Source: Magnolia sinica
Taxonomy: Eukaryota > Streptophyta > Magnoliopsida > Magnoliales > Magnoliaceae
Direction of reading: 5' to 3'
Length of the DNA: 64,000 nucleotides
NCBI RefSeq assembly: GCF_029962835.1
Contig: NC_080588.1
Location: 68,044,501 to 68,108,500, forward strand
The first letter of the stretch is position 1. Each line of letters begins with the position of its first letter. The translations under genes and the position numbers were made by a program. The notes beneath the pieces were generated by a model. That model ran no database searches, was not told the origin of the DNA, and was given only the letters and a program-made list of their open reading frames with translations. Positions 1-64,000 of this stretch are shown here, piece by piece.

Positions 1-2
1 AA

Positions 3-2126
3 GTAAACCCAGAAACAGAATTCCTCAAGAATTCGAATCCGGCTGATGGATCGCCTCGATGCGTATTGGAAATACCGATTTTGGGTGTAGATTCGGATAA
101 TAGTAGTAGTAGTAGTAGTAGTAGTGTTAGTAGTAATGGCAGCGGAAGCGGCTGTAATGAATCGTCGGTCTCGGAGTCGAATGGATTGCAATGGAGAAAT
201 TTTATGAATGTTTTGAGGAAGAAATCGATAAGACGGCTTTCGACGTTTCCGTTGCCGGGTTCAGAGCTGTCGAGGAGGAATTTGAGCAGGAAACTGGGTC
301 AAATTCGAAACGGAGAAGATGGAGTAGAAGGCGGTGGAGAGGCGGTCGTTCCGAAGCCGTCGTGGAGGAGCTTCGATTATGAAGAGCTTGTGACTGCTAC
401 TGATAATTTCAGTTCTGGTGAGAGGATTTTCTCTGTTTCTGGTTTTTCTCTGTTTTTTTCCTCTGTTTTTGCTGCGTTCTTTCATGTTTGAATAGTATGT
501 GGTGGTGACCGAAATGCAGTACCTGAAACAGCCAGGTCTGTGGGGCCCACCAAGTTGGATATGTAAAATCAATCCGTCTATCAGGTTCTATCATCAATTT
601 TTGGCCTTGTGTTTAAAAATCATCTAGAACCACAACTCAGTTGGGCCACACCAAATGAAAAAATGGGGATGAGATGCCAACCATAGGTTCTTTGTGCGGG
701 GCTACCATCGTCTGTATGTTTGATCGAATCCGTTAATAAGGTGTGACTCAATAGGATGAATAGAATATACAAAACTATGGCAGACTCAGGTGGGCCACAC
801 CGTGCCGACTTACATGTTTTGGGTCCAATATTAAGTGTAGCCTGTATGAGTTTTTAATTGGTCTTATCATGTGTATGTACGGTCCAAATAATGGTTCTCA
901 CCTGATGGACGGAGTGGATTTTTCATATTGTGGGCCAAACCAGATGAAGAGAAGATACAAAAACTGTACAGGACTCAGGTGGGCCACACCATGTGAAGTT
1001 GGCGGTTCCGCAAGCAATATTAAGTGTGACCCGTATGAGTTTTCAATTGTCGTTATCTTCTACATATACGGTCCAAATAAGGTTATCACCTGATGGACGG
1101 AGAAGATTTCACAGGCACAACATGGTGGATCCACAGACCTTGGGTTCTCACGCGCTATGTAAAAACAGGTGATGGCCCGTGGACGCGGATTGCCTCCTCA
1201 CGCTGGCTACTGGACGGTCCGCTGTAGGCCCCTCATGATGTATTTGTCATATCCACCCCGTCCATCCATTTTCCCAGATTGTTTTAGGGTATAAAACAAA
1301 AAAAAAAAGAAAAAAAAAAAAGGAGGTAGATCTAAATCTCATGTGAACCACACGAAAGGAAAAAAGTAGATATTGAAAGCCCCCCTTTAAAAACTTCCAG
1401 GGCCACAAAAGTTTAGGATGAAGCTTAGTTTAGGATGAAGCTTATATTTGTGTTTTCCCTTCATCCAGTACTGTGTAACATAATCGACAGGTTGAATAGC
1501 AAATAAACATTACTATGTGCCCTGGTAAGTTTTAAATTGTGGAAGTCTTATCACCACTGTTTTCTTGAGATTTGGATATATATATATATATATATATGGA
1601 AAAGGTACTATGCGCTCGTCCCATGAGGTTGAGCTGTGTGGGCCCCACCGTGATGTGTTTCGAACATCTACCCCATCAGTCAGATGCACCATTCCATCGT
1701 GGGCCTAGGTCTCAAAAATCAAGTCAATCCATGACTTGTGTGGGCCACACTACATACAGAAGTGGGGAGGGGCCGTGCACCATTAAAACATTTGTAATCA
1801 ATTTTGGGCCCACCGAGATGTGGTTTGCAAATCCAGACCATCCATTATGTGTGTCCCACTTGGATGAGGGTTTAGACCAAGTTTCAGTAGCATTCAAAAC
1901 TCAGGTGGGCCCCACCAAGTTCTTTTATATGTTTTAACGGTGTCTTCCCATGATTTTAGGTATGGCCCACCTGAGTTCTATATACGGCTGATTTTTAGGA
2001 TATCCCATAATTTAGAGAGGACCCATCAAATGCACAATGTTGGTGGTTGACACGCATCACGGTGGGGCCCACACAGCTCGACCTCATGGGAGCTTATCGT
2101 AAGGTCGAGTGCATAGTACCTTTTCC

Positions 2127-2206
<80 letters not shown>

Positions 2207-2271
2207 GTGGGTCCCACAAATTCCCACCACTACGGAGCTTATCGTAAGGTCGAGTGCATAATACATTTTCC

Positions 2272-2322
<51 letters not shown>

Positions 2323-5300
2323 CGATCTCTTGCATACAATACTATAGCTGGGATTAAGCTGCATTGCGAGTGTTAAGAAAATGACTCTCTCCTACCCATG
2401 CTGACATAGATTAGCTACTGCCAAGTTGAGCAGGGAGTCTTAAGTGACGGTTACTAAGTTCTATGGGCCCACACCTTGATGTATTGGTTGTGTCCACACC
2501 GGCCATCCATTTTTAGAGATCATTTTAAGACGTGAGAAAAAAGATGAGTGGATTGAAAGCTGGAGCGAACCTATGGTTGCCATGGTATATAACACATACA
2601 TCATGGTGGGCCCACTGATCAATGTCGAGTAGCGACCAGGCTAGTTGCAGCGTCATTAAGCAATCAGAGTCCATGGCCCGTATAAGTTTTGTCCATTAAG
2701 TGGGCCACACTTGTTTTTGGGCCATTGAGAGATGCTTTTAGCTGTCTGTCCCTTTATCTGTCCCCATTAGAACGGCGAATGTTCAAACATTCCCCGTCTT
2801 TTCAGGGCATATACAGACCATGGCCGGCATGCTGAGTGACAAGCCTCGGATTGCACGGCACGCAAATTTGTCCAGAGTTTTTTAAATTTTGAGGGATTTT
2901 TTTTTCTACAAATAAAAATATTTTAAATATTTTAATAAAATACAAATAAATCTTTTTTAAAGTTTTTAATAAAATATATTTATAAAATCTAACTAATTCA
3001 ATCACAATTTACCGTCCACCTAGCCAATAACCCCAAACCTATGAACAACCCTTCGAGTTTGCGAGTAAAACCACGAGAATCATTGAGTGCAAAAGCCATC
3101 CCCATCCACCGATCAGGTGGGCCACAATACAGAGAATGATATCAAGCCGTTGGTAAATAGGAAAATACAAATGTACTTGGCTCAATAATCATAATTTCTT
3201 ATATTTACATAACAAACTCTATTTCTATTATTATTATTATTATTTGAAATTTTCATAATAATATAGCTATATGTATCATCTAATGTATTTTCGTCTCGTG
3301 TACATTTGAAATCTCGGCCGTATATCTCACAATGATGAGTGGGGCCACCTGATGAGCGGCCTGGATGTTAGGTGGGCCATATGGACGGAACAAATGTTTG
3401 ATGGCTGGAATCAGCGCTTACTTGTGGTCCACTTGATGAGAGTACTGGTCTATTTTGTCAGGCGAGCTGCATCGTGGGCCCAAATTTTGGACGGCTTGGA
3501 TGGATGCTTTTGGTATGTTTGAGAGAGACGTGTGGATCCATCAGTGTGTGTCTGGAGTGGTGGACGTTCCTCTTTTAAAATAGGAAAGTTGAGGGAACTT
3601 CTGTTGTAAAGAATAAATTATGGGTGTGGATTAGTTGAAGCAAATCCTCAATTGGGAAATGGAACCCCATTCGATCTGAGCCACTCATCAGGTGTGCCCC
3701 CTCTTCCAGATCCATGATACTACAGTTCAGTCCAGTCCACTCATCTGGTGGGCCTCACATGCATGCTGAATGACGACTATCCTCAATTTCTTTTAAAACA
3801 AAATGATGACCACTTGGGCTGGTCTGATCAGTGCTAGGCCCAGTTCACTTTCTGCCTGGTTGTGTTAATGGTCTGGATTTAAGCTAGAGGCCTTCCAAAG
3901 GCCCAGACTTGAAGCCCATACCGACCCAACTCTTTTGGGCTCTCGATCACAGTATTTTGAAAGTGGACCCCACTGGCCTTCTCTCAGTATATATGGGCTT
4001 GGGCCCATGTACAACAGGCCGAGCCCGCCCGCGTGAGGTCCATGACAGCCCTTCAAGGGCCATGATGATTATTCATAGCCTGAATTCAGATGGGCCACTC
4101 ATTTTTGTGCATGATCTGGTCTGTTCATTAGGTGTACCCTATCATTCATGATATATGATGAAAATATCCTTGAAAACCCAAATGGGCCTAGTGGGCCAGG
4201 TTGATGGAGATTCCTCTAATTTATCATTTTTCGTCGGATTGCAGAGAAATTGATAGGAAAGGGTGGCCATGCAGAGGTTTATAAAGGATGCCTGCCTGAT
4301 GGGCAGCTTGTGGCAGTGAAGAGGCTAACAAAGAGAAAGACAGAGGACGAGATTATAGCTGATTTCCTAACTGAACTCGGCATAATCGCACACATCGATC
4401 ACCCCAACGTGGCCCGCTTGATCGGTTTCGGGGTTGATGGAGGTTTGCACCTTGTTCTCCGGTTCTCCCCACATGGAAGCCTAGCTTCCATGCTCCATGG
4501 TAATCTTCTTGTAGCATTTCCTTTTTAATGTTATAAAACTCGAGAAGATCCTGACTCGGTTCCCTTGTCAAGTGAGTCTGGGTTGACTCGATGACTCAGT
4601 TGAGTCACTTAATAAAAGTTGTGTTGGGGACGATCAGAGCCGTTCATTCATCACAAAGGTTTCATAAATGAATCATGGCCAAGAATCACAATGACCAGAT
4701 AATCTTAAACATGTGAAAAATGCCTTCCAACCACAACTCGTTGCCAAATTTTCGGGATTTGTACAGCATTTTAAAGGGGAATGATCACTTGGGTCTGATT
4801 GTCTTGGCCTCATTGTGGTGTATATGTGTCATCCAACCCGTCCATTATATGAGTTCATAAATTCTATATCTAACCCAAAAAATTCACCTTGATCCATAAC
4901 TCAAGTGGGCCACACTAAAGGGAACAATCATGGACATTGAGTATGGGTACACACCATAGAAACTTCCAGATGGAATGTTGGGTTTGTGGCATTGTTTATA
5001 TGCCATCCAACCCATTAATCAGATGAATCCCAACAAGATAAAAAGAAAAAAAAAACTCAGGTGGGCCCCACCAGGTGAAGATATAGGTTTTACCCGTAAT
5101 GGTACCTTGCTTTCAAGTGATGTATCCCACATGAGTTTTGGATGAAGATGATTCTTAGCTTGCTTGATGAACATGAATAGATTCACGGTTTGGATTCCAC
5201 ATACCCATCACAGATTGGCCCCACACAGCTCAAACATATGCTAATTACCCTACATAATCACGCATCTGATCATTCCCCTTCTTTAAATAGTAAAGATTAT

Positions 5301-6061
5301 CCAACACTGTTAATCCATGGTTGTCCCCAGCGGATGAATGGTTCAGTTCACCACAAACAAATGTGACATTGGTGTTTACATCCAGGCCGTCCATTCAGCG
5401 TCCCACGTCTTGGACGGTCTATTTCCCGAAATCCATACCGATCAAGCATAACTTAAAAATCCGATCGGTAGCCTTCATTGAAAATAACTTCAGTTATTCA
5501 GGTTCAAAGGACGGTCTGGATTGGGCTATCCGATTCAAGGTAGCGGTCGGAGTAGCGGAAGGATTGTTATATCTTCATCAGGGCTGTCGTAGACGCGTAA
5601 TTCATAGAGATATCAAAGCATCCAACATACTACTCACTGATGATTATGAACCACAGGTGAGAAGAGTTACCTTGGGTCCATGTTCTGTTTTTGTAGGCTG
5701 CGTTTGGATGCCCAACTGAATTGAATTGTAATAATTAGTTCAATGGAGTGGAAGTGACCGAATCATAATCACTTAGGTAATATATACATCTCTTTTTAGT
5801 TGGACATGAAAGGAATGTAACCGTGATTGGGATGTAGCATTTCTTGATTGAACTGGATGTTTGAAATTCAATTCAATTGTACATCCAAACGGGCCTCTAA
5901 AAGAATAGAAACGTGTAGCGGAATGTTGTTTTTTTGGTGGTGCAGATATCAGATTTCGGACTAGCGAAATGGCTCCCCAACCAATGGAGTCACCACATTG
6001 TGTTCCCCATCGAAGGCACATTTGGGTGAGATATGTCTTTACGTCCTCCGATGTATTGTTT

Positions 6062-6131
<70 letters not shown>

Positions 6132-7554
6132 AAAAGGTACTATGCGCTCGACCTCACGAGTCCGTCCCATGAGGTCGAGTTGTGTGGGCCCCACCGTGAT
6201 GCGTTTCGAACATATACCCCATCAGTCAGATGCACCATTCCATTGTGGGTCTAGGTCTCAAAAATAAGTCAATCCGTGACTTGTGTGGGCCACACCACAT
6301 ACAAAAGTGGAGAGGGGCCGGGCACCATTAAAACATTCATAATCATTTTTTGGGCCCACCGAGATGTGGTTTGAAAATCCAGCCCATCCATTATGTGTGT
6401 CCCACTTGGATGAGGGTTCAGACCAAGTTTCAAACGCATGCAAATTTCAGGTGGGCCCCACCAAGTGCTTTTATATGTTTTAATGGTGTCTTCACATGAT
6501 TTTAGATGGTATAGCCCACCTGAGTTCCGTATACGGCTGATTTTTGGGATATCTCATAATTTAGAGGGAACCCATCAAATGCACGATGTTGATGGTCGAC
6601 ACGCATCACGATAGGGCCCACACAACTTGACCTCACGGGAGCTTATCGTGAAGTCGAGCGCATAGTATCTTTTCCATATATATATATATGGGAAAAGGTT
6701 CTCTCCGGTCGAGCTCATGGGAACTTCCATGAGGTCGAGCTGTGTGGGCCCCACCGTGATGCATGTCAAACATCTACCCCATCAGTCAAATGCACCATTC
6801 CATGGTAGGCCTAGGGCTTAAAAATCAAGTCAATCTGTGACTTGTGTGTGCCACACCACATACAAAAGCTGATAGGGGCTACCCTCCATTAAAACATTCA
6901 TAATCATTTTTTGGGCCTACCGAGATGTGGTTCACAAATCCAGCCCATCCATTATGTGTGTCCCACTTGGATGAGGGGTCAGAGCAAGTTTCAGATGCAT
7001 CCAAATTTCAGGTGGGCCCCACTAGGTGCTTTTATATGTTTTAGGCATGTCTTAACATGATTTTAGATGCTATAGCCCACCTGAGTTCCGTATACATCTG
7101 AATTTTGGGATATCCCATAATTTAAAGGGGACCCATCAAATGCATGGTGTTGATGTTCGACACACATCACGATGGGGCCCACGCAGATCGGCCTCATGAG
7201 AAGTTCCCACGAGCTAGACCACATAGAACCTTTATATATATATAGACACACACACACACGCACGCGTGTCACCTGTGCATTAGTTCTCGTGATAATGTTT
7301 TGAGAACTCATCACATATAATGTGAGCCCAAAATTTGAACAGTCCCAATGAAACCACAAGGTCTAACTTCTACCTGATTCAACTTTAGTGGCCTATAGCA
7401 AAAGAAAACAGTTTCTTTCCTTGATTTGTATCCATTTGCGATAGCCCGCTAGAATTTTGGATCAGGGTGAAAATTGATTCCTCAGAGTTTCATGGGTACC
7501 ACATCACATAGACCATTCAAATTGTGCAAAGGTGTGCACATGCGCAGGTGAGCA

Positions 7555-7597
<43 letters not shown>

Positions 7598-7798
7598 ATA
7601 GGGGCATGCTCTCCTACGGACCTATGCACATGTGTAGACCGTAAGATACTTATATATCAATGACACACCACACACGTCAACTTTAGATCAAAACTTTGTG
7701 CATATAAAAGAAAGTTCTCGTTGATATCATGTTTTCGAGAACTCATCTACATAATGTGAGTCCCAAAATTTGAGAGTCCCCAATGTAAGACCATCCAT

Positions 7799-7852
<54 letters not shown>

Positions 7853-9069
7853 AAAAGGATATGAGCACAATTTATTAATGTGCAGATATTTGGCACCTGA
7901 ATACTTCATGCATGGGATCGTAGATGAAAAAACAGATGTTTTCGCATTTGGGGTGTTGCTGTTAGAGCTCATAACGGGTCGTCGAGCCGTTGATGCTTCT
8001 CGCCAGAGCCTCGTCATGTGGGTGAGATTCGCCGATGCTCGAGCTATGGCCTATGGAGACATTTCTAATACTCATGTGACCATGGCACGCATGTATTAGA
8101 TCTCAACTGATCATTTTGGGAGGCCCCACTGTGGAAGTGACCTGATTAAAAAAAAAAAATCAGATTGGTCGATTTGCATAGAAAATAACAGTCTAGGAAT
8201 ATTAACTAGATCAAACACAATGAGTTAGGATTGCTGCGACATCTAAAGTGGGGCTTCCCCCAATGAATGGCTTAGATCTTATATACATATGTATGTTTAC
8301 GTGTGCCCCACATGTAGGAACGCATCTAGCGTTCGGCAACAAACTGGCTGACTAGTTGGCATACAGGCCAAGCCGCTGCTCGACGCAAACAAGGCCCAAG
8401 AACTAGTGGATCCTTGCTTAGGAGATGCACACGACCCGGTCGAAATGAGACGTGCCATGTCCGTCGCTTCCATGTGCATTCACCACCTATCATCCATGCG
8501 ACCACACATGAATCAGGTAAGGAATCATAACCACTAAAAACCCATGATCAAACGACATGAACATGTGTACCATGGTTGGATGACTCATTTAAGTCGAGTG
8601 CGACTCATCCGAGTTGACTCGAACTGGATCGAGACTAGTTCAGTTTGGTACCATGACTCCTAGGCTGGGGTGACTCAGCTAACTCATCCGAGTCTATGTG
8701 AGTTGGGGTGACTCAGTCCATGTCAGTCCCACACGACTCGGCTTTACTATAATTCTTTTCTTTAGATTTTAATGTGTGTATGTTTCACATGCTTGCACAA
8801 GTATCCATTTCTATCGACGGCTTTCGGGCGGCCACATAGGCCTGATTTTCGAATCTAAAATGGTTGATGATCATGTGGGATGGTGGGCCTGATGGGTGCA
8901 GGTGGTGAAGCTTCTCAGAGGGGAGAATGGTCGAGGAGAAGTGAAGGGAAGAGAGCACAGACCCAATGTTTTAAAGTCATTTCTCTTTGATGCTTGTGAC
9001 TTGGACGACTATACATGCTCTAGATATCTCAGTGATCTCAATCGACATAGGAAGCTTGCTTTGGAATAG
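3..9069 (+). CDS. Receptor-like cytoplasmic kinase, RLCK-VI / ROP-binding kinase type (5' partial)
   Basis: Seven exons join in one frame: 3-417, 4245-4499, 5502-5656, 5946-6025, 7886-8021, 8367-8516 and 8902-9069 (TAG). All introns are GT..AG, and 452 codons are visible. Numbering from nt 3: a Ser-rich stretch encoded by an (AGT)n run near 102-125, a basic segment ([14 protein letters not shown]), then the kinase with glycine loop [11 protein letters not shown] (143-153), catalytic Lys164 in [12 protein letters not shown] (258-265), DFGLAK (278-283) and APEY (305-308). All catalytic residues are present, so an active Ser/Thr kinase is expected. The kinase and the basic N-terminal segment fit RLCK class VI, some members of which bind ROP GTPases and act in the cytoplasm; ROP binding is inferred. 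The frame is open to the window edge and no ATG precedes the conserved [12 protein letters not shown] segment, so the start lies upstream. Introns 1 and 4 are swollen by repeats. Confidence 0.95.
784..1110 (+). repeat. Imperfect 189-bp tandem duplication in RLCK intron 1
   Basis: Two direct copies begin with ACTCAGGTGGGCCACACC at 784 and 973. Each continues through a shared stretch ending near CACCTGATGGACGGAG. The copies have diverged and have no coding potential. Around them (540-780 and 1180-1560) are degraded pieces of the common MITE core. Confidence 0.6.
1598..2126 (+). mobile_element. TA-microsatellite-associated MITE, copy 1 (RLCK intron 1)
   Basis: A 529-bp element with terminal inverted repeats. 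The left end reads GGAAAAGGTACTATGCGCTC and the right end is its complement, GAGTGCATAGTACCTTTTCC. The inverted homology continues inward through the GTGGGCCCCACCGTGATG block. It is bounded by (TA)n on the left (1576-1597) and on the right (2132-2202). No coding capacity is seen. Copies 2 to 4 and two fragments lie elsewhere in the window. Confidence 0.85.
2132..2319 (+). repeat. Two (TA)n runs enclosing a truncated copy of the same MITE
   Basis: A (TA)n run of about 71 bp (2132-2202) is followed by only the last ~70 bp of the MITE (2203-2271, ending ATACATTTTCC), then by a second (TA)n run (about 2277-2318). The fragment has lost its left end and body but keeps the TA-bounded right end. Confidence 0.75.
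2320..4244 (+). other. RLCK intron 1, distal part
   Basis: No gene is seen. A short, internally deleted copy of the common MITE core lies at about 2458-2620, with CCACACCTTGATGTAT at one end and ATACATCATGGTGGGC at the other. The rest is AT-rich sequence with scattered GTGGGCC-type fragments, and it ends at the splice acceptor before 4245. Confidence 0.5.
4500..5501 (+). other. RLCK intron 2 with repeat fragments
   Basis: No exon is seen. A GACTCGG/GAGTC-rich patch lies at about 4545-4612, and degraded MITE-core sequence lies at about 4790-5260. The donor is G|GTAATC at 4500 and the acceptor ends at 5501. Confidence 0.5.
6130..6675 (+). mobile_element. TA-microsatellite-associated MITE, copy 2 (RLCK intron 4)
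   Basis: About 546 bp. The left end GGAAAAGGTACTATGCGCTC is joined to a (TA)n run at 6064-6128. The right end GCGCATAGTATCTTTTCC is joined to a short TA run (6676-6689) shared with the next copy. It is clearly homologous to copy 1 along its whole length. Confidence 0.85.
6690..7230 (+). mobile_element. TA-microsatellite-associated MITE, copy 3, head-to-tail with copy 2
   Basis: It begins GGGAAAAGGTTCTCTCCGG directly after the TA run that ends copy 2, and it ends near ACATAGAACCTTTATATATA. The ends are more diverged than in copies 1 and 2, but the interior is collinear with them. A TA run follows (7234-7244). Confidence 0.8.
7245..7885 (+). repeat. Remainder of RLCK intron 4: repeated segment, (CT)n and (TA)n
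   Basis: A ~75-bp segment around TGTTTTGAGAACTCATC (7275-7360) recurs in direct orientation at about 7705-7790. Between the copies is a (CT)n run (7559-7593). A (TA)n run (7799-7848) precedes the acceptor at 7885. No exon is seen. Confidence 0.6.
8576..8755 (+). repeat. GACTC/GAGTC-rich repeat patch (RLCK intron 6)
   Basis: A cluster of GACTCATCCGAGT, GACTCGAACT and GACTCAG motifs. Similar patches occur at 4545-4612, 20510-20660, 24660-24850 and 39108-39590. It lacks coding potential, and no clear element ends were found. Confidence 0.5.
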
Positions 9070-9285
9070 ATTGTTGCAGTGATTTACTAAATCTGTATCG
9101 TGACTATGGTTGTTTTTCATTTTCCAATCGGAGCCGTTCAGATAGTTTTGAAGTGTAATTTGGTGGAGCCCATCTTTTGATATCTTCAGATCAGGAAGTC
9201 GGTGTTGGATTTTGTGGTCAAGCAACGTTCATGTTCCACATCACATATTATCAATGTAGAACGTGTGGGTGAAATCTCAACCACA

Positions 9286-9645
9286 TGTAATTTGATCGAT
9301 CATGGATTGTAATTACATAATGGACAGTTAAACCTACAAATTTTCTTAGATGTTTGTTGCCAACACGTGTAATTTGATCATGGGTTGTAATTAGATAATG
9401 GACAGCTAAAACTTCATTTTTTTTCTCAGGTGTTTGTTGCCTACCTGATGAGTGCACTGGCCTGATTTTTGGGTCAGCGCATCTTCATGTTTCGTCCCAG
9501 CTAATAAGTGGGTTGGATCTTGGACGACCTGATTTTTGGGTCACCATGTTCATGTTTTGTCCTGGGTGATGATTGGTCCAGATCTTGGACAGCCTAATAT
9601 TTGGGTCGGCACATGTTCATGTTTTGGGCCGGATATGAAAGCATT
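9286..9645 (+). repeat. Two adjacent minisatellites behind the RLCK gene
   Basis: The first unit, starting GTAATTTGATC at 9286 and 9369, has a period of 83 bp and two copies. The second, starting CCTGATTTTTGGGTC, begins at 9461, 9528 and 9593 (the last slightly changed), with a period of 65-67 bp and about three copies. No gene is seen from here to 10340. Confidence 0.7.
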
Positions 9646-12307
9646 ATGGGTCAAGGCCAGATCCACCACAAAGCTTTGTAGGTTGATCTTAACCTACAAC
9701 ACTGTGTGGGGCCCACTTTGATGTTTTTTCATGACATCCAGTTCGCTCATCATGTGTGCCCTCTCATGTTTTGGTTGGCACCCAAAATCAGGCCCGTCCA
9801 AAAAACGAGTTGGACGACACCATGTAAAATCATTAAACCTGGAATGGCTTAATTGTGAAGTGTTTGTTTCATCTTGGTTGGCCATGTCTTTATAAATGAG
9901 ATGGATGGCATTATACAAAACACGGTGGCATATACCAAAACAAGGCGGGCCCCATACACTAGCTAGAAGGTTTTAATGGTGGGCATCTCCATTCCAATAC
10001 TCAACTGTTATCTTGAAAGAGGTCTTTTCCACGAAACAGATTCACCCACTTCCTAGGGAAATGACTCTATCATTTTTGGATGCTAGAAGATGGGCCCCAC
10101 ACAATTTAGGCTGTCTACCATCTAAGCCTGTTTGGGACATGGGTTTTGGAACCCTCTCTTTGTGTTTGGCACCCTGGATTCAGAATCCCTTATTATTCAA
10201 AGGTAGTTATACATAATATATTTCCAGGGGTTTGAATTTAATTACTAAATCAATTTTAATATCTCTAATTAGTGTACGTATGTGATGTTTGACACAATGG
10301 TTATAATAAGTTTTTTGAAATATATACTTTGCTCGAAAATAATGAAGTTCTAATTATCGGATGGCCAACGATTTTTAAGTGTTGATTTACATGGATAATG
10401 TTTGGACAGTGCATATTATCCTATTAAAGTAATTATAGTGATGCAGTTAATAATATGATTGTTTTGAAATATTATAAGTACGCCATGTGACCAATAAATT
10501 AGTAGCCCAGTTACACACATGTTACACATGCAACTTTTGAAAGGATTTTAGATAAGATTTCAAACCCCCTCTTTGAGGGGATTTCTGTGATCAAACCTAT
10601 GTCCAAGGTTCATATCTCTCTCTCTCTCTCTTTCTCCCCTCATTTGCACTACAACCCTAGCATAAAAGGCACAGAAATCCTCCCAATACTTCCCAATATC
10701 AGCGCAAATTCCCCTTGTCAAGGCATGGATGCAGTGAGAGATTTGTTCCAACGGCTCTCTAACATTCATCTCTCGAACACAAAATTTAGATGGTCAACAT
10801 TGCATAGAAGAGTTGGGATGAGATACCCACCGTTAGTCGCACATGGGCCCATCACAGTATACACATACCATCAAAATCTTTCATCTGACACAACACCAAG
10901 ATGAAGGGATGTTCCAAAAATCACTGTTCTTAAACTCATGTGGGCCAACAGCAGGTTTTAGGAATATAACGTTGATCCTATGGTGAGACCCAACTAGATT
11001 TTTTTGGATCGGTTACATTGGGATGGGACACTCATCATTAGTTGAGTGTAGAGCTACCATTGTTTATACATACCATCAAGACCATTCATTTGACACAAAA
11101 CACCAAGATAAAGGGTTGTTCCAAGAATCCTTGTTCAAGAACTCAGGTGGACAACAACAGGTTTTAATAATGAGGGTATTTATTTTTTTCATTTAGATAA
11201 AAGAAAGTGTTATAAAATTCTTAGGTTATGGTTAATTAAATAATGTTATTATGACATAAATATAGGTGCTTAACTATAATTTTCCCCAAAAAGTACGTGT
11301 TAATGCATAAATTTGATTATCCCCTTCTAGACCTACTTATCGGTATAAGGAACGGACAAGGAAGACTCTAGATTAGTAGGAAGATCTTCCGAGATCCTTA
11401 GCGAAGTTCTCAGGGGTCCGAGCGTATAGCAGATATCCTCCAAGATCCTTGGAGAAGACTTCGGACGGATTTCTCTTGTCTCCGATTTAATTATCTAAGA
11501 TTATTAAAGACGTGCAATGAGAGACCAAGGTGGTCTTGGCAGACCTAATTTGGGAGTGGCGTGCCAACCTGTGCTATGCCAACCTATCTCTTTAGTCGGG
11601 CACAGGGCAAGATATTCCTGAAGAACTCAAAGATCTTAGATCTCACGGAAGTAGTGCTCTTGTGAGCATGTTACTCTGTCACGGACTAAGAATAGGAAAT
11701 AGGTTCTTGTGGAATCCAAGCCTAGTGTCATCTTTTCACTTGACCGAGCTTGTTAAGTTCTAACCTAACCTTTCACCATAAGTCGGTCCATTTTTCCCGT
11801 GAGAACAGGTATGTTAATAAATCATTAGTAATAGCATTAAAAAAGAAAGTGTTTTATTAGTCTCTTTATAACGTACGACCTACCATAGCCGCAAAACGCG
11901 TTATTTATTTTTCAAATTACACCAATAATAAATGACTGGAAGTGGACAATCATTACTTGTGATGCACCGTATGTTAGGGTTGATTTGGCATAAATATTAG
12001 GGTGGGGCCTACATACGCTATTGATGCCTTTGCTCGCGTGACTGACCCTTGCTTCCAGCTAAAAAATTTAAAAGAAGGTACTCCAATGATAACTACATGT
12101 TATTATTTTTTTATACGGGATGAGCTTTATTAAGAACTTTATTTTTGTCCAAAAGGATACTTGAATGTAGATATAAACATAAATAACTGCATCAGTGAGG
12201 CAGTATGTTGTAAAAATTCCCATTGATGGTGTTGATCTTTTGTGGGAGAAAAACTGGCCGTAAATTGGTTGGTCTAAATTTACTTATTACGATCATGTGT
12301 GTGGCCT

Positions 12308-12868
12308 CTTCGGAAATGGGTTGGCTACTCCCCCCGCCACTAGACCCGCCACTAGACCGATGGCTGATGGTCGGTGCTCTGTGGGCCACACCATGATGTA
12401 TGTGTTTCATCCATGCCATTCATCCATTTTTACGGATCATTTTAGAGTTGATCCGGATAATGAGAGGGATATAAATCTCCGTTGGAACACACCACAGGAA
12501 AACAATGGTGATTGGATATCCATCATTAAAATCCTCCTAAGGCCTAATGGACTGTTTATTTGACATCCAATCTGTTGATTAAGTCATACAGACCCAGATG
12601 AAGGGGAAAAACAAAGATAAGATTGATCCACAACTTTTATGGCCCCTAAAAAGTTTATAATGGTCGACATTCATTCAACACTGTTTCCTGTAATGTGGTC
12701 CACTTGAGATAGGGATATATCTCATTTTTGGTATCATTATGTAAAATGATCTAGAAAACTAGATGGGCGGAATGGATGAAACACATACATCATTTTGAGT
12801 CCCACATAGCACCACCGACCATAAGTTCTCGGCTGATGGGAGGGAGTAGCCAATCCATTTCCGCCTTC
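12308..12868 (+). mobile_element. Foldback MITE, GGATTGGCTACTCC-type ends (copy 1)
   Basis: The left arm carries CGGAAATGGGTTGGCTACTC, then CGGTGCTCTGTGGGCC and the common core. The right arm carries the complement, GGGAGTAGCCAATCCATTTC. The arms pair through much of their length. It lies inside the segmental duplication, so its partner at 15302-15860 arose by duplication and not by a separate insertion. Confidence 0.7.
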
Positions 12869-12909
12869 TCTTACCATATTCCTGACACTAATTTTCTAGT
12901 ACCTTCCAT

Positions 12910-13259
12910 GGACGCCGATTGCGTACTACCCCGCCCGGGTGGTAATCCGTCCAGGCGGAGCTCTGTGGGGGCCACAGTGATGTAAGTATTTTATCAACTC
13001 CGTTCATCGCTTTTCTCAAATCATTTTAGGTTATGCGAAAAAACGACATAAGTACAGAGATTAAGTGGACCACAAAGTGGGGATTGAACTTCCACCATTA
13101 AAAACTTCTTGGGAGCTGGAGAAGTTTCGGATCAAGCTGATATTTGTTTTTTCACTTCATCCACGTCTGCATGAACTTATTAATAGGTTGGATGGTAAAA
13201 AAAACATTAAGGTAACCCTTAGAAAGGTCTCAACGGTGGGTGTCATTATCACACCAACA
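12910..13259 (+). mobile_element. Truncated MITE with GACGCCGATTGCG end
   Basis: The left end and about two thirds of the element at 15899-16431 are present. The sequence stops at CACCAACAT, where the second duplication unit begins. It is truncated by the duplication junction. Confidence 0.75.
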
Positions 13260-13261
13260 TT

Positions 13262-16254
13262 AATGAAGTTTTAATTATTGGATGGGCCACGAGTATAGGA
13301 TTACATCTGAGTAATTTACCAACGAGTTTTAACAGTTGATTTACATGGATAATGTTTGGACAGTGCATATTATCATATTAAAGTAATTATAGTGATGTAG
13401 TTAATAATATGATTGTTTTAAAATATTATAAGTAGGCCAGGTGACCAATAAATTAGTAGCCCAGTGACACACATGTTACACATGCAACTTTTGGAAAGAT
13501 TTTAGATATATTCTATAACTTCTACTCTGGATTTCAAACCCCCTCTTTGAAGGGATTTCCGTGATCAAACCTATATCCAACGTTCATATCTCTCTCTCTC
13601 TCTCTCTCATTTGCACTCCAACCCAAGCATAAAAGGCACATAAGTCGTCCCATTCTTTCCCAATATCAGTACAAATTCCCCTTTTCAAGGCATGGATGCA
13701 GCGAGAGATTTGTTCAAAAGGCTCTCTCACATTCATCTCTGGAATACAAAATTTAGATGGTCAACATTGTAAAGAAGAGTTGGGATGAGACACCTACCAT
13801 TAGTTGCACATGGCCCATCACAGTATACACGTGCCATTAAAATCTTTCATCTGACACAACACCTGGATGAAGGGATGTTCCAAAAATAACTGTTCTTAAA
13901 CTCATGTGGGTCAACAGGAGGTTTTAGGAATATTACATTGTTTCTATGGTGAGACCCAACTAGATTTTTTTGAATTGGTTACATTGGGATGGGACACTCA
14001 TTAGTTGAGTGTAGTGCTACCATTGTTTATACATACCATCAAGACCATTCATTTGACACAAAACACCGAGATAAAGGGTTGTTCCAAGAATCCTTGTTCT
14101 AGAACTCAAGTGGACAACAACAGGCCTGAATAAGAAGGGTATTTATTTATTTTTCATTTAGATAAAAGAAAGTGTTATAAAATTCTTAGGTTATGGTTAA
14201 TTAAATAATTAATGGGTGGCCAGATAAATGTTATTATGACATAAATATAGGTGCTTAAGTATAATTTTTCCCAAAAAGTATGTGTTAATGCATAAATCTA
14301 GTTAGCACCTTCTAGGCCCACTTATCTACACAAGAAACAAATAAGGAAGACTCTAGATTAGTAGGAAGATCTTCCGAAATCCTTGGTGAAGATCTCAGGA
14401 GTTCGAGTGTGTCGCAGATATCCTCCAAGATTCTTGAAGAAGACCTCATGCAGATTTCTCGTCTCCGATCTAATTTTTTGAAGTCATTAATGATGTGCAA
14501 TGGGAGACCGAGGTGGTCTTGGCCGACCTGATTTGGGAGTGGCATGCCGACCTGCGCTATGGCAACCTGTCTCTTTAGTCAGGCATCGGAGTGAGATATT
14601 CCTAAAGAACTCTGGAGATCTTGGATCTAACGGAAGTAGTACTCTTGTGAGCATGTTACTCTATCACGGACCAAGAGTAAGAAATATGTCCTTATGGAAT
14701 CCAAGCCCCGTGTCATCTTTTCACTTGACCGAGCTTGTTAGGTTCTGGCCTAACCTTTCGGTCCATTTCTTCCCGTGACAATAGGCATGTTAATAAATTA
14801 TTATTATTAGCAGTTTAAAAAAAAAAGTGTTTTATTAGTTTATCTTTATAACGACCTACCGTAGCTGCAAAACGCGTTGTCACTTTTGTAAGAGGTTTGC
14901 TAAAAGTATTTTTTTTTCAAATTACACCAATAATAAATGACTGGAAATGGACAATCATGACCTGTGATGCACCGTATGTTAGGGTAGATTTAGCATAAAT
15001 ATTAGGGTGGGGCCTACCTAGGCTATTGATGCCTTTGCTCGCGTGACTGACCCTTGCTCCCAACTACAAAATTTAAGAGAAGGTACTCTAATGATAACTA
15101 CGTATTATTATTTTCTTATACAGGATGAGCTTTATTAAAAACTTTATTTTTTTTCAAAAGGGTACTTGGATGTAGATATAAACATAAATAACTGCATCAG
15201 TGAGGCAGTATGTTGTAAAAATTCCCATTGATGGTGTTGATCTTTTGTGGGAGAAAAACCGGCCATAAATTGGTCGGTCTAAATTTACTTATTACGATCA
15301 TGTGTGTGGCCTCTTCGGAAATGGGTTGGCTACTGCCCCTGCCACTGGCCCGGTGGCTGTCGTCGGTGCTTTGTGGGCCACAGCATGATGTATATGTTTC
15401 ATCCATGCCATTCATCCATTTTTACAGATCATTTTAGTACTTGATCCGAAAAATGAGAGGGATATAAATCTCCGTGGGAAAACACCACAGGAAAACAATG
15501 GTGATTGGATATTCACCATTAAAATCTTCCTAAGGCCCAATGCACTGTTTATTTGACATGCAATATGTTGATTAGGTCATACAGACCCAGATGAAGGGAA
15601 AAAACAAACATCAGATTGATCCAAAACTTTTATGGCCCCCAAAAAGTTTATAATGGTCGACATTCATTCAACACTGTTTCTATAATGTGGTTCACTTGAG
15701 TTTGGGATATACCTCATTGTTGGTATCATACCATAAAATGATCTATAAAACTAGATGGGAGGAATGGATGAAACACATACATCATTTTGGGGCCCACATA
15801 GCACCGACCATAAGTTATTGGCTGATGGTAGGGAGTAGCCAATCCATTTCCGCCTTCTTTTACCATATTCCTGACACTAATTTTCTAGTACTTTCCATGG
15901 ACGCCGATTGCGTACTACCCCGCCCGCGTGGTAATCCGTCCAGGCAGGGCTCTGTGGGGCCCAAAGTGATGTAAGTATTTTATCAAAGCCGTTCATCGCT
16001 TTTCTCATCTCATTTTAAGGTATTCGACAAAAAATGACATAGGTATAGAGATTAGGTGGACCACAAAGGGGGGATTGAACTTCCACCATTAAAAACTTCT
16101 TGGGAGCTGGAGAAGTTTCGGATCAAGCTGATGTATGTTTTTTCACTTCATCCACGTCCACATGATCTTATTAATAGGTTGGAAGGTAAAAAAAAAAAAA
16201 CATTACGGTGGCCCTTGGAAAGGTCTCAACGGTGGTTGTCATTATCACACCAAC
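13262..16254 (+). repeat. Segmental tandem duplication, copy 2
   Basis: The second unit starts with AATGAAGTTTTAATTATTGG, matching 10341. It has about 30 extra bases (around 13290-13330) relative to copy 1. It runs into a complete MITE, whose right half extends beyond the duplication to 16431. The junction with copy 1 therefore lies inside that MITE's homology. Confidence 0.9.
15302..15860 (+). mobile_element. Foldback MITE, GGATTGGCTACTCC-type ends (copy 2)
   Basis: The duplicated counterpart of 12308-12868, with the same arms (TTGGCTACTGCCCC and GGGAGTAGCCAATCC). Small deletions in the left arm distinguish it from copy 1. Confidence 0.7.
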
Positions 16255-16431
16255 TTCCTTTCGTGTGGCCCACTGGAGCTGTAGACCTACTTCATTTTTA
16301 CGATCATACCTTAAAATGATACGAGAAAATCGATGAACGGCGTTGATAAAATACTTACATCACTGTGGGCCCCACAGAGCCCTGCCTAGACGGATTACCA
16401 CCCGGGCGGGGGTAGGACGCAATCCGCGTCT
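15899..16431 (+). mobile_element. Probable Mutator-like MITE with 9-bp target duplication
   Basis: About 533 bp. The left end is GGACGCCGATTGCGTACTAC; the right end is the complement, GGACGCAATCCGCGTCT. Inverted homology continues through the GGATTACCACCCGGGCGGG block. The flanks read ACTTTCCAT (15890-15898) and ACATTCCAT (16432-16440), a 9-bp direct repeat with one mismatch. Repeats of that length are typical of Mutator-like elements; the superfamily is inferred. Confidence 0.8.
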
Positions 16432-16839
16432 ACATTCCATGGTGGGGCCACGTCTGTTCATGAATATGATCTAGAATGTCCATCGGCAACGGTGCAAGAT
16501 TTAGGCATGCATCATATAAGCCATGGCCCAATAAAATCAGGTGGTCCACGCGTGGGATGACCATAAACGTGTGCATGTCCGCATGGAGAAGGGTCCCTTG
16601 GGACTTTTAATGTGGGATTTGAGACATCTTTATCAGAGCTGACAGGGGTCAGCTTTAATCAATGGGCTGTGACCGTTCTCTGCCCCTCTTAAAAAATGAT
16701 GGTGATCCATCAACTAAGATATTCCTTATCGTATGTATGCAAATCCGAACATGTACGCGGTACAGTCTCTATGGGCCCACCCTTGTATTTTTGCCTGCTT
16801 ATCCTGGAAGTGAATTGACCTTGGTGGTGAGTTGACGTC

Positions 16840-18000
16840 ACCAAGTGCTGTGGGCCTCATCATAAGGTATGTGTTATATCCAAACCGTCCGTCCATTTGG
16901 CGAGGTAGTTTTAAGAACTAAGATAAAAAATAAGACATCCAAAGATCAAGTGGACCACACTAATAAAGCAGTGGGGGATTGAATGTCTATTATTGAAACC
17001 TTATCGGGGTCACAGAAGTTTTGGATCAACTTGATATTTTTTAAAAAAAAAAAATTTCTCTTCATTTAGGTCTGTGTAGCCTTATGAATAGGTTGGATTG
17101 AAAACAAACATTACGGTAGATGTTTTAATGGTGGGAAGCATGGTCCCATTACCATTCATGGTGTGGTCCATTTGAGCTTGGGATACTACTCATTTTTGGG
17201 TTCATGCTCTAAAATAATCTATCCAAATGGATATGACTCATTTTCCGGTTCATGCTCTAAAATGATATATTCAAAGCATGAATATAATAAATACATCATT
17301 GCAAAGCTCCGTCTTCACACCTAGCATACACACCACCAAGTTCAATGGTGTGTTGTACACCAGCCAATCCGCCACGGCTAGGGTGGATCCCTGGATCCAC
17401 CGAGGTGGGTGGGATCCCTGACCGTGAGGTTCACTGTGATGTAGGTGTTGTATGCATGTCATTGGTCAGTTTCAAAAACTAATGCTAGGGTATGATCTAA
17501 AAAAATGAAGCAAATATAAACCTCAGACTACTCACAATATATGAGGCAATAGTAATCAATCATGAAATACATATTGATGGCCATAAAAGCTGATTGTGTG
17601 TGGTCTCTTCATTGAGGTCTTTGTGACCTTATCAACATCTCCTACCCCCTCCCCCCCCCAAAAAAAAAAAAAATTTAATAGTGGGTTTCAATCTATTTGC
17701 TTTATTTTTTAGATCATATCTTAAAGTGAGTTGTAAAAATGAATGAACTGCACTAATTTAAGGCACATGCATATAAGTGAGCCCCACAATTAGATATCCA
17801 CCCAAACCACACCCCCTTATTCTAGGGCATCAGGTCAATCATGCAGAACCATTTGTCATGTGGGGCCTTTTTATTTTATGGAAGCATGCATCAGGCAGGC
17901 ACATGCTGTATTTACCCTTGCCCAAAATTTGGGGCACTCGCCGAGGAGCTATTGGCGCAGTAGATTAGCCTAGCCTCACCTAAGACATTGCAGCCGTTAC
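16840..18000 (+). repeat. Degraded MITE-core sequences
   Basis: A core copy spans about 16845-17310, from AAGTGCTGTGGGCCTCATCA to AATACATCATTGCAAAGCTC. A second, weaker copy runs from about 17420 to 17790. No target duplications were recognised and no gene is seen. Confidence 0.5.
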
Positions 18001-18284
18001 TCCGGGGCAACCTTGATGGGATTTTTCTTTTAATATCAACATTATCCGTTACTTTATTTTATTTTTTGGATCATTTTAAAGCATGAGCCTAAAAAAAGAA
18101 ATAAATCCAAATCCCAAGTGGATCGTGATTGGCCGGGTCAAATATCAATAATGGTTTATGTGACTTTATCAAAGTTGGATGGAAAATAAACATTAAGGAA
18201 ACATTACAATGGGCCTTGGGATGTTTTTTCATGGTTGAGTGTCAAATCATCATATTTCCTATAGTCTACCTGGTGCTTCAAATA

Positions 18285-18825
18285 GCGAATAGTGTGTACC
18301 ATAGCGTACACCCCTTCTGAAGCGTGAGGTGTAAGGTATATGGCGTGTAGCATAAGCTACAAGCTACTTTCAGATTTTTAATAAAGGTTGCCCTTAGTTG
18401 CACTTATTTCAAGATTTATGCACCAAATTAGACTGATAATTAATGAAATCAACAAATTTTCATGATATTGGGTGCAACCAAAGACCATATAAAGTAATAG
18501 GAATGGATAATGATCAAATATAAAGGTAAAGAAAGAGCAACAAAATTAATTTAATACTGAAAAGATTAAAGAAATTTTTTTTACTGAAAATATAAAATTG
18601 TAACAAATCATTAAAAACATTAGTTGATTTTAATGAAAAATAGCTAGTAATGTAAGTGACGTAACATGTAGCATACTCTATGTAGTGAGTGGCATATGCA
18701 AATTATCATGCAGCATAGGCTACATGCAACTTAAGCCATTTTCATGAGCTAGGTGGCATTAAGGCTATGCTATGCTACCTAGCGTAAGCTACATGCTGCA
18801 TAGTGTAGCCATTTAAAACACTGGG
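18285..18825 (+). repeat. GTAGC-rich degraded inverted-repeat element
   Basis: The left part has AGCGTACACCCC and GCGTGTAGCATAAGCTAC. The right part has GCTATGCTACCTAGCG, TAAGCTACATGC and ATAGTGTAGCCATTTAAAAC, partly the reverse complement of the left. The middle is AT-rich. It looks like an old MITE, but the boundaries are uncertain. Confidence 0.4.
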
Positions 18826-19448
18826 TTTACCTAAGATTTAGATCTGCTATATTTTTAGGCTCATGCCATAAAACAATCTATTACAATGGATGGATTGCAT
18901 AAATATAATATACATACATCAAGGTGGGCCCCATGGTAAGGGATGCGCCCATCTTAGGTGAGGTGGGGCCGCACCTAATCTGCTCCCCTTTTCATTATAT
19001 TCACTTACACTGTTTGTTTATTTTGCCTGCTTATTTCATGGCATTAGGTTTAACACAATGGTGATCCTAAATTAATACAATTCATGTGGGCTGCACTATA
19101 CTTAATAATGATGGAATCAACCTACCACTTAAACTTTTTATCTGGCATTCAATTCAATCATAATGTGGCATGTTCATAAGGTGATTCTCATATAAAATTA
19201 CAAATATCAAACTAATAAAAAAAAAACTTCAATGGCTCCTAAAAAGGTTTTAATGGGGAGCATTCAATCCCCACTGTTTCCATGATGTGGATCACTTGAA
19301 AGGATAACCCTTATGTGTGGGCTCATGTCATAAAATAAGCAGTCAATATGGATGGAGAGAGTGGATATAACAAAAGTATCATTATGTGCCCCACGGAACC
19401 TAAGGTTACAGAAGACCATATCCATTGTAAGCTACACCCTGATCCTTA

Positions 19449-19592
19449 TCTCAAGTAGCCGGTTGAGTGAAAATACCTTGTTTCAACCTTGAAGTCTTGG
19501 TATCGATTCCCTAGTGAAGGGGGGGAGTGTGTATTGACAATGAGTGTGTACTAACAAGCTAACTTAAAAAAATTTAAAAAAAAAAAAAAAAA
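19449..19592 (+). mobile_element. tRNA-derived SINE, copy 1
   Basis: The head resembles tRNA: a box-A-like region near TCTCAAGTAGCCGGTTGAG and a box-B-like GGTATCGATTCCC. Then come CTAGTGAAGGGGGGGAG, a variable body with CTAACAAGCTAAC, and an A-rich tail. Two copies of the same family lie on the other strand at 35617-35752 and 51537-51673. Confidence 0.65.
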
Positions 19593-19599
19593 ATAGAGA

Positions 19600-21700
19600 C
19601 GGCATAACAAAACAAAACAAAAAGCAATCCATGGTAAGTTTGGTTTTCCAGTTTCCAATATAATGCAGAGTGAATGTGCCATTATTATTATTGCAAGGTG
19701 TACATTTAAATAAGAATTACAATTCATTAAAAAAAGCATAAATAAAATAGGAAAAAACCTATTTGGTTTTCCAATTATAACAACAACATATGGTCGTAAC
19801 ATGTATTTATTTTAAAGTGTGTTTGACTCTTTATTTATGCGCTAATATTTCTTACTTAAACAAACACTAAAAATGATAATGATAACTTATTTACTTTACA
19901 TTTTATACGAAATTGAAAGACCAAAAACACCCGCATTAAAGAAAATTATAACCATTATATTTTTATATTATAAAACTATCGCATTTATAGTGATATGTTG
20001 GTAAAGCAAACAATGATAATAAACTGATCATTGCTAATTGCTAATGGATGCTGGCTATATCACCACACAATTAGAGTGTAACCCAACTCCTTTAAAAGGA
20101 GCACATCCTCATGCAGACTTATTCGTCATGTGGGCCCCATGTTTGAGAACAACGCCTTTCATCAAACGGGCCATTGTATAGGTACCCTTGCCCAAAAAAT
20201 TGGACCACTCAATGGTGACACAGATCTTCCACATGCGATGAATTTATACTTTAATTCATTTGTATGGAATTTTGATTCAGATCATCCGGCCATCCCATGA
20301 TATCCTGTTTAGGAATCCCATTGTTATTATCTTTTATGGGTACCATTGTATGTCTTTTGCAGAACCCACCCTTTGTTTGAATATAACTTTTGTATTTTTG
20401 AAGGATGCAAAACTACTGAAGGAGACTCCTGATTTTATTTTATTTTTTATATGAAAATAGACCTATTTCAACTTCTTGAAATCCAGCTATTTGGATCATG
20501 GTTTTAAGACTCAAATGACTTTAATGTGGCTCCTCCGAGTCAACTCAGACTCACTAGGACCTCATTCAGTTCAATGCAACGAGTCACACTGACTCAGGCT
20601 AGCCAGGCCGATTCAGCTCTGATTCCAGTGAGTCATGACTCGGGTCGGGTTGAGTTGCAAGTCTTTTAGCATGATTTGGATAATATTTTAACTACCAAGG
20701 CTTTAGTAAAAGGTATGAAATAGCAGTAGTTGGATAACTGTGCTATCATAAACCACGGGACTTTCAGGAAATTGTCTATCCATAGTGGACCCGGTAGATC
20801 AACGGTCCCGATCACTTGAGGTGGGAGAGCAACTTCATTACTTCCCATGTGCCATGTTTGATGTCGACGTCAATCATAGCTTTCCGTATCCCACGTCAAA
20901 ACCAGTGAACTGTACACATGGGCTGGATAGGGATGCATAAAATAAGACAGAGAATTTAAGGAATGAATTATTAGATGGCCTTGATTGTTGTCCAACCATG
21001 TGATGTATTAGGTTGCCTCACATCCACAGTTGAATCAACATGTGAACGGTCTAGATTGATGTGATTGATGAACAACCATGTCATGTAAATATCTTTACAC
21101 GATTTACGGCCGTTTGGCCTTGTCGATTAATGGAACTGGAGGGTATACGAAATCCAAGGGTTGTTTGGCACCAAGAATTGAGGGTATTTGGAATCCCATT
21201 GTCATTCCTACCATCTTTAGTTAAGTACTGATTCTTTCTATTTTTTACTTATTTTCAAAGGTACGAGAGTTGCATGTGTAATATAGGTGTCATTATGTTA
21301 TTAATCAATTCTACATGTGACCCATTGTTAGTACCCTGGAGCAATGAGATTATCTATTGCATCGCTTGAAATTACATTAATAAAATTATCTTAGCGGGCC
21401 AAACATTGGTTATGTAAACAAATGGCTAAAAATTGTTAGATAGTTGTTGAGTTATAATCTTATGCTTATGATCCATTTAAGGATTGGAATTTTATTAGTT
21501 TTTGTCAAAGTATATATTTCAATGGATGTATTATAATTATTGTGTCAAAAATCACATATGTAAACTAATTAGGCATAGGCTCATTTCTCATTTGCCAATC
21601 AAACTAGGTTCAAACCAAATATAACCCATCACCCAGCCTGGCTCATTAGATTTTGCAAAGGATATTTTATTAAATATGTAATATGTAAAAATCATCATTA
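19600..21700 (+). other. Intergenic, no gene recognised
   Basis: AT-rich, with a MITE-core scrap near 20105-20220 and a GACTC/GAGTC-rich patch at about 20510-20660. I see nothing else that can be supported on either strand. Confidence 0.5.
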
Positions 21701-21719
21701 ACATATTTGTGTAGCTTAG

Positions 21720-21797
21720 CTTGTATCCGTGGGGATTAGTCTAACTTCAAAAACAGAGGCAGGGAGACCCCGTGTGTTCAAAAAAAAAAAAAAAAAA
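21720..21797 (+). mobile_element. Short retroposed sequence (SINE 3' end) with perfect 19-bp target duplication
   Basis: A 78-bp insert contains GTATCCGTGGGGATTAGTC, GGGAGACCCCGTGTGTTC and a poly-A tail. It is flanked by identical copies of ACATATTTGTGTAGCTTAG at 21701-21719 and 21798-21816. An A-tail with a long exact target duplication is the signature of LINE-machinery retroposition. The body resembles the 3' part of a tRNA-derived SINE, so it is probably 5'-truncated. Confidence 0.85.
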
Positions 21798-21816
21798 ACA
21801 TATTTGTGTAGCTTAG

Positions 21817-24250
21817 ATTTCTTAAATAGCATGTGATCCACTTAAGAAACACTCAAACTTGAGCCCATCATAAATATTATGGATCAGGTTTGGGTTTGCG
21901 CTAAGCGAGTATTAAGAGCTAGTTGCACCTTTAAAAAAAAATTTAAAAAAAAATACTCTGATCAAATTCCATTGGGCCTCTTTGAAATATCGTACTAGGT
22001 GGTATGGAATTGCACATGGTCCGTGCAAATTCTATCCCGTGTTTGGAAACAAAGCAAAAAAAAGAATTAAATTAATCCAAATATCATATCATTCAGTCCT
22101 AACAACAGATACCGTCATATTTTCAGTGGATTTAAATCCACTACATTTGTAGGCCCACGTTGATGCGTGTTTTATCCACTTAGTCTATATGTATATAGTT
22201 GACTAACATCAATTGTCATTTTGATCAGTTGATTATTAGGTTTGGCTTAATATGAAAGGAGGAATCTAATTCCAAACGAAGAATTTAACTGTCAAAATAC
22301 CAAAATATTTTCAAACATACGATCATCGTATAATAATAGTGTTAATTCCTTTTAATGCAATTCCATGCCAATTAATCTCACTAACCAAACAGACTTAGAA
22401 ATTTAATGTAATTATCTATCTTTCATTAGACCCAACAAATGAACAGCCCTGATCACCTGAGCTGGGTGCCTGACTTACCATATTAAAGCAAGAGGACAAA
22501 GTGCATTTCAGGCAGAGAATCCTATCAATATTCTGGATTTCTACTAACCGACACATGGATTTTTCCCTCACCAAACATGCCTTCCCACATACCATGGCAA
22601 CCGTCAAAACGTCCATCAGGTGGGCCACCTACATATGATCCTTAGCCCATAATGTCAGGAAGGCCCACTCACCTGTCGAGAGTGATCTGTCCACATCCTA
22701 TATAAGGAAGGAATTTAATGAGGGGCCGAACTGATAAACTGTCCATAGTCATGATTGAACTTAGTTTCTACTATAAAGATTGTGGACCGTCCATTCAATG
22801 AGACGAGGTCAGTTGTAGCGGGGACCGTATGGAATCCACATGCAGCTGGTCCACCACATTCATGCGCTGCAAAGTCCAGTTTCCATACACGTGGCATTCA
22901 TATATCTCAATCCAAACCGTTCAAATTGTTGGCCACGTACTAGATAGGGCGTATTTAAAAAATTGCCATGACAGGACGATCCTAACCGACTGATTGGTGG
23001 CCATCAAGTGGTTTTCAAATGACAAAAGTCTATTCAATTCAATTCAAAAAAAAAAAAATACCATCAAAGGGAGGATAAATAAGACCATCCGATCAATCTG
23101 GTTTTGGGGGGATGTCCCACCTAAAGTGTGTCTGACAATCAAGATGGTTTAACGGTGATTTGAGGCTCAATGCAAAATTACATCGATTGGATGATCCCCA
23201 ACCGTCCAATTGGAGAAGTGCCATGATCCGATGGCTTTAGCATTTCCCTTCGCGGAGAGTTATTTCATACTCTGGCGTGACTGGTAGTTGATACGCATGC
23301 ACTTACAAACTATACACCTGGTACAAACTAGCTTTAATTAAACCGTGAAAATTGTCGTATGCACGATAGATATATCATCATATCTATTATCATAATGGTT
23401 GAACGATCTTAACCTGTGATCTCTGTATACTTGTTTGCAAATTACGGATAGCCGATCGAATGGCTGATTGCATTGGTGTGGACCACCCAATGAGCCGATG
23501 GGCACGATTTTCTTTTTAAAAAGAAAATTATCAAATTCGTGTGGCCCACCATCTGCACGGATCGGATTTTCTAAAAAGTGACCATTGAAAGGATATAAAG
23601 CGATCGTACCGATACAGCTGTTGTATCTGGTCATTTCTTCCAAAAATAGTAAACATGGTGACAAAATCTAATATGTAGATTGCTTCTTTAACTTGTCCCT
23701 ATCTAGGACGTTAGTAACTGTTGGGCCATTGGATTGTAATATTCTAGTGATCCAAACCGTTGATGTTATGGGACCCACCGTTTAAGATAGATATGCAAAA
23801 AAGATACGAGCTGAAAAGATCCCAGCTCTTCGAAAAAGAAGAAAATAAAACAACGGTTCCCATTCAAACAGCAAAACGTAAAATATTCTGTTACTACGAT
23901 CTTCCGGCATGAAAGATTTTGTGCATAGTCCTCACGTGGTGGGTCCCATCATATCAACGTCTTGGATCAGTGAACCATGGAATGTACACTCGAACATTTC
24001 ACTTGAGTATTCCGTAATTAGAGTCGGACACGAGCTGTGCGAGTTTGACCTAAGTTTGGCTTGGCTGGCTTAGGTGACACCTTTATTTGAGCTTGGCTGG
24101 ATCCGTAAACGCGTAATTATGAAAATTCAAAATTAAAAAATATATATTTAAACTTTTTTAGAAATTTGAGTAAATAGGAGTTTAGAAATTTTATTTTGCA
24201 ATTGCAGATATTCAGATTAAGAGAGAGGGCCTACGAATGGGTGTGTGGTA
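21817..24250 (+). other. Intergenic, largely non-repetitive
   Basis: No gene is recognised. Open frames near 22416-22628, 22715-22943 and 23338-23664 show no family motifs and no exon-like boundaries. The sequence contains fewer MITE-core fragments than its surroundings. Confidence 0.45.
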
Positions 24251-24279
24251 CGGGCGCATGTGGTTCATGGTTAGGGTTA

Positions 24280-24860
24280 TACATTGAGTTGAACCGTGCG
24301 AGCTGAGGCCAACACAACTCAGCTTGGCCACTAGCTAACCTTAGCCTGAACTCGGCTCAGCTCGGCTCGGTCCTCAAGTCTAACTAGCTAGCTTGGCCCA
24401 GTTCGTTCAGTAGCTCAGGCCACTTCGAGCTGAGTTCGCCGTTACAGCATTGTCACAAATGCCTATACTGTACTTTGAAAATCTCACTATATTTGAAACA
24501 GCAATAATGGTTTTATAGGTATGTTGTCAAACACTTTTTAAGCAATATAAAAATCAAGAAAAAAAGGATATTGATTTCATATACATACCTTCCTTGCCAT
24601 CGGCTACATTTCTCTAAGTCGTTTCATCAAACACTTGGTGAGCAACATCAACATCAAAGTAATCAAGTTACCAAACTGGTTCGATCAGAGTTCGATTCAA
24701 GCTGAGTTCGATTCGAGTCGAGTCAAGCATGGGGCCAGCTCGAACTCATTTTCGAGTTCAAAAAATCAACTCGACTCAAACTCAGCTTCGAACCGAGTCG
24801 AATCGAGCTTTTTCGAGTCAAGTCGAGCTAGCTCATTTCGTGTACACCTCTATTCATGGC
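24280..24860 (+). repeat. Degraded CTCGGCTC/GAGTCGAG-rich repeats
   Basis: Two clusters. One at 24280-24435 is rich in AGCTCGGCTC-like motifs. The other at 24665-24845 is rich in GAGTCGAGTC-like motifs. The open frame across the second cluster is a by-product of the repeat, not a gene. Confidence 0.5.
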
Positions 24861-25332
24861 GTAGATTGGGGCTGATGGCATATCCCCTAAACAACCAAAT
24901 TCACATGCCTCATGAAAGGGGCCTAAGCCCTATGCAATATTTTCATCTTATAAACTCAAAATTTTTAGTTTAATTATTCGATGTAGAATTAAACCCATAC
25001 TATTATAAGACAAAATGCATTTATTGCTTTGTTAAAAAATTTAAAGAATTTATTTATTTTAAAACACACACACACACAAAAAAAATGAAATAATAATAAA
25101 TTTGGTCTAAATTATATGACTTTGATCTTATTTTATCCCAATTGACTTGAATTGAGCCCGGTTCAAAAATGAGTTAGCTCTTTTTTTTGTTAAATAAATA
25201 ATATAAACATTTTTATACAAAGATAATACCACAAGATAACATTGAAAAAAGACAAGAAGATTAAAGCTCAAGTGGACCAAATCACAAGAAAAAGTGAAAC
25301 ATTGTGCATTCATGTGTGTGTGTATATATATA

Positions 25333-25813
25333 GGCCCCACCGTGATGCATGTCTAACATCTATCCCATCGGTCAGATGCACCATTCCATGATGGGCCTAG
25401 GGCTTAAAAATCAAGTCAATCCGTGACTTGTGCGGGCCACACCACATGCAAAATTTGACAGGAGTTACCCTCCATTAAAAAATCCATAATCATTTGTTGG
25501 GCCCATTGAGATGTGGTTCACAAATTTAGCCCATCCATTAAGTGTGTCCCACTTGGATGAGGGGTTAAACCAAGTTTCAAACACATCCAAATTTCAGGTG
25601 AGCCCCACCAACTGCTTTTATATATTTTAGGCATGTCTTCACATGATTTTAGATGGTATGGCTCACCTGAGTTCTATGTACGGCTTATTTTTATGATATC
25701 CCATAATTTAAAGGGGACTCATCAAATGCACCCTATTAATGTTCGACATATATTATAGTGGGGCCCACACAACTCAACCTCATTGGAAGTTCCATGAGCT
25801 CGACTGCATGGAA

Positions 25814-25815
<2 letters not shown>
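25333..25815 (+). mobile_element. TA-microsatellite-associated MITE, copy 4 (left end truncated)
   Basis: Starts abruptly at GGCCCCACCGTGATGCATG right after a short TA run, so the outer left repeat is missing. The interior is collinear with copies 1 to 3. The right end passes into a (TA)n run at 25817-25884. Confidence 0.8.
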
Positions 25816-25884
<69 letters not shown>

Positions 25885-25887
<3 letters not shown>

Positions 25888-26950
25888 CCATGCCGTACAT
25901 CTGTCTTTACGTATCATTTTAAGGAATGTTTCTAAACTTGAATCATATCCAAAGCTTGAGTAGATCACACCGTATGAAACAGTGTGCGTATAATCTACGA
26001 GCCAAATCAAGTCAAACCAAATTGAATCACACCGAGCTTCGAGCTGAGCCGAACTCATGCTGCTTTGATTTGAGCTTGGTTTATTTTGTTTTTTTTTCAT
26101 TGAACTTCTATTGCAATCCGGACTTTTTCATACTAATCCGAACCAAGCTTTCCAATAAGTCCAAAGAAGGTACTGACTAGTAGCCTTCTTTGACCGGGAC
26201 TGTGACCATCTGTCGCTCTCCAGCTGAATGGTTAATTCTTACCATTGGAAACCGTAGTAGAATTTGGACCATTAAAAGATAAAATTCAATGACTCACAAT
26301 CAAAGCAATAAATCAATGGTCAGGATCATTTTTCCAGCATTACTATTGGATCATAGACCAAACAATCTAGGGGCTGCAATGACTGAGCCCTCTAAGGCCT
26401 GACTCCAGAAACAAGACATGTGCCATGTTGCTCACAAGTGTGAGATGCAATACATCCATCTTGTGCAAAAAATCAAACGCATCAACGCAAGAGGTGGGCT
26501 GCACCAATGAAGCAAATGGACGGTCAATGATCTATCAATGTACTTTTGTGGTCCACCGGATGAGTGGATTGGACTGATTTCCGGCAAAGATTCTCTTCAC
26601 GTAAGTTACCACCTTTTTCATGGATTGGATTTTCTGTACGTGCAGTAATTTAGCAGAAAAGATGGTGCATTAGTTCGACCTTAGCATAGTCCGGCTGTAT
26701 ATGATAATCCGTTTTCTGATATCTACACCCGTCCTTTTTATACACGCACCACTTCGTAGACTCATGGCAGTACGCACCTCATCTAAGAAGAGAAGCTGCT
26801 TATTAATCAGTGGTATAGCTATCAGATTGGTGGATGCATCAATCAACCTGAAGAAACTAATGGGCCACGTCATGGATGGGCCAACGGTCAAAAACCACCG
26901 TGATTAGCTATTTCTAACCGTTCGATCCATAGACTCGTTCCTGGACCGTC
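25885..26950 (+). other. Intergenic, no gene recognised
   Basis: A small MITE-core fragment follows the TA run. The rest is sequence without recognised coding or repeat features, leading into the promoter region of the CER2-like gene. Confidence 0.4.
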
Positions 26951-26954
26951 AAAG

Positions 26955-27744
26955 CACGTGATAGATCTGATAGGTATCAGTTGCCATTTGGCGCGACTGC
27001 TGGGCAATGGTTTAATCTTAATCAAGTGGTGGTCCACTAATGGATGGTGTGGATCGACTAGAAAGTGCACCTATCAAGGGTTTTTAGATAGTTGACGCCA
27101 TCTATTTTTTACCTACTGAAGAACAGTCGCTATTTTAGTTCTAACCGTCCATTTTATAGCCATCAGTTGGATGGTTAAGATTACTCAATTAAGATGAAAT
27201 TTTTTAGCTGTGTTCCATCCACGATGTGTCCCACTATTTTGATGGTTTGGATAGGCGTCCACGTACACCCTTCCTTCCACACGTAAGCTAGGTAAGAAAT
27301 GTAATACGCAGTGGAACCCACCAGAGGAACGGTCCAGATCTAGTCCTCGTATACCACGTGTCGCATAAGAGAGATTTTTAGATTGTTTTAAATGATTGTA
27401 GTTAGGAAGGAATATTAATGAGACAAGACTCAAGTCACCGGATCCATTGGCCAGGTGATCCTGTCCATACACGCTTCCACACGCACCACCGACGCACGTG
27501 TGAGATCAAGTCCATCCTTAGCTGGGCCCTTAAGTGTATCCTCTACCTACCCCAAAAATCATCCCAATCAACCAATCAGGCTCACCACCGTTCAAAAATA
27601 TAGAAAAATGGACGGTTGAAAATGTCAGCGAACGGCCCTCATCCCCTCCAGACGAACTGCACGTGAGGCCCACCTTAGTCATCTTTCTGGATCTCACACA
27701 TGTGCCATGTGGGCCCATATACAAAGCCAAGCTATACACACGTG
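26955..27744. promoter_or_regulatory. Cluster of five CACGTG G-boxes upstream of the CER2-like gene
   Basis: Exact CACGTG hexamers occur at 26955, 27355, 27495, 27660 and 27739. The one at 27355 is followed by TC (CACGTGTC), an ABRE-like context. G-boxes bind bZIP and bHLH factors in plants. Their spacing, 0.27-1.06 kb before the ATG, suggests a stress- or light-responsive promoter; that is inferred. Confidence 0.6.
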
Positions 27745-27937
27745 TTAGGACTTGGGAACTGAGCCCCCACTTAAAATAAATACCCATGACAAGTCACGAG
27801 TCGCGTTACCATAAATGGCGGATTGCTCACCCAACTACCAATCTCAAACGCACATCACGTAACGTTGATTGCATTAATGGCCCACCTGCTTATACTACAA
27901 TCAATACCTCTTTTTCTCCATCTAACCCGTATTTTCC

Positions 27938-27946
27938 CTATAAAAA
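27938..27946 (+). promoter_or_regulatory. TATA box of the CER2-like gene
   Basis: CTATAAAAA lies 68 bp before the ATG at 28014 and is followed by a pyrimidine-rich leader (27961-28005), as in many plant core promoters. Transcription would be expected to start near 27970. Confidence 0.7.
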
Positions 27947-28013
27947 CAGCCACTGATCAAAGCTCTCTCTCTATCCCTCCTTTCTTGTCCTCCCTCTCGA
28001 TCACAAACGAACT

Positions 28014-31000
28014 ATGTCCCCATCCAACGGTCAAGATCTCGTCTACGATGTAAGGATGTCATCCGTTGTGCCTGCGTCGATCACCGGTGGGAACGTGGTC
28101 CACCAGCTTAGCAACATGGACTTGGCCATGAAGCTTCATTATCTACGAGCCGTTTATTATTTTAAGAGCGATGCGATGGTGGGCCATGATATCTTGAGCT
28201 TGAAGAAGCCCATGTTCAAGTGGCTTGATATCTACTGCTCTGTGGCCGGCAGGATTCGGCGATCGGAGTCTGGGAGACCGTTCATCAAGTGCAACGACGC
28301 TGGGGTCCGGATCTTTGAAGCTATGTGCAGAGTGACCGTTGATGAATGGCTCGAGATGGACGATCCATCTCGACATAAACTCCTCGTATCTAACCAAGTC
28401 CTTGGCCCACAATTGCAGTTTTCGCCTTTGGTCTACGTTCAGGTATGTCATCCAACCGTTGGATTATGATTTTGAATTTTTGAGGAATGGTACCATATCA
28501 TGTACGCTCAAAAAGCTCTGTTGTATAGACGTGGGTGCTCGAAAATCTTTGTGGGACCCACTATGATGTATGTGTTTCATCCATGCCGTTCATCCATTTT
28601 GATAGATCATTTTAGGGCATGTGCCCAAAAATGAGGTAGACCCAAATCTCATGTGGACCACACCACATGAAATAGTTTTGACTCAATTTTCACCAATAAA
28701 AACTTTCTAGGGTCCACTGTAATGTTTATTCTCCATCCAACCTCTTAATTAGGTCACAAAACACGGATGAAGGGGAAATATCAGCTTGATGCAACACTTT
28801 TGTATCCCCCGAGAAGTTTTTAACGGTGAACGTTCAATCACCATTGTTTCCTATGGTATGGTACATCTGTGATTTGGATCTGCCTCATTTTGTACTCTTG
28901 CCCTAAAATCGATGGACAGCATGTATAAGACACGCAATCAGGAGCATTATTTTAGTGGAACGTTACATGGGTGGGCCATCTCTCCCCGGCAGAAATGATT
29001 AATGAACTCGAAAGGGATTATTAGATTAGAATATAAGCAACGGTTCTCATTTAACGAGCAAATCTGGCAAGAATTGGATGGTTACAACTCGTTAATCATC
29101 ATGATTTTTTGCCGATGGCCCATCCAATTTGTAGCAAATCAGGTTAATGGTCCCGATCACAATACATGGTAGCCACGTGTACCGTGTAGATGATGCTTAT
29201 TTGAACTTCCATGAAGTTGCGCCGCTTGTGAGAGGAGAAAATGAAAAATAATCTTATGCGGCATGTGAACCTTCATGGATCAGTAGATATTTATTGAACG
29301 GTTAAAAATGTAAAATATCAACGGTCCCACTTCAACAAACAAGTGTCCATGAATCAAAGGTTAGGATTGTTTAAACAAATTAATTTGGGGAACGATGCTG
29401 TGGCGCTTACCATGATATTACTCGAGCTTTCGATCTACTTCATTTTTTAGCTTACCCTCAGGGACCGTTGGGTTTGGCAAGTTGCATGATATCAAAGTAA
29501 GTGGCATACGTGGCTGTAATTCAGCCATTAGATCACGTGATGCCATATCATGCTAATCCATAGCAGATGGGGGGAGATATAACCTTCCCTTTCAATTAAT
29601 TGGAGGTGATCCTTTTTGTATTATCATTCTAGGGCGTGAGCCCAAAAAAGCAGTAGTTCGAAGGAAGCGGATTGCGTACTGAGTAAACCCTGTGGGGCCT
29701 AATATCATTCATACATTTCATCCGTTCCGGCCATCCATTAACCAGATAATTTTAGGGGTTCAGCCCAAAAATGAAGGATATCAAAAACTCAAGTGGAACA
29801 CACCCCATGAAACAGTGTGAATTGAATATCTACTGTTGAAAAGTTCTTGGGGGCCACAGAAGTTTTAGATCAACCTTAGATTTGGTTTTTCCCTTCATCC
29901 ATGTCTGTATGATCTTATGAACTGGTTGGATGACAAATAAACACCACTGTGGGCCTTAGGAATGTTTCAATGGTGGAAATCAATACTTCCACTGTTTCCT
30001 GTGGTATGGTCCACTTGAGCTTTTGATATATTTAAATTTGGTCTCAACCACAAAATGATCTGGAAAAACGGATGGACGCCATGGATAAACTACATGCAGT
30101 CACGATGGGCCCAACAAAGTTTGCTCAGTACCATAAGAGGTTACTCAGTATGCAATCCGATTCCTAGTTTGAAACTTCAAGTGGACCACACCACAAAAAG
30201 CGGTAGCGGTTGAGTGTCTACCATTGAAAACTTCTTGGAGGCCATTGAAGTTTTGGATCAAGCTAATATTTGTGTTTTACCTTCATTCATATATGTGTGA
30301 CCTTTTGAAAAGGTTGGATGATGAATAAATATTGTTGTAGGCCTTAAGAAGTTTTCAATAGTAGCCGTTTCATTCTCATTGCTTTTTGTGGTGTGGTTCA
30401 TTTCAGTTTTGAACTTACTTAAATTTTGGCACCTACCCTAAAATGATCAGGCAAAATGCATGGGTCACTGGCTTGGCCAACTCCACACAACAGTGAGTTT
30501 TCGAATTTGCAATAATTACTTTTTTTCGCAACACATTACCATAGTATTTACCCATCCAAACATGCCCGTAATGGTCTGTCTGGTTTATTATTAGTTATAA
30601 ATAACTTTTTAACTTAAAAGTACTCAATCACTGAAGTTAATATTTTTTGGATTTTCAACCTTTCATAAATTTTTGAAAAGAGCCATTGGGAGAGACAGAA
30701 GAGAAGGTGATAAGAATATTGTTTACATATCAGCTTAATAAGTAGAAATCAAGATTAACTACTTAAGGCACAGGTAGCTTATCTTAAGTAACTAACAATC
30801 CAAATGCCTTCCAAATGAGCGGAAAAAATAAAAATATATGCATCAAAGTAACCCTAACACCTGTTATCAAGGTCATTCATGCGTACCCAAGAATCATAGT
30901 AAAATGAGGTATTAAGATTTGATTGGTGAGCCTTGTGCGCATGAATTGAAGTTAGCAAGTTCTATGAGTCCCATCATGATGTATGTGTTATACCTAAACC

Positions 31001-34000
31001 TTCCATCCATTTGGTGAACTGTCATAAGGCTTGAGCCAAAAAATAAAAGACATATCTGACAAGAAAGTGGACTACACTGAAAAAAACATTGGGGGATTAA
31101 ATGTCTACCATTGAAACCCTTTTGGAGGCCACAAAAGTTTCGGATCAATGTTAAATTTGTTTTTCCTCTTCATCCAGGTAATTTTGACCTTATGAATATA
31201 TTTGGATGGAAAATAATCATTATGGTAGACCTTGTGAAACTTTTAACAGTGACAATCACTATCCCGTTGCTATTTTTGGTGTGGTTCATTTTAGCTTTAG
31301 ATATGATTCAATTTTATTTTTTTTGACTAATACTCTAAAATGATCTTGAAAGATTGATGAACTGTGTGGATATAATAAATACATCATTGTAAGGGCCATG
31401 TAACTTTGATCTCCTTTGAACTGTTCGTACAACTCAGCTCTAGGAGGGTCAGCGGTTGCCTTCGCACGACACGTAACTACACCAACTATATGGCTTGTGT
31501 GTTGCCTTCGCATGACACTATTTACACTAGTTTTATAGCTTGCTTGTGGTACACCACCCAATTCACCTTCCTTTGAAGGAACGCGGATTGTGTCCTACCC
31601 CACCCGCCTCCCAGCTGGAGAGGGGAAGGACATAATCCGGATTGGTTTCAATGGCAGGCGTTCACAATGTAATTGGACTACATCATTACAATTTAATGCA
31701 GTAATACTGACCAATCTCAGTTCAGAAAAGCAGGATTTTACTACTTGTGGAGTATCCGGATTCCTCTTATTAAAACATCATTGTATTATGTACGGAGCTT
31801 CCTTCTTTTCCGCATAAGCCAATTACTCTGTGGGGCCAAAAATAGTGATAAAAAAAGGACATCTACGGTAAAAGTTATTTCATTCAACGTTAATGTCTGT
31901 CATATAACTCATTTATGAGAAAAACATTAATATTAAGACTTAAAGTTTTCAAAGTACGCATTTCAATCCTATAGTTTTTGGTTTATTCTATTTACGGGGT
32001 GTTTGGTGCATGAACTTAAATGGGATCATGTGGGATCATAATAACTTGTGAGCGTTGGGTCGTCGGCGGATCAGAGTAATACACCAAATTTAATGGATTA
32101 GAATAACACACCGAATTTCGTTTTCATGTTTGGAATGTATGATTCCTGTCATTGTGATGTGATGGACGTGGATTGCATACTACCCCACCGGGACGGTACA
32201 GGCAGGGCTCATGGGGGTCACCATGATGTAAGTGCTTTATCCACGCAGTTAATTAATCGTTCTTCTCGTATCATTTTAAGGTGTGAGCCAAAACACGAGG
32301 CAGGAAAAAGTCTTAAGTGGACCATAAATTGGGGATTGAACGTCCACCAGTAAAAACTTCTTGAGAGGTAAAGAAGTTTCAAATGAAGCTGATATTTGTT
32401 TTTTTGCTTCATCCACGTCTACGTGCTCTTATGAATAGTTTGTATGGTTAAAAAATAAAAATCACAGTGGCCCTTAGAAAGGTTTCAATGGTGAGTGTCA
32501 TTATCACTACAGTTTCCTTTAATGTGGTCCATTGGAGCTGTGAACCTACTTAATTTTTTGGCTCACACCTTAAAATGATATGAGAAGAATGATTAACGGC
32601 GTGGATAAAACACTTACATCACAGTGGCCCCCACAGAGCCCTCCCTAGACGGATTATCGTACGAGCAGGGGTAGGACATTATCCGCGTCTGTAATGTGAT
32701 GTGATGTGATGTGATGCAGAGATATCACGGACGCCGATTGCGTCATACCCCATCCCTAGCCCCAAACAGGCAGTTATGTGGGTGGCCCACCGTGATATAT
32801 TTTTACATCCAAGCCGTCTATTCCTTTTTCTCAGATATTTTAAGGCGTAAAAACAAAAATGAGGCAGATCCAACGATCAAATGGACCACACCACATATTA
32901 CTCTTGCATTTAATGCAACCAAATTTATTATTTGGTGTGGTCCACTTGATCGTTGGATCTGCCTCATTTTTGTGTTCATGCCTTAAAATGATATAAAAAA
33001 AGGGATTGACAGCTTGGATGTATAGATACATCAGGTAATCGCCTATTCGGGGCTAGAGACAGGCGGGGGTAGGATGCAATCCGCGTCCCAAGAATACATG
33101 TTAGGAAGTTCATAGGAGTTTTTGAAATTAGATGGTGTACAGTGTCACACACCACTGAATTTTGTGGTGTGTTTACATCACCAAGTTCCGTGGGCCCCAC
33201 CATGATATATATGTTATATCTACATCATCCAATATTCATTTGGCAAGATCAGTTTAAGTCACGGACAAGAAATGAGGCAGATTCAAAGCTCAAGTGGATC
33301 ACAACACAAAGCATCGGGAACAATGATTCCTACTCTTAAAACCTTAATAGGGCCTACCATGATGTTTATTTGTCATTCAACCTGTTCATGAGATCACATA
33401 CACATGGATGAAGGGAAAAAACAAATATAAGAATATTGGTCCAACCTTCAGTGGGCCCTAAGATGTTTTCAATGGTAAACGTTCAATCCACACTGCCTTT
33501 TGAGGTGTGGTCCACTTGAGCATAAGATCTGTCTCCTTTTTGGGTTCATGCCTTAAAATGATCCTGTATAATGAATAGATAGTGTGGATATAATACAATC
33601 ATCATGGTGGCACACCACCCAATATGTCACCAAAATTTTCTCTAGATGTGGTGATGGATATTCCAAATCCAAAATGGATACACCATATTCATCTTCAATC
33701 CTCGAGGCATAAATTGTTGGATACACCATATTCATCTTCAATCCTCGAGGCATAAGCACAATTTTCAGAGTTTTAAATTGTCACTGATTGACTACCCTGG
33801 CTAAACACAAGTGTGTGATTAAAACGTGAGATTAGAATGTCTATTCCATCTAATTTGTTCTAATGCCATGCACCAAATAGGCCCTTAAACTTCAAATCTA
33901 TTTATTTTTCAGCTTATACCTTGAAATGAGGTCATGGAAGGAATAAATGGCATGGATTAGTACCATGCATTGTGGGGGCCTAACAATTTTTATTATTTTG

Positions 34001-36032
34001 CCTCCAGGATGTGAGTAAATGGTATCATTGGTATCATTATTGCATTGGGAACTATGCATATAATTGTACAAGTAAATAATGATTACTCATTTTAGTTATT
34101 TATCTCTGTAATTGAGAAATAAAAAAACCCCTAAGAATATGAGCCCAAAAATGAGGCATGTAAAGGATTAAACAGGCCACATATTTGGTATTTGACGCTT
34201 ACCATTAAAAGCTTTTTAGGGGCCATAAAAGACTTAGAGATGAAGCTGACTTTTGTGTTTTCCTAGAATATAGGTTTGAGTGACCTTATGAATAGACTGG
34301 ATGGTAAATAAGGGTCTGCCTCATTGAAATGATCTAAAAAAAGAATGCAAGAAGGCATAGATAAAACCCATACATCTTAGTGGCCCTATAGAGCCCTTGT
34401 TTGGACTGATTTTCATCAAGGCGAGGCAAGATGCAATCAGCTTCGCCCTTTCACCTTACACATGGCAAGGAAGATGGTGAATCAATACCGTTGGCCTTGT
34501 GGAACCTACAATCAATCATGGATGAATGATTCTAGGATTGACATCTTGCCAGTTGATTCGAATTTAGGATTGGCTGGAGAATTTTAGGGTTTTTTTTTTT
34601 TTTTTTTTTTTTCTGGCCCCCCGAAAGAAAATGTGAATGAATAAAAGTTTTCTCTCTACCAAAATGGACACAACCTTTCATGGCTAGCAATTTCCTTATT
34701 TGCAAAAACATAAAAGTTCTTAAAGGGTTACTAACATATAAACTCTCTTTTTAAGTATCCTAAATAAACACTTACATTTTCATCTATTAGTAAGAAAACC
34801 CCTATCCTCAATGAACCATATGCATCATAAGTGGTTGGTTTAGATTGCATGGTCTAGATTGATCTTAGACCATTCACCATTAGTATTGAGCAATATAGGT
34901 CCCACATACCACCTATTGATCGAAGAATGTGTGTATGCATCCATTCACATGAGTGGTCTGGATTGCATGGTCTATATTGGCGTAGACCATTGATCAATGG
35001 TCTAAATTCATCAATATGGGTTCGACATGCTAACCGTTGATGGGGAAATGTATGCATGTCTACGTGCAACCAAAAGTCGAAAGATCTCACTTAGAATGCC
35101 CATCCTCACCAACTTTGGACTCCATTTCCTTTTCTCCTAATTTAGAAGTTTTGTGCAAGGAAGGAAAAAGTAACGAAAGCTAATGAAAGTGAGATGATGT
35201 GAAAAGAATATCTAAATGAGTATTTATAAACACATGGAAACATCACCAAAATCAATGGAAACTCTAGAATGCATGTCTCGTGCATAAATATGGATTTCTA
35301 AATTGTTGATATACAAGTATGATTAAGAGATATTGACGTTTAAAGCAAGCTTTGATCTATAATAATGCTTCTGACCTTTACTTTCTGATCTTCTTCCTAT
35401 TAATTAATATTTATTGAATTTCTTTTTATATATAAATTTTAAACTTGTATTATCTTATGATTTTCAAAATTAGCATCAATGACACTAACGCCAGCATAGA
35501 ATAACTGCCTCACCCTAACTTCCAACACGGTGTCAATTGCCCTACTGTGGATTGGCAATTTTCAGTATAAGCTTAGGTTGCTTTGACACTGTCTAGCTAT
35601 CATAGTGAAATGCAATTTTTTTTTATATATATATATTTTTTGTGCTAGCAATAATGCCTCTAACACTTCACACTTCACTTTTAGACTAGTCACCCCTACT
35701 AGGGAGTCGATACGAAGATCTCAGTGTTGAGACGAAGTATCTTTGACTCAGTATACCAAGACGTCAATGCATATTCCCATTCATTACCTAATGATACTCT
35801 AAAAGGAAGACTTACGTATATACATAAATGTTTAGATTTATATATGTTGTTAAATCATGAAAAACTACATTATGAAAATTATAATTTATTTATTTTATTG
35901 ACAATTAGCATGAATATATAAAACTTGTGAAAGAAAACTACATTATGAAAATTATAATTTATTTATTTTATTGACAATTAGCATGAATATATAAAACTTG
36001 TGAAAGATCAATTAAAAATATCTAGAGATCGT

Positions 36033-36069
<37 letters not shown>

Positions 36070-38363
36070 TCATAAATAGTTATCTTTTGAATGTGATAAA
36101 ATGCTAAAATTTAAGATACAGCAGTGAGATTTTAAAAAATAACGTACAAAAAGCCATATTCGATTTAAAGATAGGTTAGCAAAATTAGATGTGTAGACTC
36201 GTAAGGCCATACCCTCTAAGACGTAATATCTAAAAAAAATCAAGATGGTATGATAATCAGGTTGGCCACACGGATTGAGCAGCTCGAGGCATGCACCTTC
36301 TGCATGCTAATATAAGTCCCATGCCTTTTCCTCGAAAATGGGGGACACGGATTGAGTACTTACAGCGCTCTATGGCCCCATCATGATGTCTTCTATCCAT
36401 GCCATTCATTTTATTTTTTTTCAGAATATTTTACTGCATAAGCCCAAAAATGAGGTAGATCAAAATCTCATATGGACCACACTATAGGAAAGAGTTGTGA
36501 TTGAACACTCACTATTAAAAATTTCAAATTTTAGATTAAGCTTATATTTGTGTTTTTTCTTCATCCTAGTGTGCGTGACTTAATCTACAAATTGGATGAC
36601 AAATAAACATTACAGTGAGCCCTAAGTAGTTTTTAATGGTGGGCATTCGCATCGCCACTGTTTTCTTGTGGTGTGGTCCACTAGAGATTCTAATATCCCT
36701 CATTTTTCTTACAATGCTGAGGGCATGGATAAAACTCACATACACCATGCGGGGCCCAGATAGCATTGTCAGTAGCCACCTTGCCACTGACGCTGTCAGT
36801 GTGAAATCAGCGTCCGATACAAGGACATTCCATTCATGGTGGCAAACATGGGTGGGAAGCTAGGTGGGGCCCACCGTAATGTTTGTGAGAAATTCACCCC
36901 GTTCATTCGGTTTGCCATCTCATGTTAAGACATGAACCCAAAAATAAGACGGACAAAAAACTCAAGTGAGCCACACGACAAGAAACATTGAGGATTAAAC
37001 ACTCACCGTTGAAATATTCATGGGTCCAGAGAAGTTTTGGATCAGGCTAATTTTTATATTTTCAGTCCATCCCAATGAGAATGATCTTATGAAAAGTTTC
37101 GATGGCATATAAACATCAAGGTGGACCGCAGAAATGTTTCAATGGTGGGAATCTCCCTCCCACTGCTTCCTGCCGTGTGGCCCACTTGAGTTTTGGGCTA
37201 CCTCATTTTGAGCACATGGAACGTCCTAACATGACCTGGCAAAACGAATGGACGGGTGGATTTCTTACAAACATCACGGTGGGCCCCACCTAGCTTCCAA
37301 GTGGGCAAATAATTCTGATGGGGCCCATGTCTCAAAACCATCCGATCATGATCAAACGGGGCTGTTCCTTGACCATTGAATAAACGGTCCCACCACACAT
37401 CCTATCCCTATCCGTAGATCTTTGATAATCTACGTATATGCAAAGGGAAGATCGATCTCATTTCATCTAACTTGTATTTTGGTGCAGTTCACATGGTTCA
37501 GATGTGGAGGAATATCCGTTGGATTAAGCTGGTCCCACCTCATCGGAGATATATTCACGGCTTCTATATTCATGAACATGTGGGGTCAGATCATGGCCGG
37601 GGAACCGTCAATCAAAACCGTCCATCTCCCAAGAACCGAAGTTGAAAGGCCCACCAAACCGGCTTCCAACCCTACAATCCCGCTTTCAGTGAAACAGGTC
37701 AATAACATTGGAGATGAATGGCTACCAGCCAATGCCTGTACAATGTCCACATGCTCTTTCCATATCACAGACATCCAGTTGAAGCATCTACGGTCCAAAA
37801 TCTCCTATCAAACTGGGTCTTTTGAAGCGATCTCAGCCCTATTCTGGCAATGTGTGGCCAGGATTAGAGAAGAAAAGGAACCAAAGATGGTGACCGTTTG
37901 CAGAAATGATTCAAATGCTAAAGGAAGTGGGATCTTGATCAATAATCAGGTAATCAGCACCGTTAAAACAGATTCTCATGTGGCCAATGCTGAGTTGTCA
38001 GAACTAGCAGCGCTGATCGCTGGAGGGACCATGGATGAGAGCAAGGAGATCGAAGAGATGGTCGAGAGCGATGACAAGTCAGCAGATCTCATCATCTACG
38101 GTGCAAATCTCACGTTTGTGAACTTGGAAGGTGTAGATTGTTATGGGCTGGAAATGAAGGGCCAGAAACCTATCTCGGTCTACTTCGGCATCGACGGAGT
38201 AGGCGATGAAGGGACTGTATTGGTGCTTCCAGGACCCGTCGATGGAGGATGTGATGGTGGGGCCCACGGCGGGAGAATGGTAACGGTCATTCTACTGGAA
38301 AATCAAGTTTCCCTGCTGAGAAAGGAGCTGGAAGGAGAATGGTGTGCGGCTGGGATTTATTAA
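28014..38363 (+). CDS. CER2-like BAHD-family protein (wax very-long-chain fatty acid elongation)
   Basis: Two exons, 28014-28442 and 37488-38363 (TAA), join in phase 0 to give 434 residues, a normal BAHD length. The intron lies just before FTWFRCGGIS, at a position common in BAHD genes. The N-terminus has SSVVPASITGG and SNMDLAMKLHYLRAVY, as in the CER2/CER26/GLOSSY2 branch. The HxxxD motif is present as HLIGD (160-164). No DFGWG is seen near the C-terminus; the region instead reads YFGIDGVGDEGTVLVLPGP, as expected of this branch. CER2-like proteins are known to act at the ER with condensing enzymes to extend fatty acids beyond C28 for cuticular wax; acyltransferase activity is not required. 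The ATG is supported by the TATA box and leader. The 9,045-bp intron is filled with MITEs. I see no stop or frameshift in either exon. Confidence 0.92.
28550..28930 (+). mobile_element. MITE-core copy in CER2-like intron
   Basis: Begins near GTGGGACCCACTATGATGTA and ends near the complementary block ATCGATGGACAGCATG. The internal order (ATGAGGTAGACCC, CACCAATAAAAAC, GGATGAAGGG, GATTTGGATCTGCCTC) matches the other core copies. The outer ends are not recognisable. Confidence 0.6.
29663..30164 (+). mobile_element. Probable Mutator-like MITE with 9-bp target duplication (CER2-like intron)
   Basis: 502 bp. The left end is GGAAGCGGATTGCGTACTGA and the right end is the complement, TCAGTATGCAATCCGATTCC. 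The flanks TAGTTCGAA (29654-29662) and TAGTTTGAA (30165-30173) are 9-bp direct repeats with one mismatch. The interior is the common core. A further core half follows directly, to about 30490. Confidence 0.85.
30955..31636 (+). repeat. MITE-core copy followed by a mini inverted repeat
   Basis: A core copy spans about 30955-31395. At 31580-31640, a CGCGGATTGTGTCCTACCCC end and its complement (GGACATAATCCGGATT) are separated by only about 20 bases. This looks like an element reduced to its two ends. Confidence 0.55.
32164..32690 (+). mobile_element. Probable Mutator-like MITE with 10-bp target duplication
   Basis: About 527 bp. The left end is GGACGTGGATTGCATACTAC and the right end is GGACATTATCCGCGTCT. 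The flanks GTGATGTGAT (32154-32163) and GTAATGTGAT (32691-32700) differ at one base. A short GTGAT tandem run follows the right flank, so part of the flank match could be microsatellite. Confidence 0.75.
32729..33088 (+). mobile_element. Compact foldback MITE with long hairpin arms
   Basis: 360 bp, with ends GGACGCCGATTGCGTCATAC and GGATGCAATCCGCGTCC. The inner arms at about 32859-32893 and 32934-32968 are reverse complements over roughly 35 bases, with one mismatch seen. The loop between them is about 40 bases. It lies in the CER2-like intron and would be transcribed as a hairpin. Confidence 0.75.
33190..33757 (+). repeat. MITE-core copy and a 43-bp direct duplication
   Basis: A core copy spans about 33190-33610 (CGTGGGCCCCACCATGATAT to ATCATCATGGTGG). 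Next, GGATACACCATATTCATCTT and what follows is repeated at 33676 and 33719, a period of 43 bp with apparently identical copies. Confidence 0.6.
33880..35610 (+). other. CER2-like intron, low-feature stretch
   Basis: Degraded core fragments lie up to about 34440, and a poly-T run of about 29 bases at 34585-34613. The remainder is unremarkable, and no exon or gene is seen. Confidence 0.45.
35617..35752 (-). mobile_element. tRNA-derived SINE, copy 2
   Basis: On the minus strand the head reads TGGTATACTGAGTC, then TCAACACTGAGATC, a box-B-like CGTATCGACTCCC and TAGTAGGGGTGACTAGTC. The body ends in an A/T-rich tail. It is collinear with the copies at 19449 and 51537. Confidence 0.6.
35861..36067 (+). 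repeat. 73-bp tandem duplication and (GT)n run
   Basis: A unit starting AAAACTACATTATGAAAATT occurs at 35861 and 35934. The two copies look identical, so the duplication is probably recent. A (GT)n run of about 34 bases follows at 36034-36067. Confidence 0.75.
36345..37305 (+). mobile_element. Two consecutive MITEs before CER2-like exon 2
   Basis: The first (about 36345-36826) has ends GGACACGGATTGAGTACT and AAATCAGCGTCC; its target duplication is not clear. The second (about 36853-37304) has ends GGGAAGCTAGGTGGGGCCCA and TGGGCCCCACCTAGCTTCC. A lone right end of the second type lies at about 52185-52225. The second ends 184 bp before the exon 2 acceptor. Confidence 0.6.
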
Positions 38364-39277
38364 GCTTCATGTGGATGAAGTGTGTAAACTGGTGAAAGCA
38401 ATCACTGATCCAGACCGTCCATCAGAACCACCACCTCTTGGATAGATCAGTCCCAAATCAAGATTGAGTGAACGATCCAAACCATCCAATTGATCGCAAT
38501 ATATCTACTTCACCGAACCTATCTAAGAGATGGTCATTTTGATGGAGGGTCTGGATTAGTGATCACCTTCACCGATGAGTAAAGGTAAACAAATCCCTGG
38601 TCCGAAATATCAGTATTTGCTACTATGAATGCCCGTACTCTTCTATTTTACAATGCTATAAACATATAGTACATGGCCCAGCATGATGTGTGGTTGAAAT
38701 AGGTAGTGTGCGTGTAAACATGTGGCTGTGATCGTGTGTCATTTTAAAGAATTATATACTGGTGTTTCCTGTGATTCCAGCTCCATGTTTTTTTTTTTTT
38801 AATCTGGTGGACCACATTTGGAAAATGGGCCATGGTTGGATATTTAACATTTTGGCCCTTGAGATGATCCTAGCCATCGAATAAGACAACTAAAGCCAAA
38901 AACGGATGGTTTGTATCATACAACTAGAAAGGCTTTTGGGGTATCTCCAATACAGTGTGGGGTTACTGTATGAATGATTTGAACCACCAAAACGGTGGGC
39001 CTCACGGAAAGTTCATTCAACCCAATTTATATGGCCCATTTACAAAAGACATCCCATATGCAAAATCCTAACCGTTCAAAACATGTCCAGCAAATGGATT
39101 TGGCCCAGCTCTGCTCAGCTCGGCCAGCAGAATACCCCAACTTGAACTCGGCTCAACTCAGTCCTCAAGTTTGACTGACCAGCTCGGTCAACCGCTCAAG
39201 CCGATTTTGAGTCAAGCTTGAGGTCATCTTTCGAGCTGAGTTCGAGTTCCGAGCCTGCGAGCTAAATTTGAGTTTAA

Positions 39278-39340
<63 letters not shown>

Positions 39341-40211
39341 AATAGTACTATAAGGTCGACCTCAAAACAAAGCAGTTGACCAGGCAAGTGACTCGTTCGA
39401 GTCATGACAAGTTGCATCGAGTCAACCAGGTTTATGAGACAACCACAACAAGTCTTGTCCCGACTCAACCAAGTCATGCTCAAAAGCGAGTTTCCAAGGG
39501 ACTCAATTGGAAATCTCGTCAAGACGGGTTGACTCAGCCAAGTTTTGAGTCGAGTCGCCGAATTTTAGAACTATGGTTGAATTCAGGTTTTTGAACTGTG
39601 ATCGTTACCAAAGCAAAACCACCATGATAGCATGATTATATTTTGAGTGTGTGAGGCTTTTATTCTTCTTCTTTTTTCTAATTCCAAAGCCTTTCAATGC
39701 TTCCAATATTGATTTGAATTAAACAAAAAATTCCAGCAACAAATTCCACATTTCCATTGTTAAAATAGGGGAATCATGCAATATGCATGGCCAGTATCGT
39801 AATGTGCATGGGTCGTCAATTACAGGATGCCCCATCCACAATGACCGCCAAGATCAGGGCCTAGATTGACGTGCGTGCATGCAAGCAATGTGTGAATAGA
39901 TGTATCGCCACCATCTAAGGTGGAAAATACACAAAAGTAATCGAAACCCAGTGAAATTTGAAGCTTGGGAACAGCTTACCTCCAGAAATCTCGACATGGA
40001 TTGCAAAGTATATCTGATTTTCTGCTAAACCACCTGCAACCAGCAAAGCAAGCAAATGTATTTCTTTTTACAATGCAACAAAAAGGAGAGGGAGTTACCA
40101 TTATTGATCGAATTTCATATACAACAAACCCTTTGAAAACACTTTTTGACTCCCAGAATGATACACTCAGGTTGGGTGTGAAATCAAAGATGGAAGGAGT
40201 TTTATTCCATG
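38364..40211 (+). repeat. Convergent intergenic region with (TA)n, a lone MITE end and GACTC repeats
   Basis: This lies between the 3' ends of the CER2-like and FBPase genes. It holds a degraded CTCGGCTC-rich patch (39108-39260), a (TA)n run (39282-39336), a lone left end of the TA-associated MITE (39337-39366, TGGAAATAGTACTATAAGG) and a GACTC/GAGTC-rich patch to about 39590. No other gene is seen. Confidence 0.6.
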
Positions 40212-43200
40212 TCAGACTTCATATCCAGGATTTATCTTCTGTTGAATTTCGCCGTAGCTTTCTAACTCTTCCATGTCCTGCAAACTCCCCAGGAATAAAG
40301 GAAGCCTTTGATGCAGCTCGACCGGTTGCATCGAAAGAATCCTAATTTTACCATCAGACCCCCTACCCCCGGCTTGCTCCACTAGAAAACTGAGAGGATT
40401 CGCCTCGTAGACTATGCGCAGATGGTCTCTCGGATTCATTACCACCCCACCATAGATAAGAGTTCGATGGAAATCAGCAACAAGCGAACAGATATATCGA
40501 GCAGAGTACTTCTTAGGGAGCTGCCCTTTACCTTGTCTAACAGTATCAATGTAACGCCTCAAACCATCAGGCCAATCGAAATACCGTGCATCATTTACGG
40601 AATAGATTTGTCCTGACAGTGACATAAAAGGCATTGGCATAAATGAGTTTGTTGGATCCATTTAAGGGAACAGAATACTAATGTTTGGAACATACTGTAA
40701 ATTCTCTCTGCTGCTCCGCAGGTGAATCTTCAGTCATATAAGATCTATCCATGTGGGTACAGGGCTGCAACTTGGGTTCAGATCAACCCGAACCTGATGG
40801 GCAGGTAGTTGAAATTCCATTCGAAAATAGGAGGACAGCAGCGTGTTATAGATTTTTTTAATTTAGAAACTACCTTTTTTTCCTTCTTTTTTTTCCGAAA
40901 CAAATGGGTGTTCTTCTTTCCTTAAAATGGTCAACACACATGCTTATTTTTCCAACACTTCCTTGAATCATGTGAAATATGAGATGAATATTATATAAAT
41001 AACGTTAAAGAAATCAATGACTTTCTATTCTCACAAGAGTTTCAACATGAGGTCGTGGGTTCGAGCACCCATTGTGGTGTGAGTGCACGGGCATTCGTGG
41101 GGTGTGTGAGTGCATTTGACATGAGGTTGTGGGTTCAAGCACCCATTTTGGTGTGAGTGCGCGGGCATGTGTGGGGCGTGTGAGTGCATGTGATAAAATA
41201 AAAAATAATAATAAATAAATGAATTTCTATTCTCCTTGATTCTCCAACTATTAATTCTATTTCTTTGATTTTTTATTTTTTTAACACACGCACCCGACAC
41301 ACACACCCACACATGCCGTAGTGGGATTTCACCACCTATGGGTATCGAACCCAAGACCTCTTGTTGAAACTATTAATTCTATTTAGATGTAAACCATAAT
41401 CAAGAATATTTTAGTAAGAGTGATTAATTATAGGGATTTTCTCCTCATTGCTGGGATCGATGAAATCGAACCAATTTCGATATCATCGATAATTGTCGGG
41501 ACTTTTCACCGCTGGTCACTGGACAATTTTGGTCCTATTTCGATATCATCAAAGGACCTTAAATGATATCGAAGGCTGTCATCGAGAGACCTTCGATGAC
41601 ATCGATAATTGTAGGAATTTTTCACCCCTGGTTGCTGGACAGTTTTGGTCCTATTTCGATATCATCGAAAGACCTTAAATGATATCGAAGGTTGTCATCG
41701 AGAGACCTTCGATATCATCGAAGAGTTACGCAGTTGCGATTGCAGAAACGCAGATTCTGCGAAAATTGTTTCTTATTTTGATTCTACCTCCTTCTATTCT
41801 TATATAAATGGGTGTATGCGGGATTAGGGTGTATTCCAGGGTATTCTAAAGTTTCCTAAAGGTTTTCTAGGAGGACTTAAGGCTATCAAAGGTGAGGGAG
41901 AGAGAGAGAAAGAGAGAGAGGAAGCTTGTGGAAGGGAGATTCTGCTCGTAGAGGTAATCTACTTCGCAGTCCACGTCTCAGCGCTTCTACGTCCTCGTGA
42001 TCGGTGAGATCCCTCTGTTTTTCCATTATTCTCTTATTGTTCATCCACTCCTGCACGAGTGAAGAAAGTTTGATCCAAGCGATGTGTGCTTGTGATCGGT
42101 TGTAACGTTCTGCTTTATAGTAGATTGTTGATCTGAACGAGGTCCCGTGGTTTTTACCTCTTTGATGGTTTTCCACATAAAATTCTCTAATGTCGTGTGG
42201 TTTATGCTTTGATTTATTTCATTGCTTAATTATCTCATAATTCTGGTTTGTTTTGGGAGGCTAGATCCTAAGGTTTTGGTGTAAGGCCCCCAATAAAGTG
42301 GTATTAGAGCTAAGTTCATTGAACAGAGTAGGATCAGTTTTGAATTATGGAAGGTAGCTCATCAAGGATGATCAGCCTCAATGATTCTAACTGGACCATA
42401 TGGAAGGCTAAGATGGAGAACTTGCTTTATTGCAAGGAATTATATTCTCAAATTTTAGGCATATCAGCAAAATCCAAGGATATGTCTGAAGATGATTGGA
42501 AGAAGATGGACCGAAAGGCGGTGGGATTTATTAGACAATAGTTGGACGATTCCGTATTCCACTATGTGTCTACGGAGACCTCAGCCACTAGCCTATGGCT
42601 GAAATTGGAAGGGTTGAATGAGAGGAAGACAGTCGGTAATAAAATCTTCCTGATAAGATGACTTGTGTATCTCAAGTTCAAATATGGTGGTTTTGTGGCC
42701 GAGCACATGAATGAGGTCAGCAATATAGTGAACCAGCTCTCCGATATGAAGATGGTCCTAGATAATGAATTGCAGGCTTTGCTATTGCTTAGTTCATTGC
42801 CTGACAATTGGAAGACATTAGTGGTGTCTTTAAGTAATTCCTCGCCAGACGGAAAGATATCCATGGAACAGGTAACCAGTTGTCTCTTTAATGAGGAGAC
42901 AATGAGGAAGTCTCAGGAGTCTACTCAGCAAGAGGCCCTTGTGACACAGGAACAGGGGAGAGGAAAGAATAGGAAGGGCAGGAAGGCCCGAAATAAATCA
43001 AGAGGCAAGTCGAGTACCAAGAAGGATGTTGAATGCTAGAATTGTGACAAGAAAGGCCACTACAAGCATGAATATCGTGGTAAGAAGAACGATAAGAAAG
43101 GAAAAGGAAAGGAGAAGGAAGATGAATCAGATTCCACTGTAGTCGCTTCAAATGACGACATTGTAGTTATTCTTTCAGCAGATCACGATGTATGTCTCAC

Positions 43201-46200
43201 GGCTACGAGTTAGGACACTGACTAAGTGATAGACTTGGGAGCCTCGTTTCATGCGACTCCACGCAAGAACTTCTTCACAAGCTACAAGTTAGGTGACTAT
43301 GAAACCGTAAAGATGGAAAATTCTAGCGCATTGAAGATTGTAAGGGTCGGTGATATTTGTGTGAAGACTGATGTGGGCTGCACATTGGTTCTCAGGGATG
43401 TGAGGCATATTGCAGACCTTTGCCTCAACTTGATGTCGACGGGAAGGTTGGATGATGATGACTATGAAAGTCGGTTTGCTGGTGGGTGCTGGAAACTCAT
43501 CAAGGATTCGTTGATCGTGGCCAGAGGAAAAAAGTGTTGCACCATTTATAAGGCAAGTGTCAATGTGTTCAAGGGTGGGTTGAACGTAGCGGAAAATTCA
43601 GCTATTGACAAGTGGCACAGGCGTCTAGGTCACATGAGTGAAAAAGGGTTTCAACTACTAGCGAGGAAGCGGCTCATTCTAAGCGTGACAGGTACACCTC
43701 TCAAAACCTTTCTTAATTGTTTATCAGGAAAACAGCATAGAGTTTCATTCGTTAAAACTGTTTCTCATGTTAATAAAGTGCATGTATTAGATTTGGTTTA
43801 TTCTGATGTCTATGGTCCTATGAGGACAAAAACCTTAGGTAGGGCATTGTATTTTGTCACTTTTATAAATGATGCATCTAGAAGAGTTTGGGTTTATGCT
43901 TTGAAATCCAAGGATGAGGTCTTTCGTGTGTTTAAATTGTTTCATGCTATGGTCGAGAGAGAGACAAGTAGATCAATAAAGTGCATTCGCACTGATAATG
44001 GTGGTGAATACATTGGCGACTTTCATGAGTATTATAAGTCCCTCGGTATACGGCATGAACAGACAGTTCCCAAGAGCCCCCAGCATAATGGTGTGATTGA
44101 GCGAATGAATCGCACCATTACAGAGAGAATCAGATGCATGTTGTTCCATGCGAAGTTGCCCAACACGTTCTGGGGAGAAGCAATGCACACAACAGTGTAT
44201 TTGATAAATAGGTCTCCATCAACCCCATTGTATGGAGAAGTATCTGAGAAGGTGTGGACTGAACAGGATCCATCGTACAGTCATCTCAGATGTTTGGATG
44301 CAGGGCATCCGTTCACGTACCCAAGGACGAGAGGTCCAAGCTCGATATGAAGATCATGCAGTATGTGTTCTTGGGGTACGATGATGAAAAATTCGGTTAC
44401 AGATTATGGGATCCGACCGAGAGGAAGCTCGTCAGGAGCAGAAATGTGATTTTCTTTGAAGATCAGTGTATAGAAGACATTGATAAGCCAGAGAAGAACC
44501 AGCCTAGTTCAGGTGAACTAGAGGACATAGATCCGATTATTTCTCCGGTGGTGTCTGATGACGAGGGAGTACAGAAAGGTGTAGAGGACGAGGGAGTTCC
44601 TATGGAAGATGGACTGGGGGAACAACCCCCACTTGATCCACCTATTGAACCACAGGTGAGAAGGTCATCTAGGGACAGACAGCCGTCCAAGAGGAACTCG
44701 CCGTATGAGTACATTATGCTCATTGATGGAGGAGAGCCAGAAGATTATTCTGATGCCCTAGCTGACGAGCCTAAGGGGAAGTAGTTGAAAGCTATGCAAG
44801 ATGAGACGAAATCCTTACATAAGAATCATACATATGATATTGTGAAATTGCCTAAGGGCAAGAAAGCTTTGAGTAATAAGTGGGTGTTTAGAAAGAAGGT
44901 TGAGCAGAAGAATTCACAGACGAGGTTCAAGGCCAGACTTGTAGTGAAAGGGTTTGGTCAGAGGAAAGAAATAGACTTCGAGAAGATATTTTCACCAGTG
45001 GTGAAGATGACATCCATACGAGTGTTACTTGGGTTGGTGGCTAGCATGTATCTAGAGATAAAGCAGTTAGATGTTAAAATTGTCTTTCTCCATGGTGACC
45101 TGAAAGAAGAGATCTATATGCACCAACCAAAGGGGTTCGAAGTTAAAGGCAAAAAGCATATGGTGTGTAGGCTGAGGAAGAGCTTGTACGGGTTGAAACA
45201 AGCTCCACGGCAATGGTACAAGAAGTTCGACTCTTTTATGTTGAAGCATGGGTATGACAGAATGGAGTCAGACCACTGTGTGTTCACGCGTACGTTCTCA
45301 GATGACGATTTCTTAGTTCTGCTGCTATACGTTGATGACATGCTCACATGAAAAAAGACATCAAGAAAATCGACAGGCTAAAACAGTTGGGCAAGTCGTT
45401 TGTGATGAAAGACTTGGGTCTGGCTAAACAAATCCTAGGAATGAAGATAACCCGTGACAGAAGCAGCAAGAAACTTTGGCTATCACAAGAGCGGTATATT
45501 GAGAAAGTCCTAGAGCGGTTGAATATGAATGCAATGAAGCCGGTTAGTACAACACTAGATGGTCACTTCAGATTGAGCGATAGGCAGTGTCCTAAGACGG
45601 AGGCAGAGGTGGAAGAGATACAAAAGATACCCTACGCGTCAGCAGTAAGAAGTTTGATGTATGTTATGATATGTATACGCCCAAACATAGCATATGCGGT
45701 TGATATTGTCAGCCGGTATCTTGTCAATCCTGGCAAAGAACATTGGACAGCGATGAAGTGGATACTACGGTATCCAAGAGGCTCATCCAGGTTAAGTCTA
45801 TACTATGGTGACAGAAAACCTATGTTAGAGGTTACACAAATGCAGATATGGCAGGCGACATAGACTCTAGGAAGTCTACATCGGGGTTCATGTTCACGTT
45901 TGCAGGGGGCTGTTTTTTGGCAAAGCAAGCTATAGAAGGTCGTAGCATTGTCGACGACAGAGGCCGAGTACATTGCAGTCACAGAAGCATGTAAAGAGAT
46001 GCTTTGGATGAAGAGGTTCCTACAAGAACTTAGCCTAAAGTAGGAGCAGTACGTAGTGTATTGTGATAATCAAAGTGTTATACACTTGAGCAAGAATCTA
46101 AGTCAGCACTCCAAGTCGAAGCACATAGAGCTTTGGTATCAATGGATCAGGAATACTTTGGAACAGAAGGTGTTACAGCTTGAGAAGGTCCACACGAACG

Positions 46201-49200
46201 ATAATGCGTCAGACATGATGATCAAGGCTTTACTCAATGGCAAGTTTGAAGTTTGTAGAAACCAGACTGGCTTGAAAAAAAATGAATTCCTCCTGAGTCG
46301 AAAAGGGGGAGATTTGATAAGGATTTTCTCCTCATTGCTGGGTACGATGAAATCGAACCAGTTTCGATATCATCGATAACTGTCGGGACTTTTCATCGCT
46401 GGTCGCTTGACAGTTTTGGTCCTGTTTTGACATCATCGAAGGACCTTAGATGATATCAAAGGCTATCATCGAGAGACCTTCGATGACATCGATAATTGTA
46501 GGAATTTTTCACCCCTGATCGCTGGACAGCTTTGGTCCTGTTTCGATATCATCGAAGGACCTTAGATGATTTCGAAGGCTGTCATCGAGAGACCTTCGAT
46601 ATCATCGAAGAGTTACGCAGATGCGCTTGCGGAAATACAGATTCTGTGGAAATTGTTTCCTATTTTGATTTTACCTCTTTATATTCTTATATAAAGGGTG
46701 TATGCGGGATTGGGGTGTATTCCAGAGTATTCTAAGGTTTCCTAAAAGTTTTCTAGGACTTAGGGCTATCAAAGGTGAGAGAGAGAGAGAAAGAAAGAAA
46801 GAGAGAGGAAGCTTGTGGAAGGGAGATTCTGCTTATAGAGGTGATCTACTTCGCAGTCCACGTCTCAGCGCCTCTACATCCTCGTGATCGGTGAGATCCC
46901 TCTGTTTTTCCATTATTCCCTTATTGTTCATCCACTCCTGCGTGAGTAAAGAATGTTTGATCCAAGCGGCGTGTGCTTGTGATCGGTTGTAACGTTCTGC
47001 TTTATAATGGATTGTTGATCTAGACGAGGTCCCGTGATTTTTACCTCTTTGAGGGTTTTCCGCGTAAATTTCTTTGGTGTCGTGTGGTTTATGCTTTGAT
47101 TTATTTCATTGCTTAATTATCCCATAATTCTGGTTTGTTCTGAGAGGCTAGATCCTAAGATTTTGGTGCAAGGCCCCCAACAATTAATGCACCTCGGTGG
47201 TCAGCTAGTAACTGTCCACCCCCAGCACACATGCCAACGTTACATGCTTACAAAATCCAAGCCATGCAAAAGGTGGCCCCCGCCATGAAGATGCATGGCA
47301 CCAATGGGAGGAGGCATTCTACTCATCAACCATGCCACACCTTAGGAAAACAATGGCAATTTAAATCAGACCTGCCAATGGTCTGATTCAATGTGCGCAT
47401 GTTGTCCACCTGATGACAGGACTGGCCCGATTTTTGTGCATGATGATCATGGTGAAATCATAATCTACAGCTTTTATTAGCAACCATATGTTTCTCCCAA
47501 AAGACCAACAAGAATGTGACCAATCAATCCAACCATACATGGTATTGGGGATTTTAGAACGAAAAAAAAAATACCTCGAGGTGGAATCGTTATGTGGGGA
47601 TGTGTCAGAACAAAGTCACCAGTTGAATGGTCCAATGTAAATGCATGCGTTCCAGAACCAAAGCTGACGCAGAATATGGTGGCAGATGAGTAAAGAACAT
47701 AGCCAGCAGCAACAAGCCTCTGCCCACTTTGGAGTGAATTTAGTAGTGCCTTCTCTTCGATGGGTAGATGATCCAATTCCACAAGCCGGTTATAGATGCC
47801 AAATATTGTCCCGGTTGGAATAGAGGCATCAATATTTCGAGAACCGTCTAGAGGATCAGTGACCACGACAAAAGGACCATCGTCAGCTATCCAAACTGGG
47901 ACAGGGTCTTCTTCCGAAGCCATGACTGAAACTTTGCCAGAACTACGGAGGGAGGACAGGATGATGTCATTCTGCATAATCAGAGAGTTCTTCTGTTCAG
48001 AAACATAACCTTCATTTTCTTTTCACTCATTTTTAATTGTAATTCTTACGTGTGAAACTGTGCATTACAGGGGCAGGTTCTCTAATGAACCTTAGTATGC
48101 GACTCACGAGAAGCAAGAGCCCCACACATGCCATGCAGCATGCATGTTCAAGATCCAGGCAGTTCATCAGGTGCGCCCTGCCAGGGATTTTCCATGGTCC
48201 AAAGTCATGGTGGTGTGGTCATTGGCTGGGACATGTGCATGTCATATATGGACTTTTGGTCGATTCTTTTGAGATGTTCATCCTTTTACATGAGTGGTCA
48301 CCAGACGGTTGTACAAGCCTGATTTTGGGGCCACTGCAAATGCAAACCAGAGCCTACCTGATGAATGATCCTACACACATGTATCACATGATTACGTGTG
48401 GCATATCTTACTCACATGAGGGTATGCATGCCGGCGACTAGAAACAAATTGCTAACTGAAATCTAGAACAGCTCATACTTAAACATTTTGGGTCCATAAC
48501 CAACTTTTGGAAACTTCGCAGACCTTTTTTCATTTTTAGAAAGATCGTCTGCACTCTTATTAGGGCCAAAGGCAGGCATAAAAGAAAACAGAAACCAAAG
48601 GAAAGAAAAACTAAACAACTAGAAAGGAACAAAACAAAACAGAAAACAAAAGAAAACAGACGACAAATGACCACCCCGATTCACCAGCCCCAAAAATACA
48701 ACAAGCTCAGCCCTCCCAATCAGCATTGCATATGAAAACCCGATTAAGAACACCACCCACCGTACTGACGCTATAAGAACCAGATTAATTACCATATGAG
48801 GTTGTATAGAGACTAGAAATTATCAGCTTGATCCAAAACATTTGTGGCCCCAAGAAGTTTTTAATGGTGGGCGTTCAATCAATATTGTGCGGTCCACTTG
48901 AGATTTAGATCAACCTCATTTTTGGGCTCATAGCATAAAATGATCTGGAAGAATGGGTGGACGGCATGGATGAAACACATACAAAATGCTTCTCTACCAA
49001 ACAACAACTGCCAAATTTGCTAGGGCTGCAACTTGGGTTCGGGTCAAATTAAGTTCTGAGTTTTGAGTCGAGTCTATGAGTTTTAGAACTATGCCATGGA
49101 TGAGCTAACTCAATGTAGTGAATAGTAGCAAAAGCGCATCGTAAGATTGAGAATTTATAGAAATTCGAATTCCCTCCCATCACAAGCAGAAATCAAATGA

Positions 49201-49780
49201 AACTAAATGGAAAAAAATTCCAAATTCCTCAGTGAATTCACATCAAAACAGAAACAAATTCCAAATTATAGAAATATCCACAAAAAGAAATTCGAAACAG
49301 AATAGAAAAAAGACAAATTGGCTATCCCAAACCGACAAAATATACCTCAAAAATTCAATGAAGGATAGAAAGTGAGAGTACCGAAACGATATCCAGTGGC
49401 TTCGGAATGTCTCTTCCAGCTGCCAGATCAGCCCCACCAACACCCTTCCATCTCCCAATCTCGGAATTGAAAGGCGAGGCGACAACGGCCGCGATCCTCT
49501 TACACGCGTACTGCAAGTGATTGATCAAAATGAGGAGATCGTCCCCGACGCCGGCCTCCGCCTTCCCCATGTAATCCATCAGAGTATGATAACCGTCCGT
49601 TTGAGAAGGTCCCATGTCGGATACTACCCTCAGGCCGGAGAAAGACGCCATCAGAGAACGGGAGGGGCCGCTGCCTAGCAGCTTGAGCGCTGGCGGGAAG
49701 ATGGAGGGTTTTCGCGGGAAGGTGAGAGGTTTTGGCGGGAAATTCAAATTCGAATTTGGAATGAGGGTCGATGATAGCAT
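40212..49780 (-). CDS. Plastid-type fructose-1,6-bisphosphatase, non-redox form (cpFBPII-like)
   Basis: Three exons on the minus strand: 49780-49382, 47971-47575 and 40612-40212 (TGA). They total 1197 nt and 398 residues, all with GT..AG junctions. FBPase hydrolyses fructose-1,6-bisphosphate to fructose-6-phosphate (Calvin cycle or gluconeogenesis). Visible motifs: GRWKGVGGADLAAG in exon 1; MASEED (150-155) and the metal-binding DPLDGSRNID (172-181) in exon 2; IYSVNDARYF, the substrate-site stretch FHRTLIYGG, and FLVEQAGG in exon 3. The N-terminus is Ser/Pro/Lys-rich and lacks acids, like a plastid transit peptide. The Cys-rich redox loop of classical plastid FBPase is absent; the corresponding region (LDHLPIEEKALLNSLQSG) is short. 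That fits the second plastid isoform. A cytosolic enzyme is less likely because of the N-terminal extension. The ATG is the first in frame. Intron 2 (6,962 bp) carries a copia element. Confidence 0.94.
41036..41372. mobile_element. tRNA-like SINE pieces beside the copia element
   Basis: Two tandem plus-strand pieces (about 41036-41117 and 41118-41200) contain GAGGTCGTGGGTTCGAGCAC, with a box-B-like GGTTCGAGCACCC. A minus-strand piece (about 41280-41372) reads AGGTCTTGGGTTCGATACCC. All continue into GTGTGTG/GTGAGTGC-rich bodies, and an A-rich stretch follows the second plus-strand piece. This family differs from the SINE at 19449. Confidence 0.55.
41428..42295 (+). repeat. 5' LTR of the copia element
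   Basis: 868 bp, starting TTATAGGG (mutated from the TGATAAGG of the other LTR) and ending CCCCCAATA. It has a TATATAAA box at 41801-41808. An internal ~116-bp unit rich in TTTCGATATCATCGA is duplicated at about 41475-41725. Confidence 0.93.
42299..42310 (+). other. Copia primer binding site
   Basis: TGGTATTAGAGC lies three bases after the 5' LTR. It differs at one base from the TGGTATCAGAGC that pairs with plant initiator-Met tRNA. Confidence 0.88.
42347..46280 (+). pseudogene. Decayed copia gag-pol
   Basis: One original frame is broken by stops and shifts. Gag starts at 42347, with stops at 42539, 42659 and 43037. The last stop lies inside the zinc knuckle, whose final Cys is also replaced by Tyr. 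Further stops are at 43211 and 43223. The protease motif reads DLGAS instead of DSGAS (43234-43248). The integrase region follows (CIRTDNGGEY, SPQHNGVIERMNRT). A frameshift near 44290 leads into DERSKLDMK. A stop is at 44782. Reverse transcriptase has FKARLVVKGF, SLYGLKQAPRQW and YVDDML, with another frameshift near 45345. RNase H traces (LSTTEAEYIAV, YCDNQSVIHL) span about 45960-46240 with further breaks. It cannot encode working proteins. Confidence 0.95.
46301..46312 (+). other. Copia polypurine tract
   Basis: AAAAGGGGGAGA directly precedes the 3' LTR. It would prime plus-strand synthesis. Confidence 0.88.
46315..47182 (+). repeat. 3' LTR of the copia element
   Basis: 868 bp, the same length as the 5' LTR. 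It begins TGATAAGG and ends CCCCCAACA, so it has the canonical TG..CA ends. It has the same TATA box (46688-46695) and the same internal 116-bp duplication (about 46362-46612). Confidence 0.94.
47972..49381 (-). other. FBPase intron 1
   Basis: 1,410 bp. It contains the right half of a MITE core (about 48830-49000) and a GGGCTGCAACTTGGGTTCGG scrap near 49024 that recalls the hAT-like element at 52436. No hidden exon is seen: exon 1 ends DIVS and exon 2 begins NDIIL, contiguous in the family. Confidence 0.6.
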
Positions 49781-49947
49781 TATCGCTTGGGTGATCAGAT
49801 TGGAGAGAGTGAGAGAGGAGTTGAGAGGATGGAGTTGGGGATAAACCTCTCAAGGGGGAATTCTAACGTGCGCATCGCGTGCAATGGACGTGGGTGGAAT
49901 TTTAGGATGCGCGACCCGAGCTTTTGTACAATAGACTCGGGTTCCCA

Positions 49948-50523
49948 GGACGCGGATTGCGTACTGACACGTCAGTACCGAGGTGGCTACTTGCGGTGCT
50001 CTGTGGGCCCCGCATAATATATATGTATTTTATCCAAGCCGTCCATCTACTTTTCCAGATCATTACAGAACATGAACTCAAAAGTTCGAGAGATCCAAAT
50101 CTCAAGTGAACCACACCATAAGAAAAAGTAGAGATTGAATGCCTACTATTAAAAACTTTTAAGTTCGTTATAATGTTTACTTGTCATCCAACCTATTGAT
50201 TAAATCACGCACACCTGGATGAAAAGAAAATAGAGATATCAGCTTAATCTAAAACTTTTGTGGATCATAGAAAGAGAAAACAGAGATATCAGCTTAATCT
50301 AAAACTTTTGTGGATAATAGGAAGTTTGTAATGGTGAATGTTCAATCATCACTCTCTCTTGTAGTATTGTCCATATGAGATTTAGATCTTTCTCATTTTT
50401 GAGTTCATGCAATAAAATAATTTAGAAAAATAGATAGATGGCATGGATAGGACACATCCATCATGATGGGCCCACCGAACACTGTCAATAGCCACTTCGT
50501 TATCACTAGGCAAACGGTCGTCC
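49948..50523 (+). mobile_element. Probable Mutator-like MITE in the FBPase promoter, 9-bp target duplication
   Basis: 576 bp. The left end is GGACGCGGATTGCGTACTGA and the right end is AAACGGTCGTCC. The flanks GGGTTCCCA (49939-49947) and GGGTTCCTA (50524-50532) are 9-bp direct repeats with one mismatch. The interior is the common core and includes a 50-bp internal duplication (GAGATATCAGCTTAATC at 50233 and 50283). It begins 167 bp upstream of the FBPase ATG. Confidence 0.85.
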
Positions 50524-51019
50524 GGGTTCCTAATTCTGATAAGTGGGGACCTGTGCGGTTTCGCTGTCTCTAACACCATCGAGCTAGCTGATGTCAAAGA
50601 TACGTGGGCTAGACTACCGAGTATGTGTTTTATCACATGGTTCAATTTTATTTTATTTTTTATTTTGTTTATCCCTTTATCTCATGACATTATTCAAATA
50701 TGAACTTAGATCTAAATTTTAAGTGTGCCCCAACGCAAGAAACAATGGAAATTAAATGCTTACCTTTGTAAACATTTTAAGAGTCACAAGTTTTGAATCA
50801 AAAACTGATATTTGTGTTTTCCGACGTTTTTAACTGTGGACATCCAATCAATAATATTTTTCCTGTGGAGTGGTCTTCGTGTGATTCGGATCTGTCTTTC
50901 TTTTTTTTTTCAATTCAAGGGATAAAGGGGTTGTAAATGGGCAATTATGATTTACCCCTGCATTTACTTTTGGTAGCCGCTCTTTGACAGTAACTCAATG
51001 TGAAAGGATGATATTTTAG

Positions 51020-51503
51020 TGGGACTCACTTTTATGTGTATTTGATCCATGCCATTCATTCGTTTCTTCTCACTGCAGGGCATGAATCAAAAAATGAGGC
51101 AAATCCAAAGCTTAGGCTTCGGAATTGAAAACTTACCATCCATTTCTTTTATGGGGTCATCTGAAGTTTTGGATCAAGCTTTTTTTGTGTTTTCTATTAA
51201 TATATGTCTGTATGACATTATAAACGGTTTGGATGACAGGAATGTATCTATGTGAATCCTAGGCTCATTTTAACCATTAACAGTAGGCATACATTTCCAC
51301 ATGTTTCCTGTGGTGGGGATCATTTAAGCCTTGTATCTGCCTCATTTTTTGGCTTATATGCTCTAAAATGAGCACCTAAAATAAATAGACGGTGTGGAGC
51401 AGACACATGCATGAGGATGGGCCTCACAAAATTTACCACTATAATTTTCATCAAATAACAACGTTTTGTGCCACTACTTTCAAGCCAAACTTAGAAAAAC
51501 AAA

Positions 51504-51508
<5 letters not shown>
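51020..51508 (+). repeat. MITE-core copy
   Basis: Runs from about TAGTGGGACTCACTTTTATG (51020) to ATGCATGAGGATGGGCCTCA (51425), with diverged arms. A TA run follows at about 51509-51538. Confidence 0.5.
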
Positions 51509-51536
<28 letters not shown>

Positions 51537-51542
<6 letters not shown>

Positions 51543-51673
51543 AGTTTGTTAGTTTGTTAATACACCCCACTGGCAGTTGACACTTCAGTGTTAGCCACCC
51601 CCACTAGGGATTACCTCAAGTGTTGAAACGAGGTATTTTTCACTCAGTCTACCACTTGAGCTATGAAACAGGG
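51537..51673 (-). mobile_element. tRNA-derived SINE, copy 3 (best preserved)
   Basis: On the minus strand: TCATAGCTCAAGTGGTAGAC (box A, very like TAGCTCAGTGGTAGAG of plant tRNAs), CTCGTTTCAACACTTGAG, TAATCCCTAGTGGGGGTGGC, then a body ending in AACAAACTAACAAACTAAC and a TA run. It matches the copies at 19449 and 35617. Confidence 0.7.
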
Positions 51674-52435
51674 CGTGACATAGATAAAACATATGCATCA
51701 TGATTGGGCCCACAGAGCTTTGACACCAACTACTGCTGCTGATGTTGGGGTCACTAGCCAAACAGTGTCCATCAGTGCCATGGGTGTGTTGGGTTCCACT
51801 GCAAATGGACTGAGCCCCAACAATTTAGCCTACAAAAGTGTGCCTCGCGCACTATGCCCATGTATTATGTGGTTGGATATGTGGTCGTATGATTGGAATC
51901 GACAATGCCTGGAGTCTATCCTACAAGAGCCCTTGTCAGAAATTTAAGCTGAATGGATGTGAAAGGCTCAGCCCATTCTAACCGTACCTTGATCTTAGGG
52001 AACTTCACACAAGTAAAAGATAAACAACTTACATTCAGGGATCCACTTAACTATTATAAGAGTACAAATGAATTAATCACTTATTTGATTCTATGATATT
52101 AAAAAGGCCTCCGGCTATGATCAATGATTTAAATTGTTTATTGGCAACCTAATAAATGAATATACGATTAAACATAATAAATTTCTCACAAACATCATGG
52201 TGGGCCCTACCTAGCTTCTAAGCACAGCATCTAAGGCAATCTGCTACAGCAATGGCTTCACTACCTAATTGGCATCGATAATTCTAAGCTACATATTCGG
52301 CATCAATGCCACGTATTTGCATGGCAACTGCATTCAGCACTTGAGATATTTTCTTCTCTTTTTTTCTTTTTTTTTTCTTTTTTTTTTTTTTTTTCATTTT
52401 AAGATAAGGGCTAGATCTTTTCAAGCACTTCTGAC

Positions 52436-53153
52436 TAGGGCTGAAAGTCGGGCAGGTTGGGTTGGGTTGGGTTGGGTTGGGTTGGATCGGGTTGGTGCTC
52501 AACCCTAGTCCAACCTAAAGTTACTATACTTCAACCTTAACCCAACTCAATCCTGCCTAACCTCGGATTAGGAATTCTCAACCCAAGCCCAACCCAAGCG
52601 AGCTCGATCGGGTTAGTCGGGTGGATACATGCTAATATTTTCATTTTTACATTAGTCTATTATATTTCAATATACGTCTTATTTTTTGTATCTATAATTT
52701 TATTAATTAATTATATATATATATATATAGTTATTTATCGTAGAAAACTTCATTTTTCCTAAACAAACAAGTTAAAATATAGGACAACTACTCCTTTAAA
52801 AGTTGTGTTGTGTAAATGCAATCTATTTGGGAGAGAGAAATCCGGCATATCTTGTTAGCTTGAGTCATCGGAAATGATGTGGACCAATGAGACCTAACAA
52901 TACTGAAATTTTCTATGCCTTCAACAGAGGCGATCCATACTTAATTATAATTTATAAATAACTTATATGTTGTTCGGGTTTGGGTTAGGTCGGTCAACCC
53001 AAGACCTCAACCCGAGTCCGGCTCAAGTTTTATCAAGTTGGTGTTTGTATAACCCAAGCCTGGGATTGGACTCGATACATCATGCCCAAGCTCAACCCAA
53101 TGTCGGGTCGGCCACGGGTCAGTCGGGTTGAACCTGCCCAACTTTCAGCCCTA
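52436..53153 (+). mobile_element. hAT-like MITE with 8-bp target duplication and TTGGG array
   Basis: 718 bp with ends TAGGGCTGAAAGTCGGGCAG and CTGCCCAACTTTCAGCCCTA. The inverted arms are GGTTGGGTTGGG-rich. The flanks CTTCTGAC (52428-52435) and CTTCTGGC (53154-53161) are 8-bp direct repeats with one mismatch, and 8 bp is the hAT length. The middle (52640-52960) is AT-rich and non-coding. The (TTGGG)n run is part of the arm, not a telomere. Confidence 0.85.
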
Positions 53154-53167
53154 CTTCTGGCACATAA

Positions 53168-53204
<37 letters not shown>

Positions 53205-54790
53205 ATAAATAAATAAATAAAATTCTGAGCTCATCAAGCCACTCTTGCTATAGTAGGCAGCGAGGAGCTCACCATCCTCAACGGTGTAGTGATAGGTGAG
53301 ATTACACTAGTGGAGCCATAAGCTGTTGGAGTTTTACTTAGCCAAAACGCCCACCTATTAAATCTCGCCACACGGCCACCATGAGAGTTGTGAGCCCCTT
53401 GCCCGCAAATCTTGTTTCTGCTAGTGTATTGGGTTTGGCCCTAACTTCCGGGCCCACCCTAATGTATGTTTTTTATATCCATGCTACCCATCTACTTTTC
53501 TAACTCATGTAGCATGATCCTAAAAATGAAACAGATCCATATATATCTTAGGTGGATCACACCATATGAAATGGTAGCGATTGACCATTAAATACTTCTC
53601 ATGGGTTATAAAAGTTTTGGATGAATTAAATATTTGTTTTATTTTTTTTCCTTTCATACATGTTTATATGACCTTATTGACAAGCCGGATGGTTAGTAGC
53701 CATTACGGTAGCCCTTATAAAGTTTTTAATGATGTGTGTTCAATCAGTGTTGTTTCCTAGGGTAGTTCACTTAAGATTTGGATTTGTTACATTTTAATTT
53801 TTTTCCATACCTCAAAATAAACTGAACAATAGATGGATAGTGTAGATATACAACACATACATCAAAGTGGGTCACAGGGTTACACCTCATAATAAGAAAA
53901 AGTTGCTTATAAAGTAAATAGGTTGGTCTTAGGTTAACCCTCTCATATATTCCACCCACTTTCCTACACCGCATGGGGCTGTTGATGGACGGCTTGGCTC
54001 AAGCAAAATCAAACTTTTGAATTGGTCAGGCCTAAACAATTCAAAATTTAGGCCAAAGTCAACTCTAAGCCTGTCTTCTTGACAACCCTATTTAAACATG
54101 ATGGGAGTCTAGTCGAGGTAGGTCAAGCTTGGGCTTGGACAAGCGGTAAGTGGCTCTAATCCATGGTTTCAATGCCCAGGCATGTCTAATATAACTCGTT
54201 CGCTTAGATTGGGTCTGACCCGGCTGGGTTTGAGGCCACGAGTTGCACTTAACTAAAGCAAGTCACTACCCAATTTAGGGTTGAATGACTTAAGTTGAGT
54301 CAGCTGAGTCTTAAAACCGTAGCTGCTCATGATTCTAGGCACATTTTGTAAATAAGATCTCACTAAGTTCTATAAACCTTACCATGATATATGTATTATA
54401 TATACATTATATACACAGCGATCATCTATTAGGAAAGATTATTTTAAAAGGCAATATAAGGCAGAGATACAAAGCTCAAGTGGACCTATCATTAAACCAA
54501 AATAATAATAATAATGGAGATTGAATGCCTACCATTGAAAATTTTCAGCGCTACAAAAGCTTTTAGATCAAGTTAACATGTGTGTTTATCTCAAATAAAT
54601 ATCATATCGACCCAAAGAAGGTTTTAAGGTTTGAATGAGTTAGGTTGAGTCATTGTCCCCACTGTTTTGTGGGGGTGGAGCTTTCGATTTTCCTCGTTCT
54701 TTTGCATGTTTATTAAAATGATCTCTCCAATTGAAAGTACCCCGTGAATACAACACAAAATCATGATGGGCCTACAAAATTGGATGACGC
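53168..54790 (+). repeat. (AAT)n/(AAAT)n run and two MITE-core copies
   Basis: Simple repeats of AAT then AAAT lie at 53168-53221. Core copies lie at about 53450-53880 and 54365-54775. A GACTC-rich scrap lies near 54240-54320. No gene is seen. Confidence 0.5.
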
Positions 54791-55163
54791 CTCTTCATTA
54801 GCTAGATAGCTGACGAAGCCGTCATCAGCTAATCATCGTCCGGGTCTGGGCTTGCGCTGATCCTGACACGAACTGTCAGTCCCATTGCCACCCTGATCGC
54901 ACCACCTGCTATTTATCTGTTGTTCCTCACTGGCCGTGCTGGACCACAAACCTCTCCTTAGAAAATTTTAACCGTCCGATTTGTACTATTCTCCTTCGAC
55001 AGCTGGACTCAATAGACCAATGGTCTGGATTATAGAACCATGGCCCCCACTTTTCAGAATTATAAACACGTGTAAACGTGCATAGATGCAGGCCACCTGC
55101 ACACAATTCAGCTTTTCCCAGACTTCCAAGGACATGTCAGGCATTACAGAAATCAAGAAATTG

Positions 55164-55672
55164 GATTGGCTACTCCCACTGCCACTAGCCAATGGCTAGT
55201 GGTCGGTGCTCTGTGGGCCCCACCATGATATATTTGTTTCATCTATGCCGTCCACCCATTCTTCCAGATCATTTTATGGTAAGAGTCGAAAAATTAGGTT
55301 GATCCAAATCTCAAGTGGACTGCACATTGTTAATTGAATTCCTACAAGCTTATTGGTGGGTAGAAAAGTTTTGGATCAAGATGATATGATCCAAGTAAGT
55401 CTGTATGACCTAATCAACAGGTTAGATGTCAAATAACCATTACAGTGGGCCCTGGGAGGTTTTTAAAGGTAGAAATTCAATCACTATTGTTTTCCCATGG
55501 TGTGGTCTACCTGAGATTCAGATATATCTATTTTTAATTTTTTTTTGCATCAGGTTTAAAATTATCTTTTAAAATGTACGGACGGCGTGGATAAAACACA
55601 TACATCATAGTAGGGTCCACATAGCACCGACCACTAGCCACCTAACTGGTGGCGGCGCCACGAGCCAAACCG
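55164..55672 (+). mobile_element. MITE with GGATTGGCTACTCC / GGACGCGGTTTGGCT ends
   Basis: Left GGATTGGCTACTCCCACTGC, right complement of GGACGCGGTTTGGCTCGTGG. The inner arms TGGTCGGTGCTCTGTGGGCC pair with GTCCACATAGCACCGACCA. It is related to the foldback elements at 12308 and 15302. Target duplications were not resolved. Confidence 0.6.
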
Positions 55673-55717
55673 CGTCCAGAGATCGAAGGACAAAATCCCA
55701 ACCCGCTTCGTCGGCCG

Positions 55718-56209
55718 CGGATTGCGTGTCCCCGGGCACAGGAAGTTCCTGTAGTCGTAGCTGTGTGGTGTCCATAGAAATGGTCGTGACAAATCCACTC
55801 CGTCCATCAGTTTTTCAAGACCACAATACGACATTTTGCTCAAATCAGACAGATAAAAGAACGCATGTGGGCCACACCACACAAAACAGTTGGAACATAG
55901 ACGTTCACCGTTAAAACCTTTCTGGAGCCGACAATGATGGTTATATGCTATCCAAACCGTTAATAGGGTTACTACCATTCAGATAAATGTAGGAGCAAAT
56001 ATCATCCTGACACAAAACTTATCTGGCCCCCACAAAGTTTCCAATGGTGGGCGATCAATCCACGATTTTTCATGTAGTGTGGCCCACAAGAGTCTTGGAT
56101 CTAAATAATTTTTAAAACCGTGTGCTATTGCGATCTTTAAAAACTGATGGACGGAGAGGATTTGTCACGGGAATATCTGTGGGCCCCAGACAGCTTCCGA
56201 CTACAGGGC
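55718..56209 (+). mobile_element. MITE just upstream of the P450-reductase relic
   Basis: Left CGCGGATTGCGTGTCCCCGG with TAGTCGTAGCTGTGTGG; right CTGTGGGCCCCAGACAGCTT and CGACTACAGGGCGTCC. The interior is the common core. No clear target duplication is seen. It ends about 180 bp before the first readable codon of the relic. Confidence 0.6.
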
Positions 56210-56692
56210 GTCCTCCCTTCCTCTTCCCTATCCAAGTATCTCCTCACTCTGCAAGTCAAAACGCCACGATAACTCCTCAAAAGGCCAATCACAACCATTT
56301 TCCCAACCTTCTCTTCGTTTTCTAGGGTTTTCAAAAGTTCTGACAGTAAAGAAAAAGCCGAAGAGCTTCCTCTCTTCAGCTCCTAAATCCTAGAAATTTC
56401 ATACCACCATACCGTCGAACTCGAGCTCCTTCGGATCGATCTCGGCATTTACTTCGAATCGGCCTGTGTCTCCGATCCCATCCTCGTCGCATTCACCACA
56501 GCCATGTCGTTCGGCCTCGCCTTTTTCGTGTACAGACGGTTCTCTTCAGATCGCGGGAAGCTGCATTTGAAGATTGTCGAAGCACCACATAAGATCTCAG
56601 CGGGGAAGGAGGATCCGGAGGCCGTTGCGGATCCTGGGAAGACGAAGGTTACAGTCTTCTTCGGGACTCGGCCTCGGGAGGCCGAGGGATTT

Positions 56693-56740
56693 GCTAAGGT
56701 GTGTTTGAGAGCTTTGGCTAAGGTGTGTTTGAGAGCTTTG
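56693..56740 (+). repeat. 24-bp tandem duplication across the reductase exon 1 donor
   Basis: GCTAAGGTGTGTTTGAGAGC and four following bases occur twice, so the AAG|GTGTGT donor is present twice, 24 bases apart. Confidence 0.85.
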
Positions 56741-57599
56741 TCAAGAAAGATTCGGTTTGCATGGATTTAGTTATTTTTGCAGGGTTGGAATTTTCGAGAG
56801 CTTCTTCTTTTTTATTGGTACACTCTTTTTCCTGAAAAATCAATGGGAATGGTTGCATCTCTCGAAATGATGGGGGGTTTGGATATTAGCTTTGGTTGAC
56901 TTCGTTGCTGTTATCAAAGGAATGCTATTTTACTGATCACGGGGTGAAAACAGAAGGGAGAAAGGAAAGTAGTTTGTGGGTCTACCTGAAATCATAGTAC
57001 TTGTGGCACTCTGCAGTCCACTATGGTCAAACTCTGGTAAGGACAATTAATCCCGTGGGTGCTATCATGGACAATCCATGTTGTGGACAATCCATGTTGT
57101 GAAAATCCTGCTGATTGGTCTATCTGGTATGGCACACTGTAGTCGCAATCTTCCTTCAAAACTAAAAAGGCCAATCTTTTTTGTGATCATAAAAAACAGT
57201 TTCTTTTGTGATTTTCATACCATCAGCAGTTCGTTTGGGGTCTGCCAGCTGAAATGGTTCTGATTCCCAGGTGTGCAATTTACAAATGGTCTGCAGGATA
57301 TGCCCATGGACTGCTACATCCTTCCTCACGAAGGATTTTCTTTTGATAAGTATTCCTTGTAAAAGATGATGGTGGTTACACTGACTTTTTCTCAGGGAAA
57401 CGAAAGGAGTGTCTGGCTTCAACAGCTCACTTATGGTGTTTTTGGACTGGGCAATCATCAATATGAGCATTTCAATAAGGTACACATTTACCTGGTTTGA
57501 GTTCATTGCTTTCTTCTGTTTCGTATCATTTGACAATACACTTTTTGAAACAGATTTCAAAAGTGGTGGATGAGGTACTTAATGAACAGGGTATGCACT

Positions 57600-60440
57600 A
57601 TTTATACATCCATTTTCACTGCTTGTATGATTGGGAGATATCCAATACTTTGATGTGTAATCATAAGCAATCTTTCAAGAGTTTTTTTCATACATCATCT
57701 TATCCCTGCCATAATATTTTTAGTACACAACTAAGCTGATCGTAGACAACTGTTTTGGGTTTAAGGTACTAATGCCTGGTCCTATCATATTTATACGTAT
57801 ATGTGTACTACATATCAGGAGGTCCAGTGCACATGAGATCAATGCTTCTTAACAACCTGCCTCCAGCTGGAAATGAGAAGCCTTGAGAAATGAATCATGC
57901 TCCTTTGCTGGAAACTATCAGATTTTGAGAAGGATATATGGCTAGGTCGAATGGGAGAGTTGGCGCATATCATTCTCACTGGGATCAGAAGAGGCTGGCC
58001 TTTTTGAAGAGCGTAGGCATGATAATAATTTACTACAATGAAGGAGGATGCCAAGTGTACATTTGTTGAGATCTCTACTGAATTCGAGTACCTCTTTACG
58101 CAATCTTCCCTAAAATTGAGTCAAATTATGAAGGCTAGATACATTTCAGTGGTATGGTTCAGACTCTGATGGAATGGTGTGTTCAAAAGATGTAATGTTA
58201 TGTGCCCTATAACGAAGGTCATATATAGTTGAATCCTTAATAGTGATTTTTTATTCATCCTATGTGTAAGAAATGAGAGAAAACAAAAAAGCAGGGACAC
58301 ATCATACTCCGTCTTCAAAAGTCACTATCAATTAGCTCTGGTTTGGACATTCATTTGATGGTTACTGATACTAAGGTGAGTACTGATGCATGAAATGATA
58401 GCTAGAAACACGGGTTTTGGGGGAACAAAAAGAGAAAAAAAAACAGGATAAATGCACAAGAGACTTGTAAGAAGCAATAGGGAGGATTCTAGTGGAAATT
58501 TGAAGTTTGTTTCCCTTGACTGTTTCTTCAGGAACATGTTTTGCCTGTGTGCCCCAAATGCTCTGTTGTGCTTGTGTCAAGTGGTCAGCTGGTCAAGCTT
58601 TTTTGTGGGATGAAATAAATGAAGCTTTAAGCGATCAATGGATATCAGATTATTTTGATGGATAGATAAGCAACTCACAGTCCATTTGCCATGATTGTGC
58701 CATCAAAGCTCTTGATTGGAGTGTTAATAACCCTAATTAATCTTGTCATGGCTGTTTTGTTCTATCGACCTGATCATTTCACCTGGTCTCATGTTCATGT
58801 CCGCCACAAATGATATATGGAACTTTTAATCAGTGTTTTGAGGTGGAAGCCTAATATAGTTATGTGGATTGATTAATAGATTTACACCAATATTATTGTG
58901 AGAGTATTATTCCTTGTTGCAATCAATGGGAAGAGGTGACCACCCAACTTAACTAGAGAATGCTATGGGAGGAAGACTTTTGGTTATCAAACCTTAATGG
59001 CTTGCTCTTGGATATATGCTATATAGGCCAAAACCTTGGAGCTCAATATCTGTTCAGATTGTTGTCTGGTTGTTAGCTAAATCTGTAACCTTTGTCCTTC
59101 CTATTCATGAAAGTGAGTAAAAAAACAACTGTTCTGAATCCCTCAGTTACTTGAGCAGTTGCCTTGGTCAGAATCATAAAAGGGAACGATTCAATTCAAC
59201 ACCACTAATGATGCAAAGTAAGTAGAAAGCTGTTCTCGTTGTGAGAAAGAGGCGATTGGCTATAGTATGTTGAAACTTTTATTGTATGATGTTTTTAAAG
59301 TTGATACTAGCGGTGGATTTCCCTAATAGAATTCGGTTCCTTCACGAGAAGCAACTATGCATCGACACTTCTGCAAATTTGTTGTTCCATTGGCTGCAAT
59401 GGCCATAAACCAAGGCTTCCCTTTGCAACTCAGACCACTTTGCAGTTCATTGACTTGCATGTAGCTAGATGGAAAGTAAGCTAAGTTGTATGCTGGTTTT
59501 GGAAATCTCATATCTACTATGTGGTGAAGATGGATCGAACTTTTGGACGCACCAAGTAGCATCTCGGATTATGACATCTATCATTTGAATTGATCCCTTA
59601 GCTGTTAACTAGTCTACTCAAACTTGATGACTTGTAAGGGGGTTCCTATTCCAAGTATGAGAACCTCCTGTTGCAGACTACTGGTAGGGGGAAAAGGAAA
59701 GAAAATTCATGTTGTAGACTATTTTTCTGAAAAGTTGAACTTAATTTTCAAAATTGGTCTTGGTTTATGAGCGTTGGAAAGTCATATGTAACCAGAAAGG
59801 ATTTGTTCCCACCTAGACTTTTTGTATCGTTAATATCGTATTCTCTTGCTAAGATTTTGATTTATGTCAAGTTGGAGGTGCTTTGTCATGTTTTCATATA
59901 GTAAAATGGCTACAACTTTCATATATTTTTAGTGGTGGACCTGGACATGAGACCAGATGAAATGATTGAGTCAAGGACTTTTGAGTAGCCATTTCATGAG
60001 AAAGAAGTTATTAGCTCTCCAATCTAGTGCTTTGGTAGCATAATCTTGATTTGCGTACCGTTTGCACATTTCAATCCATGAGAATGTATTTGTGGCACCC
60101 TTCAAAAAAGAGAATGCATTTATGGTCTCTTATATATGATGAAAAGCTCTAGCGGACCATCTCATTGCAAGTGAATTGAAGTATTTATCATTTGGAAATT
60201 GGAAGTTATCAGACTACTTGTGCCGTTGACATTTATAACTGATGAAGAACTTTCTGTTGATACGATTGTCTTTTGAGAGATCACTTTGGGAACTATTCAT
60301 TGAGAGGTCGACCTCATTAGAGAAGTTTACAAAGGGCATGGTGGGTATGCAAGGGATTCATTGCTGACTAGTTGCACAAGATTGTTGAACTTCATTGCTA
60401 GCATTGCCTTAAATAAAAATTTGAAAAAAGGTGCCCCAAT
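57600..60440 (+). other. Large intron of the reductase relic, no feature recognised
   Basis: AT-rich intronic sequence with no MITE cores and no exon of the family found on the plus strand. The open frames on both strands lack recognisable motifs. Confidence 0.5.
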
Positions 60441-60454
60441 TACCGAGCAAAGCT

Positions 60455-60559
60455 ATTTGTACATTAGTTGAACTATATGCACAAAACTGATTTGTACATT
60501 AGTTGAACTATATGCACAAAACCGATTTGTACATTAGTTGAACTATATGCACAAAACTG
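60455..60559 (+). repeat. 35-bp minisatellite, three copies
   Basis: The unit ATTTGTACATTAGTTGAACT with its following 15 bases starts at 60455, 60490 and 60525. The copies differ at one or two bases. Confidence 0.85.
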
Positions 60560-60964
60560 CCAAGTACTAGAATAAATTTCAGCATATGAATTTCAATATA
60601 AGAACAATTTTCGGTGAGGGATGAATATGGACGAGGACGAAGATGGGGAATGGATTTTAGTCAAGTGACCATAGAAATTGAGGCATTGGAGGCCATTCTC
60701 TGCACATATGTATATCATACATTCATCCATGCATGCATACATAATTATGAAGACATAAATTTTTTTAATTAAACATTTTTTTCATAAATTTTAAAACTTC
60801 AAAATTTATTTTTTATTAAAAAATGCAAAAAATCACTCGTCGATATCCATCCATAAAAAGAAAACATTAATAAGTTTTGCATGAAACAATATGATTATTT
60901 TTTAAAATAAAACTTTTTTTTCATTTTTGAAATTTTAAATATTCAAAAATTGAAGAGTGGTCGA

Positions 60965-61390
60965 AATCCACTAAACTAGATCCCCAAAACATTTTTTATT
61001 TTTTATTTTTTCCTTAGATTTACTCACGTTGGCCCCATTTCCCAATTTTTCTCATGGATTGAGGGATTTGATTCACAAAATTAGAAGAGGAATGGTAGAA
61101 ATCTGCTCCCTAACTAAAATCCACTAAACTAGATCCCCAAAACATTTTTTATTTTTTATTTTTTCCTTAGATTTACTCACGTTGGCCCCATTTCCCAATT
61201 TTTCTCATGGATTGAGGGATTTGATTCACAAAATTAGAAGAGGAATGGTAGAAATCTGCTCCCTAACTAAAATCCACTAAACTAGATCCCCAAAACATTT
61301 TTTATTTTTTATTTTTTCCTTAGATTTACTCACGTTGGCCCCATTTCCCAATTTTTCTCATGGATTGAGGGATTTGATTCACAAAATTAG
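60965..61390 (+). repeat. 153-bp tandem repeat, about 2.8 copies
   Basis: Units begin AATCCACTAAACTAGATCCC at 60965, 61118 and 61271. The third stops at ACAAAATTAG (61390). The copies appear identical over long stretches, indicating recent amplification or conversion. They have no coding potential. Confidence 0.88.
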
Positions 61391-61979
61391 TGCTCAAAAG
61401 ACATTCCCCACAAAAAAAAAAAAGAAGATTTTCCATTTAAAAAATAGAAATAAAAATCTTCATTTATTGATTTTGGTGCACTGAGCTTTTGCGATTTATT
61501 TCCCAAATGTGAGATCCGATCCACCAAGAAATGTGATGAAATGCCGAAATTCCAAAAAAAGTCAAGTTTCCTTCTTTTAAAAAAAAATAAAATAAATTCC
61601 TTTCTCAAATTTCTACAATTTACACACGTTGTCTCAAGAGGGTTTTCGACTTACAAGCAGACTGCTGGTATTTATATGGAGTTTTTGGTGGTATTTTTCA
61701 TGTATCGCCCATGTATCGATACATAGTGATGTGATGTGTCAGCGATATTTCGCTAATGCTTGGAATTTTTAAGAATTTTTGTGTTATCGGTATCGCCAAG
61801 CTAGCAATTTTATCTCCTGGGGCAAGTAAAGGGTTCATGAGATTTCTGTATGAATAATATCATAATATACATTTGTGTGGGTGGATTGGTGGGTGGGAAA
61901 TGATTCTATGGTAACATCTTCCCTTTGTGGGTGGGGGTGTACTCCCAGGGTAACATTTTCGCTGAAATTACAGTGAATT

Positions 61980-62390
61980 TTTTTGGTGGACCCCACCCTG
62001 ATGTATCTATGACATCCACTCCGACCATTAGATGCTCCCTGGCTCGTTTAGCCATGGGCCCAAAATTCAGAGCAATGCATGGCTTAGGTGGGCTACACAA
62101 CAAGAAACAGTTGAGGGGGGATGCCCACTCTTGATTTTACAAAGGGCCCACCATATGTGTATATGCCATCCAATCCATTCACCTGAAGCATCTGCCCCGG
62201 ATGAAGGGATCCCATGCCCATCAGGTTTGTTTTGACACTTTGGTGGATCCCATTTGAAATCAATGGTGGGTGCTGCCTGCTTCTTGCCGCACAGCCTACT
62301 TGAGTTTTGGGTCACTGGCCAAATGATCCTGGGCAATATAATAGATGGGTTGGATATCGTCAACACATCGGGGTGGGCCCCACAAAAACC
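61980..62390 (+). repeat. MITE-core copy in the reductase-relic intron
   Basis: From TTGGTGGACCCCACCCTGAT to CATCGGGGTGGGCCCCACAA. The two arms are complementary over the outer part. The element ends are not resolved. Confidence 0.55.
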
Positions 62391-63754
62391 ATTACCACTG
62401 CAATTTTGTTGGTAATTTACCATGGAATTATTTCCCTACGCCCTAGCGTGAAATTCACTTTATGTTGAATGCTTTGCCAGCAGTGCCTACGGTTTTTTAC
62501 TTTCTTATTTTTATAAATAAAGTTGCTCCAATGACGGAGCAAAACTAATTGCACACTGCTTGAACTGCATTGATAGCAGTGCCTTATATTGATATATAAA
62601 GAAAAAAAAATGCTCCGACAGCTGGGTGATAAGGCGGGATATTCTTCTTTATGATACGGAATCATCTGCAAATATTTGATCAAATTTTGCAGTTGCTGGG
62701 TTTCCAGAATATGACAGGGATGTTATACAGTTGATTTTGTATCTTTTTAAGAGTTAAGATCTTTCCCATGAACACGCAATGAGATTATTCATGAAGTCCC
62801 TATGATAGGTGCGAAGCGTCTCATTCCAGTGGGTTTTGTTGATGATGATCAATGTATTGAAGATGACTTTACTGATTGGTAGGCAATGCTCCCATGTTTT
62901 ACATTTTTTTGGTTCCCTTACTGTTTTGCCTTTCTAGCTGCTCAGGTAAGATGTGGGTCATTGATGGAGGGATGCTTTTACTTGTGGTTGTTGCTTCACA
63001 CATTAACTTAAAACTTTTTTATTCTTCTAGGTGAGAGTTACTCTGGCTTGAATTGGATCAGATACTCCGAGATGAGGATGATGCTACAACAGTCTCTACT
63101 CCTTATGCTGCTTGAGTTCCCGAATATTGGCTAGTGATTCATCATCCCACAATTTCAGCTTGGGAGGATAAATATGCAAACGTGGCAAACGGTAATGCTG
63201 TATTTGATATTCACCATCTGCGCAGGTATGTTGGGGCACATACATATTGCAATTTATATGTGAAATGACTGTCTTCTCTCATTTATAAATTCCAGTCGTT
63301 AATGTTACTCTGTTCTTTACCTGAAGAGCTAATGTTGCCGTTCAAAGGGAGCTCCATAAGCCTGATTCTGACCGCTGTTGCATACATCTGGAGTTTGACA
63401 TAACGGGCACTGGCCTTATGTAAGTTTGCACCCGCCTTATTAATTGAATTACTTTATGGACTCTTTCATAATCTCCACATTGCATGCTAGCATTAAATCA
63501 TGTGTCCTGCATCAAATAGTCTCGTCTCAAAAGGGGTGGGGATACCATCATGTGTCTTTTTTAAAATTAAAAAAAAAAGATAAAAAAGAAAGGGAATTAT
63601 ACAAAAACTACCTACTAAAGAATTTACATTCCCATACCTTTTTCAAAATGGATTTCAATAAGCTACCCCATTAATTTAAGTAATTATCATTGGAGTACCT
63701 TCTGTTAGATTTCTTAAAGGAAGTTGAGGTTGGCTGTATGAGCAAAGTGGTTGG

Positions 63755-64000
63755 CAGCTCAAATGGGCCTCACCGTGATGTTTATGTGAAATCCACTCTA
63801 ACCACTAGGTGTTTTACCCTGTGTTAGGCCTAGAGCCCAAAAATAGCCTCATCCGTGATTTAGGTAGACCAAAAATAGCCTCATCCGTGATTTAGGTAGA
63901 CTACATGATTGGAAACACTGTACAAGGCAATGTTCACCTTCCAAATTGTTTCCCTTGGTGTGGCCCACCTGAATCATGGACGGGCCTATTTTTGGGCCCC
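63755..64000 (+). repeat. Left part of a MITE core, cut by the window end
   Basis: Starts near ATGGGCCTCACCGTGATG. It contains a perfect 32-bp tandem duplication (CCAAAAATAGCCTCATCCGT at 63837 and 63869) and reaches the right-arm motif TGGTGTGGCCCACCTGA near the window edge. Confidence 0.55.

Follow-up and report, generated by a model that had tools for sequence, protein, structure and literature searches.

The sequence analysed here, a 64-kb window on contig C16 of the Magnolia sinica assembly, contains coding pieces of a protein-kinase gene, a copia-type LTR element with rve and RVT_2 domains, and a perfect tandem repeat (Table 1). The two LTRs of the copia-type element are about 90% identical, and each carries an internal tandem of about 116 bp. 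The window also holds six related sequences, designated c1 to c4, f5 and f6, that belong to one inverted-repeat element. Of these, c1, c2 and c3 all lie between coding stretches of the protein-kinase gene, c1 between two of them.

Table 1. Coordinates of the features in the 64-kb window (forward numbering; TA, alternating TA run)
Feature	Position	Strand	Description
TA, (TA)11	1576-1597		At the 5' end of c1
c1	1598-2126	+	Full length, both termini present, third terminal G missing (BLAST, alignment)
TA, 71 bp	2132-2202		Between c1 and f5, after the TTATT junction
f5	2201-2271	+	Fragment, 3' end alone
TA, 42 bp	2277-2318		After f5
Kinase gene piece	4241-4501		PK_Tyr_Ser-Thr (Pfam)
Kinase gene piece	5501-5655		Judged by eye
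Kinase gene piece	5940-6027		Judged by eye
TA, 65 bp	6064-6128		At the 5' end of c2
c2	6129-6675	+	Full length, GGGAAAAGG...CTTTTCC, foldback over the entire length
TA linker, 14 bp	6676-6689		Joins c2 to c3
c3	6690-7230	+	Diverged, related subfamily (GGGAAAAGGTTCTCTCC...), without the last few bases
TA, 12 bp	7233-7244		After c3, followed by a (CA)n stretch
Repeat family X	7245-7797		Window member of the family
X-related stretch	7381-7571	-	69.7%; next module of the array after c3
Kinase gene piece	7875-8087		PK_Tyr_Ser-Thr (Pfam)
TA, 10 bp	25323-25332		At the truncated left side of c4; (TG)n before the run
c4	25333-25815	+	Left end short by about 57 bp; last bases missing on the right
TA, 69 bp	25817-25885		Right of c4
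TA, 55 bp	39282-39336		Ahead of f6
f6	39337-39366	+	Fragment, about 30 bp of the 5' end (GGAAATAGTACTATAAGG)
Copia-type LTR element	41401-46805		rve and RVT_2 domains
TTATATAAAT	41800-41809	+	In a copia-type LTR; MITE-free counterpart of the TATA-box site occupied in L021
Tandem repeat	60964-61390		Perfect, 153-bp unit, 2.8 copies

A preliminary description of this DNA had reported four long copies and two fragments of one miniature inverted-repeat transposable element (MITE), each abutting TA runs, and a BLAST search together with a list of TA runs found all six sequences in place and next to such runs. The four long copies, whose pairwise identity is about 80–88% (BLAST), are not equally complete, however: both termini are kept by c1 and c2 only, while c3 and c4 are truncated. 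Likewise, both fragments exist, but f5 is probably a duplicate of the c1 3' end plus flank and not an independent insertion, since in the alignment it has the private variants of c1 and the same TTATTTA junction. No stop-to-stop frame of at least 130 codons overlaps the window copies. Eleven of the twelve copy ends lie in, or at most 6 bp from, a TA run 10 bp or longer, although such positions make up only 0.98% of the window; when the ends were placed at random in 200,000 trials, never more than four fell at TA runs.

To describe the element we built a majority sequence from 42 full-length copies (c1, c2 and 40 fetched from elsewhere in the genome). It measures 547 bp from GG to CC, or 549 bp when a third G and C are counted at the termini, which read GGGAAAAGG...CCTTTTCCC. 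The mean K2P divergence of the 42 copies from it is 4.6% (range 1.5–10%). The terminal inverted repeats are about 83 bp long and identical at 75 of 83 positions, as counted from the alignment, and the entire element folds back (67% palindrome over 568 columns, fold z = -13.4), in agreement with its first identification as an inverted-repeat MITE. For c2, the inverted self-alignment gave 65.6% over 575 columns and the DNA fold z = -13.4.

Next we searched the whole 1.84-Gb assembly (127 contigs) with the 20-bp end of the element. Allowing up to three mismatches, this gave 8,436 matches compared with 31 for the reversed pattern, and 2,438 matches were exact. Flanks were tabulated on the reverse strand, where no site occurs twice among the matches listed, as the forward counts duplicate gap placements. 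(TA)4 was found at most 3 bases from 916 of the 1,222 exact reverse-strand ends (75%), and our own count of the first 100 exact ends on contig C1 placed 75 of them in the TA list. The association with TA microsatellites thus holds genome-wide. The claim that the family sits only against (TA)n was slightly too strong, as about 7% of the exact reverse-strand ends (88) adjoin (TG)4, five adjoin (CA)4, and for a small minority of ends the surroundings are ordinary AT-rich DNA. Beside GGG, flanks breaking the two-base period were rare (26 + 29, set against the 2,438 exact GG ends as total, which is not a GGG count), whereas half of the GGG ends would be expected to have them in ordinary DNA; two adjacent G/C at positions -5/-4 occurred at nine ends. 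Viral contigs scanned for the element core gave no matches.

The same picture emerged from individual loci. Among 68 distinct exact ends in the fetched regions L001-L049, 55 were followed outward by TA, nine by CA and none by TG, and four by neither. We further compared both sides of 40 full copies, which came from the first 45 fetched of 68 places on C1 (grouped from 100 listed ends). TA flanked 25 of them on both sides, and 11 had TA at one end with CA/TG at the opposite end; the rest had CA on one side only (two copies, which are segmental duplicates of one another), TA on one side only (one copy) or neither (one copy).

Copies that lack a microsatellite reveal how the element inserts. Forty loci chosen for period-breaking flanks (20 of the 26 and 20 of the 29) were tested together with other copies, and ten distinct copies proved to have no dinucleotide run on either side; an eleventh row was left out of the count on account of mis-pairing within L007. 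A 9-bp duplication was perfect in six of the ten, had one mismatch in one and two mismatches in another, and was absent from two, while perfect duplications of 5–8 or 10–12 bp occurred in none. The six perfect duplications, located directly outside GGG/CCC, are AAGTATCTA, ATAATATAA, ATATTTATC, TAGTTAAAA, TTTCAAGTA and CATATGATG; the copy with ATATTTATC has A in place of the adjoining terminal G. Insertion at ordinary AT-rich sites evidently leaves a 9-bp target duplication. These copies also bear on the origin of the TA runs. The preliminary description had offered, as an alternative, that TA-rich ends of the element seed the microsatellites, but the ends read GGGAAAAGG... and the six copies stand clean against their duplications with no TA run. 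That the runs belong to the element ends and are carried along when it moves would account for TA on both sides of 25 of the 40 copies; given the same six clean copies, and TA lengths on the two sides that are unrelated (rho -0.04), we regard this as extremely unlikely.

For copies flanked by TA runs, a duplication cannot be read directly, and we therefore used the parity of the run. Slippage proceeds in two-base steps, so that the parity of a duplication survives inside a TA run: the bases flanking the element are identical (T/T or A/A) after an odd duplication and differ when the duplication is even or missing. We examined 61 distinct full-length copies from the exact-end lists on C1 and from the window, none picked for register or irregular flanks, the last 20 of them taken partly from the list of ends touching TA. 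Thirty-seven had intact GGG/CCC termini, and their junction bases were T/T in 17, A/A in 17 and included a C in three, with no case of T/A or A/T. Thirty-six of these had an alternating run on both sides, and all 36 were in the odd register; shuffling the left/right pairing 100,000 times gave a mean of 18 and a maximum of 32 out of 36. A stricter run length (at least 8) gave 33 odd to 2 even among the intact copies, both even ones having a one-base irregularity near the junction. Where a terminal G or C was changed, the class into which c1 falls, the ratio was 18 odd to 6 even (18 to 5 under the stricter length). Of 80 copies, among them 20 loci chosen for irregular flanks, 56 were odd and 12 even, and the remaining 12 lacked a run on one side or both. 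These results demonstrate that the microsatellite-flanked copies carry an odd-length duplication too, and they therefore appear to have entered by the same staggered cut as the clean-flank copies.

The register also bears on the classification of the element. Tc1/mariner (Stowaway) elements insert with a 2-bp TA duplication, which yields an even register. A Stowaway-like MITE of this group would naturally adjoin TA, as the element does, but not one of the 36 copies was even and the clean-flank copies show 9 bp, so that a Tc1/mariner-type duplication is excluded. Mutator-like elements (MULEs), on the other hand, are characterised by target site duplications of 8–11 bp and long terminal inverted repeats. 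Both are found here, the former as 9 bp in six of ten clean-flank copies and as the consistently odd register, the latter as repeats of about 83 bp. The family is a non-autonomous MULE foldback MITE of about 549 bp.

A further asymmetry was seen in the dinucleotide next to the element. At the GGG end, (TG)4 occurred at 88 sites and (CA)4 at only five on the reverse strand, and the corresponding forward counts were 100 and 8, with some sites counted twice. Transitions from TA to TG and from TG to TA were about equally frequent in the sampled sequence (14 and 12 as 12-mers). A CA/TG target that existed beforehand would give both arrays equally. CA arrays were often positioned between the element and the TA run. 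This would be explained most simply if a T adjoining the terminal G supplied, together with it, a TG unit that expanded later. As judged by the (TG)n bias, flanking arrays can grow in place.

The (TG)n bias and the register both bear on the proposal made for the SaTar elements of guayule, by which homologous recombination of a circular intermediate with microsatellite filler would place the element without any target duplication. The asymmetric flanks of 11 of the 40 copies (TA opposite CA/TG) resemble those in guayule (PMC5907723, in the parts compared here). Such asymmetry is, however, accounted for by growth of (TG)n next to GGG, and the odd register of 36 out of 36 copies is what a 9-bp duplication predicts, whereas recombination gives no reason for it to be odd. 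Since the register is odd in all 36 of these intact copies, a special recombination route is unnecessary for the M. sinica family, and we consider it very unlikely.

Empty sites bear on whether the TA tract is the target of insertion or its product. The copy in L021 sits in a copia-type LTR, and those in L020, L041 and L042 occupy the same position in the LTR family; all four, inserted at the LTR TATA-box site, have long TA. With the joined flanks of L021 as query, 38 other places were found that span both flanks without the element. In 20 of these, and in the two LTRs of the window, the longest TA run was 5–10 bp, although this sample is biased towards short runs, because a single match over both flanks cannot hold a long repeat. 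The typical sequence at these empty sites, CTATATATAT, looks like the TATA box of the LTR. A second query used the upstream flank alone; the best 40 of 536 candidates were scored and ranks 2–26 were taken. The resulting 25 LTR copies comprised 20 empty sites, three occupied by the same or a related element (L140, L145 and L146, the last two judged by eye), one lost (L141) and one ambiguous (L139).

The preliminary description had suggested a comparison with empty orthologous sites. In the comparison made here, with paralogues of one LTR family, the outcome was divided: 16 of the 20 empty sites had short TA (4–11 bp), but three (L130, L132 and L133) had no element and yet TA runs of 41, 58 and 76 bp at the TATA box, and the remaining one (L147) had 46 bp of (GT)n. 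Either LTR TATA boxes may become long microsatellites on their own, or L130, L132 and L133 may be sites that an element has left. (TG)n without an element was also observed at the LTR TATA-box site in L044:1112-1164.

For 25 copies in which TA extends 9 bp or more on each side, we also inferred the length of the original target (both sides minus 9), and obtained a median of 58. As a reference we took 48 TA tracts free of the element and no shorter than 9 bp, most of them from regions fetched for holding the element. Were each tract to be hit in proportion to how many 9-bp positions it offers, the expected median would be 49 (p = 0.13); compared with the same tracts unweighted, the difference was pronounced (p = 3e-6). 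More diverged copies did not have longer TA (rho -0.16, p 0.22, n = 61). The lengths fit insertion into existing TA tracts in proportion to their length.

These data have to be weighed against another course, in which the same 9-bp cut is made at short sites resembling TATATATAT, TATA boxes for instance, and the two (TA)4.5 seeds left behind grow later. We had at first taken this as the main reading and dropped it to a rival when the joined-flank sample proved biased and the upstream-flank set contained three long TA tracts in 20. It is consistent with the short TA at 16 of the 20 empty paralogues and, subject to that bias, at the 20 joined-flank places and the window LTRs; with the long TA of L020, L021, L041 and L042 at that same LTR site; with (TG)n growing in place at the GGG end; and with maize TAFT, for which short empty sites followed by expansion are described (PMC5907723, in the parts compared). 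The long TA tracts and the (GT)n at element-free LTRs speak against it, as does the absence of a rise of TA length with divergence, and growth is unneeded for the inferred target lengths. We hold it to be unlikely, though still to be reckoned with. Because three of 20 empty LTRs have long TA and the target lengths fit simple targeting, we provisionally favour targeting with later remodelling of the junctions. The broader idea that plant microsatellite-associated MULE MITEs mainly make microsatellites, through TATATATAT-like entry, two 9-bp seeds and a second, strand-oriented (TG)n array from the terminal G, has become doubtful in our judgement because of the upstream-flank sample and the length comparison. 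If true, it would make the TA register a general test for hidden target duplications.

The arrangement of neighbouring copies is also informative. The window contains a modular array, c2-TA-c3-TA/CA-X-(CT)17, within 6064-7593, and arrays joined by microsatellites were also found at L010, L017, L029, L033, L034 and L046. Arrays of the MITE joined by TA runs speak for entry into existing TA. The repeat family X in this array (TCATGCTCCCCTGCGCAC...) starts at TA/GA microsatellites and often adjoins the 549-bp MITE; besides the window, it was seen at L004:1601-2020, L038:2457-2848 and L040:1665-2039. Since X too lies at microsatellites, such boundaries are common to several families here.

Taken as a whole, the observations are probably best explained by a MULE MITE whose transposase prefers alternating TA, with targeting followed by remodelling. 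A MULE transposase acting in trans would move the element, and its strong preference for alternating TA would direct entry into existing tracts, from TATA-box-sized ones up to long microsatellites, with a frequency that scales roughly with tract length. The cut would leave a 9-bp target duplication, inside TA tracts as well, where it would persist as an odd duplication. After insertion, the flanks would be remodelled through two-base slippage, and the terminal G could form an expandable TG unit, giving (TG)n at the GGG end and (CA)n at the CCC end. The TA beside one copy may then accept further insertions, producing arrays such as that at 6064-7593. Some growth of TA after insertion is likely, yet it is unneeded for the observed lengths. 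As to a source of transposase, the PF10551 profile matched many MULEs, but among the best 150 of 1104 candidates none was seen by eye within a few kb of the 100 listed exact ends, which cover part of C1 only. The 5.6-kb span between two exact ends in L049 was considered as an autonomous partner and rejected, as it contains a tandem duplication and no transposase-like frame by eye. In this locus (C1:46751150-46756900) a stretch with the MITE end occurs twice, about 3.25 kb apart, and microsatellites may have mediated the duplication.

The comparison with known systems that follows is based on parts of the papers cited. The preliminary description had pointed to rice Micron and a possible Micron-like case in another lineage, and the M. 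sinica family is indeed of the same kind, with (TA)4 at most ends (916 of 1,222) and arrays joined by microsatellites, as in Micron and SaTar elements. Micron is likewise a MITE in (TA)n, reclassified as a MULE from its terminal repeats; it is 380 bp long compared with 549 bp here, and the two were compared by description only (PMC5907723, PMC12550479). According to a survey of 207 genomes, Micron is extensive in Poaceae and Rosaceae and elsewhere absent save in a few species (PMC12550479), and the M. sinica family thus puts the kind in a magnoliid, outside those families. The SaTars of guayule, rice, sorghum and citrus resemble it in being short, non-autonomous and of MULE type, and in having (TA)n or another microsatellite at their flanks; a minority lie in ordinary DNA and show 9–10 bp duplications, and modular arrays are formed via microsatellites (PMC5907723). 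Many of their microsatellite insertions were found inconsistent with cut-and-paste, and recombination was suggested, whereas the register shows an odd duplication in the microsatellite-flanked copies of M. sinica. Autonomous relatives were found for the SaTars (PMC5907723), but none for the M. sinica family in the search described above.

MuTAnT of Medicago truncatula is likewise a foldback MULE MITE in (TA)n with ends that start with a G run; 14 of its 218 copies lie outside perfect microsatellites and there have 9-nt duplications, and its empty sites hold nine TA repeats on average (PMC4486113). It differs in its end sequence, GGGGTTTGCTAGAACA, and in that an autonomous element is known (PMC4486113). 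Maize TAFT is also of MULE type and flanked by TA; its empty sites have 6–8 bp of TA, expanded after insertion to as much as (TA)50 on each side (PMC5907723), so that growth from a short seed is reported for TAFT while it is only a rival reading for M. sinica. The Ac-mMITEs of pineapple likewise have TA on one or both sides (about 74%) and 9/10-bp duplications in the others, and their (GA)n/(TC)n flanks were suggested to reflect slippage after insertion; they differ in number (21,994 full-length copies) and form a separate lineage (PMC8449440).

TA targeting, duplications of 9–10 bp, arrays and slippage have thus already been described across Micron, TAFT, MuTAnT, SaTars and mMITEs. Among the papers listed by our literature searches, none deals with a microsatellite-associated MITE in Magnolia, and the words 'mite', 'microsatellite' and 'mutator' do not occur in the main text of the M. 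sinica genome paper (PMC10999834). In the parts compared of the papers cited above, where Micron and TAFT are covered through secondary descriptions, no register test is reported. As far as this literature shows, three things are new here: a family of this kind in a magnoliid, the TA register as a test, and the strand bias seen in (TG)n arrays. The routes of entry proposed in the literature differ, being targeting, unspecified recombination or, in maize, insertion with subsequent expansion. Any assembled genome can be checked for the TA register, which uncovers target duplications concealed by the repeat, and (TG)n arrays, through their strand bias, offer a second trace that can be read, of later events at the junction. 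The M. sinica element is of a known kind, but gives an unusually clear clue to the mode of insertion.
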